Source: Leisingera caerulea DSM 24564
Lineage (GTDB): Bacteria; Pseudomonadota; Alphaproteobacteria; Rhodobacterales; Rhodobacteraceae
Assembly: GCF_000473325.1 (NCBI RefSeq)
Contig: NZ_KI421514.1
Location: 190,340 to 254,339 of the forward strand
Length of the DNA: 64,000 nt
Direction: 5' to 3'
The notes beneath the pieces were generated by a model. It saw only the letters and a program-made list of their open reading frames with translations. It did not search any database and had not been told where the DNA came from. Shown here piece by piece: positions 1-64,000 of the stretch. Positions within the stretch are counted from its first letter, which is position 1, and each line of letters opens with the position of its first letter. The position numbers and the translations under genes were made by a program.

Positions 1-101
1 TGCTGAAGTAACGCAGCCAAGTCCGGCGCGGCGCAAACGCCCGCCGGGCCAGCGCATGCCGCCGGCATGGCGCTGCGGCTCGCACTGGCGGCATTGTTCA
101 C
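1..101 (-). CDS. 5' fragment of an unidentified gene running off the left edge
   Basis: The minus strand carries a strong ribosome binding site (AGGAGAGG) eight bases before a GTG at 99-101, and the frame stays open for 33 codons to the window edge. The visible peptide is Ala-rich (begins MNNAASASRSAMPAACAG) and gives no family assignment. An in-frame ATG lies 11 codons later and could be the true start. It would be divergent from the MerR gene. Seen: RBS and open frame. Inferred: that it is a gene at all. Confidence 0.35.
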   Translation of the reverse strand, partial: MNNAASASRSAMPAACAGPAGVCAAPDLAALLQ

Positions 102-411
102 GCCAAATACCTCTCCTTTCTGAGTATGCAGCCGCATTGCAGCTACGCCCGCCCGGCGGCTCGGGGCGGCGCCTGCGGCGTGTGTCCTGGCCATTGGATT
201 CGCCCCTCGTCCTGCCCCCGTTTGCGGGGGCCAAGGCCGCTTCCGCCTCCCCCGCACACCGAAACGCGGCGCCACATAATGTTCGTATTGCGAACTGTTA
301 CCGCCCCCAAAAGTGACGCAACGTACAACTTACGTAAACGTAAAGTCAGTCTTGATCGAAAAGCCGGAAGTGCTCAGCTTAGGGCTGCACCAAGCCGTAA
401 GAGTGACGACG
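102..411. other. divergent intergenic region before the MerR gene
   Basis: This 310-base gap separates the left-edge gene from the MerR regulator. Short open frames here look like chance frames in GC-rich DNA. The only structure I support is the perfect inverted repeat at 330-343, annotated separately. Confidence 0.6.
330..343. promoter_or_regulatory. candidate MerR-family operator
   Basis: The sequence TTACGTAAACGTAA is a perfect inverted repeat (TTACGT, AA spacer, ACGTAA). It lies about 70 bases upstream of the MerR start at 412. MerR-type regulators of acyl-CoA catabolism (LiuR group) are known to bind similar ACGT-containing palindromes, so autoregulation plus control of the downstream operon is the likely role. 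The binding protein is inferred. Confidence 0.55.
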
Positions 412-813
412 ATGACCGAAGAAACCATGACCATCCGCGAGATGTGCGAGGCCTTTGACGTGACGCCCCGCACCCTGCGGTTTTACGAAGCCAAGGAACT
501 GCTGTTCCCGATCCGAGACGGCCAGAAGCGGCTGTTCACCAAACGCGACCGCGCCCGCCTGAAGCTGATTCTGCGCGGCAAGCGGTTCGGGTTCAGCCTG
601 GAGGAAATCCGCCAGCTGCTGGATCTGTACCACGTCGGCGACCAGCAGGTGACGCAGCTGACCAAAACCTATGAGATTGCCAAGGACCGGCTCAACGATA
701 TGGAGCGCCAGCGCGAAGAGCTGACCGAGGCGATCGAGGACCTGAAAGACCAGCTCGCCTGGGGCGAAAAGATGATCGCCTCGATGCGGGCCCAGAAAAA
801 GGCTGCCGAATAG
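412..813 (+). CDS. MerR family transcriptional regulator (LiuR-like)
   Basis: This 133-residue protein is a DNA-binding regulator. The N-terminal winged HTH ([20 protein letters not shown], residues about 6-25) has the MerR signature LRFYE. A dimerisation coiled coil rich in Glu, Arg and Lys fills residues 80-133. It has no C-terminal metal or drug pocket, as in the short MerR proteins that control fatty acid and branched-chain acyl-CoA degradation. The frame is open from 313, but I chose ATG 412 because the N-terminus then matches the family and the palindrome at 330-343 remains upstream. It lies 73 bases before an acyl-CoA dehydrogenase and is probably the local regulator of the beta-oxidation operon. 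ATG 427 is an alternative start. Confidence 0.85.
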
Positions 814-886
814 GCAGCCGCCCTGCCCCACTGCCGGCCTGCCCGGCGCCAAACCAAGTCCAACAAGCCCCCTGAAGAGGACCCTA

Positions 887-2668
887 ATGCCTTCTTATAC
901 AGCCCCCGCCAAAGACGCCCAGTTTATTCTGCATGATGTCCTGAAGGTCTCTGGCCAGGATATCCCCGGGTACAACGAGCTGGAACCTGAATTCACCGGC
1001 GCCGTGCTGGAGGAAGCGGGCAAGATCGCCAGCGCAGTTCTGCACCCGCTGAACGTGGTGGGCGACACCGAAGGCTGCCGCCTGGAAAACGGCGTGGTCT
1101 ACACGCCCAACGGGTTCAAGGACGCCTTTGAGCAGGTGAAGGAAGGCGGCTGGCCGGGCATCGACATGCCGGAAGAGTTCGGCGGCCAGAACATGCCCTA
1201 TGTGATCGGCACCGCAGTGGGCGAGTTCTTCTCGGCCGCCAACCAGGCCTTTACCATGTACCAGGGCCTGACCCATGGCGCCGCCTCGGCGATCCTGGCG
1301 CATGGCACCGACGCGCAGAAAAACACCTATCTGCCCAAGATGGTGTCCTGCGAGTGGACCGGCACCATGAACCTGACCGAACCGCATTGCGGCACCGACC
1401 TGGGCCTGATGCGCACCAAGGCGGAACCGCAGGATGACGGCAGCTTCCGCATCTCGGGGCAGAAGATCTTCATCTCCTCCGGCGATCACGACATGGCGGA
1501 AAACATCGTGCACCTGGTGCTGGCCAAGATCCCCGGCGGCCCCGAGGGCATCAAGGGTGTCAGCCTGTTCATCGTGCCCAAGTTCCTGGTGAACGAGGAC
1601 GGTTCGCTGGGCGAGCGCAACGGCGTCTCGGTCGGCAAGATCGAAGAGAAGATGGGCATCCACGGCAACTCCACCTGTGTGATGAACTATGACGGCGCGG
1701 TGGGCTACCTGCTGGGTGAAGAGCACAAGGGCATGCGCGCGATGTTCACCATGATGAACGAAGCGCGTGTGGGCGTCGGGATGCAGGGCCTGGCGCAGGC
1801 TGAGGCCGCCTATCAGAACGCTCTGGAATACGCCAAGGACCGCCTGCAGGGCCGCGACGTGACCGGTGCGAAGAACCCGGACGGCCCGGCCGATCCGCTG
1901 ATCGTGCACCCGGACATCCGCCGCTCGCTGATGGATCAGAAAAGCTTTGCCGAGGGCGCGCGCGCGTTCCTGCTGTGGGGCGCCACCCTGATCGACCAGG
2001 CGCACCGCGCGGGCGACAAGGACGCCGACGGCCTGATCTCGCTGATGACGCCCGTGATCAAGGGCTTCCTGACCGATCAGGGCTATGACATGACCGTGCA
2101 GGCGCAGCAGGTTTATGGCGGCCACGGCTACATCGAGGAATGGGGCATGTCGCAATACACCCGCGACGCCCGCATCGCGATGATCTACGAGGGTGCCAAC
2201 GGCGTGCAGGCGCTGGACCTGGTGGGCCGCAAGCTGGGCCAGCACGGCGGCAAATACGTCCTCGCGTTCTTTGATCTGGTGAAGAGCTTCTGCCAGGAAA
2301 ACAAAGATATTTCCGAGGCATACACCAAAGACTTCATCAAACCCCTGCAGGCGGCTTCCAAGGATCTGCAGGCGGCCGGCATGTTCTTCATGCAGAACGG
2401 CATGAAAGATCCCAACCACGCGCTGGCGGGCTCTTATGACTTCATGCACCTGTTCGGCCAGGTCTGCCTGGGCCTGATGTGGGCCAAGATGGGCAAGGCG
2501 GCGCAGGAAGCGCTTGACGCGGGGGCCGGTGACGCGGCGTTCTATGAGACGAAACTCGCAACCGGCCGGTACTATATGGCACGGCGGCTGCCCGCGACCA
2601 AACTGCACCTGGCCCGCATCGAAAGCGGTGCGGACACGGTGATGGCCCTGGACGCGGACGCCTTCTGA
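887..2668 (+). CDS. acyl-CoA dehydrogenase, DmdC-like (3-methylmercaptopropionyl-CoA dehydrogenase family)
   Basis: This 593-residue FAD enzyme oxidises an acyl-CoA to the 2-enoyl-CoA. It is about 200 residues longer than a standard acyl-CoA dehydrogenase and has the extra C-terminal domain (about 460-593) typical of the DmdC/AidB-like subgroup. The FAD/substrate segment [13 protein letters not shown] lies near residue 165. The catalytic base is the Glu of IYEGANG, which I count at residue 435, the same position I recall for characterised DmdC. In roseobacters this family contains both true DmdC (DMSP demethylation pathway) and general fatty acyl-CoA dehydrogenases. The neighbours (thiolase, FadJ-type enzyme) favour beta-oxidation, so substrate is unresolved. 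First enzyme gene of the operon. Confidence 0.9.
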
Positions 2669-2675
2669 TGCCTTT

Positions 2676-2698
2676 GGGCGCCCCGTCGCGGGGCGCCC
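2676..2698 (+). terminator. GC-rich hairpin after the first acyl-CoA dehydrogenase
   Basis: A perfect 10-bp stem (GGGCGCCCCG / CGGGGCGCCC) with a TCG loop starts 8 bases after the stop. No T-run follows, so it is more likely an mRNA-stabilising or attenuating structure inside the operon than a full terminator. Confidence 0.5.
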
Positions 2699-2741
2699 GA
2701 CACAGCCCTGGCCGGTGCCTTGACATGCAAAGGACCGATAG

Positions 2742-2954
2742 ATGCCGAAACGCTTCCGCCTGACCCGCCGCTTCCCCGTCGCGATGACCGAGGACGGCTA
2801 CCGCAAGCTCAGGAAATTTGCCCAGGAGGCGGGGCTGGACGAGGGAGAAGCGCTGTCATTCCTGTTCGAGCATTTCGACAGTGTGACGGACCAAGAAAAC
2901 CTGACCCACCGGCTGCGGCTGTTCAACGCCGAGCTGGAGGCGCGCAAAAGATAG
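2742..2954 (+). CDS. small conserved hypothetical protein
   Basis: This 70-residue, highly charged, soluble protein begins [20 protein letters not shown]. It has no signal peptide or membrane segment. The central helix-rich part ([21 protein letters not shown]) and the basic N-terminus suggest a small ribbon-helix-helix-like or adaptor protein, but I do not recognise a family. It starts 73 bases after the acyl-CoA dehydrogenase and ends 26 bases before the next one, so it is cotranscribed with them. A longer in-phase frame (2720-4129) overlaps it but reads through in another frame. Confidence 0.65.
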
Positions 2955-2980
2955 GCCCGAACGCGGCCGAGGGGAGAAAA

Positions 2981-4129
2981 ATGACCAGCACGCAGTCCGC
3001 CTGGATGACGGAAGAGCACCAGATGCTTGCCGAAATGACGGCCCAGTTCATCACCAATGAATGGGCGCCCAAGTTCGAGACCTGGCGCAAGCAGGGCATG
3101 ATGGACCGGGAAACCTGGCAGCAGGCCGGTGAACTGGGCCTGCTGTGCCCTTCGGTTCCCGAAGAGTACAGCGGTGCGGGCGGCGATTTCGGCCATGAGG
3201 CGGTGATCCTGATGGAAGGCAGCCGGGCCAACCTGGCCAGCTGGGGCCACGGCATCCACTCCGGCATCGTGGCGCATTACATCCTGGCCTATGGCACCGA
3301 AGAACAGAAACAGCGCTGGCTGCCGAAGATGGTGACCGGCGAACTGGTCGGCGCGCTGGCGATGACCGAACCTTCGACCGGGTCGGATGTGCAGGCGATC
3401 AAGACCAAGGCGGTGAAGGATGGCAACGCCTACCGGCTGTCCGGGCAGAAGACCTTCATCACCAACGGCCAGCACGCCAACCTGATCCTGGTCGCAGCCA
3501 AGACCGACCCTGGCGCGGGCGCCAAGGGCGTGTCGCTGGTGGCGGTGGAAACCGACGGCGCCGCGGGCTTCAGCCGCGGCCGCAACCTGGACAAGATCGG
3601 CTGCCATGCGGCGGACACCTCGGAGCTGTTCTTCAGCGATGTGGAGATCCCGCCGGAAAACATCCTGGGCGGCGCCGAGGGCCAGGGGTTCTACCAGATG
3701 ATGCAGCAGCTGCCGCAGGAGCGCCTGATCATCGCCTGCGGTGCGGTCGGCGCGATGGAGGGCGCGGTGGAGCGCACCGTGGCCTACTGCAAGGAGCGCG
3801 AGGCCTTTGGCGGCCCGATCCTGCAATTCCAGAACACCCGCTTCAAGCTGGCCGAATGCCTGACCAAGACCAAGGTCGCGCGCGCCTTTCTGGATGAGTG
3901 CATCGCCGAACACCTGCAGGGCCGCTTGAGCGTCGAGAAGGCGGCAATGGCCAAATACTGGATCACCGACACCCAGGGCGAAGTGCTGGACGAATGCCTG
4001 CAGCTGCATGGCGGCTACGGCTACATGCAGGAATATGCCGTGGGCGAGATGTGGGCCGATGCCCGCGTGCAGCGGATCTATGGCGGCACCAATGAGATCA
4101 TGAAGGAGCTGATTGCGCGGTCGCTGTAG
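2981..4129 (+). CDS. acyl-CoA dehydrogenase, long-chain/short-branched type
   Basis: This 382-residue FAD-dependent dehydrogenase has the usual family length. FAD/substrate motifs are [12 protein letters not shown] (about 128-139) and the C-terminal [14 protein letters not shown]. The position of the medium-chain catalytic Glu is Gly (IYGGTNE), so the catalytic base should instead be the Glu in LPQERL, at residue 247, as in long-chain and isovaleryl-CoA dehydrogenases. I chose ATG 2981 because a clear GGGGAG lies upstream and the N-terminus aligns with the family; the open frame extends back to 2720. It likely works with the DmdC-like enzyme in one beta-oxidation operon. Confidence 0.92.
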
Positions 4130-4174
4130 GCGCAGGGGCCGCGGCGGCGACGCGGGAGGCCGATGATGGATTTT

Positions 4175-4350
4175 GAGTATTTGGGGAAAGATGAAGCAAA
4201 GGCAGTGTCCCTGCCCCCAAGCCTTCGCCAAATGGGCAGGGACGTCTTCACCTTTCACGGCCATCGGCTCTCCAGCCTGTGCCGCAGGACCAAGGTAGCA
4301 CGCTGCGCGCAGACGCAGGTTAACGCCCCATCATCTTTCCAAAAATACTC
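4175..4350. repeat. dispersed palindrome-ended intergenic element, copy 1
   Basis: The left end GAGTATTTGGGGAAAGATGA (4175-4194) is matched by an inverted right end at 4331-4350, 18 of 20 bases agreeing. A compact relative lies at 10616-10679, and a half copy at about 48271-48290. No open frame of note lies inside; an 82-codon frame at 4163 starts within the repeat and is not credible. The gap of 278 bases between the dehydrogenase and the GST gene is mostly this element. Confidence 0.65.
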
Positions 4351-4407
4351 CACGGGGGCGCGGGGGTGTGAAACCCCCGCTCCGCCAGCAGACACAGGGA
4401 GCAACAC

Positions 4408-5040
4408 ATGACAATCAAACTGCATTGCTTCGGCGAAAGCGGCCACTCCTACAAGGCGGCCTTGGCGCTGGAGCTATCGGGCCTGGCCTGGGAGCCGGTG
4501 TTTGTCGATTTCTTCAGCGGCGCGCACCGCACTGACGATTACCGCGGCCTCAACGTGATGGCGGAGGCGCCGGTGCTGGTGGACGGGGATGTTCGCCTGT
4601 CGCAGTCCGGCGTGATCCAGCAGTACATCAGCGACAAAACCGGAAAGTTCGCAGGCCGCCCCGAGGACAAATACGAGGTTCTGCGCTGGGTCCTGTGGGA
4701 CAACCACAAACTGTCCAGCCAGGCGGGCATGACCCGGTTCCTGATGCACTTCATCCCCGAGGACAAGCGCCCGCAGGAGGTGATCACCTTCATGCAGGGC
4801 CGCCTGAAAGCGGCCTTCAAAACCCTGAACACCCATCTGCAGGGCCGCGAGTGGATCGTGGGCGATGGACTTTCCAACGCCGACCTGACCTGCTGCGGCT
4901 ACCTGTTTTACCCGGAGCCCTTCGGCTTCGACCGGGCCGACTGGCCCCATATCGACGCCTGGCTGGACCGCATCAGCGCCCTGCCCGGCTGGAAACACCC
5001 CTATGACTTGATGCCCGGCAACCCGTCGGACCGGGCCTGA
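4408..5040 (+). CDS. glutathione S-transferase family protein
   Basis: This 210-residue cytosolic protein has the GST layout: an N-terminal thioredoxin fold (about 1-78) with a probable catalytic Ser/Tyr region GESGHSYKAALALE and the glutathione-binding EAPVL..LSQSGVI segment, then an all-helical C-terminal domain (GDGLSNADLTCCGYLF). GSTs in beta-oxidation operons may remove reactive enoyl or other electrophilic intermediates; that role is inferred from position. It ends 10 bases before the thiolase start, so the two are cotranscribed. Confidence 0.85.
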   Translation: MTIKLHCFGESGHSYKAALALELSGLAWEPVFVDFFSGAHRTDDYRGLNVMAEAPVLVDGDVRLSQSGVIQQYISDKTGKFAGRPEDKYEVLRWVLWDNHKLSSQAGMTRFLMHFIPEDKRPQEVITFMQGRLKAAFKTLNTHLQGREWIVGDGLSNADLTCCGYLFYPEPFGFDRADWPHIDAWLDRISALPGWKHPYDLMPGNPSDRA

Positions 5041-5050
5041 GGAGAGCAAG

Positions 5051-6262
5051 ATGACAGACGCATATATCTATGACGCGCTGCGCACCCCGCGCGGCAAAGG
5101 ACGCAAGGACGGCTCCTTGCATGAGGTGACCTCGGTCCGCCTCTCCGCCCTGACGCTGAACGCGATCAAGGAGCGCAACAACCTGGAAGGCCACGCGGTC
5201 GAGGACGTGATCTGGGGCAACGTGACCCAGGTGATGGAACAGGGCGGCTGCCTGGCGCGCTCCGCTGTTCTCGCCTCTGATCTGGACGAGCGCATCCCTG
5301 GCCTGGCGATCAACCGCTTCTGCGCCTCCGGCATGGAAGCCGTGAACCTGGCGGCAAACCAGGTGAAGGGCGGCGCGGGCGATGCCTATATCGCAGGCGG
5401 CGTCGAGATGATGGGCCGGGTTGCCATGGGCAGCGACGGTGCGGCAATCGCCGTGGACCCGAGCCTCGCGATGGAGACCTATTTCGTGCCGCAGGGCATC
5501 TCGGCCGATATCATCGCGACCGAGTATGGCTTTACCCGCGATCAGGCGGACGCATTGGCGATGGAATCGCAGCGCCGCGCGGCCAAGGCGTGGGAAGAGA
5601 AGCGGTTCGAGAAATCGGTGATCACCGTCAAGGACCAGAACGGACTGCCGATCCTGAGCCATGACGAATACATGCGGCCCGGCACCGACATGCAGACGCT
5701 TGGCTCGCTGAACCCGGCCTTCCAGATGATGGGCGAGCAGATGCCGGGCTTTGATAAGGTCGCGATGCTGAAATACCCGCACCTGGAGCGGATCAACCAC
5801 ATTCACCATGCGGGCAACTCCTCGGGCATCGTGGACGGCGCTGCGGCGCTGCTGATCGGCAACAAGGAGTTTGGCGAAAAGCACGGCCTGACGCCGCGCG
5901 CCCGGATCAAGGCGACCGCCAAGATCGGCACCGATCCGACCATCATGCTGACCGGCCCGGTGCCGGTGACCGAGAAGATCCTGGCCGACAACGGCATGTC
6001 GATCGGCGACATCGACCTTTTCGAAGTCAACGAAGCCTTTGCCTCTGTCGTGCTGCGGTTCCAGCAGGCGTTTGACGTCGACCCCGACCTGGTGAACGTC
6101 AACGGCGGCTCCATCGCCATGGGCCACCCGCTGGGCGCCACCGGCGCGATCATCATCGGCACCCTGCTGGATGAGCTGGAGCGTCAGGACAAGCAAACCG
6201 GCCTCGCCACCCTGTGCATCGCCTCGGGTATGGGCGCCGCAACGATCATCGAGCGGGTCTGA
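5051..6262 (+). CDS. acetyl-CoA C-acyltransferase (thiolase, FadA type)
   Basis: This 403-residue enzyme cleaves 3-ketoacyl-CoA with CoA to acetyl-CoA and a shortened acyl-CoA, the last step of beta-oxidation. The acyl-accepting Cys is in NRFCASGME (C91), the general base His in GHPLGATGA (H359), and the second active Cys in LCIASGMG (C389). Length is normal for the family. The start is preceded by GAGGAGAG. Its TGA overlaps the ATG of the cupin gene (TGATG), which indicates translational coupling. It pairs with the FadJ-type protein two genes later. Confidence 0.94.
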   Translation: MTDAYIYDALRTPRGKGRKDGSLHEVTSVRLSALTLNAIKERNNLEGHAVEDVIWGNVTQVMEQGGCLARSAVLASDLDERIPGLAINRFCASGMEAVNLAANQVKGGAGDAYIAGGVEMMGRVAMGSDGAAIAVDPSLAMETYFVPQGISADIIATEYGFTRDQADALAMESQRRAAKAWEEKRFEKSVITVKDQNGLPILSHDEYMRPGTDMQTLGSLNPAFQMMGEQMPGFDKVAMLKYPHLERINHIHHAGNSSGIVDGAAALLIGNKEFGEKHGLTPRARIKATAKIGTDPTIMLTGPVPVTEKILADNGMSIGDIDLFEVNEAFASVVLRFQQAFDVDPDLVNVNGGSIAMGHPLGATGAIIIGTLLDELERQDKQTGLATLCIASGMGAATIIERV

Positions 6263-6747
6263 TGCCGAAGCTGGACCTATCCCAACTGCCCTGGCGGACC
6301 GGATCGGACTACCCCGGCAAGCTGGCCGAGGCCTGCAAGGGCCGCAGCGTGCAGCCGCTGGGGGATCCCGGCGGGCTCAGCCAGTTCGGCGTCAACATCG
6401 TCCGGCTGGAGCCCGGCGCGGCCTCTTCCTTGCGCCATTACCACATGGAGCAGGACGAGTTCGTGATAGTGACCGAGGGCAGCTGCACCCTGATCGACGA
6501 TCAGGGCGCGCATGAAATGCAGCCCGGCGACTGCGCCGCCTTTCCGGCGGGCGAGGCGAACGGCCACCACCTGGTGAACCGTTCGGACAAGCCGGCGGCG
6601 TTTCTGGTGGTAGGGACCCGCACCGAAACCGAGACCGGCTATTACAGCGATTTGGACATGATGGTGAAACTTGCCGAAGGGCAGTTCACCTTCACCCGTA
6701 AGGACGGCAGCCCGCTGACGGCTGACCAGACTGGAGAGAACTCATGA
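6262..6747 (+). CDS. cupin domain protein
   Basis: This 161-residue protein carries one double-stranded beta-helix cupin. Motif 1 is the segment LRHYHMEQDEFVIVTEG (two His plus Glu) and motif 2 is PAGEANGHHLVN. Metal binding is therefore likely, but no substrate can be named. The open frame extends to 6214, but ATG 6262 overlaps the thiolase stop and gives a normal N-terminus. Its stop overlaps the next ATG (ATGA), so it is embedded in the beta-oxidation operon and may be an isomerase or a sensor of an acyl intermediate; this is inference. Confidence 0.85.
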   Translation: MPKLDLSQLPWRTGSDYPGKLAEACKGRSVQPLGDPGGLSQFGVNIVRLEPGAASSLRHYHMEQDEFVIVTEGSCTLIDDQGAHEMQPGDCAAFPAGEANGHHLVNRSDKPAAFLVVGTRTETETGYYSDLDMMVKLAEGQFTFTRKDGSPLTADQTGENS

Positions 6748-8945
6748 GCGATTTCAAATACGACGTGGACGCAGACGGCGTCGCAATCATCACCTGGGAC
6801 GCCGAGGGCAAGAGCATGAACGTCCTCACCCGCGAGGCCTTTGGCCTGGTGGAGCAGTACGTGGACCGGGCGCTGGCGGACGATGCCGTCAAGGGCATCG
6901 TGATCACCAGCGGCAAGAAGGACTTTGCTGGCGGCATGGACCTCAATGTGCTGGCCACAATCCGCGAGGAGTCGGGCGACAACCCGGCCCAGGGCCTGTT
7001 CGACTTTACCATGGGCGGCCACCGCATCCTGCGCAAGCTGGAGCTGGCGGGCATGGACCGCAAAACCAAGAAGGGCGGCAAGCCGGTGGCCTGCGCCATC
7101 AACGGCACCTGCGCCGGCATCGGCACCGAGATTGCGCTGGCCTGCCATCACCGGGTGATGACCGACAACCCGAAGGCCAAGATCGGCCTGCCCGAGATCA
7201 TGATCGGTATCTTCCCCGGCGGCGGCGGCACCATGCGGTACTCCCGCATGGTGGGCGCGATGGCGGCGGCTCCGGTCCTGCTGGAAGGCAAGATGATGGA
7301 CCCGAAGAAGGCCAAGGGCGCGCAGCTGATCGACGCCGTGGCCGAGGATCCGCTGGCGGCGGCCAAGGAATGGGTGCTGAACGCCAAGGACGCCGATCTG
7401 GTCAAGCCCTGGGACGCCAAAGGCTACAAGATGCCGGGCGGCGCGCCCTATCACCCCGCGGGCTTCATGACTTTTGTCGGCGCATCGGCGATGGTGCACG
7501 GCAAGACCCAAGGCGCCTTCCCGGCGGCCAAGGCGCTGCTCTCGTCGATCTATGAGGGCGCGCTGGTTGATTTCGACACCGCGCTGAAGATCGAGGCAAG
7601 GCATTTCACTTCGGTGCTGATGAACCCCTCGTCCTCCGCCATGATCCGCAGCCTGTTCCTGAACAAGCAGGCGCTGGAAAAAGGCGCAGTGCGGCCCGCC
7701 GGCGTGCCGGATCAGTCCGTGAAGAAGATCGGCGTGCTGGGTGCCGGCATGATGGGTGCGGGCATCGCGCTGGTCTCCGCTCAGGCGGGCATGGAAGTGG
7801 TGCTGATCGACCGCGACCAGGACGCTGCTGACAAGGGCAAGGCCTATTCCGCCGCCTACATGGACAAGGGCATCAAGCGCGGCAAGGCGACCGAAGACAA
7901 GAAAGAGGCGCTGCTGGCGCAGATCACCGCCACCACCGATCTGGACGCGCTGAAAGGCTGCGACCTGATCATCGAAGCGGTTTTCGAGGACCCGGGCGTC
8001 AAGGCCGAGATGACCAAGAAGGTTGAGGCGATCATCCCCGAAGACTGCATCTTTGCCTCCAACACCTCCACCCTGCCGATCTCGGAACTGGCCAAGGCAT
8101 CGAGCCGCGCGGATCAGTTCATCGGCATCCACTTCTTCTCGCCGGTTGAGAAGATGTTCCTTGTGGAGATCATCAAGGGCAAGGAGACCGGCGACCGCGC
8201 GGTGGCCAAGGCGCTGGACTACGTGCGCCAGATCCGCAAGACGCCGATCGTGGTCAACGACGCACGCTTCTTCTACGCCAACCGCTGCATCATCCCCTAC
8301 ATCAACGAAGGGATGCGGATGATCACCGAGGGCGTCTCGCCCGTCCTGATCGACAACGCCGCACGCCAGCTGGGCTTCCCGGTCGGGCCGGTGCAGCTGA
8401 CGGATGAGACCTCGATTGACCTGGGCGCCAAGATCGCGCGGGCGACCAAGGCGGCGATGGGCGATGCCTATCCGGAAAGCCCGGCAGACGATCTGATCTT
8501 CTGGATGGAAGAACAGGGACGTCTGGGCCGCAAGTCGAACGCGGGCTTCTTTGAGTATGACGAGAAGGGCAAGCGCACCGGCTACTGGAAGGGCCTGCAG
8601 GAGAAATATCCGCTCGCGGCTGAACAGCCCGATCTGATCGAAGTGCAGGAACGGCTGATGTTCGCGCAGGTGCTGGAAGCGGTGCGGGCGCTGGAAGAAG
8701 GCGTGCTGATGGACATCCGCGAGGGTGACGTGGGCGCGATCCTGGCCTGGGGCTTTGCGCCCTGGTCGGGCGGTCCGCTGAGCTGGCTGGACATCCTGGG
8801 CACACCTTATGCAGCGGAGCGCTGCGACAGCCTGACCGAGAAGTTCGGCGAGCGCTTCACCTGCCCGGCGCTGCTGCGCGAAATGGCGGAGAAGGGCCAA
8901 AGCTTTTATACCCGTTTCGCCCCGGAAAAATCCGCGGCGGCCTGA
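6744..8945 (+). CDS. fadJ: bifunctional enoyl-CoA hydratase / 3-hydroxyacyl-CoA dehydrogenase (FadB/FadJ type)
   Basis: This 733-residue protein hydrates enoyl-CoA and oxidises the 3-hydroxyacyl-CoA with NAD. Residues about 1-310 are a crotonase fold; the two catalytic Glu are seen in GTEIALAC and GLPEIMIGIFPGGGG. A Rossmann nucleotide site (GVLGAGMMGAGIA) starts near residue 330, followed by the dehydrogenase C-terminal domains (IGIHFFSPV, 490-730). Length matches FadJ (about 714) and FadB (about 729). It overlaps the cupin gene by 4 bases and ends the operon at a strong terminator. With the thiolase it forms the trifunctional beta-oxidation unit. Confidence 0.94.
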   Translation: MSDFKYDVDADGVAIITWDAEGKSMNVLTREAFGLVEQYVDRALADDAVKGIVITSGKKDFAGGMDLNVLATIREESGDNPAQGLFDFTMGGHRILRKLELAGMDRKTKKGGKPVACAINGTCAGIGTEIALACHHRVMTDNPKAKIGLPEIMIGIFPGGGGTMRYSRMVGAMAAAPVLLEGKMMDPKKAKGAQLIDAVAEDPLAAAKEWVLNAKDADLVKPWDAKGYKMPGGAPYHPAGFMTFVGASAMVHGKTQGAFPAAKALLSSIYEGALVDFDTALKIEARHFTSVLMNPSSSAMIRSLFLNKQALEKGAVRPAGVPDQSVKKIGVLGAGMMGAGIALVSAQAGMEVVLIDRDQDAADKGKAYSAAYMDKGIKRGKATEDKKEALLAQITATTDLDALKGCDLIIEAVFEDPGVKAEMTKKVEAIIPEDCIFASNTSTLPISELAKASSRADQFIGIHFFSPVEKMFLVEIIKGKETGDRAVAKALDYVRQIRKTPIVVNDARFFYANRCIIPYINEGMRMITEGVSPVLIDNAARQLGFPVGPVQLTDETSIDLGAKIARATKAAMGDAYPESPADDLIFWMEEQGRLGRKSNAGFFEYDEKGKRTGYWKGLQEKYPLAAEQPDLIEVQERLMFAQVLEAVRALEEGVLMDIREGDVGAILAWGFAPWSGGPLSWLDILGTPYAAERCDSLTEKFGERFTCPALLREMAEKGQSFYTRFAPEKSAAA

Positions 8946-8963
8946 CGGCACCTCTGAAAATCA

Positions 8964-8997
8964 AAAACGGCCGGGGTTTCACCCGGCCGTTTTTTTT
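8964..8997 (+). terminator. rho-independent terminator, probably bidirectional
   Basis: A GC-rich stem (ACGGCCGGG / CCCGGCCGT) with a TTTCA-type loop is followed by eight T on the plus strand and preceded by four A. It lies between the convergent fadJ-type gene and the Hint-domain gene and can stop both. Confidence 0.88.
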
Positions 8998-9015
8998 CCG
9001 TCCTGCTGCCGCGGA

Positions 9016-9696
9016 TCAGCTCAGCGGCGGCTGATACTCTGCCCCGGTCATGGCGGCACCGGGGGCCGCCCACTGCTCGTCCCCGGCCATCATCGACAGC
9101 ACCAACCCGCGCGCCTCATCCGCTGGCAGCACCCTGTAGGCGCCTTCTTCCTGATAGACCCGCCCGCACATCAGATCGCGCGGCGCCGCGGAATACCCCA
9201 GCATCCCGGCCTCCAGATAGATCACCTGATCCTGGGCAAAACGCGGCGTGACCAGATCCAGCTGCGCCCCCGGATGCATCCGGCGGATACCGCGGTAGCC
9301 CTCCAGCGCGCAGGCAGGCACCACCGCGAAGGGGTCGCCGCGGGCATCCTCCACCAGGTCGCTCTCCAGCAGCACGCCCTGATCCGGCATCAGCCACAAA
9401 GGCACCCGGTTCATCAGCGCATCGCGCGGCACCAGCAGCGGGCAGCGGGCCGGTTCCAGCTCCCCCTCGCCCGGCAGAACGGTTTCGCGCTGCAATTCCA
9501 CGATGGTCTGCATCCCGTGATCAAAGGTCAGCACCTTGTCGCCCGCCGTCAGCGCCTCCACCGGGCGCCAGCCCAGGTTGGACGCCACATGGGTGCCCGC
9601 CAGGAAGCCGCCCTGCCCAACGGGGATCAGGGGGAATCCGCTGTTCATGGCCCGACCCATCGAGACCTGCGAGCGTTTCAGAAGCCAATCCAGCAT
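9016..9696 (-). CDS. Hint-domain protein with a missing catalytic cysteine
   Basis: This 226-residue protein resembles the Hint (hedgehog/intein) domain proteins common in roseobacters. The Hint core is GTHVASNLGWRPVEALTAGDKVLTFD, here given in part: AGTHVASNLGWRPVEAL and TAGDKVLTFDHG. The residue where the nucleophilic Cys (or Ser) normally stands, just before AGT, is Leu (GGFLAGTH), so autoprocessing is probably lost. C-terminal part keeps PLWLMPDQGVLL, typical of this family. I chose ATG 9696 over 9768 because AGGATC precedes it. Function unknown. Confidence 0.78.
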   Translation of the reverse strand: MLDWLLKRSQVSMGRAMNSGFPLIPVGQGGFLAGTHVASNLGWRPVEALTAGDKVLTFDHGMQTIVELQRETVLPGEGELEPARCPLLVPRDALMNRVPLWLMPDQGVLLESDLVEDARGDPFAVVPACALEGYRGIRRMHPGAQLDLVTPRFAQDQVIYLEAGMLGYSAAPRDLMCGRVYQEEGAYRVLPADEARGLVLSMMAGDEQWAAPGAAMTGAEYQPPLS

Positions 9697-9878
9697 CCGA
9701 GATCCTTTCCTGCGGCCGCGGTGGAAACCCTGCCGGCCAGGCCGGTCTTTTCCTTCTTTCCTCGCCACTTATGGGCCGGAATTGAGGCAAAAACCGGTCA
9801 ATGTTTACGGTTTCGCGCCCGTCCGCCTGCCCGGAGCCTGTTTGAACCCCGCACTGGCGGCCTCAGCGCTGCATCACG

Positions 9879-10544
9879 TCACTTGGATAGGAGGAAATCG
9901 TTAAAAGAGTATTCAAATTGCGCGATATCCTGCGCGCAGGCTTCGGCTATGGCCTCCGCCGCGGCATCGTCGTAATAGATCCGCCAGTCGCGCTGGCGGC
10001 CGCTTTCGTTGATGCGCGGCAGGTCCAGCTCAAAACCGAGGTGATCAAACAGCGGGCGTGCGTCGTTCTGCAAATGCTCCAGCCGGATATAGAGCCGGCA
10101 CTGCTCTGTTCCATCGGCATGCCGCATGTAGGAGGATGCCGGGCTGGCGCGGAAGGCGCTGATGATGTCCGGATGCTGCACAAACGCACGAAACTCCTGA
10201 CGCTGCGCCAGACCGACGGCCGGATGATCAAAGCTCTGCTCCCGCAGCCAGTGAAAATAGCTCACCGCCCGGTCCCAGGGGTTGCGTACCAGGGTGAAGG
10301 CAAACAGCCCGCGCAGCTTTTCCTGCGGCACCAGCCCTTCGATATCGGCCAGTGTGGAGTGCTTCCACAAGCGCCCGCGCGCCTGCGCGTTCCGCAGGCG
10401 GCGGCGGCGCTTCAGCGCTTTCGGGGTATCGCCCAGCATCATGTCGTCCGCCATGGCGCGCGCCTCCAGCGCCAGCGACAGGGCGGTGCCGCCGGTCTTG
10501 GGGATATGGATAAAGACGTATTGGCGGCCTTGCGACAGGATCAT
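9879..10544 (-). CDS. sulfotransferase family protein
   Basis: This 221-residue protein looks like a Golgi-type (Sulfotransfer_2) sulfotransferase. The 5'-phosphosulfate-binding loop FIHIPKTGGTAL is at residues about 11-22, and the 3'-phosphate element LVRNPWDRAVSYF lies near residue 88. No signal peptide is seen, so it acts in the cytoplasm, transferring sulfate from PAPS to an unknown acceptor such as a surface glycan. It is divergent from nothing obvious and sits alone between the Hint gene and the EamA exporter. Confidence 0.85.
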   Translation of the reverse strand: MILSQGRQYVFIHIPKTGGTALSLALEARAMADDMMLGDTPKALKRRRRLRNAQARGRLWKHSTLADIEGLVPQEKLRGLFAFTLVRNPWDRAVSYFHWLREQSFDHPAVGLAQRQEFRAFVQHPDIISAFRASPASSYMRHADGTEQCRLYIRLEHLQNDARPLFDHLGFELDLPRINESGRQRDWRIYYDDAAAEAIAEACAQDIAQFEYSFNDFLLSK

Positions 10545-10615
10545 GCGCCGACCCTAGGATATTGATCCGCTGATGGAAATGCAGATCTGCACCTTGCGGT
10601 GCAGGCCTCCGGCGG

Positions 10616-10679
10616 GAGTATTTGGGGAAAGATGAAAGCGCAGCGCGCGCCCCGCCCTTTCACCTTTTCGCAAATACTC
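10616..10679. repeat. dispersed palindrome-ended intergenic element, copy 2 (compact)
   Basis: The left end (10616-10635) is identical to the left end of the element at 4175. The right end at 10661-10679 is an inverted, diverged copy (rc begins GAGTATTTGCGAAAAGG). Total length is 64 bases, so the RNA would fold into one long stem-loop. It lies in the gap between the sulfotransferase and the EamA gene. Confidence 0.65.
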
Positions 10680-10728
10680 CGGGGTGAATTGGCCCGCTAG
10701 GGCCAAGAGGGGCAGAGCCCCTGCCCGC

Positions 10729-11652
10729 CTACCGCGAGCGCAGCGCGATGGTGCTTCCGGCGGCAATGATCAGCGCAATCCCCAGCATCTGCCACCCGTT
10801 CAGCATCTGCCCCCAATAGGCCCAGGCGACGCCCGGGCCGACGATCATCACCGAGTATTCGAACACGGCAACATAAGACGCCTCACCCAGCTGGTAGGCC
10901 TTGGTGATCAGGAACACGCCGCCCACCGCCGCGCAGCCCTGCAGCAGGATCAGGTGCGAGATCTCCCACAGCGGCCAGACCCAGCCGCGGGTGACAAAGC
11001 CGTCAGCGCCCGCAGGCACGTCTTGCGGCCAGACCTCCAGACCCGCCAGCAGCATCGCGCCCAAGGCGCCCTGCACCAGCAGGTAGATGAACAGCATCGC
11101 CACCGTGCTTTCGCCCTGGCAGTAAAGCCCTGTCGCCAGAGAGCCGAGCGCATAGAACAGCCCGCCCGCCACCGGCACCAGGATCAGCCAGTTGAAGGCC
11201 GCCGGGTCCGGCTGCAGCACCATCAGCACGCCGGCAAAGCCGCACAGCACCGCAGCAACCCGGACCCAGCCGATCCGCATCCGCAGGAACAGCACCGAAA
11301 TCACCACGATCAGGATCGGCGAGGTGAACAGCCCCGCCAGCGCCTGGGCAATCGGCATCAGCGCCACGGCGGAGAAGTAGAACACCATCGACACCGCCAC
11401 CAGAACCGCCCTGAGCAGCACCGCGCCGAAGTTGCGGGGGCTGAGCCCGCCCAGCCCGGCCCGCGCCATCAGCCACAGGAACGGCAGTGCGACAAATGTG
11501 CGCAACAGGTAGAACTGGCCCAGCCCGATGGTCTCAGCCATCAGCGGCACGACGTTGTCTGTGATGCCGATGATCAGCATCGCAGCCAGCATAGACTGCG
11601 CGGCGGCAGCCTGGCTGCCGGCAACGGGGGCTAGGGTTGCTGTTTGTTTCAT
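10729..11652 (-). CDS. EamA/DMT family transporter
   Basis: This 307-residue inner-membrane protein has about ten hydrophobic helices in two EamA halves (roughly 20-150 and 165-300), the drug/metabolite transporter layout. Helices such as AGLFTSPILIVVISVLFL and GLYCQGESTVAMLFIYLL are seen. Substrate unknown. ATG 11652 is preceded by GGGAAGGG, better than the upstream ATG at 11706. It is divergent from the acyl-CoA ligase gene. Confidence 0.88.
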   Translation of the reverse strand: MKQTATLAPVAGSQAAAAQSMLAAMLIIGITDNVVPLMAETIGLGQFYLLRTFVALPFLWLMARAGLGGLSPRNFGAVLLRAVLVAVSMVFYFSAVALMPIAQALAGLFTSPILIVVISVLFLRMRIGWVRVAAVLCGFAGVLMVLQPDPAAFNWLILVPVAGGLFYALGSLATGLYCQGESTVAMLFIYLLVQGALGAMLLAGLEVWPQDVPAGADGFVTRGWVWPLWEISHLILLQGCAAVGGVFLITKAYQLGEASYVAVFEYSVMIVGPGVAWAYWGQMLNGWQMLGIALIIAAGSTIALRSR

Positions 11653-11728
11653 ACCCTTCCCATTGCCCGCAACTTTCCGCAATATCTGTCCTCTAAGCGA
11701 CACCAAAGTGATTCAGGGGAGGAAACTG

Positions 11729-13357
11729 ATGGGGTGGATGGCGGATGAAACCGGTCTGGAGAAGACCGCCGCAAATTATGTGCCGCTGACGCCGCTGTCG
11801 CATCTGCAGCGGGCAGCACAGGTGTTTCCGGATCGTCCGGCCGTGGTCTATGGCAAGCACCGCAAAACCTATGCCGAGTATCATGAGCGCTGCACGCGGC
11901 TGGCTTCGGGCCTGGCCAAGCTGGGGGTCAAGCCCGGTGATGTGGTGGCGACCCTGCTGCCCAACATACCCGCCCAGGCGGAGGCGCATTTCGGGGTGCC
12001 AGCCTGCGGCGCCGTGCTGAACACCATCAACACCCGGCTGGATACCAGCACGGTCGCCTATATATTTGAGCACGGCGAAGCCAAGGCGGTGCTGGTCGAC
12101 CCGCAGTTCCTGGAACTGGCGGAGGCCGCCGTGGAGGAGATGGAAGGCCCGGCCCCTGTGCTGATCGAAGTGGCGGATGATCAAGCCACCTGGCACGCCA
12201 CCGGCCGCCACACGGAATACGAGGCGCTGCTGGTCGGCGGCGACCCGGATTTCCAGTGGATCATGCCCGAAGACGAATGGGAAAGCCTGGCGCTGAACTA
12301 TACCTCCGGCACGACCGGGCGGCCCAAGGGCGTGGTCTACCATCACCGCGGTGCATATCTCATGACCATGGGCACGGTGGTGTCCTGGCGGATGGTGCTG
12401 CACCCTGTCTATCTGACCATCGTGCCGTTGTTTCACTGCAACGGTTGGAACCACACCTGGATGATGCCGCTGGTGGGCGGCACCCTGGTCTGCTGCCGCG
12501 ATATCAGCGCACAGAACATTTACAATGCCATTCACTACGAGGGCGTCACCCATTTCGGCGGCGCGCCGATCGTGCTGAACATGCTGGTAAACGCATTGGA
12601 CGAGGAGCGGCGCACCTTCGACCACACGGTCGAGGTCTTCACGGCAGGCGCCCCGCCCGCCCCGGCGACGCTGTCGAAGATCGAGGACCTGGGCTTTAAC
12701 ATCACCCATGTCTACGGGCTGACCGAAACCTTCGGCCATGTCACCGAATGCTACTGGAAGACAGAGGACTGGGACGGGCTGGACAAGGCAGGCATCGCCG
12801 CCAAGAAGTCCCGCCAGGGTGTCGCCATGCCAATGCTGGAGCCGGTGGTGGTGCGCGACAGCGAACACAACGTGCTGCCGATGGACGGCCAGAGCCAGGG
12901 AGAGATCGGGTTGCGCGGCAATGTGGTGATGAAGGGCTACCTGAAGAACCCGGAGGCCACGGCCGAGGCCTTCAAGAACGGCTATTTCAACTCCGGCGAC
13001 CTCGCCGTGCAGCACCCCGACGGCTATATCCAGATCGCAGACCGGGCCAAGGATATTATCATCTCGGGGGGCGAAAATATCTCCTCGGTCGAGGTGGAGG
13101 GTGTGCTGATGGCGCATCCGGATGTGCTGCTGGCCGCAGTTGCGGCGATGCCGGATGAGAAATGGGGTGAGGTGCCTTGCGCCTTTGTCGAGCTGAAGCC
13201 CGGCTCCAGCACCGACGAGGCGGCGCTGATCGCCTTCTCGCGGGAGACGCTGGCAGGCTTCAAGGCGCCCAAGAAAGTGGTGTTCCAGGAGCTGCCCAAG
13301 ACCTCCACCGGCAAGATCCAGAAGTTTGAACTGAGGAAAATCGCCAAGTCTCTGTAA
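11729..13357 (+). CDS. AMP-binding acyl-CoA ligase, DmdB-like
   Basis: This 542-residue ANL-family enzyme activates a short- or medium-chain acid with ATP and CoA. Motifs are the P-loop YTSGTTGRPKGV (about 190-201), the adenine-binding YGLTETFG, the hinge SGGENISSVEVEG and the acyl-adenylate Lys in TSTGKIQK, which I count as K529. Length and motifs match methylmercaptopropionate-CoA ligase (DmdB) and medium-chain ligases, so the substrate may be MMPA or a fatty acid. GGGGAGG precedes ATG 11729; the frame is open from 11528 but those codons overlap the divergent EamA gene. A strong terminator follows. Confidence 0.9.
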   Translation: MGWMADETGLEKTAANYVPLTPLSHLQRAAQVFPDRPAVVYGKHRKTYAEYHERCTRLASGLAKLGVKPGDVVATLLPNIPAQAEAHFGVPACGAVLNTINTRLDTSTVAYIFEHGEAKAVLVDPQFLELAEAAVEEMEGPAPVLIEVADDQATWHATGRHTEYEALLVGGDPDFQWIMPEDEWESLALNYTSGTTGRPKGVVYHHRGAYLMTMGTVVSWRMVLHPVYLTIVPLFHCNGWNHTWMMPLVGGTLVCCRDISAQNIYNAIHYEGVTHFGGAPIVLNMLVNALDEERRTFDHTVEVFTAGAPPAPATLSKIEDLGFNITHVYGLTETFGHVTECYWKTEDWDGLDKAGIAAKKSRQGVAMPMLEPVVVRDSEHNVLPMDGQSQGEIGLRGNVVMKGYLKNPEATAEAFKNGYFNSGDLAVQHPDGYIQIADRAKDIIISGGENISSVEVEGVLMAHPDVLLAAVAAMPDEKWGEVPCAFVELKPGSSTDEAALIAFSRETLAGFKAPKKVVFQELPKTSTGKIQKFELRKIAKSL

Positions 13358-13378
13358 GAATTCTGGGCGAAACGGCTT

Positions 13379-13412
13379 CAGGGGCGGCAAAGCAAATTGC
13401 CGCCCCTGTTTT
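13379..13412 (+). terminator. rho-independent terminator
   Basis: A perfect 12-bp stem (CAGGGGCGGCAA / TTGCCGCCCCTG) with a 6-base loop is followed by TTTT, 21 bases after the ligase stop. Confidence 0.85.
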
Positions 13413-13461
13413 ATGTGATTATTCTGGCGGCAACGATAAACACGGGGGCCGGGCGGGCTGC

Positions 13462-14472
13462 ATGACGGCATTGAAGGAATTCGAGCGGCTGGAGGCTGCG
13501 GGCTTGTGGCGCGCAGATCCGGAGGCGCAGCGGCGGGATGTGATCATCTCGCTGGGCGATGCGACGCTGACCATTGCCAGCATGAACGACCGGCCGCTGG
13601 CGCATTGGTCGCTGGCGGCGGTGGAGCGCGCCAATCCCGGCGTGTTCCCGGCCCTGTTCCACCCCGATGGCGATCCCGGCGAAACGCTGGAAATCGCCGA
13701 GGATGAGACCGCCATGCTGGAGGCGATTGCCCGGGTGCAAAACGCGATCGGGCGGTCGCGCGCGCGGCCCGGGCGGCTGCGGGCGGTCAGCATCCTGGGC
13801 ACGCTGGCGCTGGTTCTGGCGCTGCTGGTGCTGTGGCTGCCCGGCGCCGTCACCCGCCACGCCGTCAGCGTGGTGCCCGAGATCAAGCGCAAGGCCATCG
13901 GCCAGGCGCTGCTGGGGCGGATCGAGCGGGTCTCCGGCCCGGCCTGCGCCACGCCTGAGGCGGCGCCGATCCTGAAAGACCTGGCGCAGCGCACCGGGGT
14001 GCGGCAGCTGGCGATCCTGCGCTCCGGCATTCCCGGCAGCCTGCATCTGCCAGGTGGTATCGTTTTGCTGAACCGCTCCTTTGTGGAGGATTTCGAGGAT
14101 CCTGCAGTGGCGGCCGGCGCGATTCTGGCGGAGCGTGCCCGGGCTGGGGCCCGCGACCCGATGGTTGATCTGCTGGAGGCGGGCGGGGTTCTCGCCTCGT
14201 TCAAACTGCTGACCACCGGGGATGTGGACCGGTCCACGCTGGACGCCTACTCCGAGACCACCCTAGCCAGCCCCCGCCCCGCGCTTGCGGATCAGGTGCT
14301 GCTGGCGGAGTTCGCCCGCGCTGCTCTCCCCTCCTCGCCCTATGCTTATGCGCTGGATATCACCGGTGAATCGGTGCTGGGCCTGATCGAGGCCGACCCG
14401 ATGGCCGGCCGCGAGCTGGAGCCGGTTCTGAACGACCGCGACTGGGTGCAGCTGCAAAACATCTGCGGCTGA
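13462..14472 (+). CDS. membrane-anchored protein with degenerate M48-peptidase-like region
   Basis: This 336-residue protein has one transmembrane helix at about 112-131 (VSILGTLALVLALLVLWLPG) after a soluble N-terminal part. The C-terminal part contains LPGGIVLLNRSFVEDFEDP followed by AAGAILAERARAG. That resembles the segment before the zinc motif of M48 metallopeptidases (LPGG..V.. then AVLAHELGH), but the HExxH is absent, so it is probably not a protease. This relationship is my inference from a short stretch. A methyltransferase gene follows 102 bases later. Confidence 0.7.
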   Translation: MTALKEFERLEAAGLWRADPEAQRRDVIISLGDATLTIASMNDRPLAHWSLAAVERANPGVFPALFHPDGDPGETLEIAEDETAMLEAIARVQNAIGRSRARPGRLRAVSILGTLALVLALLVLWLPGAVTRHAVSVVPEIKRKAIGQALLGRIERVSGPACATPEAAPILKDLAQRTGVRQLAILRSGIPGSLHLPGGIVLLNRSFVEDFEDPAVAAGAILAERARAGARDPMVDLLEAGGVLASFKLLTTGDVDRSTLDAYSETTLASPRPALADQVLLAEFARAALPSSPYAYALDITGESVLGLIEADPMAGRELEPVLNDRDWVQLQNICG

Positions 14473-14574
14473 CCCCGCCGGCGTCCATCCCCCGCCTCCC
14501 CGCCAATCGCGAAAATGCGCCGGATCTGCTAGGATCGTGAAATCTGCGCAAATGCACGTTCAGGGGGGTGGGTC

Positions 14575-15387
14575 ATGACGGAGAATGCAGCCAGTTTCAC
14601 GGGGGATATTCCCAGTCACTACGACAGCGGCCTGGGACCGGTCATTTTCCAGGACTATGCAGATGACCTGGCGGACCGCTGCCGCAGCCTTGCCCCGCAA
14701 GATGTCCTGGAGCTGGCTGCAGGAACAGGGATTGTTTCGCAGCGGCTGCGCAGCAAGCTGCCGCCGGGCTGCAAGCTGACGGTTACGGATTTGAACGAAC
14801 CAATGCTGGAGCTGGCAAAGGCAAAGCTGCCCGACACCACGAATCTCGCCTTCCAGCCTGCCGATGCGATGGCGCTGCCCTATGCCGATGGCAGCTTTGA
14901 TCTGATTGCCTGCCAGTTCGGGGTGATGTTCTTTCCGGATAAGGCCGCCGCCTTCCGGGAGGCCGCGCGGGTGCTGAGACCCGGCGGGCATTATATCTTC
15001 AACGTGTGGGCGCCGATGGCGAAAAACCCGTTTGCGGAAATTGCCGACACCGAAGCCGCGCGGTTTTTCCCGGAAGATCCGCCGGGTTTCTACAAGGTGC
15101 CGTTCCATTACGGCGCCCCCGAAGCCGTGAAGGCGGATCTGAACGGAGATGACTGGGCTGAGACCAGCCATGACCCCGTCACGCTGGAGAAAACCCTTGA
15201 TGATCCAGAAAGATTCGCTGAGGCGCTGGTCTATGGCAATCCGATGATCGACGAAATCCGCAGCCGGGGCGGCGTTGATCCCGATGAGGTCGCCAGCGCC
15301 ATCCTGGACGCCCTTCGCAGCCGCTTCGGACCGCCGCCGCTGCGGATGCCCCTTGCTGCTTTTGTCTTTACCTGCCGGCGGAATTAG
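14575..15387 (+). CDS. class I SAM-dependent methyltransferase
   Basis: This 270-residue cytosolic enzyme has the Rossmann SAM site VLELAAGTGIVSQRL (about 43-57), acidic motif II (VTDLNEPML) and the post-motif LPYADGSFDLIACQFGVMFF typical of the UbiE/Methyltransf_11 group. The acceptor is unknown; small molecules such as lipids or quinones are usual. A GGGGGG run precedes the ATG. The gene is followed by a bidirectional terminator shared with the SPOR gene. Confidence 0.9.
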   Translation: MTENAASFTGDIPSHYDSGLGPVIFQDYADDLADRCRSLAPQDVLELAAGTGIVSQRLRSKLPPGCKLTVTDLNEPMLELAKAKLPDTTNLAFQPADAMALPYADGSFDLIACQFGVMFFPDKAAAFREAARVLRPGGHYIFNVWAPMAKNPFAEIADTEAARFFPEDPPGFYKVPFHYGAPEAVKADLNGDDWAETSHDPVTLEKTLDDPERFAEALVYGNPMIDEIRSRGGVDPDEVASAILDALRSRFGPPPLRMPLAAFVFTCRRN

Positions 15388-15433
15388 CGCCGGATTGCAG
15401 GCTGTCACCGGCACATGCCGTGCAGCAACGGCA

Positions 15434-15459
15434 AAAGGCCGGGCAGAGACCCGGCCTTT
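15434..15459. terminator. bidirectional terminator hairpin
   Basis: A perfect 10-bp stem (AAAGGCCGGG / CCCGGCCTTT) with a six-base loop lies between convergent genes. A T-run (TTTTTT) follows a few bases further on the plus strand, so it mainly ends the methyltransferase transcript. Confidence 0.75.
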
Positions 15460-15480
15460 GCACCATTTTTTCGAGAACTG

Positions 15481-16695
15481 CTACCTGCTGAGCCGGGCGC
15501 CGCTGAAACCCGCACGCTGCACCCTGGCCAGCGCCGCTGCGGCCTGGCCGCTGTTGCGGTAAGGTCCCGCCAGAACCACCTTGTAGGGCCGGCCCTTGCG
15601 GCTGACGGTGCCAAGCCGCACCTGCAGACCGGCCCCGGCTAGCTTGCGGGCGGCGGCGCGGGCCTGTTCCGCGCTGGCATAGGTGGCGGCCCGGACGTAG
15701 CGCTGTGCCGTAACGGCTGACTTCGGCGCTGCCGTGCCGGGCGCCGAGCGGGTGGAAATGCGCAGCTCTGATGCCCCGGCCTCTGCCGGGCTGCGGCGGG
15801 CGTCGCGCGGCAGGCTCACCGTGGGACGGTCCAGCGGCAGCCTCACCAGTTTGCGCGGCACGCCATCGGTCCAGATCCGCGCCATCTGCGCGTCCCCCTG
15901 CGGCGAGCGCAGACCGCGCATCGGGTTCAGGCGGCCGTCCCCGCGCTCAACCAGCAGATAGCCGGGCGGAACCTTGGCAGCACCGTTCAGCACCGCAGGC
16001 CGGACCGTGCGCACCGCGCGCTGCGGATTGAGGCGCCCGTCGGTCCAGACCGGCCGGTAGCCCTGGGGCACCTGGAAACTGTTGCTGAGGCGGCGGTCCT
16101 GGTAGATGTGCGTCTGCACCACCCGGGTGTTCGGTGTCAGCGCCACGGAGGACTGCGGCGCAGCGGCGGCGGGCGCCAGAGCAGGAGCGGGGGCTGCCTG
16201 CACCACTTCCTTGACCGCGGGCCCGGGGGCAGCGGCAGGCGCCGGGCGGGCGCTGGCGGTTTGCGGAGTGCGGCGCGGTTTGGCTGTGGTCACCGCCGTG
16301 GGCGGCGGGGCGGCCGCAGCAGGCGCGGATTCGGCCTGCGCAGCCGGAGCGGGCTGGGCTGCCGCCGTCTGCGCGGGCTGCTGGCTGGGCTCCAGCGTGA
16401 TCAGCTCCGGCGCGGCGGCGCGCGGCTGCTGGCGGGTGGTTCCGGCCAGCTCTGTCGGCTGCATGCCGCAGATCTGCTTGCGCGAGCGCGTCACCCGCGG
16501 CACCCAGGTCACGTTGCCGTCGATGCCTGCCCGGATATAGACGCAGCCGCGGCTGTCGACAAATTGCCGGCCGTCGTAGGAGGCTGGCGGATATTCGGCG
16601 GGCGGGCTGGTTGGGCGCAGGGTTTGTGCCTGTACACCTGCCGCGCCTGACGTCGCCGCGATGATGGCCAGTGCAATAATTCTAGTTATTTTCAT
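15481..16695 (-). CDS. secreted SPOR-domain protein
   Basis: This 404-residue envelope protein starts with a signal peptide (MKITRIIALAIIAATSGAAG, cut near VQAQ). A long Ala/Pro-rich linker (about 95-200) is typical of periplasmic spacers. The C-terminal 75 residues (AQRYVRAATYASAEQARAAA, GLQVRLGTV) form a SPOR fold, which binds denuded peptidoglycan at the septum. A repeated PGYLLV/QGYRPVW segment in the middle occurs twice (about 225-270). I chose ATG 16695 over 16797 because the signal peptide begins there. Probably acts in cell division or cell-wall remodelling. Confidence 0.85.
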   Translation of the reverse strand: MKITRIIALAIIAATSGAAGVQAQTLRPTSPPAEYPPASYDGRQFVDSRGCVYIRAGIDGNVTWVPRVTRSRKQICGMQPTELAGTTRQQPRAAAPELITLEPSQQPAQTAAAQPAPAAQAESAPAAAAPPPTAVTTAKPRRTPQTASARPAPAAAPGPAVKEVVQAAPAPALAPAAAAPQSSVALTPNTRVVQTHIYQDRRLSNSFQVPQGYRPVWTDGRLNPQRAVRTVRPAVLNGAAKVPPGYLLVERGDGRLNPMRGLRSPQGDAQMARIWTDGVPRKLVRLPLDRPTVSLPRDARRSPAEAGASELRISTRSAPGTAAPKSAVTAQRYVRAATYASAEQARAAARKLAGAGLQVRLGTVSRKGRPYKVVLAGPYRNSGQAAAALARVQRAGFSGARLSR

Positions 16696-16838
16696 TCCTG
16701 CGCCCCACAAAATATGGCTGCAGGATGCCTGACTCTGGCTTGTGAGTAAAGATTCTGCGGCAACAATAGGGCTGCGCCGCGGCAATTTTTGCGCCAATTG
16801 GAGCTAGTGTCCGCAAGGGCCGGGTCAGCCCGCGTGCG

Positions 16839-16864
16839 GCCAAGGCGCCGTGAAGCGCCTTGGC
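16839..16864 (-). terminator. hairpin downstream of upp
   Basis: A perfect 10-bp stem (GCCAAGGCGC / GCGCCTTGGC) with a six-base loop lies 10 bases after the upp stop on the minus strand. It lacks a long T-run, so it may be a weak terminator or stabiliser at the end of the salvage operon. Confidence 0.55.
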
Positions 16865-16874
16865 GCTGTTGCGG

Positions 16875-17507
16875 TTACTTGGTGCCGAACATCCGGTCGC
16901 CCGCATCGCCCAGGCCCGGCAGGATATAGCCCTTGGCATTGATTTCGCGGTCCAGCGACGCAGTCACGATCGGCACATCCGGATGTGCTTGCTTCATCCG
17001 GGCAACGCCTTCGGGCGAGGCCAGCAGGCACAGGAAGCGGATGTTGTTGGCGCCGGCCTCCTTCAGCAGGTCAACGGCAGCGGCAGAGCTGTTGCCGGTG
17101 GCCAGCATCGGGTCCACCGCGATCACCAGACGGTCCTTCAGGCCTTCGGGCGCCTTGAAGTAATACTGCACCGGCTCCAGCGTTTCCTCGTCACGGTAGA
17201 GGCCGACAAATCCGACGCGGGCCGAGGGGATCAGTTCCAGCACGCCGTCGAGCATACCGTTGCCCGCGCGCAGGATCGACACCAGCGCCAGCTTCTTGCC
17301 CGCCAGGATCGGCGCCTCCATCTCCTCCATCGGGGTTTCGATATTGGTGGTGGTCAGCGGCATCTCGCGGGTGATTTCATAGGCCAGCAGCTGGGTGATC
17401 TCGCGCAGCAGGCGGCGGAAGCCCGCTGTGGACGTGCCCTTATCCCGCATCAGGGTCAGCTTGTGCTGCACAAGCGGGTGATCAACAACGGTCAGGTGGT
17501 CGGTCAT
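16875..17507 (-). CDS. upp: uracil phosphoribosyltransferase
   Basis: This 210-residue cytosolic enzyme makes UMP from uracil and PRPP. The PRPP-binding motif [17 protein letters not shown] is at about 126-142, and the uracil-binding C-terminus [17 protein letters not shown] is intact. It is the last gene of a cdd-deoA-deoB-upp run, 76 bases after deoB, and has its own candidate operator at 17571-17588. It recovers the base released by DeoA and Cdd activity. Confidence 0.95.
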
Positions 17508-17570
17508 GGGGCACTCCTAAAGTTTGGTTTTGCGCGCTTTTACGGGCTTGGCCGGAACAGGCAAGCGGGT

Positions 17571-17588
17571 TTTGACCATCGGGTCAAA
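17571..17588. promoter_or_regulatory. candidate nucleoside-salvage operator upstream of upp
   Basis: TTTGACC-N4-GGTCAAA is a perfect 7+7 inverted repeat (spacer ATCG). It overlaps the deoB stop codon and lies 64 bases before the upp start. A one-mismatch copy, CTTGACC-N4-GATCAAA read on the minus strand, lies just before cdd at 20511-20527. Two matching dyads around one pathway suggest a shared regulator; which one is unknown. Confidence 0.5.
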
Positions 17589-18795
17589 GAAAGCTCTTGC
17601 CCGGGCCTTGGGCCGGGACGTCCAGATGGGCCGCGATCGAGGCCGCCACATCTGCGAATTTGGCCTGCCCGACGGGGCCTGCGTCAAGCCCCGCGATCAG
17701 CACCGGCACCTGTTCGCGGGTGTGGTCGGAGCCGGGCCAGCTGGGATCATTGCCGTGATCGGCGGTCAGCAGCAGCATGTCGCCGTTGCGCAGCTTGGGC
17801 AGCAGGCGGCCGATTTCAGCGTCGAACCACTCCAGCGCGCGGGCGTAGCCTGAGATGTCCCGGGTGTGGCCGTACAGGCTGTCGAATTCGACGAAGTTGG
17901 CGAATGTCAGGCTGCCGTCCTCTGCCGTCTCCACTGCGTCGAACAGATGCTCCATCAGCTGGGCATCAGCGCCTTTTTTCAATGTGTTGATGCCGGACAT
18001 GGAGAAGATGTCGCCGATCTTGCCGATGGCGTGGACCTTGCGCCCTGCGTCCTGGACCCAATTGGTCAGCACCGGCGCAGGCGGGGTGATGGCAAAATCG
18101 CGGCGGTTGGTGGTGCGGGTGAACCCCTGGTCCGCCGACCCGATGAAGGGGCGCGCGATGACCCGCCCCACCTTCATCGCGTGCAGCCGCGGGGCAATGG
18201 CCTGGCAAAGCTTCAGAAGGCGGTCGAGGCCAAAGGTCTCCTCATGCGCGGCGATCTGGAACACGCTGTCAGCGGAGGTGTAGCAGATCGGCTTGCCGGT
18301 CCGCATGTGTTCCGCGCCGAGGTCGTCGAGGATCACCGTGCCGGAGGCGTGGCAGTTGCCGAGGATGCCGTCGGTGCCCGCCTGCTCCGCGACAAAGGCG
18401 GTCAGGTCCTCGGGGAACGAGGGCGACTGGTCGGGAAAGTAGTGCCAGTCCCAGGGCACCGGCAAGCCCGCCAGTTCCCAATGGCCCGACGGCGTGTCCT
18501 TGCCGCGGCTGAGCTCGCTGGCAGAGCCCCAGCGGCCCTGCGGTTCGGTGTCCAGGCCCGGAAACGGCACGGATGACGCCAGCCGCATTGCCGCGCCGAG
18601 GCCAAGCCGTTCCATGTGCCGCACGTTCAGCGGGCCGCTGCGGCCCTCATCCGCCTTACCGGCCCCGCAGGCCTGAGCGATATGGGCCAGCGTGTTGGCG
18701 CCAAGGTCCGGCAGATCGCCGTTGAAGAAGGTCCCGGCGTCGGGCGCGCCGCCGATGCCGACGGAGTCCATCACCACAAGGAAGGCACGGGGCAT
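17584..18795 (-). CDS. deoB: phosphopentomutase
   Basis: This 403-residue metalloenzyme converts deoxyribose-1-phosphate or ribose-1-phosphate to the 5-phosphate. Metal ligands are seen in MDSVGIGGAPDAG (N-terminus) and in LLTADHGNDPSWPGSDHTREQ (about 331-351, given in part here as TADHGNDPSWPGSDHT). Its start overlaps the deoA stop (TGATG), so the two are translationally coupled. Links nucleoside phosphorolysis to the pentose phosphate pool. Confidence 0.96.
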   Translation of the reverse strand: MPRAFLVVMDSVGIGGAPDAGTFFNGDLPDLGANTLAHIAQACGAGKADEGRSGPLNVRHMERLGLGAAMRLASSVPFPGLDTEPQGRWGSASELSRGKDTPSGHWELAGLPVPWDWHYFPDQSPSFPEDLTAFVAEQAGTDGILGNCHASGTVILDDLGAEHMRTGKPICYTSADSVFQIAAHEETFGLDRLLKLCQAIAPRLHAMKVGRVIARPFIGSADQGFTRTTNRRDFAITPPAPVLTNWVQDAGRKVHAIGKIGDIFSMSGINTLKKGADAQLMEHLFDAVETAEDGSLTFANFVEFDSLYGHTRDISGYARALEWFDAEIGRLLPKLRNGDMLLLTADHGNDPSWPGSDHTREQVPVLIAGLDAGPVGQAKFADVAASIAAHLDVPAQGPGKSFL

Positions 18796-20099
18796 CAGGA
18801 GATCCTTTCGTGAACCAGCGGCGGCAGGGTGTCCGGCGCCTCGCCGATGGAGACCGCCGCGAGAAACGCCGCCTCCGCCATTTCTGCCGCATCATCGCTG
18901 GCCGCGTGGATGCGGGCAAGGGTGTCCCCTGCCCCAACGTGCTGGCCCAGGCGGACAATGTCCGAAATACCGACACCCGGGTGGATGCGGTCGCTTTCCA
19001 CCATGCGGCCGCCGCCAAGGCTGACAACCGCCAGACCGAGCGCTTCGCCGTTCATGGCAGCGACATGGCCGGCCGAGGGCGCTTTGACCTCGCGGATGAC
19101 TTCTGCGCCGGGCAGATCGTCCTGCCAGCTGGCGGTAAAATCCGCAGGCCCGCCCAGGGCCGCGATCATCCGGGCAAAGCGGTCCGCAGCGCGGCCATCG
19201 GTGAGTGTGGCGGTGATCTTGGCCGCGCCCTCTGCCGTATCCGCGGCCAGACCGGCGTGGGCCAGCAGTTCGCCGCCCAGAACCGCCGAGATTTCGGCCA
19301 GCGGGCCGGATGCATCGCCGGTCAAGACGCGCATCACCTCTGCCACCTCCAGCGCGTTGCCCAGGGCCGGCGCCAGCGGCTGGTTCATGTCGGTGATCAG
19401 CGCCGAGGTCTTGCAGCCGGCCGCATTGGCGGTATCGCACAGGGATTGCGCCAAGGCGCGGGCCTCATCGGCGGTTTTCATGAAGGCCCCGGAGCCGATC
19501 TTGACGTCCAGCACCAGCGCGTCCGGGCTGGCGGCCAGCTTCTTGGACAGGATCGAGGCGGTGATCAGGTCGACACTTTCGACTGTCGCTGTCACGTCGC
19601 GGATGGCGTACAGCCGCTTGTCCGCCGGCGCGATCTGCGTGGTGGCGCCGACAATGGCGCAGCCAACGTCCTGCATCATGCCCCGCAAGCGATCCTCGCT
19701 GACCTGAATGGAGACGCCGGGAATGGCCTCCAGCTTGTCCAGGGTGCCGCCGGTGTGGCCCAGGCCGCGGCCAGAGATCATCGGCACATAGGCGCCGCAG
19801 GCGGCCAGCGCCGGGGCCAGCAGTAGCGAGACGCAGTCGCCCACCCCGCCGGTGGAATGCTTGTCCAGCACCGGCCCGTCCAGATCCCACTCCAGCACGT
19901 CACCAGTGTCGCGCATCGCCAGCGTCAGCGCGCGGCGGCCCTCGACGCTGAGGCCCTGCAGGCAGACGGCCATGGCAAAGGCCCCGGCCTGCGCGTCCGT
20001 CACGCCGCCGCTGGCAAGCCCTTCGGCAAACCAGCGCAGCGCGTTCTCGCCTGGGGTTTCGCCGCGCCGCAGCTGCGCGTTGATGGCGCGGGCGTCCAT
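18795..20099 (-). CDS. deoA: thymidine phosphorylase
   Basis: This 434-residue enzyme splits thymidine or deoxyuridine with phosphate into base and deoxyribose-1-phosphate. The signature KHSTGGVGDCVSLLLAP lies at about 80-96, and the phosphate site segment MISGRGLGHTGGTLDKLEA near 107-125. Length agrees with E. coli DeoA (440). Its ATG overlaps the cdd stop and its stop overlaps deoB. Confidence 0.96.
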   Translation of the reverse strand: MDARAINAQLRRGETPGENALRWFAEGLASGGVTDAQAGAFAMAVCLQGLSVEGRRALTLAMRDTGDVLEWDLDGPVLDKHSTGGVGDCVSLLLAPALAACGAYVPMISGRGLGHTGGTLDKLEAIPGVSIQVSEDRLRGMMQDVGCAIVGATTQIAPADKRLYAIRDVTATVESVDLITASILSKKLAASPDALVLDVKIGSGAFMKTADEARALAQSLCDTANAAGCKTSALITDMNQPLAPALGNALEVAEVMRVLTGDASGPLAEISAVLGGELLAHAGLAADTAEGAAKITATLTDGRAADRFARMIAALGGPADFTASWQDDLPGAEVIREVKAPSAGHVAAMNGEALGLAVVSLGGGRMVESDRIHPGVGISDIVRLGQHVGAGDTLARIHAASDDAAEMAEAAFLAAVSIGEAPDTLPPLVHERIS

Positions 20100-20491
20100 C
20101 AGCTGCGCTCCATATGGTCCGTATCAAAGGCGCCGGGCAGCAGCTCGCCTATGGTGGTTTCCTGCTCGGCGCCGTCAGTGGTGGCCATGATGACCTTCAC
20201 ATCGCCGGTGCCGAATTCCTTGATCTTCTGGCGGCAGCCGCCGCAGGGCGTGATCGGCGACGGGCAATCGGCGATCACATAGACCTCCGCCAGCTCTTTT
20301 TCCCCCGCGGCAACCATCGCGGCGATGGCGCCGGCCTCGGCGCAGGTGCCTTCGGGATAAGCCACGTTTTCGACGTTGCAGCCCACATAGATCTGGCCGG
20401 AGGCAGAGCGGATGGCAGCGCCGACCTTGAAGTTGGAGTAAGGCGCGTGGGCGTTTTCGCGGACGGCGGCGGCAGCGGCTTTGAGGCTCAT
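20099..20491 (-). CDS. cdd: cytidine deaminase
   Basis: This 130-residue zinc enzyme deaminates cytidine and deoxycytidine. Zinc and catalytic residues are in EGTCAEAGAI (Cys and Glu) and PCGGCRQ (two Cys), the all-cysteine ligand set of the small tetrameric type. It is the first gene of the operon; a candidate operator lies 20-36 bases upstream. It supplies uridine to the salvage route that ends in upp. Confidence 0.95.
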   Translation of the reverse strand: MSLKAAAAAVRENAHAPYSNFKVGAAIRSASGQIYVGCNVENVAYPEGTCAEAGAIAAMVAAGEKELAEVYVIADCPSPITPCGGCRQKIKEFGTGDVKVIMATTDGAEQETTIGELLPGAFDTDHMERS

Positions 20492-20510
20492 GGCGATTCC
20501 CCGGTTTTTT

Positions 20511-20527
20511 TGATCATTTGGTCAAGA
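20511..20527. promoter_or_regulatory. candidate operator upstream of cdd
   Basis: Read on the minus strand the site is TTGACC-AAAT-GATCAA, flanked by A residues. It matches the perfect dyad before upp with one arm mismatch and the same 4-base spacer. Its place directly before the first gene suggests repression of the whole operon. Confidence 0.45.
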
Positions 20528-20582
20528 TGCCGCAGGATAGCGGAAATGCCCCGGGGAGCGAAAGCCCCCGGACGCGGTTCCG

Positions 20583-21671
20583 TCACTGCCCCAGAGTGGT
20601 GTTGAACACGCCGGGCAAGGTCACCTCCAGCAGCTCCACGTCCTGCGAAGGTTCACTGAGGCGGGTTTTCATGCCCGGCGGGATGACAAAGGCGTCGCCC
20701 TGCTCCAGCCGGTAAGGCTCCCTGCCCTCGCCTTCCAGCGTGACCGTGCCGTTCATCACAAAGGTGAAATGGATGTCGGTGTCATGCGCGGCCCATTGCG
20801 GCGCGCCATCACCCCGGCGCAACACCTGCACGCCGGCGACGCCCTTGGTGTTCTCGGCAATTGTGGTGTCGCGGCATATGTAGCCCGGCAGACGGAACGG
20901 CACCCATTCGGCACCCTCCGCCCTGTTGTAGACAAAGCGCTGGCCCTGCCATTCCCGTTCGGGGCGGTAATCCGGTGTCGGCAAGGTCATCTCGTGGTCG
21001 ATTTCGGTGACGTGTTCTGCCGGCACGCCGATTTCGATCACCTGGACATTGTCGCTCGCCTCCAGCACGCGGTGGCGGATTTCCGGCGGCTGGATGAAGC
21101 AGTCGCCCGCTGTGAGCCGCATCTTGTCGCCCTGATCCTCATAGACCACATCGACCCAGCCGTGGATGCAGAAGATCAGCTGAAAGCCGACCCGGTGGAA
21201 ATGCACCATGTCCGGCACCGGGCCGCCGTCGGGAATGCGGATGTGGCTGGCGATGATCGAGCCGCCCAGCCGGTCCGGCACCAGGTCGCGGTAGTGCATC
21301 CCCGCGCGGCCGATGATCCAGGGCGCCTGGTCCTTGAGGCGGCGGACCACAAAACTGTGCACCGTTTCCGGCATCACCATCGGCGGGTGGCGCTTCTCGA
21401 TCTCCACCATGGTGCCGTTGGGCGCGGTCAGGCGGCGCTGGCCTTCGGCAAATCCATCAGGATCTTCAGTCAGAATGCGGATTGTGCCGGGGCTTTCCTG
21501 TGCCCCTTTTTCGATGCGCAGACGCAGGCCGTGGCCGGAAAAAACCGCGGTGCGCGGATCATCTGCCGGATAGATCATGTCCATCTTCATGCCCAACACC
21601 TTGGTGTAGAACGGTATATCGTTCCGCAGCTCCTGAGTGGGCAGGCGGATTTCGGCGATTGTATCGCTCAT
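20583..21671 (-). CDS. VOC domain fused to two cupin domains
   Basis: This 362-residue protein joins an N-terminal vicinal-oxygen-chelate fold (IRLPTQELRNDIPFYTKVLG, residues 7-26; through about 110) to two cupin domains (about 150-235 and 275-355). The first cupin shows the segment HFHRVGFQLIFCIHGWV and the second HFTFVMNGTVTLEGEG with QGDAFVIPPGM. The bicupin part resembles gentisate-dioxygenase-like or quercetinase-like proteins, but no catalytic set is complete enough to name a reaction. Single gene, between cdd and maeB (divergent). Function unknown. Confidence 0.75.
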   Translation of the reverse strand: MSDTIAEIRLPTQELRNDIPFYTKVLGMKMDMIYPADDPRTAVFSGHGLRLRIEKGAQESPGTIRILTEDPDGFAEGQRRLTAPNGTMVEIEKRHPPMVMPETVHSFVVRRLKDQAPWIIGRAGMHYRDLVPDRLGGSIIASHIRIPDGGPVPDMVHFHRVGFQLIFCIHGWVDVVYEDQGDKMRLTAGDCFIQPPEIRHRVLEASDNVQVIEIGVPAEHVTEIDHEMTLPTPDYRPEREWQGQRFVYNRAEGAEWVPFRLPGYICRDTTIAENTKGVAGVQVLRRGDGAPQWAAHDTDIHFTFVMNGTVTLEGEGREPYRLEQGDAFVIPPGMKTRLSEPSQDVELLEVTLPGVFNTTLGQ

Positions 21672-21796
21672 TTTTCACTCCCTTTTCATTTGCCCGGAAC
21701 TGTGGCCGCAGGGCAGGCTTTATGCAAGAAGCCGCCGCCCGCCCGCCGCCGCGCCCGTTTGCGTCAGTTTGGACTAGGTTTCCGGCAGAAAAAATG

Positions 21797-21810
21797 GTTT
21801 AACACTAAAC
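21797..21810. promoter_or_regulatory. inverted repeat upstream of the malic enzyme
   Basis: GTTTA-ACAC-TAAAC is a perfect 5+5 inverted repeat 25 bases upstream of the maeB start, in an AT-rich pocket between two divergent genes. Candidate operator; binding protein unknown. Confidence 0.35.
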
Positions 21811-21834
21811 AATACGATTTTCGAGGAGCGCCAG

Positions 21835-24108
21835 ATGTCCGACTCACAGAACCTGCGCCAAGCCGCACTCAACTATCACGAGTTTCCGCGCCCCGGTAAG
21901 CTGGAGATCCGGGCGACCAAGCCGATGGCCAACGGGCGCGATCTGGCGCGCGCCTACTCCCCCGGCGTCGCTGAAGCCTGCACCGAGATCAAGGCGGATG
22001 CGGCCAATGCCGCCCGCTACACCTCGCGCGGGAACCTAGTGGCGGTGGTGTCGAACGGCTCAGCCGTTCTGGGGCTGGGCAACATCGGTGCACTGGCCTC
22101 CAAGCCTGTGATGGAAGGCAAGGCGGTTTTGTTCAAGAACTTCGCGGGCATCGACTGCTTTGACATCGAGGTCAACGAAAGCGATCCCGAGAAACTGGCG
22201 GATATCGTCTGTTCGCTGGAGCCGACCTTTGGCGCGATCAACCTTGAAGACATCAAGGCGCCGGACTGCTTCATCGTTGAGAAGATCTGCCGCGAGCGCA
22301 TGGGCATTCCGGTCTTCCACGACGACCAGCATGGCACCGCGATTGTCGTGGGCGCGGCAGCCAAGAACGCGCTGCATGTGGCAGGCAAAAGCTTTGAGGA
22401 GATCAAGATCGTCTCCACCGGCGGCGGCGCCGCGGGGATTGCCTGCCTCAACATGCTGGTGAAGCTGGGCGTGAAGCGGGAAAACATCTGGCTGTGCGAC
22501 ATTCACGGGCTGGTTTACGAGGGCCGCGAAGAGGACATGAACCCGCAGAAAGCGGCCTTTGCCCAGGCATCTGACCTGCGCACGCTGGATGAGGTGATGG
22601 ATGGCGCGGATCTGTTCCTCGGCCTGTCCGGCCCCAACGTGATGAAGCCGGAGATGGTGGAGAAGATGGCGAAGCGTCCGATCATCTTTGCCTTGGCCAA
22701 CCCGACGCCGGAGATCATGCCGGACCAGGCGCGCAAGGTGGCGCCCGATGCGATCATCGCCACGGGCCGCAGCGATTTCCCCAATCAGGTCAACAACGTG
22801 CTGTGCTTCCCCTTCATCTTCCGCGGGGCGCTGGATGCGGGGGCGACAGAAATCAACGATGCGATGCAGATTGCCTGTGTCGACGGTATTGCAGAGCTGG
22901 CCCGCGCCACCACCAGCGCCGAGGCCGCGGCGGCTTACAAGGGGGAGCAGCTGAACTTCGGCGCCGACTATCTGATCCCCAAACCGTTCGACCCGCGTCT
23001 GGTGGCGGTTGTGTCCTCTGCTGTGGCCAAAGCGGCGATGGAAAGCGGCGTGGCGACCCGCGCGATCGAGGATATCGAGGCCTATAAGCAGAGGCTGAAC
23101 CAGACCGTGTTCAAGTCCGCCCTGCTGATGCGCCCGGTGTTCGAGGCCGCCCGCGCCGCCGCCCGGCGGATCGTGTTTGCCGAGGGCGAGGACGAGCGGG
23201 TGCTGCGTGCCGCGCAGGCGATCCTGGAGGAAACCACCGAGACCCCGATCCTGATCGGCCGTCCGGAAGTGATCGAACGCCGCTGCGAGAAGCTGGGTCT
23301 GGACGTGCGCCCGGGCCGCGATTTCCAGCTGGTGAACCCGGAAAACGACCCGCGCTATTACGATTACTGGAACAGCTATCACAAGGTGATGCAGCGCCGC
23401 GGGGTGACGCCGGATCTGGCCAAGGCGATCATGCGCACCAATACCACCGCCATCGGCGCCATCATGGTCCACCGCGGCGAGGCCGACAGCCTGCTGTGCG
23501 GCACCTTCGGCGAGTACCGCTGGCATATGAATTACGTGCAGCAGGTTCTGGGCGGCAACAGCTATTCCCCGCACGGGGCGCTGTCGATGATGATCCTGGA
23601 GGACGGCCCCCTGTTCATCGCCGACACCCACGTGCGGATCGAGCCGACGCCGGAGCAGATCGCCGAAACCGTGATCGGCGCGGCCCGCCATGTGCGCCGC
23701 TTCGGGATCGAGCCGAAAATCGCGCTGTGCTCTCAGTCGCAATTCGGCAATATCGCCTGCGACACCGGCAGCCGGCTGCGCGACGCGCTGGAGATCCTCG
23801 ACGACAAGCGCCGGGACTTCTCCTATGAAGGCGAGATGAACATCGACACCGCGCTGGACCCGGATCTGCGCGCGCGGATCTTCCCCAATTCCCGGCTGGA
23901 AGGCGCCGCCAATGTGTTGATCTTTGCCCATGCCGACGCAGCCTCGGGCGTGCGCAACATCCTGAAAATGCGGGCCGGCGGGCTGGAAGTGGGGCCGATC
24001 CTGATGGGCATGGGCAACCGGGCCCATATTGTGTCGCCCTCGATCACCGCGCGGGGCCTTTTGAATATGGCCGCCATTGCCGGCACCCCGGTGGCGCACT
24101 ACGGTTAA
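21835..24108 (+). CDS. maeB: NADP-dependent malic enzyme with phosphotransacetylase-like C-terminus
   Basis: This 757-residue protein oxidatively decarboxylates malate to pyruvate with NADP. Residues about 1-430 are the malic enzyme (PGVAEACTEI, NLEDIKAPDCF, VFHDDQHGTAIVVGAA with the substrate residues, GGGAAGIACLNMLV as the nucleotide site). Residues about 440-757 resemble phosphate acetyltransferase (RIVFAEGEDERVLRAAQ), which in this family is regulatory rather than catalytic. Length matches E. coli MaeB (759). GAGGAG precedes the ATG. Supplies NADPH and pyruvate when growing on acids. Confidence 0.95.
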   Translation: MSDSQNLRQAALNYHEFPRPGKLEIRATKPMANGRDLARAYSPGVAEACTEIKADAANAARYTSRGNLVAVVSNGSAVLGLGNIGALASKPVMEGKAVLFKNFAGIDCFDIEVNESDPEKLADIVCSLEPTFGAINLEDIKAPDCFIVEKICRERMGIPVFHDDQHGTAIVVGAAAKNALHVAGKSFEEIKIVSTGGGAAGIACLNMLVKLGVKRENIWLCDIHGLVYEGREEDMNPQKAAFAQASDLRTLDEVMDGADLFLGLSGPNVMKPEMVEKMAKRPIIFALANPTPEIMPDQARKVAPDAIIATGRSDFPNQVNNVLCFPFIFRGALDAGATEINDAMQIACVDGIAELARATTSAEAAAAYKGEQLNFGADYLIPKPFDPRLVAVVSSAVAKAAMESGVATRAIEDIEAYKQRLNQTVFKSALLMRPVFEAARAAARRIVFAEGEDERVLRAAQAILEETTETPILIGRPEVIERRCEKLGLDVRPGRDFQLVNPENDPRYYDYWNSYHKVMQRRGVTPDLAKAIMRTNTTAIGAIMVHRGEADSLLCGTFGEYRWHMNYVQQVLGGNSYSPHGALSMMILEDGPLFIADTHVRIEPTPEQIAETVIGAARHVRRFGIEPKIALCSQSQFGNIACDTGSRLRDALEILDDKRRDFSYEGEMNIDTALDPDLRARIFPNSRLEGAANVLIFAHADAASGVRNILKMRAGGLEVGPILMGMGNRAHIVSPSITARGLLNMAAIAGTPVAHYG

Positions 24109-24155
24109 TTCCGCGGCCAAGGAAAACCGCTGGCCGCCCACCCAGGGAGGCCAGT

Positions 24156-24551
24156 ATGAGAGGGCATTGCCACTGCGGCGCCGTGCATTGGGAGAGCCAG
24201 GCCGAGGCGGCCTGGAGCTGTTATTGCCACTGCGCCGACTGCCGCCGCATCTGCGCGGCACCCGTCACCGCTTTTTTTGCCTTGCCGCACGAGGCGGTGA
24301 ATTGGTCCGGCGCCGAGCCGAAGGTCTACAACTCGTCCCAAGGCGTCGAGCGGCTGTTCTGCGGCACCTGCGGCACCCAGATGGCCTACCGCACCGCCAG
24401 GGATGGCGTGAACCTGCATCTGTACACCGCAACGCTGGAAAGCCCCGGCACGACGCCACCGCGCTTTCACGTGTTCCACTCCGAACATGTCAGCTGGCTG
24501 CACCTTCAAGACAGCCTGCCCCGCTATGCCAAGCTGTCCGGCGAGGAGTGA
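24156..24551 (+). CDS. GFA (glutathione-dependent formaldehyde-activating-like) family protein
   Basis: This 131-residue protein has the zinc-binding pattern of the GFA/CENP-V fold: CHCGAV at residues 5-10, CHCADCR near 28-34 and CGTCGT near 69-74. Most members have no proven activity; S-(hydroxymethyl)glutathione chemistry is known only for the founding enzyme. It lies 47 bases after maeB. A second family member occurs at 47806. Confidence 0.85.
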   Translation: MRGHCHCGAVHWESQAEAAWSCYCHCADCRRICAAPVTAFFALPHEAVNWSGAEPKVYNSSQGVERLFCGTCGTQMAYRTARDGVNLHLYTATLESPGTTPPRFHVFHSEHVSWLHLQDSLPRYAKLSGEE

Positions 24552-24585
24552 TTCTGTCCGGCCCGGCGGCGGGTCAGCGGCGGAG

Positions 24586-24728
24586 TTTGCAATTTTGCAA
24601 TTCTGCAGGGGCTTTCCTGAAAACTCCGCGCCAAAAACCTGTTTGCAAAGCGGATTGGCTGCAAACGGCAAACCGGGTGTAAATTCTGTAAAGCCACGAT
24701 GGAAATCCGCCTGCAAACTGTAAATTCT
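24586..24728. promoter_or_regulatory. array of TTTGCAA-like boxes upstream of propionyl-CoA synthetase
   Basis: Boxes on the plus strand: TTTGCAAT at 24586 and 24594, TCTGCAGG at 24602, TTTGCAAA at 24642, TGCAAA at 24660 and 24712, GGCAAA at 24668, plus an exact 10-base repeat TGTAAATTCT at 24678 and 24719. TTTGCAAA-type direct repeats are known sites for short-chain fatty acyl-CoA regulators (ScfR: PccR, RamB) that control propionyl-CoA and acetate metabolism. The link to such a regulator is inferred from the motif and the downstream gene. Confidence 0.55.
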
Positions 24729-24813
24729 TTGACGAACCTTGCGTGCCCCTTGCGCAAAACTTGCCCGGTCCCCGGTTCGTCGCCTACGCAGATGGCAGGA
24801 GGAGATAGACACC

Positions 24814-26703
24814 ATGGGATATCAGGATACTTACGCCGCGTGGAAACAGGACCCGGAAGGTTTCTGGATGGAAGCCGCCAAGCAAATCAGCTGGGACGAG
24901 GCCCCCAAGCAGGCGCTGTTTGACAAGGGCGAGGGCCTTTATGAATGGTTTGCCGATGCCAAGGTGAACACCTGCTACAACGCTGTCGACCGCCACGTCG
25001 AAGAAGGCCGCGGCGAGCAGACCGCAATCATCTACGACAGCCCGGTCACCCATACCAAGCGTGAAATCTCCTATGTCGAGCTCAGGAACCGTGTCGCCAC
25101 CCTGGCCGGCGCGCTGCGCGCCAAGGGCGTCGAGAAGGGCGACCGCGTCATCATCTATATGCCGATGATCCCCGAGGCGCTGGAAGCGATGCTGGCCTGC
25201 GCCCGCATCGGCGCGGTGCATTCGGTGGTGTTCGGCGGTTTTGCTTCCAACGAACTCGCCGTGCGCATCGACGATGCCAAGCCCAAGGCGATCATCGCCG
25301 CTTCCTGCGGCATCGAGCCGGGCCGGATCGTGCATTACAAGCCGCTGCTGGACGGTGCCATCGACCTGGCGGAGCATAAGCCCGAGTTCTGCGTGATCTT
25401 TCAGCGCGAACAGGAAGTGGCGGAGCTGATCCCGGGCCGCGATGTGAACTGGCACGGCTTCCAGTACGGTGTCGAACCGGCCGAATGCGTGCCGGTCGAG
25501 GGCAACCACCCCTCCTACATCCTCTACACCTCCGGCACCACCGGCCAGCCCAAGGGGGTGATCCGCCACACCGCGGGCCAGCTGGTGGCGCTGAACTGGA
25601 CCATGAAGAACATCTATAACGTCGATCCCGGCGATGTGTTCTGGGCGGCCTCGGACGTGGGCTGGGTCGTCGGCCACAGCTATATCTGCTACGGGCCGCT
25701 GATCCACGGCAACACCACCATCGTCTTCGAGGGCAAGCCCGTCGGCACGCCGGATGCGGGCACCTTCTGGCGGGTGATTTCCGAGCATAAGGTGAAAAGC
25801 TTTTTCACCGCCCCCACCGCCTTCCGCGCGGTGAAGCGGGAGGATCCCAAGGGCGAATTCGTCAAGAAATACGATCTGAGCTGCCTTGAGCAGGTCTATC
25901 TGGCGGGCGAACGTGCGGACCCCGACACCATCACCTGGGCGCAGGAACAGCTGAAGGTGCCGGTGGTCGACCACTGGTGGCAGACAGAAACCGGCTGGTC
26001 GATTGCCGCCAACCCGCTGGGGATCGAGGAGCTGCCGACCAAGCTCGGCTCGCCTGCGGTGCCGATGCCGGGCTATGAAGTGGATATCCTTGACGAGGGC
26101 GGCAACCCGGTTGCCGCGGGCGAGCTGGGCGCGATTGCCGTGAAACTGCCGCTGCCGCCGGGCACGCTGCCGACCCTGTGGAACGCCGAGGACCGCTTTA
26201 AAAAGAGCTACCTGACCACCTTCCCCGGCTACTATGAGACCGGCGATGCCGGCATGAAAGACGAGGACGGCTACCTTTACATCATGGCGCGCACCGATGA
26301 CGTGATCAACGTGGCGGGCCACCGGCTGTCGACCGGCGGCATGGAAGAAGTGCTGGCAGGCCATCCGGACGTTGCCGAATGCGCCGTGATCGGCGTGGCG
26401 GACAGCCTTAAGGGGCAGATGCCGGTGGGCTTCCTGTGCCTGAACTCGGGCGCGGACCGCGACCACGGCGAAGTGGTGTCCGAGGTCGTGAAACTGGTGC
26501 GGGAGAAGATCGGCCCGGTGGCCGCCTTCAAGCTGGCGGTTGTGGTGGACCGGCTGCCCAAAACCCGCTCCGGCAAGATCCTGCGCGGCACGATGGTGAA
26601 CATCGCCGATGGAACGCCCTGGAAGATGCCCGCAACCATCGACGATCCAGCCATCCTGGACGAGATCACCGCGGCGCTGCAGAGCATCGGCTACGCCAAA
26701 TAA
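24814..26703 (+). CDS. prpE: propionyl-CoA synthetase
   Basis: This 629-residue AMP-forming ligase activates propionate (and less well acetate). The N-terminal cap GYQDTYAAWKQDPEGFW is typical of the ACS family; YTSGTTGQPKGV binds ATP, WWQTETGWS forms part of the acyl site, and KTRSGKILRGTM carries the adenylation Lys near residue 590. Length fits PrpE (about 628) better than Acs (about 650). AGGAGGAG precedes ATG 24814. The TTTGCAA boxes upstream fit propionate control. PrpE versus Acs was judged on length and overall motifs only. Confidence 0.88.
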   Translation: MGYQDTYAAWKQDPEGFWMEAAKQISWDEAPKQALFDKGEGLYEWFADAKVNTCYNAVDRHVEEGRGEQTAIIYDSPVTHTKREISYVELRNRVATLAGALRAKGVEKGDRVIIYMPMIPEALEAMLACARIGAVHSVVFGGFASNELAVRIDDAKPKAIIAASCGIEPGRIVHYKPLLDGAIDLAEHKPEFCVIFQREQEVAELIPGRDVNWHGFQYGVEPAECVPVEGNHPSYILYTSGTTGQPKGVIRHTAGQLVALNWTMKNIYNVDPGDVFWAASDVGWVVGHSYICYGPLIHGNTTIVFEGKPVGTPDAGTFWRVISEHKVKSFFTAPTAFRAVKREDPKGEFVKKYDLSCLEQVYLAGERADPDTITWAQEQLKVPVVDHWWQTETGWSIAANPLGIEELPTKLGSPAVPMPGYEVDILDEGGNPVAAGELGAIAVKLPLPPGTLPTLWNAEDRFKKSYLTTFPGYYETGDAGMKDEDGYLYIMARTDDVINVAGHRLSTGGMEEVLAGHPDVAECAVIGVADSLKGQMPVGFLCLNSGADRDHGEVVSEVVKLVREKIGPVAAFKLAVVVDRLPKTRSGKILRGTMVNIADGTPWKMPATIDDPAILDEITAALQSIGYAK

Positions 26704-26847
26704 CGCGCGCGTTTCCCGGCGCGGGAAACGGCCAATAATCCTGCGAGGGTTTTTGAAGGCTCCGCCACCAGGCGGAGCCTTTCTGCCGTCCGGTTTTGCT
26801 TGCAACTCCGCCCTGCCTGCCTAGGCTGCGGCCTGGGAGGCCTTTGC

Positions 26848-28290
26848 ATGACGAAACCGGACATCTGGCGCTTAAGCGCCACCGAACTGACCGCACTGAC
26901 CCGCGCCGGGGATCTGAGCGCAGAGGACGCAATCCAGGCCTCAATTGACCGGATGAATGCGGTGAACCCGGCCTTGAACGCAGTCGTCGAGGACCTGAGC
27001 GCGGAGGCGCTGGAGCGTGCGCGCGCGCTCGACAAGGCGCGTGAGGGCGGCGCTGAGCCAGGCCCGCTGCACGGGGTGCCGGTGACCATCAAAATCAACA
27101 TCGACCAGACGGGCCACGCCACCTCAAACGGGGTCGTTGCGCTGAAAGACCTGATCGCCCCGGCGGACGCCCCAGTCGTGGAAAACCTGCACAAGGCCGG
27201 CGCGGTGGTGATCGGGCGGACCAACACGCCGGAGTTCTCCTTTCGCGCCGACACCGACAATCCGCTGCACGGGCGCACCTATAACCCCTGGGGGCGGCAT
27301 ATTTCCCCTGGCGGCTCCTCCGGCGGTGCGGGGGCGGCCGTGATGGCCGGGATCGGTGCACTGGCCCATGGCAATGACATCGGCGGCAGCTTGCGCTTTC
27401 CCGCCGCCGCCAATGGCGCGGTTACAGTAAAGCCGGGCTTGGGCCGGGTGCCGGCCTGGAATCCCAGCCAGACGGCGGAACGCGGGCTGCTGGCGCAGCT
27501 GATGTCAGTGCAGGGGCTGATCACCCGCACGGCAGAGGACCTGCACTTGTCGATGGCTTCGCTGATTGCCGCCGATCCGCGCGACCCGTTCCATGTGCCC
27601 GGCCCATGGCGCGGCGCGGCGCTGGAGGGGCCGGTTCGGGTGGCCTTCACCAAGAACACCCACGGCTACGAGCTGCATCCGGAAGTCGAAGCTGCGCTGG
27701 ACTTTGCGCGCGATGCCCTGGCGGATGCGGGTTACGTTGTCGAAGAAGTGGAGCCTCCGAATGTCTTTGAGGCCGGACGCACCGGCTACCGCGCGCTGAT
27801 GGGCGAGATCTATGCGCTGATGAAGCAGGATGTGGATGCCGCCGGCTCGCAGACTGTACGGGATATCTTTGCCGTCTACTTTCAGGAGTTTCCGCCGTTT
27901 GCCGGCGATGAGCTTCTGCAGATGATGGCCAAGCGCACCCATTACGCGCGGCAATGGTCGCTGTTCATGGAAGAGTATCCGCTGGTGCTGTCGCCCTTCC
28001 TGCCGCAGCCTTTCTTCCGGCCCGACCGCGACACCGAAGGCGCTGAAGGTGTGCATGAGGTGCTGGGCTGCGCGGTTTACTCCTATGCGATGAATTACCT
28101 CGGCCTGCCTGCGGCCTCCGTCCCGGCCCGGCTGGCGCAGCTGACCAATGGCCCGCAGCCGATCAACGTGCAGATCGCCGCCCGCCGCTGGCGCGAGGAT
28201 CTGGCCGTGGATGCCTGCGCCGCGATCGAGGCCCGTGCCGGCCGCATGTGCCTGCCCCTGTGGGAGAAGATGCAGGCCGGTTCCGCCTGA
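26848..28290 (+). CDS. amidase signature family protein
   Basis: This 480-residue enzyme has the Ser-cisSer-Lys triad: Lys in GVPVTIKINID, cis-Ser in GGSSGGAGAAV and nucleophile Ser in GNDIGGSLRFPA. It hydrolyses an unknown amide. The start at ATG 26848 follows GGGAGG; the open frame from 26800 is longer. No transport or regulator gene accompanies it to suggest a substrate. Confidence 0.9.
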   Translation: MTKPDIWRLSATELTALTRAGDLSAEDAIQASIDRMNAVNPALNAVVEDLSAEALERARALDKAREGGAEPGPLHGVPVTIKINIDQTGHATSNGVVALKDLIAPADAPVVENLHKAGAVVIGRTNTPEFSFRADTDNPLHGRTYNPWGRHISPGGSSGGAGAAVMAGIGALAHGNDIGGSLRFPAAANGAVTVKPGLGRVPAWNPSQTAERGLLAQLMSVQGLITRTAEDLHLSMASLIAADPRDPFHVPGPWRGAALEGPVRVAFTKNTHGYELHPEVEAALDFARDALADAGYVVEEVEPPNVFEAGRTGYRALMGEIYALMKQDVDAAGSQTVRDIFAVYFQEFPPFAGDELLQMMAKRTHYARQWSLFMEEYPLVLSPFLPQPFFRPDRDTEGAEGVHEVLGCAVYSYAMNYLGLPAASVPARLAQLTNGPQPINVQIAARRWREDLAVDACAAIEARAGRMCLPLWEKMQAGSA

Positions 28291-29078
28291 GACCGGCGGC
28301 CGTCAGAGGGTGTGCGTCTCGCAAGCAGCGGGTTACGGGGCGTGGTCCGTTTGACCGCAACTGGCAGGGCGCGCCGGGTTACAGATGCAGGACGCTCTGG
28401 CGGCCTGACGGCTTTCAGGGCGCCGCATATCAATCGGACTGCCACAAAAAAATGACCTGCTGAGTGCCCGCACAACGCAATGCAAGCCTCAGGGGCCCCT
28501 GTAATCACACGTTCTTTGAAGCTCGTGGGAGGGTCTGCTGGCCATGACGCCAAGGGTGCGGGTTACGGGTCGGGCGCATGTATACAGCAGCCACACACGC
28601 CAAGCGCACGGAGACACCCCTGCAAGCTGGCGGATTTCCCAAGCAAGCACCTGGATTTCAGGCCACTGTTTCAGCCCGGGGTTCAGGCCAGTGTTTCAGG
28701 CCGATATTTCATACCGGAAATACCGCCACGGCCCTGCAGCGTCACAGGCCGGCATCAGCATGTACTCAGGGCAGACAAGCACAACGGGCGGACATAAGGT
28801 CCCGGGGAACGGAGTGAACCGCCCCCGGGGAACTTCCATACTCAGACAACTCGCTACAAACAGCGCCCGTCCCGCCATAAAAGGCGGACCCGGCTTCGGG
28901 CGCAGGCTCCGTGGGCGCTACCGGCTGGAAACAATTGCACTGGTTATTCAAACCACGCCGGTACGGCACTCTGGCGCTTCAGCCCTGGGGCAGACGCCAT
29001 CCACATCTGCCTGTGGAAAAGCATCGCATGAAATCGTTACCGGGGAGTTCACAAACTCGTGAAGGTTCCGTTAAACGG
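28291..29078. other. 788-bp region without a convincing gene
   Basis: Open frames here (for example 172 codons at 28544) have mixed codon use unlike neighbouring genes and no family motif, so I do not call them. The region holds five tandem 13-bp repeats (28656-28719), the 11-mer CGGGTTACGGG at 28329 and 28559 with a partial copy at 28375, one DnaA-box-like TTTTCCACA (29012-29020, minus), and a small hairpin near 29050. A structured RNA or a decayed gene is possible. Confidence 0.6.
28656..28719. repeat. five tandem direct repeats of about 13 bp
   Basis: Copies start at 28656, 28669, 28682, 28694 and 28707, each 12-13 bases with consensus TTTCAGGCC followed by four variable bases. The unit length is constant to one base, which is hard to explain by chance. 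Spacing is near one-and-a-quarter helical turns; it could be a protein-binding array. Confidence 0.7.
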
Positions 29079-29840
29079 TTAAGTAAACTGCTCGGAAATA
29101 AGCCTTTCCTCCAGCCCATGGCCAGGATCGAACAGAATCTTGTGGCGGACTTCCGGATCCGTGCGGATCTCGACCCAGTCGATATCGGCCACCGAGATCG
29201 AGTCCGCATCGGCCATCACCGGGCGCTTGTCGGCCTCCAGCACGTCAAAGCGCACCATCGCGTTGCTGGGCAAAAGCGCGCCGCGCCAGCGCCGTGGGCG
29301 GAAGGCGGCAATGGCAGTGAGCGCAAGCACATCGGCCCCGATCGGCAGGATCGGCCCATGCGCCGAGTAGTTGTAGGCGGTGGAGCCCGCCGGTGTCGAC
29401 ACCAGCGCCCCGTCGCAAACCAGCTCCTCCATCCGGACCCGGCCATCCACCGACACCTTGAGCCGTGCCGCCTGCGGGCCGGCGCGCAGCAGCGACACCT
29501 CGTTGATCGCCAGCGCCTTGTGAACCTCGCCGCGGCGGTCCATCGCGGTCATCGACAGCGGGTTGATGATCTCCTGAACCGCATCCCCAAGCCGCTCGAT
29601 CAGCCCGTCTTCACGGTATTCATTCATCAGAAAGCCGACAGTGCCGCGGTTCATGCCGTAAACCGGCGCCGGGTGGTTTACCATGCTGTGCAGTGTGCGC
29701 AGCATGAACCCGTCCCCGCCGAGCGCCACAATTACATCCGCCTCTTCGGGGGGCACATGGCCATAACGGCGGGTCAGTTCGGCGAGGGCTTCCTGGGCAA
29801 CCTCCACTTCGCTGGCCAGAAAGGCGATTCTCAAACCCAT
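29079..29840 (-). CDS. nadK: NAD kinase
   Basis: This 253-residue enzyme phosphorylates NAD to NADP. Motifs are the kinase [12 protein letters not shown] (about 43-54), [10 protein letters not shown], the NAD-contact NE in [11 protein letters not shown], and [12 protein letters not shown] near 150. Its length is at the short end for bacteria (250-300), as is usual in alphaproteobacteria. I chose ATG 29840 because the upstream 68 codons of the open frame show no family similarity. Divergent from glyA. Confidence 0.93.
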
Positions 29841-30009
29841 CAAATCTGTTTCCGGTATTAGGCAACTGGTTCCGAAACAATCACAGCTTTCCGCCAAAGG
29901 CCATAGTTGCCGTTCTGTCGCAGGGAAATGTCGCTTTACAGGCTTCCTGCGCAAAGATGTTTCCGATAGGAAATCCCTCAATTCTGACCCCTGCTCAAAC
30001 GGAGCCACC

Positions 30010-31305
30010 ATGACTGAAGCGACCCGTGATCCCGGCTTTTTCACCCAATCCCTCGCCGAGCGCGATCCTGAGCTTTATGCCTCGATCACCGCGGAACTGG
30101 GCCGCCAGCGCGACGAGATCGAGCTGATTGCCTCCGAGAACATCGTCTCTGCCGCGGTGATGGAAGCGCAAGGCTCTGTCCTCACCAACAAATACGCCGA
30201 AGGCTACCCGGGGCGCCGCTACTACGGCGGCTGCCAGTATGTCGACGTCGCCGAAAACCTGGCGATCGACCGCGCCAAGCAGCTCTTTGGCTGCGAATTC
30301 GCCAACGTGCAGCCGAACTCCGGCAGCCAGGCGAACCAGGGCGTGTTCCAGGCCCTGCTGAAGCCCGGCGACACCATCCTGGGCATGGATCTGGCCTCCG
30401 GCGGCCACCTGACCCACGGCGCGGCGCCGAACCAGTCGGGCAAGTGGTTCAACGCGGTGCATTACGGCGTGCGCAAAAGCGACAACCTGATCGACTACGA
30501 CCAGATCCAGGCGCTGGCCACCGAGCACCGGCCCAAGCTGATCATCGCCGGCGGCTCCGCCATCCCGCGCCAGATCGACTTTGCCAAGTTCCGTGAAATC
30601 GCGGACAGCGTCGGCGCCTACTTCATGGTCGACATGGCCCATATCGCGGGCCTGATCGCCGCCGGTGAGCACCCCTCGCCGTTCCCGCATGCGCATGTCG
30701 CCACCACCACCACCCACAAGACCCTGCGCGGCCCCCGCGGCGGCATGATCGTGACCAACGACGAGGCGATCGCCAAGAAAGTGAACTCGGCGATTTTCCC
30801 GGGCATCCAGGGCGGCCCGCTGATGCATGTGATCGCCGGCAAGGCGGCGGCCTTCGGCGAGGCGCTGAAGCCGGAGTTCAAAGAATATCAAAAGCAGGTG
30901 CGGGCGAACGCGGCGGCGCTGGCGGACCAGCTGATCAAGGGCGGCCTGGACATCGTGACCGGCGGCACCGACACCCATGTGATGCTGGTCGACCTGCGGC
31001 CCAAGGGCGTGACCGGCAACATCGCCGACAAGGCGCTGGGCCGCGCCCACATCACCACCAACAAGAACGGCATCCCGTTCGACCCGGAAAAGCCGACCGT
31101 GACCTCCGGCCTGCGCCTGGGCACGCCTGCCGGCACCACCCGCGGCTTCGGCGAGGCTGAGTTCCGCCAGATCGCCGACCTGATCATCGAGGTGATCGAC
31201 GGCCTGGCGGCCAACGGTGAGGACGGCAACGCGGATGTGGAAGCATCCGTCCGCGCGAAAGTCGCAGACCTCTGCGCCAAATTCCCGCTGTACCCGAACC
31301 TGTAA
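30010..31305 (+). CDS. glyA: serine hydroxymethyltransferase
   Basis: This 431-residue PLP enzyme interconverts serine and glycine with tetrahydrofolate and is the main source of one-carbon units. The PLP Lys is in [17 protein letters not shown], at residue 237. The N-terminal [11 protein letters not shown] and folate-binding YPGRRYYGG are intact. A terminator follows 26 bases after the stop. Divergent from nadK across 169 bases. Confidence 0.96.
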
Positions 31306-31331
31306 GCGTTTTCTCAGGTCAAAAGAAATTG

Positions 31332-31365
31332 AACCGTCGCGGCCCATCGGCCGCGGCGGTTTTGC
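31332..31365 (+). terminator. rho-independent terminator after glyA
   Basis: A 13-bp stem with one mismatch (AACCGTCGCGGCC / GGCCGCGGCGGTT) and a CATC loop is followed by TTTG, about 27 bases after the glyA stop. Confidence 0.8.
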
Positions 31366-31696
31366 ATTGCCGCACCGGCAGCTCTCCCGCGCCCCGCCGG
31401 TGCATCGCAGATGCCCCGGCACGGGCCTTGGGCCCGGCAGCGCCCCTGACAGGGGCGCTGCCCGCGCCGTGCAGCAAGCACGGCGCCCTGCCCAACGCTT
31501 TCGGGACAGCCGCAGGCGGGCCTGAAAGGGGCGGGAGCGCTTGGCGGCTGGGCGGGAGGGACCTCAATGCAATTAGCGTCAGCAGACCGGCCTGCAGGCG
31601 TAAAACACCAGCAACTGTTCAAAGGCCGGCAGCCGCAAGGTCTAGGACTTGCGGCTGAGGGAGGCTTTCACACTGCAGGCAGCGTGAACCGGGAAA
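31366..31696. repeat. intergenic region with three adjacent hairpins
   Basis: Three perfect stem-loops follow one another: 31422-31436 (CGGGCC/GGCCCG type), 31436-31462 (12-bp stem GGCAGCGCCCCT, GAC loop) and 31464-31486 (9-bp stem GCGCCGTGC, AGCAA loop). No gene is supported. This looks like a palindromic intergenic repeat unit (REP/BIME-like) or a structured RNA between glyA and the convergent membrane-protein gene. Confidence 0.5.
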
Positions 31697-32062
31697 TCAG
31701 ATCAGCCCGCGCCAGCGCAGGACCACGATCAGCAGGATCAGCACCATCAGAATGGAAAACGCGATGCTGCCCAGCACGCCCAGCCAGAAGCCCTTGCGCC
31801 GGTCGGCAATGTCGACTTCCTTCAGATGCGCCTTAACCTCCCGGGCGGCGCCGCGCAGCGGTTTTTCGTCCACTGTCTGCCGCAGCTTGGGGTGTTCCAG
31901 CAGCGGCAGCGCACCGGCCAGTTTCATGCCCTGTTTGTAGATCCGGCGCGGCAGCCGGCGGCGGACACGTTTCAGCGCGGCGGCAAAGTCGCCGGAGGCG
32001 TGCTCGCGCTCCTTCAGCAACGTGCGGATCTCTTCGATATCCTGGTCCAGGCTGGCGGCCAT
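31697..32062 (-). CDS. hypothetical protein with C-terminal membrane anchor
   Basis: This 121-residue protein is acidic and helical in its first part (residues 1-90, DQDIEEIRTLLKEREHASG, then RVRRRLPRRIY), and has one transmembrane helix at about 95-114 (LGVLGSIAFSILMVLILLIV). No signal peptide. It has the shape of a tail-anchored membrane protein. I do not recognise a named family. Confidence 0.75.
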   Translation of the reverse strand: MAASLDQDIEEIRTLLKEREHASGDFAAALKRVRRRLPRRIYKQGMKLAGALPLLEHPKLRQTVDEKPLRGAAREVKAHLKEVDIADRRKGFWLGVLGSIAFSILMVLILLIVVLRWRGLI

Positions 32063-32165
32063 TCCGGCACTCTCCCTCAGCTGCCTCGTTCCGGCACCCT
32101 AGCCTGCGGCCGCGCCCGCCTCAATGGGGCTGGCAAGCCTTTGCCTGCCCCGCTATCAAGGCGGC

Positions 32166-32924
32166 ATGCTGAACTCGATCACTCATGGCTCTGCCACCGG
32201 AAAACCGCCGCTTCTGATTGCCCATGGGCTTTATGGGTCCGCCCGCAACTGGGGCGTCATCGCCAAACGCCTGTCGGATGAGCGGCAGGTGATTGCGGTG
32301 GACATGCGTAACCACGGCGACAGCCCGCGCACGGACAGCCACACCTATCCGGAGCTGGCAGAGGACCTGGCCGGGGTGATCGCGGCCCATGGCGGGCAAA
32401 TGGATGTGATCGGCCATTCGATGGGCGGCAAGGCCGCGATGATGCTGGCGCTGAATCACCCGGAGGCGGTGCGGCGGCTGGTGGTTGCCGACATTGCGCC
32501 GGTGGCTTACGGCCATAGCCAGATCCAGTACATCCATGCGATGAAGTCGCTGGATCTGGAGGCCATTGAGCGCCGCCCCGAGGCCGCAGCCCAACTGGCC
32601 GAGGCCGGGGTGGATCCGGCGCTGCAGAGCTTCTTCACCCAGTCGCTGGACCTGCCGAACAAGCGCTGGAAGCTGAACCTGGACACGCTGGCGGACCAGA
32701 TGCCGAACATCATGTCTTTCCCGCAGACCGAGGCATCCTGGGACGGCCCTGCCCTGTTCCTGTCAGGCTCCGAGTCGGATTATGTGCTGCCCGAACACCG
32801 GGACGAGATCCGCACGCGCTTTCCCGCCGCCCGCTTTGCCAAGCTTCCCGGCGCGGGCCATTGGCTGCACGCCGAGAAGCCGCGGGAGTTCGAAGCTGCC
32901 GCGCGGGTGTTCCTCAACGCCTAG
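32166..32924 (+). CDS. alpha/beta hydrolase
   Basis: This 252-residue hydrolase has the nucleophile elbow GHSMGG (about 88-93), oxyanion element IAHGLYGSARNWG and catalytic His in GAGHWLHAEKP. It resembles the YbfF/esterase group. ATG 32166 follows AAGGCGG; an upstream ATG at 32124 adds a poorly conserved extension. Its 3' end overlaps the convergent small membrane protein by 4 bases. Likely an acyl esterase of unknown substrate. Confidence 0.88.
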   Translation: MLNSITHGSATGKPPLLIAHGLYGSARNWGVIAKRLSDERQVIAVDMRNHGDSPRTDSHTYPELAEDLAGVIAAHGGQMDVIGHSMGGKAAMMLALNHPEAVRRLVVADIAPVAYGHSQIQYIHAMKSLDLEAIERRPEAAAQLAEAGVDPALQSFFTQSLDLPNKRWKLNLDTLADQMPNIMSFPQTEASWDGPALFLSGSESDYVLPEHRDEIRTRFPAARFAKLPGAGHWLHAEKPREFEAAARVFLNA

Positions 32925-33109
32925 GCGCCGCGGGCATAAAGCTGCTTGGCAACCAGCCAGGCGACCGGCAACCCCGCAACCGCACCTGCCGCCGCCGAAG
33001 CTAGAATCGCCTGAACCGAGACCATTCCTGCCACCAGAACCGCGATCACGCCAACGCCTGCCAGGCTGCTGCCGATCAGCGAATAGAGGATGGATGCAAG
33101 GCGCATCAT
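32921..33109 (-). CDS. small membrane protein (often misnamed CTP synthetase in roseobacters)
   Basis: This 62-residue protein consists of two hydrophobic helices (LYSLIGSSLAGVGVIAVLVAG and ILASAAAGAVAGLPVAWLVA). Similar small proteins are conserved in Rhodobacterales, where they carry an unsupported CTP-synthetase name. No enzyme motif is present. Overlaps the hydrolase gene tail by 4 bases. Confidence 0.75.
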   Translation of the reverse strand: MMRLASILYSLIGSSLAGVGVIAVLVAGMVSVQAILASAAAGAVAGLPVAWLVAKQLYARGA

Positions 33110-33205
33110 GGGCTTTCTCCTATGCCTTTGACTGTCTTGCGTACAGGCATAGGGATTCGCGAATATGTACGCCTTGATCCTGATCAGTTTGCGCCTGAAG
33201 CAATC

Positions 33206-34198
33206 CTAGCGGGTATACATTTGCTTCTTGAAGGCCCGGGTCCGGTCGGTCGCCGCCGCAGAGCCGTCGTGATAGGTGCCGAACCATTTATCGAACGGAA
33301 TTTCTGAGGTGCCGTAGTTGCACTCGAAATAGCGGTGATGCAACTGGTGGAAGAAATCCCCGGCCTTGGCGGCTTCGGTTTCCCCGGCAATCACCCGCTC
33401 AAACCCGGAATGCGACAGGACCGGGCTGATCTGCTGGAACATCGCGTGAAACGCCAGATGCAGCGGGTGCGACGGCACGATCAGGTGGATGAAATAGGTG
33501 GTGAAATACAGCAGGTTTTCATACCAGTGGTTGGAGATCCCTGACCACGGGCCTGTATTGACGTTGCGGTGATGCACCGCGTGGACGTGTTTATAGAGCC
33601 GCGGGTGATGTTCCAGCCGGTGCACCCAATAGAAATGCAGGCCGGACCACATCGGGATGAACAGCATCCAGACCACGCACCAGACCGGGGCTTCGGCAAA
33701 AGTCACAACCGGCACCCAGCCATTGGCCATCAGCCAGTAGATGCCCCACTGATAGACCGTCGCCACGGTGATGGCGCTACCGAGGGTCCACCAGATATTG
33801 TCCAGAACCTGGTTCTTGAAGGTGAAGGTACCGTTGCCCCGGGACAGGTCGCGCTTGTCGAACTTCTTCCGCATCCCCTGGCCCTTGCGCATGTACAGCC
33901 ACCAGTGCAGCCCGCCGGCAACAGCCGCCTGCGGCAGCAGGTTGGCAAGCCAGACCTGCAGCATCCAGCCTGGGCGGAACGCCGCCATCCCCGCCAGCGG
34001 CGGCAGCAGCCACACATAGACCGCCAGCGCCAGCAGGAAGCAGACCGTCAGCGATGTGATTTCCATCCAGGCGCCGCGGTACCAGGCGAAAACCGCCGCC
34101 GGGCGCGGCGGCCAGCTGAACAGCGGGTTGAGCGGCACAGGTCCGTTGGGGCGGTAATGCCAGCGGTCTGCCTCGCGGTCGGGGAGTGTGCCGTGCAT
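33206..34198 (-). CDS. sterol desaturase / fatty acid hydroxylase family membrane enzyme
   Basis: This 330-residue integral membrane protein has several helices and the conserved di-iron His motifs: HFYWVHRLEHHPRLYKHVHAVHHR in the centre (given in part: HRLEHH and HAVHHR) and FHQLHHRYFECNYG near the C-terminus. Members hydroxylate or desaturate lipids. A paralog with the same order of motifs lies at 59649. It is the distal gene behind the class II aldolase and the LysR pair. Confidence 0.85.
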   Translation of the reverse strand: MHGTLPDREADRWHYRPNGPVPLNPLFSWPPRPAAVFAWYRGAWMEITSLTVCFLLALAVYVWLLPPLAGMAAFRPGWMLQVWLANLLPQAAVAGGLHWWLYMRKGQGMRKKFDKRDLSRGNGTFTFKNQVLDNIWWTLGSAITVATVYQWGIYWLMANGWVPVVTFAEAPVWCVVWMLFIPMWSGLHFYWVHRLEHHPRLYKHVHAVHHRNVNTGPWSGISNHWYENLLYFTTYFIHLIVPSHPLHLAFHAMFQQISPVLSHSGFERVIAGETEAAKAGDFFHQLHHRYFECNYGTSEIPFDKWFGTYHDGSAAATDRTRAFKKQMYTR

Positions 34199-34221
34199 CG
34201 GGCTGCCTCCTGCTTATGGCC

Positions 34222-34980
34222 TCAGGTTGCGTAGTTCGAGCCCTCGTCGTCGAGGATCGCCTTCAGCTCCGCCAGGTGCCGGTCGGCCTGGTCCGGATAC
34301 TCCTCCAGCTCCTGCGCGGTCTTCTCGGCGATCTCGTCGCTCAGCACCCGCAGCTTCTGGCCGGTTTGCAAGGCACGGATATAGGTCTCCGCGGCGCGCT
34401 CGAAGTAATATAGCCGGTTAAATGTGTCCGCGACGCTGTCGCCGATCACCAGCACCCCGTGGTTGCCCATGATCATAGTCTTGACCTTGGGGTCGGTCAG
34501 CATCGAGGCACAGCGGGCGCCCTCGTCCTCAAATGCCAGGCCCCCGAAATCGCTGTCGACCACATGGCGGTTGTAGAAGGTGGCGGTGTTCTGGTCGATC
34601 GGCGGCAGGGTGCTGTCGGCGAGGCAGGCCAGCACCGTGGCGTGGATCGAATGCACATGCATCACGCAGCGCGCGTGCGGACAGAGGCGGTGGATGGAGC
34701 CGTGCAGCCCCCAGGCGGTTGGATCCGGCGCGTCGGGGCGCTGCATCGTTTTGGGATCATTTGCATCCAGCAGCAACAGGCCAGACGCCTTTACACGGGC
34801 AAAATGAACCTGGTTGGGGTTCATCAGGAACCGGGTGCCGTCCTCATTCACCGCGAGGCTGAAATGGTTCGCCACAGCCTCGTGCATGTTCAACCGCGCG
34901 GTCCAGCGGAAGGCCGCGGCCATGTCGACTCGCTCCTGCCAATGCGTGAGGTTCGGGCTCATGTCCGCTTGCTTGTTCAT
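34222..34980 (-). CDS. class II aldolase/adducin family protein
   Basis: This 252-residue enzyme carries the zinc His motif HSIHATVLACLA near residue 110 and a second His in MGNHGVLVIG. Family members are aldolases, sugar-phosphate epimerases or decarboxylases. ATG 34980 follows GGAGGC and is preferred over 35037. It starts 111 bases from the divergent LysR gene and shares its operator, so it is probably the regulated partner. Confidence 0.88.
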   Translation of the reverse strand: MNKQADMSPNLTHWQERVDMAAAFRWTARLNMHEAVANHFSLAVNEDGTRFLMNPNQVHFARVKASGLLLLDANDPKTMQRPDAPDPTAWGLHGSIHRLCPHARCVMHVHSIHATVLACLADSTLPPIDQNTATFYNRHVVDSDFGGLAFEDEGARCASMLTDPKVKTMIMGNHGVLVIGDSVADTFNRLYYFERAAETYIRALQTGQKLRVLSDEIAEKTAQELEEYPDQADRHLAELKAILDDEGSNYAT

Positions 34981-35053
34981 TCTGGCGCCTCCAAGTTCGC
35001 TTCTCCTAGTGGTGCCAGCCGCTTGCCCTGCTGACAAACGATGGATTCAGCCG

Positions 35054-35080
35054 CTATGCATTAATTGAGCTAATGCATAG
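35054..35080. promoter_or_regulatory. LysR operator between aldolase and LysR genes
   Basis: CTATGCATTA-N7-TAATGCATAG is a perfect 10+10 inverted repeat containing a T-N11-A core. It lies in the gap between the divergent class II aldolase and LysR genes, the usual site for a LysR regulator. The pairing with this particular protein is inferred. Confidence 0.6.
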
Positions 35081-35091
35081 GTGATACATTC

Positions 35092-35982
35092 ATGCAGCCC
35101 CCCGGACCGCCGTCATCCTCCCTGCCCCCGCTCACCTGGCTGCGCGCCTTTGAGGCCAGCGCCCGGCATCTGTCGTTCACCCGCGCCGCGGCAGAGCTGA
35201 ACCTGACGCAATCGGCAATCAGCCAGCATGTGCGCAGCCTGGAGAACTTTCTGGGGAGGGAGCTGTTCATCCGCAAAACCCGCGCGCTGGAGCTGTCGGA
35301 GGCCGGGGCGAATTACATGCCGATCGTGCGCGAGGCGTTCGACCTGATTGCCGCCGGCACCCAGGCCTTTACCGGCGGCGACCAGGGGCGGCATCTGGTC
35401 TTGCAGTGCAATATGGCATTCTCGGTGTTCTGGCTGTCGCCGCGCCTGCCCCGGCTTTATGAGCGCTTTCCTTGGCTGGTGCTGAATATCGTGACGCCGA
35501 TCTGGGATCCGGAACGCCATGCCAGCTCTGCCGGGACAGAAATCCGTTTCGGCCGCCCGAATGACATGTCAGCGGCAGCGGTGCGGCTGACTTACGACCG
35601 GTTCTATCCGGTCTGCGCTCCTGATTATCAGGATGGCGCGTTTGATTTCGGCAGCGCAACGCTGCTGGATTGTGCAGGCGTGACAGGCTCCTGGGGCGCG
35701 TGGTTCAAGTCGCAGGACCTGCCGTTTGAACGCAATCACGAGATCAACCTGGCCTCCACTTACGTGATCGCCATGACCGCGGCGCTGAATGGTGCGGGCA
35801 TGGCAATGTCGCATGACACGCTGGCGGGCGGGCTGCTGGAGAGCGGCCAGCTGGTCCGGGCCAGCGATCACTCGGCAGAGCTGCTGGAGAATTACTTTCT
35901 GATGCCGCCGCCCAGCCATGCCAGCACCCCGGCATCGCGCGCGTTTCTGGAGTGGCTGGAGGGGGAACTGCCGCCGGTTTAG
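35092..35982 (+). CDS. LysR family transcriptional regulator (GcvA-like)
   Basis: This 296-residue regulator has the N-terminal HTH (FTRAAAELNLTQSAISQHVRSL, about residues 24-45) and a periplasmic-binding-like effector domain (about 95-290). It is divergent from the class II aldolase/hydroxylase pair with a palindromic operator between them. The HTH is similar to that of the LysR at 58653, which also stands next to a fatty acid hydroxylase. Confidence 0.9.
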   Translation: MQPPGPPSSSLPPLTWLRAFEASARHLSFTRAAAELNLTQSAISQHVRSLENFLGRELFIRKTRALELSEAGANYMPIVREAFDLIAAGTQAFTGGDQGRHLVLQCNMAFSVFWLSPRLPRLYERFPWLVLNIVTPIWDPERHASSAGTEIRFGRPNDMSAAAVRLTYDRFYPVCAPDYQDGAFDFGSATLLDCAGVTGSWGAWFKSQDLPFERNHEINLASTYVIAMTAALNGAGMAMSHDTLAGGLLESGQLVRASDHSAELLENYFLMPPPSHASTPASRAFLEWLEGELPPV

Positions 35983-36005
35983 ACTGCCCCGCCCGGCGGC
36001 ACCCC

Positions 36006-36071
36006 GGGCAGCGCCCGTCCGCCCCCACGGGCGGGCGCTACGCTTCCGCCCGCGGACGAGCACTGCCCTCA
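36006..36071. repeat. 66-bp dispersed palindromic repeat, copy 1
   Basis: This element is 62/66 identical to 48207-48272. Its ends (GGGCAG...CTGCCC) and inner arms (GCCCGTCCGC / GCGGACGAGC) are inverted repeats, so it folds into a long stem-loop. It is intergenic in both places, about 108 bases before the queC riboswitch here. Confidence 0.8.
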
Positions 36072-36179
36072 CAATGTGCCGCCAACGCCAAACTTTCAAA
36101 TTTCCCTAACAAGTCCTGCCGAATGTTCGCAATGCGCCCGCACCTTGCGCCATTCCCGCCTTGCTGCTAAACGCGCGGC

Positions 36180-36214
36180 ACCGGTCGCAGCCTACCCGGT
36201 CACCAAAACAAGGG
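36180..36214 (+). promoter_or_regulatory. preQ1-I riboswitch before queC
   Basis: The 35-base sequence has P1 stem ACCGG / CCGGT, loop TCGCAG... ending in a ligand-binding C (36195-36196 region), and A-rich tail ACCAAAACAAGGG. The segments GGTCGCAG and AAAACAAGGG coincide with the Thermoanaerobacter tengcongensis preQ1-I aptamer as I remember it. The tail GGG is the Shine-Dalgarno sequence 7 bases before ATG 36222, so ligand binding should hide the ribosome site and reduce translation of queC and probably the operon. Confidence 0.85.
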
Positions 36215-36221
36215 TTCAAAA

Positions 36222-36923
36222 ATGAAAACTATCGTTATCTGCTCGGGCGGGCTGGATTCCGTTTCGCTTGCCCATATGGTCGCTGAGGAACATCAGCTGA
36301 CCCGTCTTGTCTCCTTCGATTACGGCCAGCGCCACAGGAAGGAACTCGACTATGCCGCCGCCGCAGCCAAACGGCTGGGCGTGCCGCATGACATCATCGA
36401 CATGAGAGGCATAGGCGCCGCGCTTTCGGGCTCGGCCCTCACCGATGACATCGACGTGCCGGACGGCCACTACGAGGAAGAGACCATGAAGGTCACCGTG
36501 GTGCCGAACCGGAACGCGATCATGCTGACCATCGCCTATGGCATTGCTGCCGCAAACGGAGACGACGCGGTGGCAACCGCAGTGCATGGCGGTGATCACT
36601 TCATCTATCCGGACTGCCGCCCGGCCTTTACTGAGGCCTTTGATGCCATGCAGCGGGCCGCGCTGGACGGTTATGCCGACGTGCGGCTGTATACCCCGTT
36701 TGTGCAACGCACCAAGGGCGACATCGTCACCGCCGGTGCCAAGCACAACACCCCCTTTGCCGAGACCTGGTCCTGCTACAAGGGCGGCGAGAGGCACTGC
36801 GGGCGCTGCGGCACCTGCGTGGAGCGGCGCGAGGCGTTCCACTTGGCTGGGGTCGAGGATCCGACGGACTACGCCGACCCGGAGTTCTGGAAGGCGGCAA
36901 TAGCCGCCAAGGACGGCGCCTGA
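36222..36923 (+). CDS. queC: 7-cyano-7-deazaguanine synthase
   Basis: This 233-residue ATP-dependent enzyme makes preQ0 from 7-carboxy-7-deazaguanine. The PP-loop SGGLDSVSLA is at residues 6-15 and a zinc set of four Cys in SCYKGGERHCGRCGTC near the C-terminus. It is the first gene behind the preQ1 riboswitch and overlaps queD by one base (TGATG). Confidence 0.96.
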   Translation: MKTIVICSGGLDSVSLAHMVAEEHQLTRLVSFDYGQRHRKELDYAAAAAKRLGVPHDIIDMRGIGAALSGSALTDDIDVPDGHYEEETMKVTVVPNRNAIMLTIAYGIAAANGDDAVATAVHGGDHFIYPDCRPAFTEAFDAMQRAALDGYADVRLYTPFVQRTKGDIVTAGAKHNTPFAETWSCYKGGERHCGRCGTCVERREAFHLAGVEDPTDYADPEFWKAAIAAKDGA

Positions 36924-37288
36924 TGTTCCGGATCACCAAGGAGTTCCACTTCTCCGCCTCTCACCAGCTGACCCATCTGCCGCCGGACCACCAATGCGCC
37001 CGGCTGCACGGGCACAACTATGTCGTGGTGGTGGAGCTGGCGGCGAAGGAGCTGAACAGTGACGGCTTCGTGCGCGACTATCACGAGCTGAAGCCGCTGA
37101 AGGAGTATATCGACGAAACCTTCGACCACCGGCATCTGAATGACGTTCTGGACGGGCATTCAACAGCGGAAAACATGGCGAAGCATTTCTATGACTGGTG
37201 CCATGCGCGCTGGCCCGAAGTGGCCGCGGTGAAGGTCTCGGAGACGCCTAAGACCTGGGCGGAGTACAGGCCGGAGGTTGGGCCGTGA
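36923..37288 (+). CDS. queD: 6-carboxy-5,6,7,8-tetrahydropterin synthase
   Basis: This 121-residue zinc enzyme acts on dihydroneopterin triphosphate in the preQ0 pathway. Zinc His residues are in FSASHQLTH and HGHNY, and the active Cys in DHQCARL. Length is normal. It overlaps queE by 4 bases. Consistent with a complete queuosine precursor operon. Confidence 0.94.
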
Positions 37289-37992
37289 CCCTGCGCATCG
37301 CTGAAATCTTCGGCCCCACCATCCAGGGCGAAGGCGCCCTGATCGGGGAGCCCACGGTGTTTGTGCGCGCAGGCGGCTGCGATTACCGCTGCTCGTGGTG
37401 CGATAGCATGCACGCGGTCGACAGCGGCTACCGGCGTGACTGGGCGGTGATGGCGCCCGAGGAGGTCATGGCCGAGGTGCGCCGCCTTTCTGGCGGCAAG
37501 CCTTTGACAGTGTCGATCTCCGGCGGCAACCCGGCGATCCAGGACTTTGCCCCGGTGATCGCTTATGGCAAGGCCGAAGGCTACCGCTTTGCCTGCGAGA
37601 CCCAAGGGTCGGTCAGCAAACCCTGGTTTGCGGATCTGGATACGCTGGTCCTGAGCCCTAAACCGCCCTCCAGCGGCGAAACCGTGGACTGGAAGGCCTT
37701 TGATCAATGCCTTGAGGCGGCACAGGGCTGCGGCCAGGCGGTGATGAAGATCGTGATCTTTGACGACAAGGATTACGCTTGGGCCAAGGCCGCCGCTGAA
37801 CGCCACCCGGAGCTGCCGCTGTACCTGCAGCCCGGCAACCCGGAGGTCGACCCCGCCCAGCCGGTCGACTTGCAGCAGGCCACTGACCGTCTGCTGTGGC
37901 TCATCGAAAAAGTGACCGGCGACGGCTGGTTCACCCCCCGCGTCCTGCCGCAGCTGCATGTGCTGGTCTGGGGCAACAAGCGCGGCGTCTGA
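37285..37992 (+). CDS. queE: 7-carboxy-7-deazaguanine synthase (radical SAM)
   Basis: This 235-residue radical SAM enzyme forms 7-carboxy-7-deazaguanine from 6-carboxytetrahydropterin. The cluster-binding CDYRCSWC (Cx3CxxC) lies near residues 32-39, preceded by [20 protein letters not shown]. Overlap with queD indicates coupling. Confidence 0.95.
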
Positions 37993-38008
37993 ACATAGGA
38001 ACCCTGAT

Positions 38009-38473
38009 ATGTCCGACAGCATCTACAGCAACCTGAAACAGCTGGGCGGCGACACCGTCGTTCCCAGCAGCCCGGAAGAGGCGGAGCTGGAGCGCGTCCA
38101 GAACCCGCAAGGTGACGTGGCTTATAACGTGCGCTTCACCGCGCCGGAGTTCACCTCGCTCTGCCCGATGACCGGGCAGCCCGATTTTGCCCATCTGGTG
38201 ATCGACTATGTGCCGGGTGAGTGGCTGGTGGAAAGCAAATCGCTGAAGCTGTTCCTCACCTCCTTCCGCAATCACGGCGCTTTCCACGAAGATTGCACCG
38301 TTTCCATCGCCCGCCGCCTGGCGGAGTTTTTGGAGCCGCAGTGGCTGCGCATCGGCGGCTATTGGTACCCGCGCGGCGGCATTCCGATCGACGTGTTCTG
38401 GCAAACCGGGCCGATGCCCGAAGGCGTCTGGATTCCGGACCAGGGCGTGCCCCCCTACCGAGGCCGCGGCTGA
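38009..38473 (+). CDS. queF: NADPH-dependent 7-cyano-7-deazaguanine reductase
   Basis: This 154-residue enzyme reduces preQ0 to preQ1. The active Cys is in [12 protein letters not shown] (C52), and the E/H set in FHEDCT. It is the short unimodular type. ATG 38009 is preceded by ATAGGAACC; the longer frame from 37958 is not needed. It ends the operon, so product preQ1 can act on the riboswitch upstream of queC in a feedback loop. Confidence 0.95.
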
Positions 38474-38496
38474 ACCGGTATTGCAGCAGAGATGAG

Positions 38497-38534
38497 AACG
38501 GCCCGGGACCTGATGGTTTCCGGGCCGTTTTTTT
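38497..38534 (+). terminator. rho-independent terminator after queF
   Basis: A 10-bp GC-rich stem (AACGGCCCGG / CCGGGCCGTT) is followed by seven T. It closes the que operon. Confidence 0.88.
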
Positions 38535-38684
38535 CTGGCTGCCGGCGCAGCTTGCGCGCCATAGCCGCCGCGGGGCTGGTTCGCGCGGGAACCGGTCTTT
38601 CCGTCAAACGTTATGCTTCCAATGCCGCAGGCGCCCCGGCCCCTGCGGCCATCAGCACAGCAATTGCGCGAAAGAGGGGAAGCG

Positions 38685-39605
38685 ATGGCAACGGATTACA
38701 CGCAAGGCGACCGGATTGTCCGGCATTCACCAGCGGGCAGCAGCAACAGCCCCGATGTTTGGGGCCTCTATGAACCGGAAAGCGGATCGGTCCAGTACAT
38801 CTGCGCCGATCCGTCCACACGCAAGGCGGCGCTGATCGACGTGGTGTGGGATTTCGACCCGCAAAGTGCCCGCACTGCCCAGGACAGTATCGACCACGTG
38901 ATGCGGGTGGTCGAGAGCGAAGGGCTAGAGCCCGCCTGGATATTGGACACTCACCCGCACGCCGATCACTTCATGGCCTCCGCCCGGCTGAAGGAGCGCA
39001 CGGGCGCGCCCACGGCAATCGGCGAGAAGACCCGCGAGATTGCTGAACTTTGGCGCGGCTACTACCACATGCCCGAAGCGTTTGATCCCAGCCGCGACTT
39101 TGACCGGCTGCTGGCGGATGGCGACACAATCGCGCTGGGTGATATGCAGATCCGGGTGATGCTGTCGCCCGGTCACACGCTGGGCTCGGTCAGTTATGTC
39201 TGCGGTGATGCGGCCTTTGTCCATGACACGCTGATGCACGCCGACACCGGCACCGCGCGCGCCGACTTCCCCGGCGGCTCCGCTGAGGAGCTGTGGCAGT
39301 CCATCCAGGAGATCCTGTCCCTGCCGGACAACACCCGCCTGTTTATCGGCCATGACTACGGCACCAACGAGCGTGACACCCCCGCCTGGGAGGCCACGGT
39401 GGCAGAGCATCTGGCGCGCAACCCGCACGTGAAGGCCGGGACCCGCAAGGAAGACTGGATCAAGCAGCGCACCGAGCGCGACGAGAGCCTTTCCCTGCCG
39501 GACCGGATGCTGGCAGCCCTGCAGGTAAACCTGCGCGGCGGCCGCCTGGGCGCGGCGGAAAGCGACGGCAATCACTACCTGAAAATCCCTGTCAACAAGT
39601 TCTGA
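38685..39605 (+). CDS. MBL-fold hydrolase, persulfide dioxygenase-like
   Basis: This 306-residue protein has the metallo-beta-lactamase metal set: THPHADHF, GHTLGS, MHAD and GHDYG. With a rhodanese gene 10 bases downstream it resembles ETHE1/Blh-type persulfide dioxygenases that oxidise glutathione persulfide, but activity is inferred. ATG 38685 follows GAGGGGAAG. The open frame begins at 38613. Confidence 0.88.
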   Translation: MATDYTQGDRIVRHSPAGSSNSPDVWGLYEPESGSVQYICADPSTRKAALIDVVWDFDPQSARTAQDSIDHVMRVVESEGLEPAWILDTHPHADHFMASARLKERTGAPTAIGEKTREIAELWRGYYHMPEAFDPSRDFDRLLADGDTIALGDMQIRVMLSPGHTLGSVSYVCGDAAFVHDTLMHADTGTARADFPGGSAEELWQSIQEILSLPDNTRLFIGHDYGTNERDTPAWEATVAEHLARNPHVKAGTRKEDWIKQRTERDESLSLPDRMLAALQVNLRGGRLGAAESDGNHYLKIPVNKF

Positions 39606-39615
39606 GGTGAGACGG

Positions 39616-40002
39616 ATGGCACGAAGCATGAAAGAGATGGTCGAAGACGCCAAGGCGCAGACCGAAACGGCCAGCCCCCGCGAGGCCCATGAGGCGGCCG
39701 CAGCAGACCGCGTGATCCTTGATGTGCGCGAACCCGGCGAACTGCAGCAGGAGGGCACCGTCGCCGGCAGTTTGCATATCCCCCGCGGCGTGCTGGAATC
39801 AAAGGCCGATCCGGACAGCGGCGCCGCCGAGGACTCCCTGACCAGCCGGCGGGACGGCGCGAAAATCTATGTGCTGTGTGCCTCCGGCGCCCGGGCCGCG
39901 CTGGCCGCGCACACCCTTTGCCAAATGGGGTACGACGCCGCCATCATCGAGGGCGGCCTGCAGGCGTGGAAAGACGCCAGCCTTCCGGTTGAAGACGCTT
40001 AG
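39616..40002 (+). CDS. rhodanese-like protein
   Basis: This 128-residue single-domain sulfurtransferase has the rhodanese core VILDVREPGELQQEG and the active Cys loop YVLCASGARAALAA, the second half ending EGGLQAWKDASLPV. It probably carries persulfide sulfur for the adjacent MBL-fold protein. ATG 39616 follows GAGGTGA. An in-frame ATG 9 bases earlier is possible. Confidence 0.88.
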   Translation: MARSMKEMVEDAKAQTETASPREAHEAAAADRVILDVREPGELQQEGTVAGSLHIPRGVLESKADPDSGAAEDSLTSRRDGAKIYVLCASGARAALAAHTLCQMGYDAAIIEGGLQAWKDASLPVEDA

Positions 40003-40342
40003 ACCCGGCGCGCGCATCTAACAGCACATGACAGACTGGCACGGCGCCGCCGCCGTGCTGGCCAAGTTATCTCGGCGCTTGACACCAGGGGCGGCCGCCC
40101 TGCCCTGCAACAGCCGCCCCGCAACCGGAATTCTGCGATCAAATCGAATGCCGTGGCCAGCCGTTATTGTGATCCTTTCTACCGCCAATACTCTTGCAGC
40201 TCATAGCTGCATTACCTTCCCTCCGGTAAAGCAGATGATTTTCCGAAATTTTATTTAAGATTTTATGCAACTTGCACTCTTTGGCGGCGCAGGGGCGTTT
40301 TTCGGGCTATTCGAATAGGAGACTTTACGACAGGGGACCTTA
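40003..40342. other. intergenic region, regulatory content unresolved
   Basis: This 340-base gap precedes the GNAT-like gene. Its distal half (from about 40170) is markedly richer in A and T than the rest of the window, with several TTTT/AATTTTATTT runs, which fits a promoter region or a local transfer boundary. No gene or motif is certain. Confidence 0.4.
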
Positions 40343-41029
40343 ATGAATTCACTCGATATGGGAAAAGCGCTTTCGGGGTACTTGCATACGCTGTCGCAGG
40401 CCGGCCTTCAGGTCGAAATGTTCACCGATTTCGAGAAAGTGCCCGAAACCGCCGCCCTGTCAGGCCGGCAGTTCCAGATGCCGGGTTTCGCGATTGAGCG
40501 CGCCGACCACACCGAGAATTCGGCTTTCTGGCTGTTCCTGAAGGAGAACGGCACCTATATCGGCGGCGCGGCGGCAATGCTGCAAGACTTAGGCCGGGAA
40601 ACACTGGCCGATTTCCTGCTGCGCACTTCACGCCATCAATTCCCCAATGCAGCCGGCGGCGGCGTCGAAAGCGTGGCGGAGCCGCTGGCGCGCGAAGTGA
40701 GCGGGCGGCTGGCCTATATCGGAGAATTGAATTTCCTGCCCGGCCGCCGCGGCAAACGGGCGGAGCGGCTGGCGCCATTCATGCGGATATTCCAGATTCT
40801 GGCGATCCAGAAATGGGATGTGGATTGGATCTATGCCTTCATTCCCGACCGCCACATGCAGGCGCGGCTGGATCTGGTCTATGGCTTCAGCCGGGCCATC
40901 CCCCGCGCGCAGAAATGGCGCGATCCGGAGCCGGAGGTGCGCAGCAGCACTGAATGGTTTGTCGGCTCTTCCCGGCTGGAGATGGAGCACATGCTGCAAA
41001 GCGACCTAGCCGAATTTGATATCCTGTGA
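40343..41029 (+). CDS. uncharacterised GNAT-like protein
   Basis: This 228-residue soluble protein is not assignable to a named family. The central stretch GRLAYIGELNFLPGRRGKRAERLAPFM and QKWDVDWIYAFIPDR resembles the strand-helix-strand core of GNAT acyltransferases, with the beta-4/beta-5 order. Features of LuxI acyl-homoserine lactone synthases (RxxxF, W, E at the N-terminus) are not seen. The gene is convergent with an HTH regulator and overlaps it by 24 bases, and starts after GGGGACC. An acyl- or aminoacyl-transfer role is a guess. Confidence 0.72.
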   Translation: MNSLDMGKALSGYLHTLSQAGLQVEMFTDFEKVPETAALSGRQFQMPGFAIERADHTENSAFWLFLKENGTYIGGAAAMLQDLGRETLADFLLRTSRHQFPNAAGGGVESVAEPLAREVSGRLAYIGELNFLPGRRGKRAERLAPFMRIFQILAIQKWDVDWIYAFIPDRHMQARLDLVYGFSRAIPRAQKWRDPEPEVRSSTEWFVGSSRLEMEHMLQSDLAEFDIL

Positions 41030-41737
41030 AAAATTGGCCACCAGCAGCTTGCCATCCGGCAGGTAAACCGGCGCCAGGACCCGCCGGTACTGCCGGGTAA
41101 AGCGGCGGCCGTTCAGCAGCTTCACGTCAAGCGAGGGGTGGGTGATCACCGGTTCGCCCCGGTTGATCGCCTCGCTGTGGGCCATCACCAGATCGGCATT
41201 CACCTTGTCGCTGAACCCGTTCAGCGTATCGCGCAGCTGGCCGCTGCTGGACACCTCAAAGCAGACGGACGCCAGGCTGTGCGGCCCGGACTGGATCGGC
41301 TGGATGCGGTTCTTTTCCGGATCCGGCGGATCGAACATGTCCACCGTGTGCTGCAGCTGGTCAAACCCTTCCAGGCGGCCGCTGTTGGAAAACCACCAGT
41401 CCAGGAAGTCCTGCAGCGAGACATCGCAGCCGCTGTACTGGCGGGTGCGGGTGGCCGCCTGCATCTGGGCATTGAGAATCTCAAACGCCTTGCTGCCGGG
41501 CCCGCCTGGCTGCCGGTCCGGCAGCAGCTCCAGCCCGGCGGTATCGGACGAAAAGTAGCGGAACGACACCCCGAGCCCGCGCGACAATGCGTCCAGCGTG
41601 CTCCAGCCAATCTCGCGCTCATTCTTAAGCGCGCTGTTAAATGTGCCGTAGGGAATGCCGCATTTCAGCGCGGCCTGCCGGTTGGACAGATTCATATCCG
41701 CAAGCAAAGCGGAGATTTTCTGGTGGATCAGCGCCAT
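41006..41737 (-). CDS. HTH regulator with sensory C-terminus
   Basis: This protein (243 residues from ATG 41737; longer starts at 41776 and 41800 are possible) has an XRE-type helix-turn-helix at the N-terminus (MNLSNRQAALKCGIPYGTFN, about residues 14-33). The remaining 180 residues (DWWFSNSGRLEGFDQ, RRFTRQYRRVLAPVYLP, ending FSQDIKFG) resemble a PAS-like sensory domain, but I do not identify a ligand. It lies convergent with the GNAT-like gene, which it may control or which it may sense. Start position uncertain: SD is weak at each candidate. Confidence 0.72.
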   Translation of the reverse strand: MALIHQKISALLADMNLSNRQAALKCGIPYGTFNSALKNEREIGWSTLDALSRGLGVSFRYFSSDTAGLELLPDRQPGGPGSKAFEILNAQMQAATRTRQYSGCDVSLQDFLDWWFSNSGRLEGFDQLQHTVDMFDPPDPEKNRIQPIQSGPHSLASVCFEVSSSGQLRDTLNGFSDKVNADLVMAHSEAINRGEPVITHPSLDVKLLNGRRFTRQYRRVLAPVYLPDGKLLVANFSQDIKFG

Positions 41738-41900
41738 ATGCCAAAGATCTTTCACATTTTGTGCGACATCTTGCATAATATTAACGTTACAGCAATGCAA
41801 TCTTTACGTGATCGCGCGGAGAGTCATCTGCGCTGAAGCCGCAGGCAATGCTTAGCCGCAGGTGGTTCTGTCAGGAGGGCTGATACTGCAAAGATAACAG

Positions 41901-41986
41901 TGGTGCGGACGGCGGGACTCGAACCCGCACGGCCATAAGGCCAGGAGATTTTAAGTCTCCGGTGTCTACCATTCCACCACGTCCGC
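41901..41986 (-). tRNA. tRNA-Leu (UAA)
   Basis: On the minus strand the sequence folds into a cloverleaf: acceptor stem GCGGACG / CGTCCGC, anticodon stem GGAGA/TCTCC, loop CTTAAAA with anticodon TAA, long variable arm (TGGCCTTATGGCC), T-loop GGGTTCGAGTCCC and encoded CCA. A long variable arm plus TAA identifies tRNA-Leu. Single copy in the window. It starts 110 bases before the TPR gene end. Confidence 0.96.
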
Positions 41987-42095
41987 CAGCGGCACCGTCG
42001 GGCGGCGCCACAGCTGCAGATCTAGCCGTCTGATTTCAGACAGACAATCTGTTTTCGGCATTTGCCGGGATTTTCTGCAACGTGCGGGCGTGCTG

Positions 42096-42701
42096 CTACA
42101 GCTCCACATCCCCGGCTCCCGGCGGCGCCAGCGGACCGCCGGGATCGGCCAGGTAGCGCTCCGGCAGCCAGGGGTTCAGCGCCAGCGCCTCTGCCAGTGC
42201 CTCCCGTGCTTCCTCCAGCCGGGACAGGCCATAGAGCGACAGCGCCCGCCCGCTCATCGCCGCGACATGGCGCGGCGACAGCTCCAGCGCCCGGTCCAGA
42301 TCCCGCAGCGCGGCGGCAAAATCGCGGCGCAGGTAATGCACGAAGGCGCGCTGGTTGTAGCCCTCGGCGTAGGCAGGGCAATAGGCGATCAGCTGATCGA
42401 AATCCTCCAGCGCGCCGAGGAAATCGAATGACGAGCGACGGGTCATGCCGCGGTTCAGGATCTCCTGCGCGCGCTCATCCGGGGCATCGGCCCAGAATTC
42501 CCACATCCGGTTGGCGATCTCGCGCGCCTGCGCCTCGCTGTCAGCCTGCTGGACCTCGCTCAGCAGCCCTTCGAGCGGCGTGCTGTGGTCAGGTGCGGAA
42601 GGGCAGCCGGCGGCGGCGGCTTGCACCGCCAACAGGGCGGCAGCAGCCGCCGCAACACATATGGCCGGACGTCGCGGGGGTCGGAACACAAAGCAAAACA
42701 T
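42096..42701 (-). CDS. secreted TPR-repeat protein
   Basis: This 201-residue protein has an N-terminal signal peptide (about 1-31, ICVAAAAAALLAVQAAAAG) and three TPR motifs (YNQRAFVHYLRRDFAAALRDLD, about 115-170). It is likely a periplasmic protein that mediates protein-protein contacts. No partner is apparent from context. It is located between tRNA-Leu and putR. Confidence 0.82.
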   Translation of the reverse strand: MFCFVFRPPRRPAICVAAAAAALLAVQAAAAGCPSAPDHSTPLEGLLSEVQQADSEAQAREIANRMWEFWADAPDERAQEILNRGMTRRSSFDFLGALEDFDQLIAYCPAYAEGYNQRAFVHYLRRDFAAALRDLDRALELSPRHVAAMSGRALSLYGLSRLEEAREALAEALALNPWLPERYLADPGGPLAPPGAGDVEL

Positions 42702-42768
42702 GCCCCCAATGCTGGCACATTTGCGGTTTCGATCAAGTCACCTGTGCGCGCGCTTCATCCTCTACACA

Positions 42769-43239
42769 CTAAAGCGGCCCCAGCGCGCCGTCTTCCTTGA
42801 CCGCTTCCATCGCCACATAGGTGGAGGTCGAGGAGACATGCGGCAACGAGGAGATCTTCTCTCCCAGCACCGCCCGGTAATCGGTCATCGAACGGGTGCG
42901 CACCTTCAGCAGGTAGTCGAAATGCGAGGCCATCATATAGGCCTGTTCAATCTCCGGCAGCTTGGACACCGCGGCATTGAACTTGGCCAGTGCCGCCTGC
43001 CGGGTATCGTCCAGCTTCACCTCGACAAAGGCCACGTGGTCCAGCCCCAGCCGGATCGGATCGACCAGGGCGCGGTAGCCGGTGATGATACCTTCCGCCT
43101 CCAGCCGCTTGAGCCGGGTTTGGGTCGGGGTTTTCGACAGCCCGATCCGGCGCGCCAGATCGGCGACGGAGATCCGCCCGTCCTCCGCCAGCACGTTCAG
43201 AATCGCCCGGTCGAACCTGTCGATATCAGGAAAGGTCAT
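42769..43239 (-). CDS. putR: Lrp/AsnC family regulator of proline catabolism (PutR)
   Basis: This 156-residue regulator has an N-terminal HTH (ISVADLARRIGLSKTPTQTRL, about 23-43) and a C-terminal RAM effector domain (VAFVEVKLDDTRQAAL). Lrp-type PutR regulators divergent from putA are known in alphaproteobacteria. It is divergent from putA with 126 bases between the starts, which supports proline-responsive control. Binding of proline is inferred. Confidence 0.88.
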   Translation of the reverse strand: MTFPDIDRFDRAILNVLAEDGRISVADLARRIGLSKTPTQTRLKRLEAEGIITGYRALVDPIRLGLDHVAFVEVKLDDTRQAALAKFNAAVSKLPEIEQAYMMASHFDYLLKVRTRSMTDYRAVLGEKISSLPHVSSTSTYVAMEAVKEDGALGPL

Positions 43240-43264
43240 TTGAACTGTCCTTCCGCCCGCCTTT

Positions 43265-43294
43265 TTGACACTTGCCCTGCATATTACACATATT
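43265..43294 (+). promoter_or_regulatory. putA: candidate sigma-70 promoter for putA
   Basis: TTGACA (43265-43270) and CATATT (43289-43294) are separated by 18 bases, about 70 bases before the putA ATG. The region is AT-rich and lies in the putR-putA gap. Only the pattern is seen. Confidence 0.4.
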
Positions 43295-43365
43295 CAGGCG
43301 ATTGTCCCGCCAGAAAGCGTGTATTCTTTGCAAAAGCCCTGCATGTTTTCTGTGGAGTTCCCTGC

Positions 43366-46300
43366 ATGACAACCCAATCCAAGCTGCGTTACCGGATTGA
43401 TTCCGGCACCTACGCCGATCAGACCGCCATGCGCGACCAGCTGATTGCCCAAGCCGCCCTGTCCGAGGCCGACCGGGCCAGGATCTGTTCCAGCGCCGCC
43501 GCCCTGGTGCGCGATATCCGCGGCCATTCGGCGCCCGGGCTGATGGAGGTCTTCCTGGCCGAATACGGCCTGTCGACCGAGGAAGGTATCGCCCTGATGT
43601 GCCTGGCCGAAGCACTGCTGCGGGTGCCGGATGCCGACACCATCGACGCGCTGATCGAAGACAAGATCGCGCCGTCCGACTGGGGCAAGCACCTGGGGAA
43701 GTCCACTTCCTCGCTGGTCAACGCCTCCACTTGGGCCTTGATGCTGACCGGCAAGGTGCTGGACGAGGACCGCAGCCCCATCGGCGCCCTGCGCGGCGCC
43801 ATCAAGCGCCTGGGCGAGCCGGTGATCCGCACCGCCGTCAGCCGCGCGATGAAGGAAATGGGCCGCCAGTTCGTGCTGGGCGAAACCATCGAAAGCGCGA
43901 TGAACCGCGCCGCGGGGATGGAAGCCAAGGGCTACACCTATTCCTATGACATGCTGGGCGAGGCCGCCCGGACCGAGGCCGATGCCTCCCGCTACCACCT
44001 GTCCTACTCCAAGGCGATCTCGGCCATTGCCGCCGCCTGCAACAGCGATGACATCCGCAAGAACCCCGGCATCTCGGTGAAACTGTCGGCGCTGCACCCG
44101 CGCTATGAGCTGGCGCATGAAGACAGCGTGATGGAAGCGCTGGTGCCGCGCCTGAAGGCGCTGGCGCTGCTGGCGAAGGCGGCCAAGATGGGTCTGAATG
44201 TCGACGCCGAGGAAGCCGACCGCCTGTCGCTGTCGCTGGAAGTGATCGACGCCGTGGTCTCCGATCCGGCGCTGGCGGGCTGGGACGGCTTTGGCGTCGT
44301 GGTGCAAGCCTACGGGCCCCGGACCGGGCTGGCGATCGACGCGCTGCATGAAATGGCAGAGAAATACAACCGCCGCTTCATGGTACGGCTGGTGAAAGGC
44401 GCCTATTGGGATACCGAAATCAAGCAGGCGCAGGTCGAGGGCGTCGATGGCTTCCCGGTCTTCACCTCCAAGCCGCTGACCGACGTCTCCTATATCTCCA
44501 ACGCCCACAAGCTGCTGGGGCTGACGGACCGGATCTATCCGCAGTTCGCGACCCACAACGCCCATACCGTTGCCGCCATCCTGCACATGGCAGAAGGCAT
44601 GGATAAGGGGCTTTTTGAATTCCAGCGCCTGCACGGCATGGGCGAGACGCTGCACCAGATGGTGCTGGAGCAGAACAAGACCAACTGCAGAATCTACGCA
44701 CCCGTCGGTGCGCACCGCGACCTGCTGGCCTATCTGGTGCGGCGCCTGCTGGAAAACGGCGCCAACAGTTCTTTTGTGAACCAGATCGTGGACGAAAATG
44801 TCCCGCCGGAGGTTGTCGCCGCCGACCCCTTCGACGCGGTGGCCGATATCACCCGCAAAATCCCGACCGGGCCGGAACTCTTCCTGCCTGAACGGATCAA
44901 CTCCAAGGGCTTTGATCTGGGCCACGCGCCGACGCTGGCAAAGATCGAGGAGGCCCGCGCGCCCTGGCGCAGCCGCCAGTGGCAGGCCGGACCGCTGCTG
45001 GCGGGCGACGCCCAGCCGGAGGCCGCCAAGGATGTGACCAGCCCCACCGACCTGAGTGCCGTCGGCACCGTCAGCCAGTGCAGCCCCGAGGATATCGAAT
45101 TGGCTCTGGCGCTGGCCGAGCCCTGGGAGGCCCCGGCGGCGGAACGCGCGGCGATCCTGAACAAGGCTGCGGATCTCTATGAGGAAAACTATGGCGAGCT
45201 GTTCGCCATCCTCGCCCGCGAGGCCGGCAAGACAATTCCCGACGCGGTGGCCGAACTGCGCGAGGCGGTGGATTTCCTGCGCTACTACGCGGCGCGCATT
45301 CCCGATGCGCCGTCTGCGGGCATCTTCTCCTGCATCTCGCCCTGGAACTTCCCGCTGGCAATCTTCACCGGCCAGGTGTCTGCCGCACTGGCCGCGGGCA
45401 ACGCCGTGCTGGCCAAGCCCGCCGACCAGACGCCGCTGATCGCTCACCGCGCCGTGCAGCTGATGCATGAGGCCGGGGTGCCGCGCAGCGCCCTTCAGCT
45501 GGTGCCGGGCCGCGGCAGCGTGGTCGGGGCGGCTATCACCTCTGACCCGCGGGTGAACGGCGTCGCCTTCACCGGCTCCACCGCCACTGCCCTGCGCATC
45601 CGCAAGGCGATGGCCGACAACCTGCAGCCGGGTTCCCCGCTGATTGCGGAGACCGGCGGCCTGAACGCCATGATCGTCGACTCCACCGCGCTGCCGGAAC
45701 AGACCGTGCAATCGGTGATCGAAAGCGCGTTCCAGTCGGCGGGCCAGCGCTGCTCAGCTTTGCGCTGCCTCTACCTGCAGGACGACATCGCCGACACCGT
45801 TCTGAAGATGCTGAAGGGTGCAATGGACTGCCTGCGCCTGGACGATCCGTGGCACCTGTCCACCGACAGCGGCCCGGTGATCGACGAAGGCGCCCGCGCA
45901 GGCATCCTGGCCCACATCGACCAGGCCCGCACCGAGGGCCGGGTGATGAAGGAGCTGATGGCGCCGCAGGGCGGCACTTTTGTGGCGCCCACGATGATCG
46001 AAGTGCCCGGCATCAGCGCGCTGGAGGACGAGATCTTTGGCCCCGTCCTGCATGTGGCACGGTTCAAATCGCACCAGCTGGACCAGGTGATTTCCGACAT
46101 CAATGCAACCGGTTACGGGCTCACCTTCGGGCTGCACACCCGCATTGACGACCGGGTGCAGCATGTCTGCGACCGGGTCCATGCGGGCAACATCTATGTG
46201 AACCGCAACCAGATCGGCGCCATTGTCGGCAGCCAGCCGTTCGGCGGCGAGGGCCTGTCCGGCACCGGCCCCAAGGCCGGCGGCCCCTTCTACCTCAACC

Positions 46301-46779
46301 GCTTCTGCGCGCCCGACCGGCAGCAGGTCAGCGCCGAATGGGACACTGAGACCGCCGCGCTGCCAGGCGCAAGTGGCGTCCCGGCGCAGCCTGTGACCAC
46401 CACCCTGCCCGGCCCGACCGGTGAATCAAACCGCCTGACGGTCTCCGCCCGGCCGCCGCTCCTGTGCATGGGCCCGGGGCCGGAGGCCGCCGCCGAACAG
46501 GCCAAGCAGGTGATCAGCCTCGGCGGCACCGCGATTGAGGCGCATGGCCTTCTGGGGCTGAACCAGTTGGAAACAATTGACGGTATCTCCGGCGTGCTGT
46601 GGTGGGGCGATGAAGCGGCGGGCCGCGACATCGAGCAATGCCTTGCCAAGCGCGATGGCCCGATCATCCCGCTGATCCCCGGCAAGCCCGACCTCGCCCG
46701 CGTCCTGGCTGAGCGCCACGTCTGCGTCGACACCACCGCCTCTGGCGGCAACGCGCAGCTGCTGGGCGGCAACGCCTGA
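43366..46779 (+). CDS. putA: bifunctional proline dehydrogenase / L-glutamate gamma-semialdehyde dehydrogenase
   Basis: This 1137-residue enzyme converts proline to glutamate. The FAD proline dehydrogenase domain lies at about 120-430 ([35 protein letters not shown]). The aldehyde dehydrogenase lies at about 555-1000 with [28 protein letters not shown] ETGGLNA and catalytic Cys796 in AGQRCSALR. It lacks the N-terminal RHH repressor domain of E. coli PutA (1320 residues), which fits a separate PutR. An open frame runs upstream to 42445, but that part is antisense to putR and the TPR gene; ATG 43366 follows GTGGAG. Confidence 0.95.
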
Positions 46780-46800
46780 GCTATCGGCGCTAAGCACTTG

Positions 46801-46826
46801 ACGCTGGGCCATTTCCGGCCCAGCGT
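46801..46826 (+). terminator. hairpin between putA and rhomboid
   Basis: A perfect 10-bp stem (ACGCTGGGCC / GGCCCAGCGT) with an ATTTCC loop ends only six bases before the rhomboid ATG. No T-run follows. It may end putA transcripts or affect rhomboid translation. Confidence 0.55.
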
Positions 46827-46832
46827 TCCCCC

Positions 46833-47603
46833 ATGTTTCCGATCCGCGATCACAACCCGTCCGGCCGCAGGCCCTTTGTCGTCTATGCGCTGATTGCCGC
46901 AAACGTCCTGGCCTATATCTACTACACCGCCAGCTATGCCTCGCCGCGTGCGCTGGCCTATTTCTATGACGCCTATGCAATCGTTCCGGCCGAGATTATC
47001 CATGGCTACGGGTTCGAAACGCTCTTCACCTCCCTGTTCATCCATGGCGGTCTGATGCATCTGGGCGGCAACATGCTGTTCCTGTGGATCTTCGGCGACA
47101 ACCTGGAGGAGGAGATGGGCCACCTCCCCTTCCTGCTGTTCTACCTTCTCAGCGGCTTTGGCGCCGGGCTGATCCATGTGATGTCCGCGCCCGGGTCCAT
47201 GGTGCCCACGGTTGGCGCCTCCGGAGCCATTGCCGGCGTCATGGGCGGCTACCTGCTGATGTTCCCAAGGGCGCGCGTCGATATCCTGCTGATCCTGATC
47301 GTCTACTTCCGCATCTTCACCATCCCCGCCTTTGTCATGCTGGGCGTGTGGCTGGCGATGCAGTTTTTCGGGGGCCTCGGCTCTGATCCCAACCAGGGCG
47401 GCGTCGCCTATTGGGCCCATGCCGGCGGCTTTGCGGTGGGTCTGATCCTGTGCCTGCCCCTATGGCTGCGCCGCGGCGGCCCGGCGTTCTGGAACCGCAC
47501 CCATGGCACCCCGCCGCATCCGGAGAGCGCGTACGAATATTCTGCCAGCCGCATCCCCAAGCTGCCGCGCAAGAAGCGCAATCCGGGCCCTTGGGGGAAG
47601 TGA
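46833..47603 (+). CDS. rhomboid family intramembrane serine protease
   Basis: This 256-residue membrane protein has about six hydrophobic helices. The active Ser is in GASGAIAGVMGGYL (about 130) and the catalytic His in WAHAGGFAVG (about 192). The N-terminus MFPIRDHNPSGRRPFVVYALI is typical of the bacterial subfamily. No Shine-Dalgarno precedes the ATG (only CGTTCCCCC), and a stem-loop sits directly upstream, so translation may be leaderless or depend on structure. Confidence 0.88.
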   Translation: MFPIRDHNPSGRRPFVVYALIAANVLAYIYYTASYASPRALAYFYDAYAIVPAEIIHGYGFETLFTSLFIHGGLMHLGGNMLFLWIFGDNLEEEMGHLPFLLFYLLSGFGAGLIHVMSAPGSMVPTVGASGAIAGVMGGYLLMFPRARVDILLILIVYFRIFTIPAFVMLGVWLAMQFFGGLGSDPNQGGVAYWAHAGGFAVGLILCLPLWLRRGGPAFWNRTHGTPPHPESAYEYSASRIPKLPRKKRNPGPWGK

Positions 47604-47805
47604 AACAGCGCCTGGCTTGATGCCACGAGGTTTGAAAGAGGCGGCCTGCGCCACTGTCGGAACAAGCTACTGGTAAACACGCAGGCCGCCGCCCCGACGG
47701 GCATCGGGGCAAGTAAATGGTAGAGCTGCCCCTATGGATTTTGCGGGGAATTATTTGCGGGATAACTCAACCTTGCGCCGCATATGAACCAGAAAGGAAC
47801 TTTGA

Positions 47806-48183
47806 ATGGCCCATCTGAAAGCCACCTGCCACTGCGGCGCCGTTGAGATCGAGGCGGAGTTTCCCGAGGGCCTCGCATCGGCCGCGCGCTGCGACTGTTC
47901 CTTCTGCCGCCGCCGCGGGGCGGCTGCCGTCACCGCCCTGACCGCCAGCCTGAAGGTGCTGAAAGGCGCCGGAAACCTCAGCCTCTACACCTGGGGCAGC
48001 CATACCGCGAAGCACTATTTCTGCAGGACCTGCGGTATCTACACTCACCACCAGCGCCGCTCCGATCCCAAGGAATGCGGCGTCAACCTGGGCTGTATCG
48101 AAGGCGCCAATCCGCGCACGCATCCGGAGACCTATGGCGAGATCCCCTGGAACGACGGGGTGAACCATCCGTCGGACCAATAA
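47806..48183 (+). CDS. GFA family protein
   Basis: This 125-residue protein carries the zinc pattern of the GFA/CENP-V fold: CHCGAV (8-13), CDCSFCRRR (29-37) and CRTCG (about 71-75). It differs from the family member at 24156 in the spacing and in the C-terminal NLGCIEGANPRTHPET. Function unproven. Followed by the 66-bp repeat copy. Confidence 0.85.
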   Translation: MAHLKATCHCGAVEIEAEFPEGLASAARCDCSFCRRRGAAAVTALTASLKVLKGAGNLSLYTWGSHTAKHYFCRTCGIYTHHQRRSDPKECGVNLGCIEGANPRTHPETYGEIPWNDGVNHPSDQ

Positions 48184-48206
48184 CTCTTCCGCCTGGCCGA
48201 TAGGCC

Positions 48207-48272
48207 GGGCAGCGCCCGTCCGCCCCCATGGGCGGGCGCTTCGCTTCCACCCGCGGACGGGCACTGCCCTCA
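48207..48272. repeat. 66-bp dispersed palindromic repeat, copy 2
   Basis: 62/66 identical to 36006-36071; the four differences are single-base. Outer arms GGGCAG / CTGCCC and inner GCCCGTCCGC / GCGGACGGGC pair. A half copy of the GAGTATTT-type end (GGAAAAATACTCTCC) follows directly at about 48277-48291. Confidence 0.8.
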
Positions 48273-48348
48273 TCGTGGAAAAATACTCTCCGCAACAAAA
48301 AACGCGGCACAGTGGCCGCGCTTAAAAGTCTCATTTTCTCAGGCCGGT

Positions 48349-49134
48349 TCAGCCGCGGATCACCTTGGCGAAGTTCTCAAAGATCGGCTCGTTCGAGCAG
48401 ACAACAGAGCCGCTGTCGATGATGCCCGCATCCGGGTCGATCGCCTCGGCCAGACCGCCGGCCTCTTTCACGATGATGATGCCTGCGGCCAGGTCCCAAG
48501 AGTTCAGGCGGCGCTCCCAGAAGCCCTCGTAACGGCCTGCCGCCACATAGGCCATGTCCAGCGCGGCAGAGCCCCAGCGGCGCACGCCGGCGCAGGCGGG
48601 CATCAGGCGGGCCAGATCCTGCAGCGTCAGCGGCAGGTCGGCGCGGCCGCCGAACGGCACGCCGGTGGCAAAGATTGACTCAATCATCCGGTGGCGGCCC
48701 GACACGCGAATACGGGTGTCGTTCATCCAGGCACCGGCACCCTTCTCGGCAAAGAACATCTCATCCTTGGCGGCGTCATAGACCACGCCGGCGACGATCT
48801 TGCCCTTGTGCTCCAGCGCGATGGAGATCGCCCAGTGCGGCAGCCCGTGCAGGAAGTTGGTGGTGCCGTCCAGCGGGTCGACGATCCAGCGGCGGGTCGG
48901 GTCTTCACCTTCGATCTCGCCGCCCTCTTCCGCGATCCAGCCATAGGTCGGGCGGGCGTTGCGCAGCTCTTCCTTGATGATCTTCTCGGCAGCGATGTCA
49001 GCCTTGGAAACAAAGTCGCCCGCGCCTTTCATCGACACCTGCAGGTTTTCCACCTCGCGGAAGTCTTTCACCAGGGAACGGCCGGCCTTTCGGGCGGCTT
49101 TGATCATCACATTGAGGTTTGCGCTGCCAATCAT
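48349..49134 (-). CDS. suhB: inositol monophosphatase family protein
   Basis: This 261-residue Mg-dependent phosphatase has motif A WIVDPLDGTTNFLHG (about 84-98, metal-binding Asp residues) and motif B WDLAAGIIIVKEAGG (about 210-224). It resembles SuhB/IMPase; substrate may be inositol phosphate or a related sugar phosphate, and SuhB may also act in rRNA antitermination. Divergent from the oxidoreductase gene. Confidence 0.92.
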   Translation of the reverse strand: MIGSANLNVMIKAARKAGRSLVKDFREVENLQVSMKGAGDFVSKADIAAEKIIKEELRNARPTYGWIAEEGGEIEGEDPTRRWIVDPLDGTTNFLHGLPHWAISIALEHKGKIVAGVVYDAAKDEMFFAEKGAGAWMNDTRIRVSGRHRMIESIFATGVPFGGRADLPLTLQDLARLMPACAGVRRWGSAALDMAYVAAGRYEGFWERRLNSWDLAAGIIIVKEAGGLAEAIDPDAGIIDSGSVVCSNEPIFENFAKVIRG

Positions 49135-49324
49135 GTCTGCAGAATCCTGTCACGTCGGGGAGATGCCGGGTCAAACCGTGCCTATACGCCCCCTGCCCCC
49201 GATTGCCAAGGGGCTTTGCCGGCAAGAGGGCAGCCGCTCTGACGCGCGGTTACGGCCCGGTAAGCGGTTGAATTCCGCTCCTGTGGGGCCCAGTCTCAAC
49301 AGCAGCAATGACAGGAGAACTCCC

Positions 49325-50344
49325 ATGCCCGACCAGATGCAGCGTATCGTGCTGGCCAGCCGCCCCGAAGGCCAGGCCAGCGAGGAAAATTTTCGCCTGG
49401 AGAGCGTGGACATGCCCCAGCCGGAAGAGGGCGAAGTGCTTGTAAGGGTTCACTATATGTCGCTGGACCCCTACATGCGCGGACGCATGAACGCGGGCAA
49501 ATCCTATGCCGATCCGGTTGAAATCGGCGAAACCATGACCGCAGGCGGCGTGGGCGAGGTGATTGCCTCCAACAGCCCGGATTTCCAGCCCGGCGACTTT
49601 GCGCTTGGCGCGTTCGGCTGGGCCAGCCACGCCTGCGCGCAGGGCTCCGACATCCGCAAGCTGGACCCGGATATGGCGCCGCTCACAACCGCGCTTGGCG
49701 CTCTGGGCATGCCGGGGTTTACCGCCTGGCATGGCTTGGACGCCTATGGCCGCCCGCAGGCGGGCGAAACCCTGGTGGTTGCCGCCGCCACCGGCCCGGT
49801 CGGCTCGATGGTGGGACAGCTCGCAAAACAGAAGGGCCTGCGGGTGGTGGGCATCGCCGGCGGTGCCGACAAATGCAAGCTGGCGGTGGACACCTTCGGC
49901 TTTGACGCCTGCCTCGACCACCGCGCCTATGCCAGTGCCGAAGGCTTGAACGAGGCGCTGGCGGCGGAATGCCCCGACGGTATCGACATCTATTACGAAA
50001 ACGTCGGCGGCAAGGTGCTGGAGGCGGTGCTGCCGCTGATGAACAACTTCGGCCGCATCCCGGTCTGCGGCATGATCGCCTGGTACAACAGCGCTGAAAC
50101 CGACCTGACTGCGCCCGCGATCTGGCGGTCGGTGCTGACCAAGTTCCTGTCCGTGAACGGCTTCATCATCTTCAACCACTACGACCGTTACGGCGATTTC
50201 CTGGGCGAAGTGGGCCCCGGGATCGCCAGCGGTGACATCAAGTATCTGGAGGATATCGCCGAGGGGCTGGAAAACGCCCCCCGGACCTTCCTGTCGATGA
50301 TGCAGGGCGGCAATACCGGCAAGCAGATCGTCAAGCTGGTCTGA
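49325..50344 (+). CDS. NADP-dependent oxidoreductase (MDR, leukotriene B4 dehydrogenase-like)
   Basis: This 339-residue zinc-free medium-chain reductase has SLDPYMRGRMNAGKSYADPV at the N-terminal half and the Rossmann site VVAAATGPVGSMVGQLAK (about 153-170). Signature YYENVGG is that of the CurA/LTB4DH branch, which reduces enones and alkenals with NADPH. ATG 49325 follows ACAGGAGAA. The frame is open from 48959 but that part overlaps suhB antisense. Confidence 0.9.
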   Translation: MPDQMQRIVLASRPEGQASEENFRLESVDMPQPEEGEVLVRVHYMSLDPYMRGRMNAGKSYADPVEIGETMTAGGVGEVIASNSPDFQPGDFALGAFGWASHACAQGSDIRKLDPDMAPLTTALGALGMPGFTAWHGLDAYGRPQAGETLVVAAATGPVGSMVGQLAKQKGLRVVGIAGGADKCKLAVDTFGFDACLDHRAYASAEGLNEALAAECPDGIDIYYENVGGKVLEAVLPLMNNFGRIPVCGMIAWYNSAETDLTAPAIWRSVLTKFLSVNGFIIFNHYDRYGDFLGEVGPGIASGDIKYLEDIAEGLENAPRTFLSMMQGGNTGKQIVKLV

Positions 50345-50440
50345 GCCGCGTGCCGGCACCTGCCGGATCACGCAACCGCGCGGAGCGGGCACAGGCGCCG
50401 GACCGGCGCAGGCCGTTCCGCGCCTCTCCGGCGGCAGTAT

Positions 50441-51346
50441 CTATTGATGCTGCAGCTTGCGCGCCTCGACCTTGGCCAGACGGATCAGTTCCTGCATGAA
50501 GGGTTTCCCGCGGTCCTCGGTCCGGATTGCCGCGTAAAGGCTGCGGGTGATGCCTGATTTGGTCAGCGGCCGGGTCACGTAATCGGAGGAGTATTTCACC
50601 TCCCGCACCACCCAGTCCGGCAGCACGGAAACCCCGCGGTTGGAGGCGACCAGCAAGAGGATCACCGCCGTCAGCTCCACCTGCCGAATCGAGGCGGGCT
50701 CCACACCGGCGGGAATCAGCAGCTGGCTGAACACATCCAGCCGGGTCTTGTCCACCGGGTAGGTGATCAGGTTCTGACCGATGAAATCCTCTGCCTCCAC
50801 ATAGGGTTTCGCGGCCAGCGGATGCTGCGCCGAAGCGACAAAGACAGGATTGTAGTCAAACAGCTCGATGAACTCGACGCCGTTGATGTCTTCCGGATCG
50901 GAAGAAACCACCAGATCCACTTCTTCTTTCACCAGCGCAGGCAAAGCGTCAAAGGCCAGCCCTGGCCGGATATCCACATCCACATCGCCCCAGTTCTTGC
51001 GAAAGCCCTCCAGCACCGGGAACAGCCATTCAAAACAGGCGTGGCATTCGATGGCGATGTGCATGCGGCCCGTGTTGCCGTCGCGCAGAGAGGAGAATTC
51101 TGCTTGCGCGGCCTCCACTTGCGGCAACACCTGGTCCGCCAGGCGCAACAGCCGCAGGCCCGCGGGGGACAGCTTCATCGGCTTGGAGCGGCGGATGAAC
51201 AGCTCCACTCCGGCCTGATCCTCCAGCCCCTTCACCTGATGGCTCAGCGCGCTTTGAGTAATGTTCAGTTGCTCGGCAGCCCGGGCCAGACCGCCGGCCT
51301 CATGGATGGCCTTGATGGTGCGGAGGTGGCGGAATTCTATATGCAT
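50441..51346 (-). CDS. metR: LysR family regulator, MetR-like
   Basis: This 301-residue regulator has the N-terminal HTH (LARAAEQLNITQSALSHQVKGL, about 19-40), and a long effector domain. The N-terminal IEFRHLRTIKAI and its divergence from metF, with 98 bases between the starts, match MetR, which uses homocysteine as co-effector. A MetR-like dyad TGAAATTGTCTCA lies between them (51381-51393). Confidence 0.85.
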   Translation of the reverse strand: MHIEFRHLRTIKAIHEAGGLARAAEQLNITQSALSHQVKGLEDQAGVELFIRRSKPMKLSPAGLRLLRLADQVLPQVEAAQAEFSSLRDGNTGRMHIAIECHACFEWLFPVLEGFRKNWGDVDVDIRPGLAFDALPALVKEEVDLVVSSDPEDINGVEFIELFDYNPVFVASAQHPLAAKPYVEAEDFIGQNLITYPVDKTRLDVFSQLLIPAGVEPASIRQVELTAVILLLVASNRGVSVLPDWVVREVKYSSDYVTRPLTKSGITRSLYAAIRTEDRGKPFMQELIRLAKVEARKLQHQ

Positions 51347-51380
51347 CCTATCAGATCGCTCATGTTAATCTTGAGTATTA

Positions 51381-51393
51381 TGAAATTGTCTCA
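51381..51393. promoter_or_regulatory. candidate MetR site
   Basis: TGAAATTGTCTCA fits the MetR pattern TGAA-N5-TTCA with one mismatch (CTCA for TTCA). It lies between the divergent metR and metF genes, 52-64 bases upstream of the metF start. Confidence 0.4.
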
Positions 51394-51444
51394 CAATGCT
51401 GCGCGTGCAACAAGGGCAGACATAAACCTAGCGAGAGACCTGAG

Positions 51445-52314
51445 ATGACGACGCCCAAGATTTCCTTCGAATTCTTTCCGCCGAAAAATCTCGAAGCCTC
51501 CTTCCGGCTTTGGGACACCGTGCAGGTCCTCGCCCCGATGGATCCGCGTTTTGTTTCTGTGACCTATGGCGCAGGCGGCACCACCCGCACGCTGACCCGC
51601 GATGCGGTGGACACCTTGCACAATTCCTCCGGCCTGAATGTGGCTGCGCACCTGACCTGCGTGAATGCCTCCAAGGCGGAAACGCTGGAGATCGCAGACC
51701 AGTTTGCCGAGGCTGGCGTGACCGAGATCGTCGCCCTGCGCGGCGACCCGCCCAAGGGCGAGGGCAAGTTCACGCCGCACCCCGAAGGCTTTGCCGACTC
51801 GGTGGAGCTGATCAAGGGTCTGGCGGCACGCGGCGGCTTCACCATCCGCGTTGGCGCCTACCCGGACTGCCACCCGGAGGCTGCCAGCCAGGACGCCAAT
51901 GTGGAATGGCTGAAGCGCAAGCTGGATGCCGGCGCTGATGAGGCACTGACCCAGTTCTTCTTTGAGGCGGAAACCTTCTTCCGCTTCCGCGACGCCTGCG
52001 AAAAGGCGGGGATCGACGGCAGCAAGCTGACGCCCGGCATCCTGCCGATCGAAAATTGGAAAGGCGCCCGGAATTTCGCCAAGCGCTGCGGCACCGTCAT
52101 CCCGGATTGGGTCGAAAACGCCTTTGACAAGGCGCTGCGCGACGGCCGCGAAGACCTGCTGGCGACCGCGCTGTGCACCGAGTTGTGCTCGGACCTGCTG
52201 GAGGGCGGCGTCGACAAGCTGCATTTCTACACGCTGAACCGGCCGGAACTGACCCGCGACGTCTGCTTTGCCCTGGGCGTCACTCCCAAGGTCGCGCTGG
52301 AGAACGTGGCGTAA
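51445..52314 (+). CDS. metF: methylenetetrahydrofolate reductase
   Basis: This 289-residue flavoenzyme reduces 5,10-methylene- to 5-methyltetrahydrofolate for methionine synthesis. The N-terminal SFEFFPPKN and the barrel segment FVSVTYGAGG, VAHLTC-type AAHLTCVNAS and LRGDPPKGEG are the usual FAD and folate-binding parts. Length matches (E. coli 296). It shares its regulatory gap with metR. Confidence 0.95.
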   Translation: MTTPKISFEFFPPKNLEASFRLWDTVQVLAPMDPRFVSVTYGAGGTTRTLTRDAVDTLHNSSGLNVAAHLTCVNASKAETLEIADQFAEAGVTEIVALRGDPPKGEGKFTPHPEGFADSVELIKGLAARGGFTIRVGAYPDCHPEAASQDANVEWLKRKLDAGADEALTQFFFEAETFFRFRDACEKAGIDGSKLTPGILPIENWKGARNFAKRCGTVIPDWVENAFDKALRDGREDLLATALCTELCSDLLEGGVDKLHFYTLNRPELTRDVCFALGVTPKVALENVA

Positions 52315-52378
52315 GCCTTGCAGGCCCTGGCGTGCGGTTTCTAATGCGGGGAACACCCCTGCCAAGGACCCGCGCGCC

Positions 52379-52858
52379 ATGTTCTACGCCAAACAGCCCT
52401 CCGACCTGCTGACGATAGAGCAGATTGCCCGGATCTCCGGCCTCGATTTCATGCAAGGCATTCTGGAGGGCCGCCTGCCCGGCCCGCCGATTGCCAAGAC
52501 GCTGGGGTATTACCTGCACGCGGTCGAAGAAGGCAGGGTCGTGTTCCGCGGCACCCCCGAATTCCACGTCACCAACCCGATGGGCACCGTGCATGGCGGC
52601 TGGTACGGCACGCTGCTGGACAGCGCCATGGCCTGCGCAGTGATGACCAAGGTGCCGCTGGGGTCGGTCTACACAACGCTGGAATTCAAGATCAACATCC
52701 TGCGGCCGATCCCGCTGGGCACACTGATCGGCTGCACCGGCACCGTCGACCATGCGGGCCGCTCCACCGGCGTGGCGCATGGTGAGCTTCGCGGGGTCGA
52801 AGACGGTCGGCTTTACGCAACCGGGTCCACCACCTGCATTGTGATGAAAATTGCCTGA
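52379..52858 (+). CDS. PaaI family thioesterase
   Basis: This 159-residue hot-dog-fold thioesterase has the catalytic signature NPMGTVHGGWYGTLLDSAMA (about 63-82). The family hydrolyses phenylacetyl-CoA or other aromatic acyl-CoAs; substrate unknown. ATG 52379 is preferred; the frame is open from 52268, over metF's 3' end. It follows metF by 64 bases. Confidence 0.88.
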   Translation: MFYAKQPSDLLTIEQIARISGLDFMQGILEGRLPGPPIAKTLGYYLHAVEEGRVVFRGTPEFHVTNPMGTVHGGWYGTLLDSAMACAVMTKVPLGSVYTTLEFKINILRPIPLGTLIGCTGTVDHAGRSTGVAHGELRGVEDGRLYATGSTTCIVMKIA

Positions 52859-52951
52859 AACGGGTTGCAGGGTTTTGCCCCACGCCTTGCCAGCCGCCTT
52901 TTTCCAATTATCTTCAAGGCAGTAAACTGACAAGCAGCGGAAGGGCCGACC

Positions 52952-53467
52952 ATGGCGCCAACCTCACTCGCGCGGGCTGCCACCGCCCGCATTCAAGTCC
53001 TGGCCCCCGCCGCGGAACTGGATTTCCTGGATACGCAATCCATTGTCCTGCCGGTGCAGATCACCCCGCTGGAGGCCTGGACCCTGATGCACGCCCGGCC
53101 GCTGCCGGGCCTGAAACTGGCGTTCAAACTGCGCGACGCGGTATCCGCGTGTTTCGGCGTCAAACGCATCGGCGGCATTTCCAGCAAGCCGCACACAGAC
53201 GTGCAGACCGGTGACAAGCTGGATTTCTTCCTGGTGGAGGCCGTGTCGGACACACTCCTGACTCTGACCGTGCGGGACAGGCATCTGGACGTGATGACCT
53301 GCCTGTCCAGCAGCAACGGCATTCTGTCCGTGACCTCATCCGTCAAGACACACAACATGTTCGGCCGGGCTTACATGATCCCGGTCCGGCCCGCCCACAA
53401 GCTGATCGTCGCCATGTCGCTGAAACGCCTGCGCCAGGCGCTGGAGCAGCGCAGCGCCACGGGCTGA
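52952..53467 (+). CDS. DUF2867 domain protein
   Basis: This 171-residue soluble protein fits the DUF2867 pattern, notably GRAYMIPVRPAHKLIVAMSL near the C-terminus (residues 135-154). The DUF is usually attached to SDR proteins or stands alone, with no known activity. Single gene. Confidence 0.75.
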   Translation: MAPTSLARAATARIQVLAPAAELDFLDTQSIVLPVQITPLEAWTLMHARPLPGLKLAFKLRDAVSACFGVKRIGGISSKPHTDVQTGDKLDFFLVEAVSDTLLTLTVRDRHLDVMTCLSSSNGILSVTSSVKTHNMFGRAYMIPVRPAHKLIVAMSLKRLRQALEQRSATG

Positions 53468-53535
53468 CGGCATCACGATTGGCCGCTTCTGGCCGGACCG
53501 GCGGCACAAACACCTTCTAAAAGCGCTGGGAAACA

Positions 53536-53553
53536 GCTGAGCCCCCGCTCAGC
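53536..53553 (-). terminator. hairpin downstream of the DUF2235 gene
   Basis: A perfect 7-bp stem (GCTGAGC / GCTCAGC) with a CCCC loop sits right after the DUF2235 stop, in the gap to the convergent DUF2867 gene. No T-run follows on either strand. Confidence 0.45.
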
Positions 53554-53554
53554 C

Positions 53555-54631
53555 TCAAGTCTTGGAGAACATCGCCAGCCAGCCGCCAGAGGAAGCGGTG
53601 TTCCGTTTTCCTGCATCGACGCTGCTGTGCAACCGTTCGCTGCCGTCCAGCCCGACCCGGCGGCGGCTGCGCAGCAGAAAGATCTTGCCCCAGCCGCGCC
53701 AAGTGCCGACCGACGGCGCATTCGGGTCCACCGGAAACCGCATCCGCCAGTCCAGGGGCAGCGGCAGGCCGCGGTCCTCCGCCTTTTCCAGCATCCAGAT
53801 CAAAGAGACATTGGCCAGCGGCCGGGCTTCTTCATACCCCCCCAGCTGACCACCGACATCACCATGAGCGCCGCGGAACCAGACTTGTTCCACATGCCCG
53901 TCCCAGCCCTTGGGGCAATCCCACAGTACCGGTTTGAACACATCGCGGGTCTCATCCAGCGCCAGCGCGTGATAGCCGCTTTTAACATGGGGGCCCAATT
54001 CATGGTTGTGGAAATTGTGCCGGTTTTCCGCCCAGCGCCACAGCAGCGGCAGCCGCAGGCCCAGCGCCTTGACCGTGTCCCAAACGCCGACCATCTCAAT
54101 CCCGACCTCATCGTGGCAATGCGCCTTGGTAAAGGCGGCGCCGGTCTTGGAGCGTCCGTTCAGACGGTAATGGCGGTACGCCGTGCGGATGTTGCGCACA
54201 GTGGCGTGCTCCGGCTTCAGCAGGCCGATCCGGTCGATCACCCCGGCCAGCGACCGCACCGCATAGGCGCCGCGGGAATAGCCGAACAGATAGATCCTGT
54301 CGCCCGGCCGGTAGCGCGAGGCGAGATAGCCATAGGCGCGTCGGATCTGGCGGTTGATGCCGCGCCCCATCATCACATCGGGCGCGCTGCCCCAGCCCTT
54401 CCACTGGACGCCGGATTCATAGAAGACCGAAACCTGCCCGCTGGTCTGGCTGCAAAGCCGGTACAACTGACCGGCATGGGTTTCGTGCCCCTCCTCCAGC
54501 GTCGACATGGTGCCGTCCAGGATGATCACATGGGCTTGCGGCCCGCGCAGCTTGGTTTCGCCGGAATGTTCCGAGCGCAGCGGCCGTCCCAGCCACCCTA
54601 AAACCCTTTTACTCAGCTGCCGCAGAAACAT
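53555..54631 (-). CDS. DUF2235 (Tle1-like phospholipase/hydrolase) family protein
   Basis: This 358-residue protein has the nucleophile elbow GYSRGAYAVRSLAGV (about 117-131), typical of the DUF2235 alpha/beta hydrolases, whose best-known members are type VI secretion lipase effectors. The later sequence WFRGAHGDVGGQLGGYEE carries the catalytic Asp/His region. No T6SS gene is nearby, so it is more likely a housekeeping hydrolase. It overlaps the upstream molybdoenzyme gene by 23 bases. Confidence 0.85.
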   Translation of the reverse strand: MFLRQLSKRVLGWLGRPLRSEHSGETKLRGPQAHVIILDGTMSTLEEGHETHAGQLYRLCSQTSGQVSVFYESGVQWKGWGSAPDVMMGRGINRQIRRAYGYLASRYRPGDRIYLFGYSRGAYAVRSLAGVIDRIGLLKPEHATVRNIRTAYRHYRLNGRSKTGAAFTKAHCHDEVGIEMVGVWDTVKALGLRLPLLWRWAENRHNFHNHELGPHVKSGYHALALDETRDVFKPVLWDCPKGWDGHVEQVWFRGAHGDVGGQLGGYEEARPLANVSLIWMLEKAEDRGLPLPLDWRMRFPVDPNAPSVGTWRGWGKIFLLRSRRRVGLDGSERLHSSVDAGKRNTASSGGWLAMFSKT

Positions 54632-56906
54632 CCCTAAGCACTTCCCAAATCCTCAGCGGGGTGAACGGCATATCCACCTGCCGCACGCCGCGGTCCCAGA
54701 CCGCGTCCTGCACCGCGTTTGCAACCGCTGCCAGCGCGCCGACGGTGCCCGCCTCGCCGCAGCCCTTCATCCCCATCGGGTTCTGGGTCGAAGGCACCGG
54801 CTCGGAGGTGAATCCAATCATGGGGACGCCGCTGGCCCGCGGCAAGGCATAGTCCATGAACGAAGCCGTGAGCAGTTGCCCGTCCTCATCGTAGACAACC
54901 CGCTCCAGCATGGCCTGTCCCAGCCCCTGCGCCACCCCGCCATGCACTTGGCCTTCAGCCAGCACCGGGTTGATCAGATTACCGAAATCGTCAACTACAG
55001 TGTAGCGCTCCACAGCGGAATTCCCAGTCTCCGGATCGATCACGACCTCGGCAACATGGGCGCCGTTCGGAAACGAGCGTCCCGGCAGCCGGGCCCGCGC
55101 CGCGTGACGCTGCAGATCGATCCGCCCGTGCGCGCGGGCCATCTCTGCCGCTTCCAGCATGGTGGGCGTCAGGTTCGACCCGGGTGCGCGGAAGGTTTCG
55201 CCGTCGAATGCGACGGCCTCCTCCGCCACCCCCATCTCCTCCGCCAGGAAGGGGGTAAAGGCGGCAATCATGGTTTCAACTGCGGCCAGCGTCGCGTTGG
55301 CCTGGGTGGTGACAGAGCGTGACCCGCCGGTACCGCCGCCCTGGGCAATGCGGTCGCTGTCGCCCTGGATCACTTGGATCATTTCCGCAGGAATTCCGCT
55401 CTGGTCGGCCAGGAACTGGGCATAGACGGTTTCATGCCCCTGTCCGTTGCTCTGCGTGCCGACATAGATGTTCACTCGGCCGTCCTCCAGAAACTCCACT
55501 TCCGCGCCTTCCGAAGGATCACCCAAAATGCTTTCGATATAGTAACAAAGCCCAACGCCCCGCAACTTGCCGCGTTTACCATCTTCGGCCCGGCGGGCTG
55601 CGAATCCTGCAAGATCAGCCTCTTGCGCGGCGCGGCTCAGGACTTTATTAAAATCACCCACATCATAGGTCTCTCCGGTCACGGTGTCGTACGGAAACGC
55701 GCCGGACTGAATGAAGTTCCGCCGCCTCAGCTCCCACGGGTCCACGCCCAATTCGCGCGCGGCCCGGTCCATCACGCGTTCCAGGACATAAATCGCCTCC
55801 GGCCGCCCGGCGCCGCGGTAGGCATCGACCTGGGTGGTGTTGGTATAGATCCCCTCCACCTGCAGCCAGGCGGTCTGAATGTCGTAAACCCCCGCCAGCA
55901 CCCGGCTGAACAGCTGAGTCTGGATCGGCTGGCCGAAATGGGAATTGTACGCGCCAAGGTTGCAGCGGGTGGAGACCCTGTAGGCAGTGATCTTCAGGTT
56001 TTCGTCAAAGGCCAGCTCCGCCAGCGAGGTCAGATCGCGGCCGCCGTTGTCGCTGAGCATCGCCTCGCTGCGGTCCGACATCCAGAACACCGGACGGCTC
56101 AGCACCGTGGCGGCATGGGCCACGGCGAAATACTCAGGGTAGGCAAAAGCCTTCATGCCGAAGCCGCCGCCGACATCCGGCGTCGTGACCCTGATGTCAT
56201 CCTCATTCAGCCCCAGCTTGGCGGCCAGCTGGCTTTTCATGCCCCAGACCCCCTGACCGCCGAAGGTGAAATGCAGCCGCCCCTGCTGCCATTCGGCAAA
56301 ACAGCCGCGCGGCTCCATGGTGCTGACCATGATCCGGTTGTCTTCGACCTGCAGCGCGACGGTATGGGCGGCGGTGCGGAACGCCTTTTCAGTTGCCGCT
56401 TCATCCCCCATGCCCCAGTCGAAGGCCCTGTTGTCCGGCACGCTGCCGTGCAGCGGCTCACCGCCGGGCATCAGGTCGAGCTTGACCGGCAGGTCATCAA
56501 TCTCCAACTCGATCAGCTCACCCGCGTCGCGGGCCTGATCCAGCGTTTCAGCCACGACGACGGCCACCGGCTCTCCGACATAGCGGACCTTGTTGCGGGC
56601 CAGCATCGGGCGTTCCGGCGATGCGCCGCTGGTGCCATCCCGATTCTTCACCGTGGTGCCATCCATCGAGACGCTGATGCCCGCGGCTTCAAGCTCCGCC
56701 AGGGTGATCACCGCATGGACGCCCTCGGCCTCCAGCGCATCCTCTGTGTGCAGCGCGGTGATCACCCCATGGGCCACCGGGCTGCGCAGCACCCAGGCAC
56801 GCAACGCATCCGCCGGGGCGGCATCCTCGATGTACCGGCCCTGGCCGGTCAGGAACCTGACATCCTCGACCCGTTTCACCGGCTGGCTTTTCCCGAATTT
56901 TTCCAT
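54609..56906 (-). CDS. CoxL-like molybdopterin-binding subunit (form II), orphan
   Basis: This 765-residue protein is a large subunit of the xanthine oxidase family. The active-site loop is VDAYRGAGRPEA; AYRGAGR (residues 362-368) is the form II motif, not the AYXCSFR of true CO dehydrogenase. The catalytic Glu region GCGEAGTVGAL is at the C-terminus. No medium (FAD) or small (FeS) subunit genes lie next to it, so it must obtain its partners elsewhere or may not be a CO dehydrogenase. Substrate unknown. Confidence 0.88.
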   Translation of the reverse strand: MEKFGKSQPVKRVEDVRFLTGQGRYIEDAAPADALRAWVLRSPVAHGVITALHTEDALEAEGVHAVITLAELEAAGISVSMDGTTVKNRDGTSGASPERPMLARNKVRYVGEPVAVVVAETLDQARDAGELIELEIDDLPVKLDLMPGGEPLHGSVPDNRAFDWGMGDEAATEKAFRTAAHTVALQVEDNRIMVSTMEPRGCFAEWQQGRLHFTFGGQGVWGMKSQLAAKLGLNEDDIRVTTPDVGGGFGMKAFAYPEYFAVAHAATVLSRPVFWMSDRSEAMLSDNGGRDLTSLAELAFDENLKITAYRVSTRCNLGAYNSHFGQPIQTQLFSRVLAGVYDIQTAWLQVEGIYTNTTQVDAYRGAGRPEAIYVLERVMDRAARELGVDPWELRRRNFIQSGAFPYDTVTGETYDVGDFNKVLSRAAQEADLAGFAARRAEDGKRGKLRGVGLCYYIESILGDPSEGAEVEFLEDGRVNIYVGTQSNGQGHETVYAQFLADQSGIPAEMIQVIQGDSDRIAQGGGTGGSRSVTTQANATLAAVETMIAAFTPFLAEEMGVAEEAVAFDGETFRAPGSNLTPTMLEAAEMARAHGRIDLQRHAARARLPGRSFPNGAHVAEVVIDPETGNSAVERYTVVDDFGNLINPVLAEGQVHGGVAQGLGQAMLERVVYDEDGQLLTASFMDYALPRASGVPMIGFTSEPVPSTQNPMGMKGCGEAGTVGALAAVANAVQDAVWDRGVRQVDMPFTPLRIWEVLRDVSAAAE

Positions 56907-56954
56907 GCTCGCCCCCTGTCCGCGCTGGCTGCTGTTGCGGGGGCGAGACTACTG

Positions 56955-58106
56955 TCAGCTGGCCGCTTGTCCAGCCAGCTCAATCACCGTCGCCACGTCA
57001 GACAGGCCATAACCGTTGAACTGCGTGCTCATGGCAGAGGAATAGGCGCCTAGCCCTGGAAACAGCACATAGTCCCCCGACGCACAATCGCAAGGCAGCG
57101 GCAGCCCGTCCGGCAGCCGGTCAAGGCTGTCGCAGGTCGGACCGAACACCACCCGCGGCTTGCGGATACCGCTGCGGTGGGTGCCGTCGGAGGCCACGAC
57201 CTCCACCCGCCCCGGCAGGCCCATGTCGCGGATATCCACCAGCCCGCCATAGATGCCGTCATTCAGGAACACCACCGCGCCGTCCTTGCGCATCCCCTTG
57301 ATGCGCGCGGCCAGGGTAAAGCTTTCTGACACCATCGCCCGGCCCGGCTCGCAGATCAGCGTGGGCTTGTCCGTGCCGAACGCCTGGTCCGCCGCGGTGC
57401 CGATGGCGGCAAAGACCTTCTCCAGATCCGGCGCCACGCCGTCGCGGTTGGCGGCAAAACCGCCGCCCACATTCAGCCGCGCGATCTGCACCCCAGCCGC
57501 ACCGACAATCCGTTTTGCCGCGTGGACATATTCGACCCAGGCCGTCTCATCTTCGCATTGGGTGCCCGGGTGAAAACACAAGGCGGGCGTCCAGCCCTTG
57601 GCAGCCACTTGTTTCAGCAGCTCCACCGCTTCGTCCGGTGCAGCACCGAATTTGCTGCCGAAATCATAGGCCGCGCCCGCTACAGGCAACGCAAAGCGCA
57701 CGGCGATCTCGCAGGAGCGCGGCACCGCATCCAGCTTCTCCAGCTCGCTCAGCTCATCCACCGACCAGCTGGCGACACCGTGTTCGATGCCAGCGGCGAT
57801 CTCTGCCTCTGACCGCATCGGGTTGTTGTAGTGCATGACCGCATCCGGGCTGGCGGCGCGCACCGCCTCCATCTCGGCGGGCGAGGCCACGTCAAACGCC
57901 GTGATCCCCGCGGCCACGAGATTGGACAGCACCGCCGGATGCGGGTTTGCCTTCACCGCATAGGTCACCAGCCCCGGAAACCCCTGGCTGAACCGCCGCG
58001 CCACCTCGTGCAGGACCCGCGGCGAGAAATACAGGATCGGATGATCCGGCGCGCTGCGGGCCAGGTGGGATTCAGGCGAAAGCCATAGCGGGGGAATCTG
58101 CTGCAT
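56955..58106 (-). CDS. type III PLP-dependent decarboxylase (ornithine-decarboxylase-like)
   Basis: This 383-residue PLP enzyme has the alanine-racemase/ornithine decarboxylase fold. The PLP Lys is in VTYAVKANPHPAVL (K52) and a conserved Cys in GPTCDSLDRLP (about 329). It should decarboxylate ornithine or a related amino acid to a polyamine precursor such as putrescine. It is divergent from an Lrp regulator across 105 bases. Confidence 0.85.
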   Translation of the reverse strand: MQQIPPLWLSPESHLARSAPDHPILYFSPRVLHEVARRFSQGFPGLVTYAVKANPHPAVLSNLVAAGITAFDVASPAEMEAVRAASPDAVMHYNNPMRSEAEIAAGIEHGVASWSVDELSELEKLDAVPRSCEIAVRFALPVAGAAYDFGSKFGAAPDEAVELLKQVAAKGWTPALCFHPGTQCEDETAWVEYVHAAKRIVGAAGVQIARLNVGGGFAANRDGVAPDLEKVFAAIGTAADQAFGTDKPTLICEPGRAMVSESFTLAARIKGMRKDGAVVFLNDGIYGGLVDIRDMGLPGRVEVVASDGTHRSGIRKPRVVFGPTCDSLDRLPDGLPLPCDCASGDYVLFPGLGAYSSAMSTQFNGYGLSDVATVIELAGQAAS

Positions 58107-58178
58107 CGGGTAACCCTCATTCGTTTTACATATTTTCCGCGAGTTTTCCGTCGATTCCGCTCGTCACTCTGCCTATAG

Positions 58179-58196
58179 TGACGAAAATTTCCGTCA
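58179..58196. promoter_or_regulatory. candidate Lrp operator between ODC-like gene and its regulator
   Basis: TGACGAAAATTTCCGTCA is an 18-base palindrome with two mismatches. Two further related half-sites (TTTTCCGCG, TTTTCCGTC) lie upstream at about 58134-58153, which fits cooperative Lrp binding. It starts 16 bases before the Lrp ATG. Confidence 0.45.
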
Positions 58197-58211
58197 TATC
58201 GCAGGCAACTT

Positions 58212-58649
58212 ATGCAGAACGACGACACCGATCAGCGCCTTATGACCCTGCTGCGGGAGAATGCCCGCCGGCCGGTGGCCGAGCTTGCCCGGCGCCTTGA
58301 CCTTGCCCGCACCACCGTGCAGGCGCGGATCGAACGGCTGGAAGCCACCGGCGTGATCACCGGCTATACGCTCAAGTCTTCCGCCGACGCCCGGCCGCCT
58401 CTGCAGGCGACGGTTCTGATGTCGATCGAGCCGCGCTCTGGCCCTGAGGTGCTGGCGCGGCTGCGCAAGCTGCCGGGGGTGGAAGTGGTGCACACGACCT
58501 CCGGCCGGTTTGATCTGCTGGCGCAGGTGGTGGCGCAAAGCACTGCGGAACTGGATGACACCATCGACCGTATCGCCGAAGCGCGCGGAGTGCGGTCCTC
58601 GGAAAGCCTGATCCACCTGGCCACCAAGCTGGACCGCACAGGACAGTAA
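58212..58649 (+). CDS. Lrp/AsnC family transcriptional regulator
   Basis: This 145-residue regulator has the HTH VAELARRLDLARTTVQARIERL (about 18-39) and a RAM effector domain in the C-terminal half. It is divergent from the ODC-like gene, suggesting that it controls amino acid or polyamine metabolism. Its nearest window relative is PutR (42769), with the same size. Confidence 0.9.
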   Translation: MQNDDTDQRLMTLLRENARRPVAELARRLDLARTTVQARIERLEATGVITGYTLKSSADARPPLQATVLMSIEPRSGPEVLARLRKLPGVEVVHTTSGRFDLLAQVVAQSTAELDDTIDRIAEARGVRSSESLIHLATKLDRTGQ

Positions 58650-58652
58650 CGG

Positions 58653-59534
58653 TCAGGCCGTTCTCAAATAATCCAGCAGCCAGTCCCTGAACATCTTGGC
58701 TGCCGGACGCATGGCGCCCCGGTCGGGGTAGATCAGATGGTAAGCCTCCTGCCCCGGCACTTCGACGTCCGGCAGGCAGCGCACCAGCCCGCTGGCCCGG
58801 ACCGCCGCATCCGAAGCAGGCGCCCGTGCCAGCGCAATGCCTAATCCTTGCGCAGACAGCTCCGCCGCCATCAACGAATTGTCGGCAAAGAAATAGCGCG
58901 CCTGCCCGTGGGACAGCCGCAACTGCTCAAAGACTTGCACCCAGCTGGCGCGGTGGGTGGACACCTCAATCAGCGCGAAGCGGAACAAATCCTGCGGCGC
59001 CTGGATTTGCGCCGCGATCTCTGGCGGGGCAACCGGATAAAGCACCTCGCGCTGCAGTTCGTCTCCTTGGGTGCCAAACAGCGACGGGTTGCCAAAGACG
59101 ATCTGCAGATCGGTGAACTGATTGGCAAAATCCGCCGCCAGGTTGCCGGTGCTGAGCGCCAGGTTGATCTGCGGATGCGCCGCCTGAAACTGCGGCAGCC
59201 CGCGCGCCAGCACGCCATGGGCAAACAACAGCACCGACTGCACAAACAGCCGCTGCTCCCGGCTCTCTCCGAAAAGGCCGGTGGTGGCAGTTTCCAGCAT
59301 CAAAAGCGACTGCTGCACCGAAGGCAGATAGGCCCTGCCCGCCTCCGTCAGCGTCACCGCATGGGCGTGGCGGTGAAACAGCGGCGTGCCCAGCTGCGTC
59401 TCCAGCGCCTTCACCTGCTGGCTGACTGCGGCCGCCGACATGTTCAGCTGCGCCGCTGCCCGGGCAAAGCTTTCAGTGCGCGCTGCTGCCTCGAACACGC
59501 GCAGCCAGTTGAGTGAGGGAATCCGGGTCGTCAT
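58653..59534 (-). CDS. LysR family transcriptional regulator (GcvA-like)
   Basis: This 293-residue regulator has the HTH SFARAAAQLNMSAAAVSQQVKAL (about 22-44) and an effector domain. Its HTH is similar in layout to the LysR at 35092. It is divergent from the fatty acid hydroxylase at 59649 with 114 bases between them, so it likely controls that gene. Confidence 0.9.
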   Translation of the reverse strand: MTTRIPSLNWLRVFEAAARTESFARAAAQLNMSAAAVSQQVKALETQLGTPLFHRHAHAVTLTEAGRAYLPSVQQSLLMLETATTGLFGESREQRLFVQSVLLFAHGVLARGLPQFQAAHPQINLALSTGNLAADFANQFTDLQIVFGNPSLFGTQGDELQREVLYPVAPPEIAAQIQAPQDLFRFALIEVSTHRASWVQVFEQLRLSHGQARYFFADNSLMAAELSAQGLGIALARAPASDAAVRASGLVRCLPDVEVPGQEAYHLIYPDRGAMRPAAKMFRDWLLDYLRTA

Positions 59535-59648
59535 GGCAGCAGGCTAAGCAAAACTTAGCCTAACCGGCAAGACATACCGTGCTGGGTTTTCCTGCCGCCC
59601 GCCTAGGGTTTCCGGCAGCATATCCACCACACGAACGAGAGACGCGAC

Positions 59649-60650
59649 ATGACAGGTCCCGCCAACAGCCCGCGCCCCAAACGCAAGGTCTGGAACTTCA
59701 CACCCCCTCTGCCAATCCGGATTGCGCCCTATTGGGACTGGCCGGTAAAGCCGCTGGCCTCGATCAAATACCTGCTGCAAAGCTGGAACCCGCTGGCCCT
59801 CCGGGCGCTGCTGTTGGGTTTTGCGATCCTCACCTGGATGTTCTTCACGCCTTCGCTGGACCGCACCGCAGCCTTCAGCTGGGACTGGGTGTTCGAGATC
59901 TGGCTGCGCAACTTCTGCATCCTGATGGTGGTTGCGGGCGGCCTGCACCTGGTGCTGTGGAAATTCCGAACGCAGGCGGACGAATACCGCTATGACATGC
60001 GCCCGATGATGAAGGGCGCCAAGGTCTTCACCTTCAATAACCAGGTCTGGGACAACATGTTCTGGACCCTTGGCCCGGCGCTCACCTTCTGGACCTTCTG
60101 GGAGAGCTTCATCCTCTATGCCTATGCCAACGGGTGGGTCACGATGATCACGCTGGAGAGCAACCCGGTCTGGTTCACGGTCATGACCATCTTCATCCCG
60201 ATCTGGGCAGGCTTCCACTTCTACTGGCTGCACCGGCTGCTGCATGTCGGCGTGCTCTATACCAGGGTCCACGCCTGGCATCACCGCAACATCAACACCG
60301 GCCCCTGGTCCGGTCTGGCAATGCACCCGGTGGAGAGCTTCTTTCTGATGTTCGACACGGTGATCTTCTTCCTGCTGCCCTCGCATCCGGTGCATGCGAT
60401 CTTCCTGCTGTTCCACCATGGCATCGGCGCCCCGGCATCGCACGCCGGGTTCGAGCATGTGAAATTCGGCAACAAGGCCAAGCTCCTGGTCGGCGATTTC
60501 TTTCACCAGCTGCATCACCGGTTTTTCGACTGCAACTATGGCACCTGGGAGACCCCCTGGGACAAATGGTTCAACACGTTCCATGACGGCACCGAAGCGG
60601 GCAACGAAATGGTCAAGAAACGCCGCCGCAAAATCTGGAACACGGGCTGA
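59649..60650 (+). CDS. sterol desaturase / fatty acid hydroxylase family membrane enzyme
   Basis: This 333-residue membrane protein carries the di-iron His motifs HFYWLHRLLHVGVLYTRVHA and HHRNINTGPWSG, then FHQLHHRFFDCNYG. It is a paralog of 33206 (same motif order and similar C-terminal segment). Both stand beside a LysR gene. Predicted to hydroxylate or desaturate a lipid. Confidence 0.87.
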   Translation: MTGPANSPRPKRKVWNFTPPLPIRIAPYWDWPVKPLASIKYLLQSWNPLALRALLLGFAILTWMFFTPSLDRTAAFSWDWVFEIWLRNFCILMVVAGGLHLVLWKFRTQADEYRYDMRPMMKGAKVFTFNNQVWDNMFWTLGPALTFWTFWESFILYAYANGWVTMITLESNPVWFTVMTIFIPIWAGFHFYWLHRLLHVGVLYTRVHAWHHRNINTGPWSGLAMHPVESFFLMFDTVIFFLLPSHPVHAIFLLFHHGIGAPASHAGFEHVKFGNKAKLLVGDFFHQLHHRFFDCNYGTWETPWDKWFNTFHDGTEAGNEMVKKRRRKIWNTG

Positions 60651-60967
60651 CCCTGTCAGCCGGCCAATACGCTATAGGGGAAATCGTGCGCCCGGCCCGT
60701 ACCGCGGAATGCGCGTCAGCAAGGGCCGGGCGTCTTCAGATGCGGCGCCGCTGCATGGCGCCTGAAAGACCGGTGCGTCCCCCTCGGGTCCGCGGGGCGC
60801 ACAGTGTAAGAGAAACGCGCCTGCCCGCCGCTGGTTCCATAAAAGTTGAAGGATGCAACGCACAGCAGGCCGCCGCCCCCCCCCGTTGCCGCTGGGACTT
60901 TCCCTTTGCCGCCCCTTTCGGTAAGGGATAGCGCGACCCGAAATTACACGCACGCAGGATCGAGCGC
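60651..60967. other. intergenic region before valS, no gene seen
   Basis: This 317-base gap has no convincing reading frame. It includes a run of nine C (60876-60884), which is the longest C homopolymer I noticed, and several GC-rich inverted repeats. Promoter position for valS is not clear. AGGA at 60956 is the SD for the ATG at 60968. Confidence 0.5.
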
Positions 60968-63900
60968 ATGGCGATGGAAAAGACATTCAACGCGGCCGAA
61001 GCCGAGAGCCGACTTTACAAGGCCTGGGAAGAGGCCGGCTGCTTCAAGGCTGGCGCAAATGCCAAGCCTGAGGCCTCCACATATTGCATCATGATCCCGC
61101 CGCCGAACGTCACCGGCGTGCTGCACATGGGCCATGCCTTCAACAACACCCTGCAAGATATCCTGATCCGCTGGAAGCGGATGCAGGGCTACGACACCCT
61201 GTGGCAGCCCGGCACCGACCATGCGGGCATCGCCACCCAGATGGTTGTCGAGCGTGAGCTGGCCAAGACCCAGCAGCCTTCGCGCCGCGAGCTGGGCCGC
61301 GAGAAGTTCCTGGAGAAGGTCTGGGAATGGAAAGAGAAATCCGGCGGCACCATCGTTGAGCAGCTGAAACGCCTTGGCGCCTCCTGCGACTTCTCCCGCA
61401 CCGCCTTCACCATGGCGGGCGCGCACGGCGACACCCGCGTGGGCCACGAGAACTCCCCCAACTTCCATGACGCCGTGATCAAGGTGTTCGTGGAGATGTA
61501 CAACAAGGGCCTGATCTACCGCGGCAAGCGGCTGGTGAACTGGGACCCGCATTTCGAAACCGCGATCTCCGACCTTGAGGTCGAGAACATCGAGGTCGCG
61601 GGCCACATGTGGCACTTCAAATACCCGCTCGCGAACGGCGCCACCTACACCTATGTGGAGAAAGACGAAGACGGCAACGTCATCCTTGAGGAAGAACGCG
61701 ACTATATCTCCATCGCGACCACCCGGCCCGAGACCATGCTGGGTGACGGCGCGGTTGCGGTGCACCCCTCGGATGAGCGCTATGCCCCCATCGTCGGCAA
61801 GCTGTGCGAGATCCCGGTCGGCCCCAAAGAGCACCGCCGCCTGATCCCGATCATCACCGACGAATACCCGGACAAGGACTTCGGCTCCGGCGCGGTGAAG
61901 ATCACCGGCGCGCATGATTTCAACGACTACCAGGTCGCCAAGCGCGGCGGCATCCCGATGTACCGCCTGATGGACACCAGGGGCCAGATGCGCAACGACG
62001 GCGCGCCCTATGCCGAGGCTGCGGGTATTGCCATGGCAGTGGCCAGGGGCGAGCAAACCCTGACAGAGAATGAGGCCGACGCCATCAACCTCGTTCCCGA
62101 CGACCTGCGCGGCCTCGACCGGTTCGAGGCGCGCAAACTGGTGGTGGAGCAGATCACCAGCGAAGGCCTGGCGGTGATGCAGACCGTCACCAAGACCGAC
62201 CCGGACACCGGCGAAGACGTCCAGGTGCAGGTGCCTTACGTTGAGAACAAGCCGATCATGCAGCCCTTCGGCGACCGCTCCAAGGTGGTGATCGAGCCGA
62301 TGCTGACCGACCAGTGGTTCGTGGACGCGGAAAAGGTTGTGGGCCCGGCTCTGGATGCGGTGAAGAACGGCGATGTGAAGATCCTGCCGGAGTCGGGTGA
62401 GAAGACCTATTACCACTGGCTCGAAAACATCGAACCCTGGTGCATTTCGCGCCAGCTGTGGTGGGGCCATCAGATCCCGGTCTGGTACATCCCCGGCGAG
62501 GAGGACTGGTACCCGATCTGTGCCGCAACTGAGCAAGAGGCGCTGGAAAAGGCGCGCCTCCAGTCGGCCGAAGGCACCGAATTCCGCATCGTTGCAGATC
62601 AGCACGAAGCGGCGAAGGTTCTGGCCGAACAGGTCAAGCTGATGGATGTGCAGGACGAAGGCGCGATCCGCAGCTTTGACGGGCCGATGCAGGTGCCGAT
62701 GTTCCGCGACCCGGACGTGCTGGACACCTGGTTCTCCTCCGGCCTCTGGCCGATCGGCACGCTGGGCTGGCCGGACACCACTCCGGAAATGGAGAAGTAC
62801 TTCCCGACCTCGACCCTGGTCACCGGGCAGGACATCCTGTTCTTCTGGGTCGCCCGGATGATGATGATGCAGCTGGCAGTTCTGGACGAAAACCTGCCGG
62901 TCAAGAAACGCATCCCCTTCGACACCGTCTACCTGCATGGCCTGGTCCGCGACGCCAAGGGCAAGAAGATGTCAAAATCCACCGGCAACGTGGTCGACCC
63001 CCTGGAGATCATCGAGGAATTCGGCGCCGACGCGCTGCGCTTCTCCTCCGCCGCGATGGCGGCGCTTGGCGGCGTGCTGAAGCTGGATATGGAGCGGCTC
63101 AAGGGCTACCGGAACTTTGGCACCAAGCTGTGGAATGCGGTGAACTTTGCCCACTTCAACAACGTCTATGACCCGAACGTCCCTGCCTACGCCTGCCCAG
63201 ACGCGCAGACGGCCGTGAACCAGTGGATCATCGGTGAAACCGCCAAGGTGCGGGTTGAGGTGGACGCCGCCCTTGAGGCGTTCCGCTTCAACGATGCGGC
63301 CAACGCGCTTTATGCCTTTGTCTGGGGCAAGGTCTGCGACTGGTATATTGAGCTGTCGAAGCCGCTGTTCGGCTCCGAGGATGAGGCGGTGATCGCCGAA
63401 ACCCGCCAGACGCTGGGCTGGGTGCTGGATCAGTGCATGATCCTCTTGCACCCGATCATGCCCTTCATCACCGAGGAGCTGTGGGGCAACACTGCCAAGC
63501 GTTCGAACATGCTGGTGCATGAAGACTGGCCGGCCTACGGCGCCGAGCTGGTCAACCCGCAAGCGGATGCCGAAATGAACTGGGTGATCACCGCGATCGA
63601 GAACATCCGTTCGACCCGCGCGCAGATGCATGTGCCGGCCGGTGCGAAGATCCCGATGGTGGTGACCGAGTTCTCCGATCAGGCCCGCGCGGCCTGGGAC
63701 AAGAACGAGGCGATGATCAAGAAGCTGGCCCGCATCACCTCGCTGGAACAGGTGGAGAGCTTCCCCAAAGGCTGCGCCTCTGTCGCCGCCCCCGGCGCCT
63801 CCTTCGGCCTGCCGCTGGCGGATGTGATCGACGTCGGCGCCGAGAAGGCGCGGCTCGAGAAAACCCTGGGCAAGCTGGCCAAGGAGCTGGGCGGCCTGCG

Positions 63901-64000
63901 CGGGCGGCTGAACAACCCGAAATTCGCGGCCTCCGCCCCGGAAGAGGTTGTGGCAGAAGCCCGTGAAAACCTTGCCGCGCGCGAAGAGGAAGAAGCCAAG
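60968..64000 (+). CDS. valS: valyl-tRNA synthetase (5' part, runs off the window)
   Basis: At least 1011 residues are in the window, with no stop. It charges tRNA-Val. The HIGH signature is in [14 protein letters not shown] (about 44-57) and the KMSKS in [10 protein letters not shown]. The editing domain includes [19 protein letters not shown]-terminal Val-specific coiled coil begins near residue 960 ([18 protein letters not shown]). ATG 60968 has AGGA eight bases upstream; ATG 60974 is an alternative. Confidence 0.96.

Follow-up and report, generated by a model that had tools for sequence, protein, structure and literature searches.

The window analysed here, a 64,000-nucleotide stretch of Leisingera DNA, carries 35 bases shortly before queC that raise the question of whether the operon behind them is controlled by a preQ1 riboswitch. 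The first-pass annotation had read them as a class I preQ1 (preQ1-I) riboswitch, and at the sequence level this reading gains support from the leaders of relatives, from compensatory changes in the P1 helix and from the genes with which the motif is associated. We regard a translational, type II-like class I preQ1 riboswitch governing the queC operon as the best explanation, at a probability of about 90%, with preQ1 as its putative ligand and with a predicted P2 helix and direction of control. Its support consists of sequence anatomy, conservation, P1 covariation and association with preQ1 synthesis genes.

Anatomy of the leader and its operon

The features referred to below are as follows.

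35092–35982: LysR-type gene, upstream of the element
36145–36150, + strand: possible −35 element TTGCGC, by sequence reading
36168–36173, + strand: possible −10 element TAAACG, tentatively assigned, at 17-base spacing
36180–36214, + strand: candidate preQ1-I aptamer, overlapping the queC ribosome site
36180–36184, + strand: P1 5′ strand ACCGG, by sequence reading; the outer pair covaries
36185–36190, + strand: UCGCAG, L1 plus predicted P2 5′ strand (C36188, G36190), identical to the Thermoanaerobacter tengcongensis (Tte) aptamer
36191–36194, + strand: L2 CCUA, by sequence reading
36195, + strand: putative preQ1-reading specificity base C, with an A before it (A-C, the type II mark)
36196–36200, + strand: P1 3′ strand CCGGU, by sequence reading
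36201–36204, + strand: variable linker CACC, 4 bases (1–9 bases across relatives)
36205–36209, + strand: A-rich L3 plus a C predicted to pair with G36190 in P2; AAAAC in 79/80 queC leaders (best 80 of at least 586)
36210–36214, + strand: AAGGG, predicted P2 3′ strand and queC Shine-Dalgarno, by row comparison
36222–36923, + strand: queC, 7-cyano-7-deazaguanine synthase (TIGR00364, 177.3 bits, cut-off 150.3)
36923–37288, + strand: queD (TIGR03367, 93.6 bits, cut-off 89.25)
37285–37992, + strand: queE (TIGR03365, 357.7 bits, cut-off 206.1)
38009–38473, + strand: queF, preQ1 synthase (type II) (TIGR03139, 146.2 bits, cut-off 86.9)

The letters reported for P1 (ACCGG/CCGGT), the loop and the tail are confirmed position by position: the ten-base tail AAAACAAGGG occupies 36205–36214, the queC ATG lies at 36222, and the start codon comes eight bases after AAGG. 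The AAGGG of the tail doubles as the queC Shine-Dalgarno sequence, and the reported overlap with the ribosome site thus holds. Beside the que operon, an MBL-fold protein (38613–39602) shows similarity to the latter portion of Blh (NF040641, 405.8 bits; the cut-off of 625 is not reached).

The Tte aptamer is printed as CUGGG-UCGCAG-UAA-C-CCCAG-UUAAC-AAAACAAGGG (PMC10639078), and the earlier description of the element as a near match to it, with one extra loop base and one fewer linker base, is correct against that sequence. Class I is divided into three subtypes in a review, of which type II, including Tte and B. subtilis Bsu, has A-C (not UC) before the 3′ P1 strand (PMC11625349). The element bears this mark (A36194-C36195 directly before the 3′ P1 strand) and lacks that of type III: UC and UCGCAG follow its 5′ P1 strand, not UU and a short pyrimidine-rich loop. 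It shares with Tte the 5-bp P1, the UCGCAG, the A-C, the tail AAAACAAGGG and the overlap with the Shine-Dalgarno sequence (PMC11625349). Unlike Tte, it has other P1 letters, an L2 of four bases (CCUA) as against three (UAA) and a linker of four bases as against five, and it serves an alphaproteobacterial queC operon. The Leisingera host is not a thermophile, unlike the source of Tte.

With Bsu, the element has in common the class I layout, a G-C pair in its predicted P2 and an L2 longer than that of Tte. Bsu, however, is described as working by transcription termination (PMC10639078), whereas the leader of the element has no terminator-like site, and the P2 of Bsu, read from its printed sequence as UAG/CUA, differs from that predicted for the element. 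The E. coli yhhQ leader, whose crystal structure has been solved, is a preQ1-I riboswitch of type III, a type reported almost solely in gammaproteobacteria, where it lies upstream of yhhQ (PMC10622847). The yhhQ leader resembles the element in having A-C before the 3′ P1 strand, CCU nearby and the Shine-Dalgarno sequence in the pseudoknot, but has a shorter pyrimidine loop (UUCCCUCAC) and no UCGCAG.

The TTGCGC/TAAACG pair is a possible promoter that would start transcription close to 36180. In the −35 region, T is found in 52/80 and G in 40/80 leaders (offsets −36 and −34), and the six nearest relatives have TAAACG, TACACG, TATATG or TATACG at the −10 place; a consensus scan of the leader found no sigma-70 promoter site and no terminator-like site. 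The start point matters, because an RNA beginning at 36180 forms P1 in a simple fold, whereas with ten more upstream bases another hairpin wins as the minimum-energy fold. Folding of 52 bases showed no unusual stability (z −0.23). A G+C-rich inverted repeat without a T run lies after the LysR-type gene at 36016–36041, where CRISPR-DR9 matches are far under the cut-off.

Conservation and gene association

A QueC search provided the loci of relatives, from which the best 80 of at least 586 were kept, irrespective of whether their leaders had the motif. Among the matches listed, the five queC genes from named genomes that come closest are all of Leisingera (96–98% identical). In 79 of these 80 leaders (best 80 of at least 586) the motif is no more than 120 bases away from the start codon, L030 being the sole one without it, and the strict pattern stands directly before queC in 78, with L078 having a short linker. 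The proposed comparison of queC 5′ regions therefore turned out in favour of the riboswitch, with P1 and the tail kept in 79/80 (best 80 of at least 586). The same proportion, 79/80 of the best 80 of at least 586, applies to an unchanged UCGCAG, to the tail AAAACAAGG and to the equivalent of C36195. Two further loci, L096 and L098, have G in place of the A of UCGCAG. In the aligned set the C36195 column is invariant in 80/80 rows, which is partly selection because the rows were taken with a pattern that includes this C, the unselected count being 79/80. Upstream, at −70 to −41 before the core, background conservation amounts to 0.08 bits per position (80 rows with the hairpin core).

The linker between arms and tail can be as short as 1 base or as long as 9, with the arms and the tail themselves staying fixed, and loop length varies in L097 and L100. 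L2 reads CCU in 74/79 rows and CCC in 5/79; it is longer in L097, L098, L100 and L179, and in the first three of these it still ends in CCU or CCC before A-C. AAGG is followed by G in 57/79 rows and by A in 22/79, and lies 7–11 bases before the start codon. The outer P1 pair, over 79 rows including the window, is A-U in 43, U-A in 15, C-G in 14, G-C in 3, G-U in 3 and U-G in 1. For covariation this pair scores 0.179, compared with 0.031 in shuffled alignments, 0/500 of which score as high (55 distinct rows picked by pattern). The second P1 pair has one compensatory change, C-G to G-C in L097, among 68 distinct rows of an alignment that was fitted to a model and in which related rows inflate covariation scores. 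Four of the five P1 pairs never vary in the 55 distinct rows. The C-G and G-C pairs of P2 are possible in 55/55 distinct rows and both are invariant, so P2 is without covariation support. Of 99 loci supplied to a further alignment (A3), 97 are present in it; L098 and L100 fell under its E limit.

The motif goes with queuosine precursor genes rather than with the family at large. In a family sample of 199 genomes from 198 genera, the exact pattern occurs in 19 and the same pattern reversed, as a control, in 0. This low count is explained by queC itself, since QueC (E ≤ 1e-20) is found in 20. Motif and queC occur together in 18 family genomes (hypergeometric 2e-22, relatedness ignored), and two, G433 and G518, have queC without the motif, that of G518 standing alone. 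The one motif genome in which queC was not found, G426, has the motif before a pair of genes (L183, 3878–4910, reverse strand), namely queF (TIGR03139, 150.9 bits) and, following it, a transporter gene whose product passes the cut-off of Pfam Vut_1, not that of TIGR00697. The Vut_1 protein is likely a precursor transporter and the set likely a salvage operon; the motif ends 57 bases before queF, not at the ribosome site, with a hairpin-like stretch between. G824 carries two copies of the motif, one before queC and one, with the tail AAAACAGG, immediately before a separate queF. The motif is thus found upstream of preQ1 synthesis or transport genes, namely queC, queF, and queF plus transporter. 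Behind queC, the 80 loci (best of at least 586) have D-E-F in 45, D-E in 16, E-F in 13, fewer in 4 and none in 2, as counted by simple motif searches in which some genes were possibly missed or cut by the end of the locus.

Across the class (387 genomes), a model match was obtained in 16 genomes, 11 of them with the motif before queC, and these have the 11 best-scoring QueC of 56. The next nine class QueC (52–69% identical) have no motif in the leaders read, so that 9/20 class genomes with QueC of at least 52% identity lack it there, as do the ten leaders read among the 36 more distant QueC. In the phylum sample of 299 genomes, 14 have a match, 11 of them before queC and all Alphaproteobacteria; the three remaining matches were judged chance.

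Scores against RF00522 and a model of relatives

The Rfam preQ1 model RF00522 gives the element 21.0 bits (E 0.053 in a 401-base scan), which is 18 bits under its gathering score of 39, yet this is the best match of all Rfam families there. A scan of the whole genome (5.34 Mb, E ≤ 10), in which 150 of 230 candidates were scored, lists the element as the sole place, at 21 bits and E 0.17; under the stricter filters of the many-genome search it is no longer listed. The cut-off is passed in 0/193 alphaproteobacterial genomes and in 1/14 control genomes, and a set of 20 loci, 17 with the motif, had no match over any cut-off. Matches of up to 24.1 bits occur in 71/193 alphaproteobacterial genomes; for the six best of these places, 2–3 kb of surrounding sequence showed no signature of queC, queD, queE or queF, and the remaining sub-threshold places were treated as background. 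The score alone proves little, because the element is unlisted under stricter filters and matches of up to 24.1 bits occur in so many genomes.

The first-pass annotation had named a score below the threshold as the outcome that would speak against its reading, and 21.0 against 39 is such a score. The E. coli yhhQ leader fails likewise, being absent from the RF00522 listing even at E ≤ 10. Since a crystallised type III RNA is also missed and no alphaproteobacterium of the 193 passes, the threshold fails as a refutation; it governs what the model detects and does not define the class, and RF00522 looks blind to the alphaproteobacterial group. There is a clear case for splitting or retraining the model.

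A model built from relatives (R1), with the window among its rows, scores 64.2 bits at the element and 21.4 bits at the next place in the genome, further matches lying under 16 bits (150 of 4219 candidates scored). Within the family, strong R1 matches and the exact pattern pick the same 19 genomes. R1 searches over 40 genomes used strict filters under which only 17–33 candidates were scored per search, and absences of the motif there are for this reason not firm. Weak R1 matches (21–28 bits) without a recognisable Q gene downstream were judged chance; those set aside as chance are in five class genomes, as second matches in G281 and G366, and at L083 in the genome of the window itself. Seven further places and L181 were set aside by their longest downstream reading frame. 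G817 has a weak second match of 24.3 bits. The low-scoring L098 (28.6 bits) and L100 (25.5 bits) were retained because queC follows. Matches to CRISPR-DR9 and PyrR210 are chance, at 14.5 bits or less and far under the cut-off.

Mechanism, alternatives and distribution

In the mechanism that we propose, the leader would fold into the hairpin P1, and plentiful preQ1 would sit between P1 and P2 and be read by C36195. The 3′ tail AAAACAAGG would then dock, G36190 pairing with C36209 and C36188 with G36212. Docking would tie up the first Shine-Dalgarno bases and lower the translation of queC and, through the tight packing of the operon, that of queD, queE and queF as well; as QueF makes preQ1, the operon would repress itself. 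Translational control is the natural reading, since the Shine-Dalgarno sequence is the predicted P2 3′ strand, the leader has no terminator-like site and the start codon stands eight bases beyond AAGG. The feedback loop described for this one locus is complete on paper, because the operon itself includes QueF, the preQ1-making enzyme, and the genome has a QueA gene at another place; the gene order queC-D-E-F agrees with it, and repression is its predicted outcome. For Tte, the review reports no measurable switching in E. coli and roughly 2-fold switching in M. smegmatis (PMC11625349).

Three other readings were weighed, two of which overlap with this one. The same fold at the same site might respond to preQ0, or to the sum of preQ0 and preQ1, and not to preQ1 alone. 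The KD of Tte for preQ0 is given as 35 nM, 17-fold weaker than for preQ1 (PMC10622847); queC itself produces preQ0, and the genes found behind the motif include a likely precursor transporter. The presence of queF in the operon or behind a separate copy of the motif points instead to the queF product, and we consider a preQ0 signal unlikely. It is similarly doubtful that the element is a hybrid aptamer in which the CCY of L2 also pairs with the AGG of the Shine-Dalgarno sequence and buries the site more fully or in another register. The E. coli yhhQ leader UUCCCUCAC has such pairs (U11-A28, C10-G29 and C9-G30; PMC10622847), and L2 ends in CCU or CCC before A-C even where it is longer (L097, L098 and L100). 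However, L179 and L180 read CCUU before A-C, the UCGCAG and the tail C are exactly those of Tte, and the two registers share G36212 and are mutually exclusive. Nor is the association of L2 with the Shine-Dalgarno letters significant (CCC with GGG versus CCU with either tail, 9/11 versus 28/51, p = 0.17).

That the stretch is no ligand switch at all, and serves as a DNA operator for a protein (a CCGG inverted repeat) or as a plain structured ribosome site or thermometer, is very improbable. The arms do form an inverted repeat in DNA, and ligand binding is here a prediction, but the asymmetric loop and the tail are conserved as strongly as the arms, the spacing from arms to tail varies from 1 to 9 bases and the loop varies in length (L097 and L100), and the conserved bases are those of the solved preQ1 aptamer. 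We also think it improbable that these elements constitute a separate, fourth class I subgroup, in which a Tte-like pocket is combined with a type III-like CCY segment able to pair with the Shine-Dalgarno sequence as well, so that the ribosome site is locked in two registers, and which spreads along with a queCDE(F) operon transferred laterally among chromosomes, chromids and plasmids.

The preferred reading adds no new class, ligand, gene or logic: the review has Pseudomonadota among the phyla and queCDEF operons among the targets (PMC11625349). Sun 2013, with 15 Rhodobacterales and 15 Rhizobiales included, places preQ1 riboswitches mostly in Firmicutes and in one or two proteobacterial lineages (PMC3766115). 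No description in Rhodobacterales or Sinorhizobium was found in the literature searched, outside which lie the alignments of McCown 2014 and Roth 2007 that may hold alphaproteobacterial rows; class, ligand and mechanism are not new. S. meliloti queuosine genes are needed for normal symbiosis according to PMC3568095, the main text of which has no 'riboswitch'; 'queC', 'exsB' and 'preQ1' are absent from the S. meliloti start-site paper (PMC3616915). What appears to be new is a widespread, overlooked alphaproteobacterial set of putative type II-like class I preQ1 riboswitches. It occurs before queC in many Rhodobacterales and some Hyphomicrobiales, although RF00522 at its cut-off reports none in the 193 alphaproteobacteria sampled, and it presents a close counterpart of the crystallised Tte aptamer in moderate-temperature bacteria, including a genetic model host.

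The motif is not confined to roseobacters and extends to Sinorhizobium and other Hyphomicrobiales. Plasmid or chromid records of S. meliloti 1021 (pSymB), S. fredii NGR234 and Paracoccus denitrificans have it ahead of queC, as do Maritalea and Tianweitania (Hyphomicrobiales). Two contigs of a viral collection with the motif also have queC behind it. The operon may move laterally together with its switch: of 138 plasmid or chromid records with a match (from Sinorhizobium, Rhizobium, Ensifer, Paracoccus and others), 132 have QueC of at least 60% identity, as against 20/199 family genomes with QueC.

R1 has no match in G354 and G224, and RF00522 none in L155. Just before queC in these two genomes (L155 and L156, on the reverse and forward strand, respectively) lies the leader CCCUGUCGUAGCACCAGGUUAAAAACACGAAAG, with CCUG/CAGG and the loop UCGUAGCAC, possibly another preQ1-I-like hairpin that has diverged more. 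The leader before queC in L152 (G325) reads GGGCCUUACCC and, further on, UAAACAAGGG, and could be another variant or chance.
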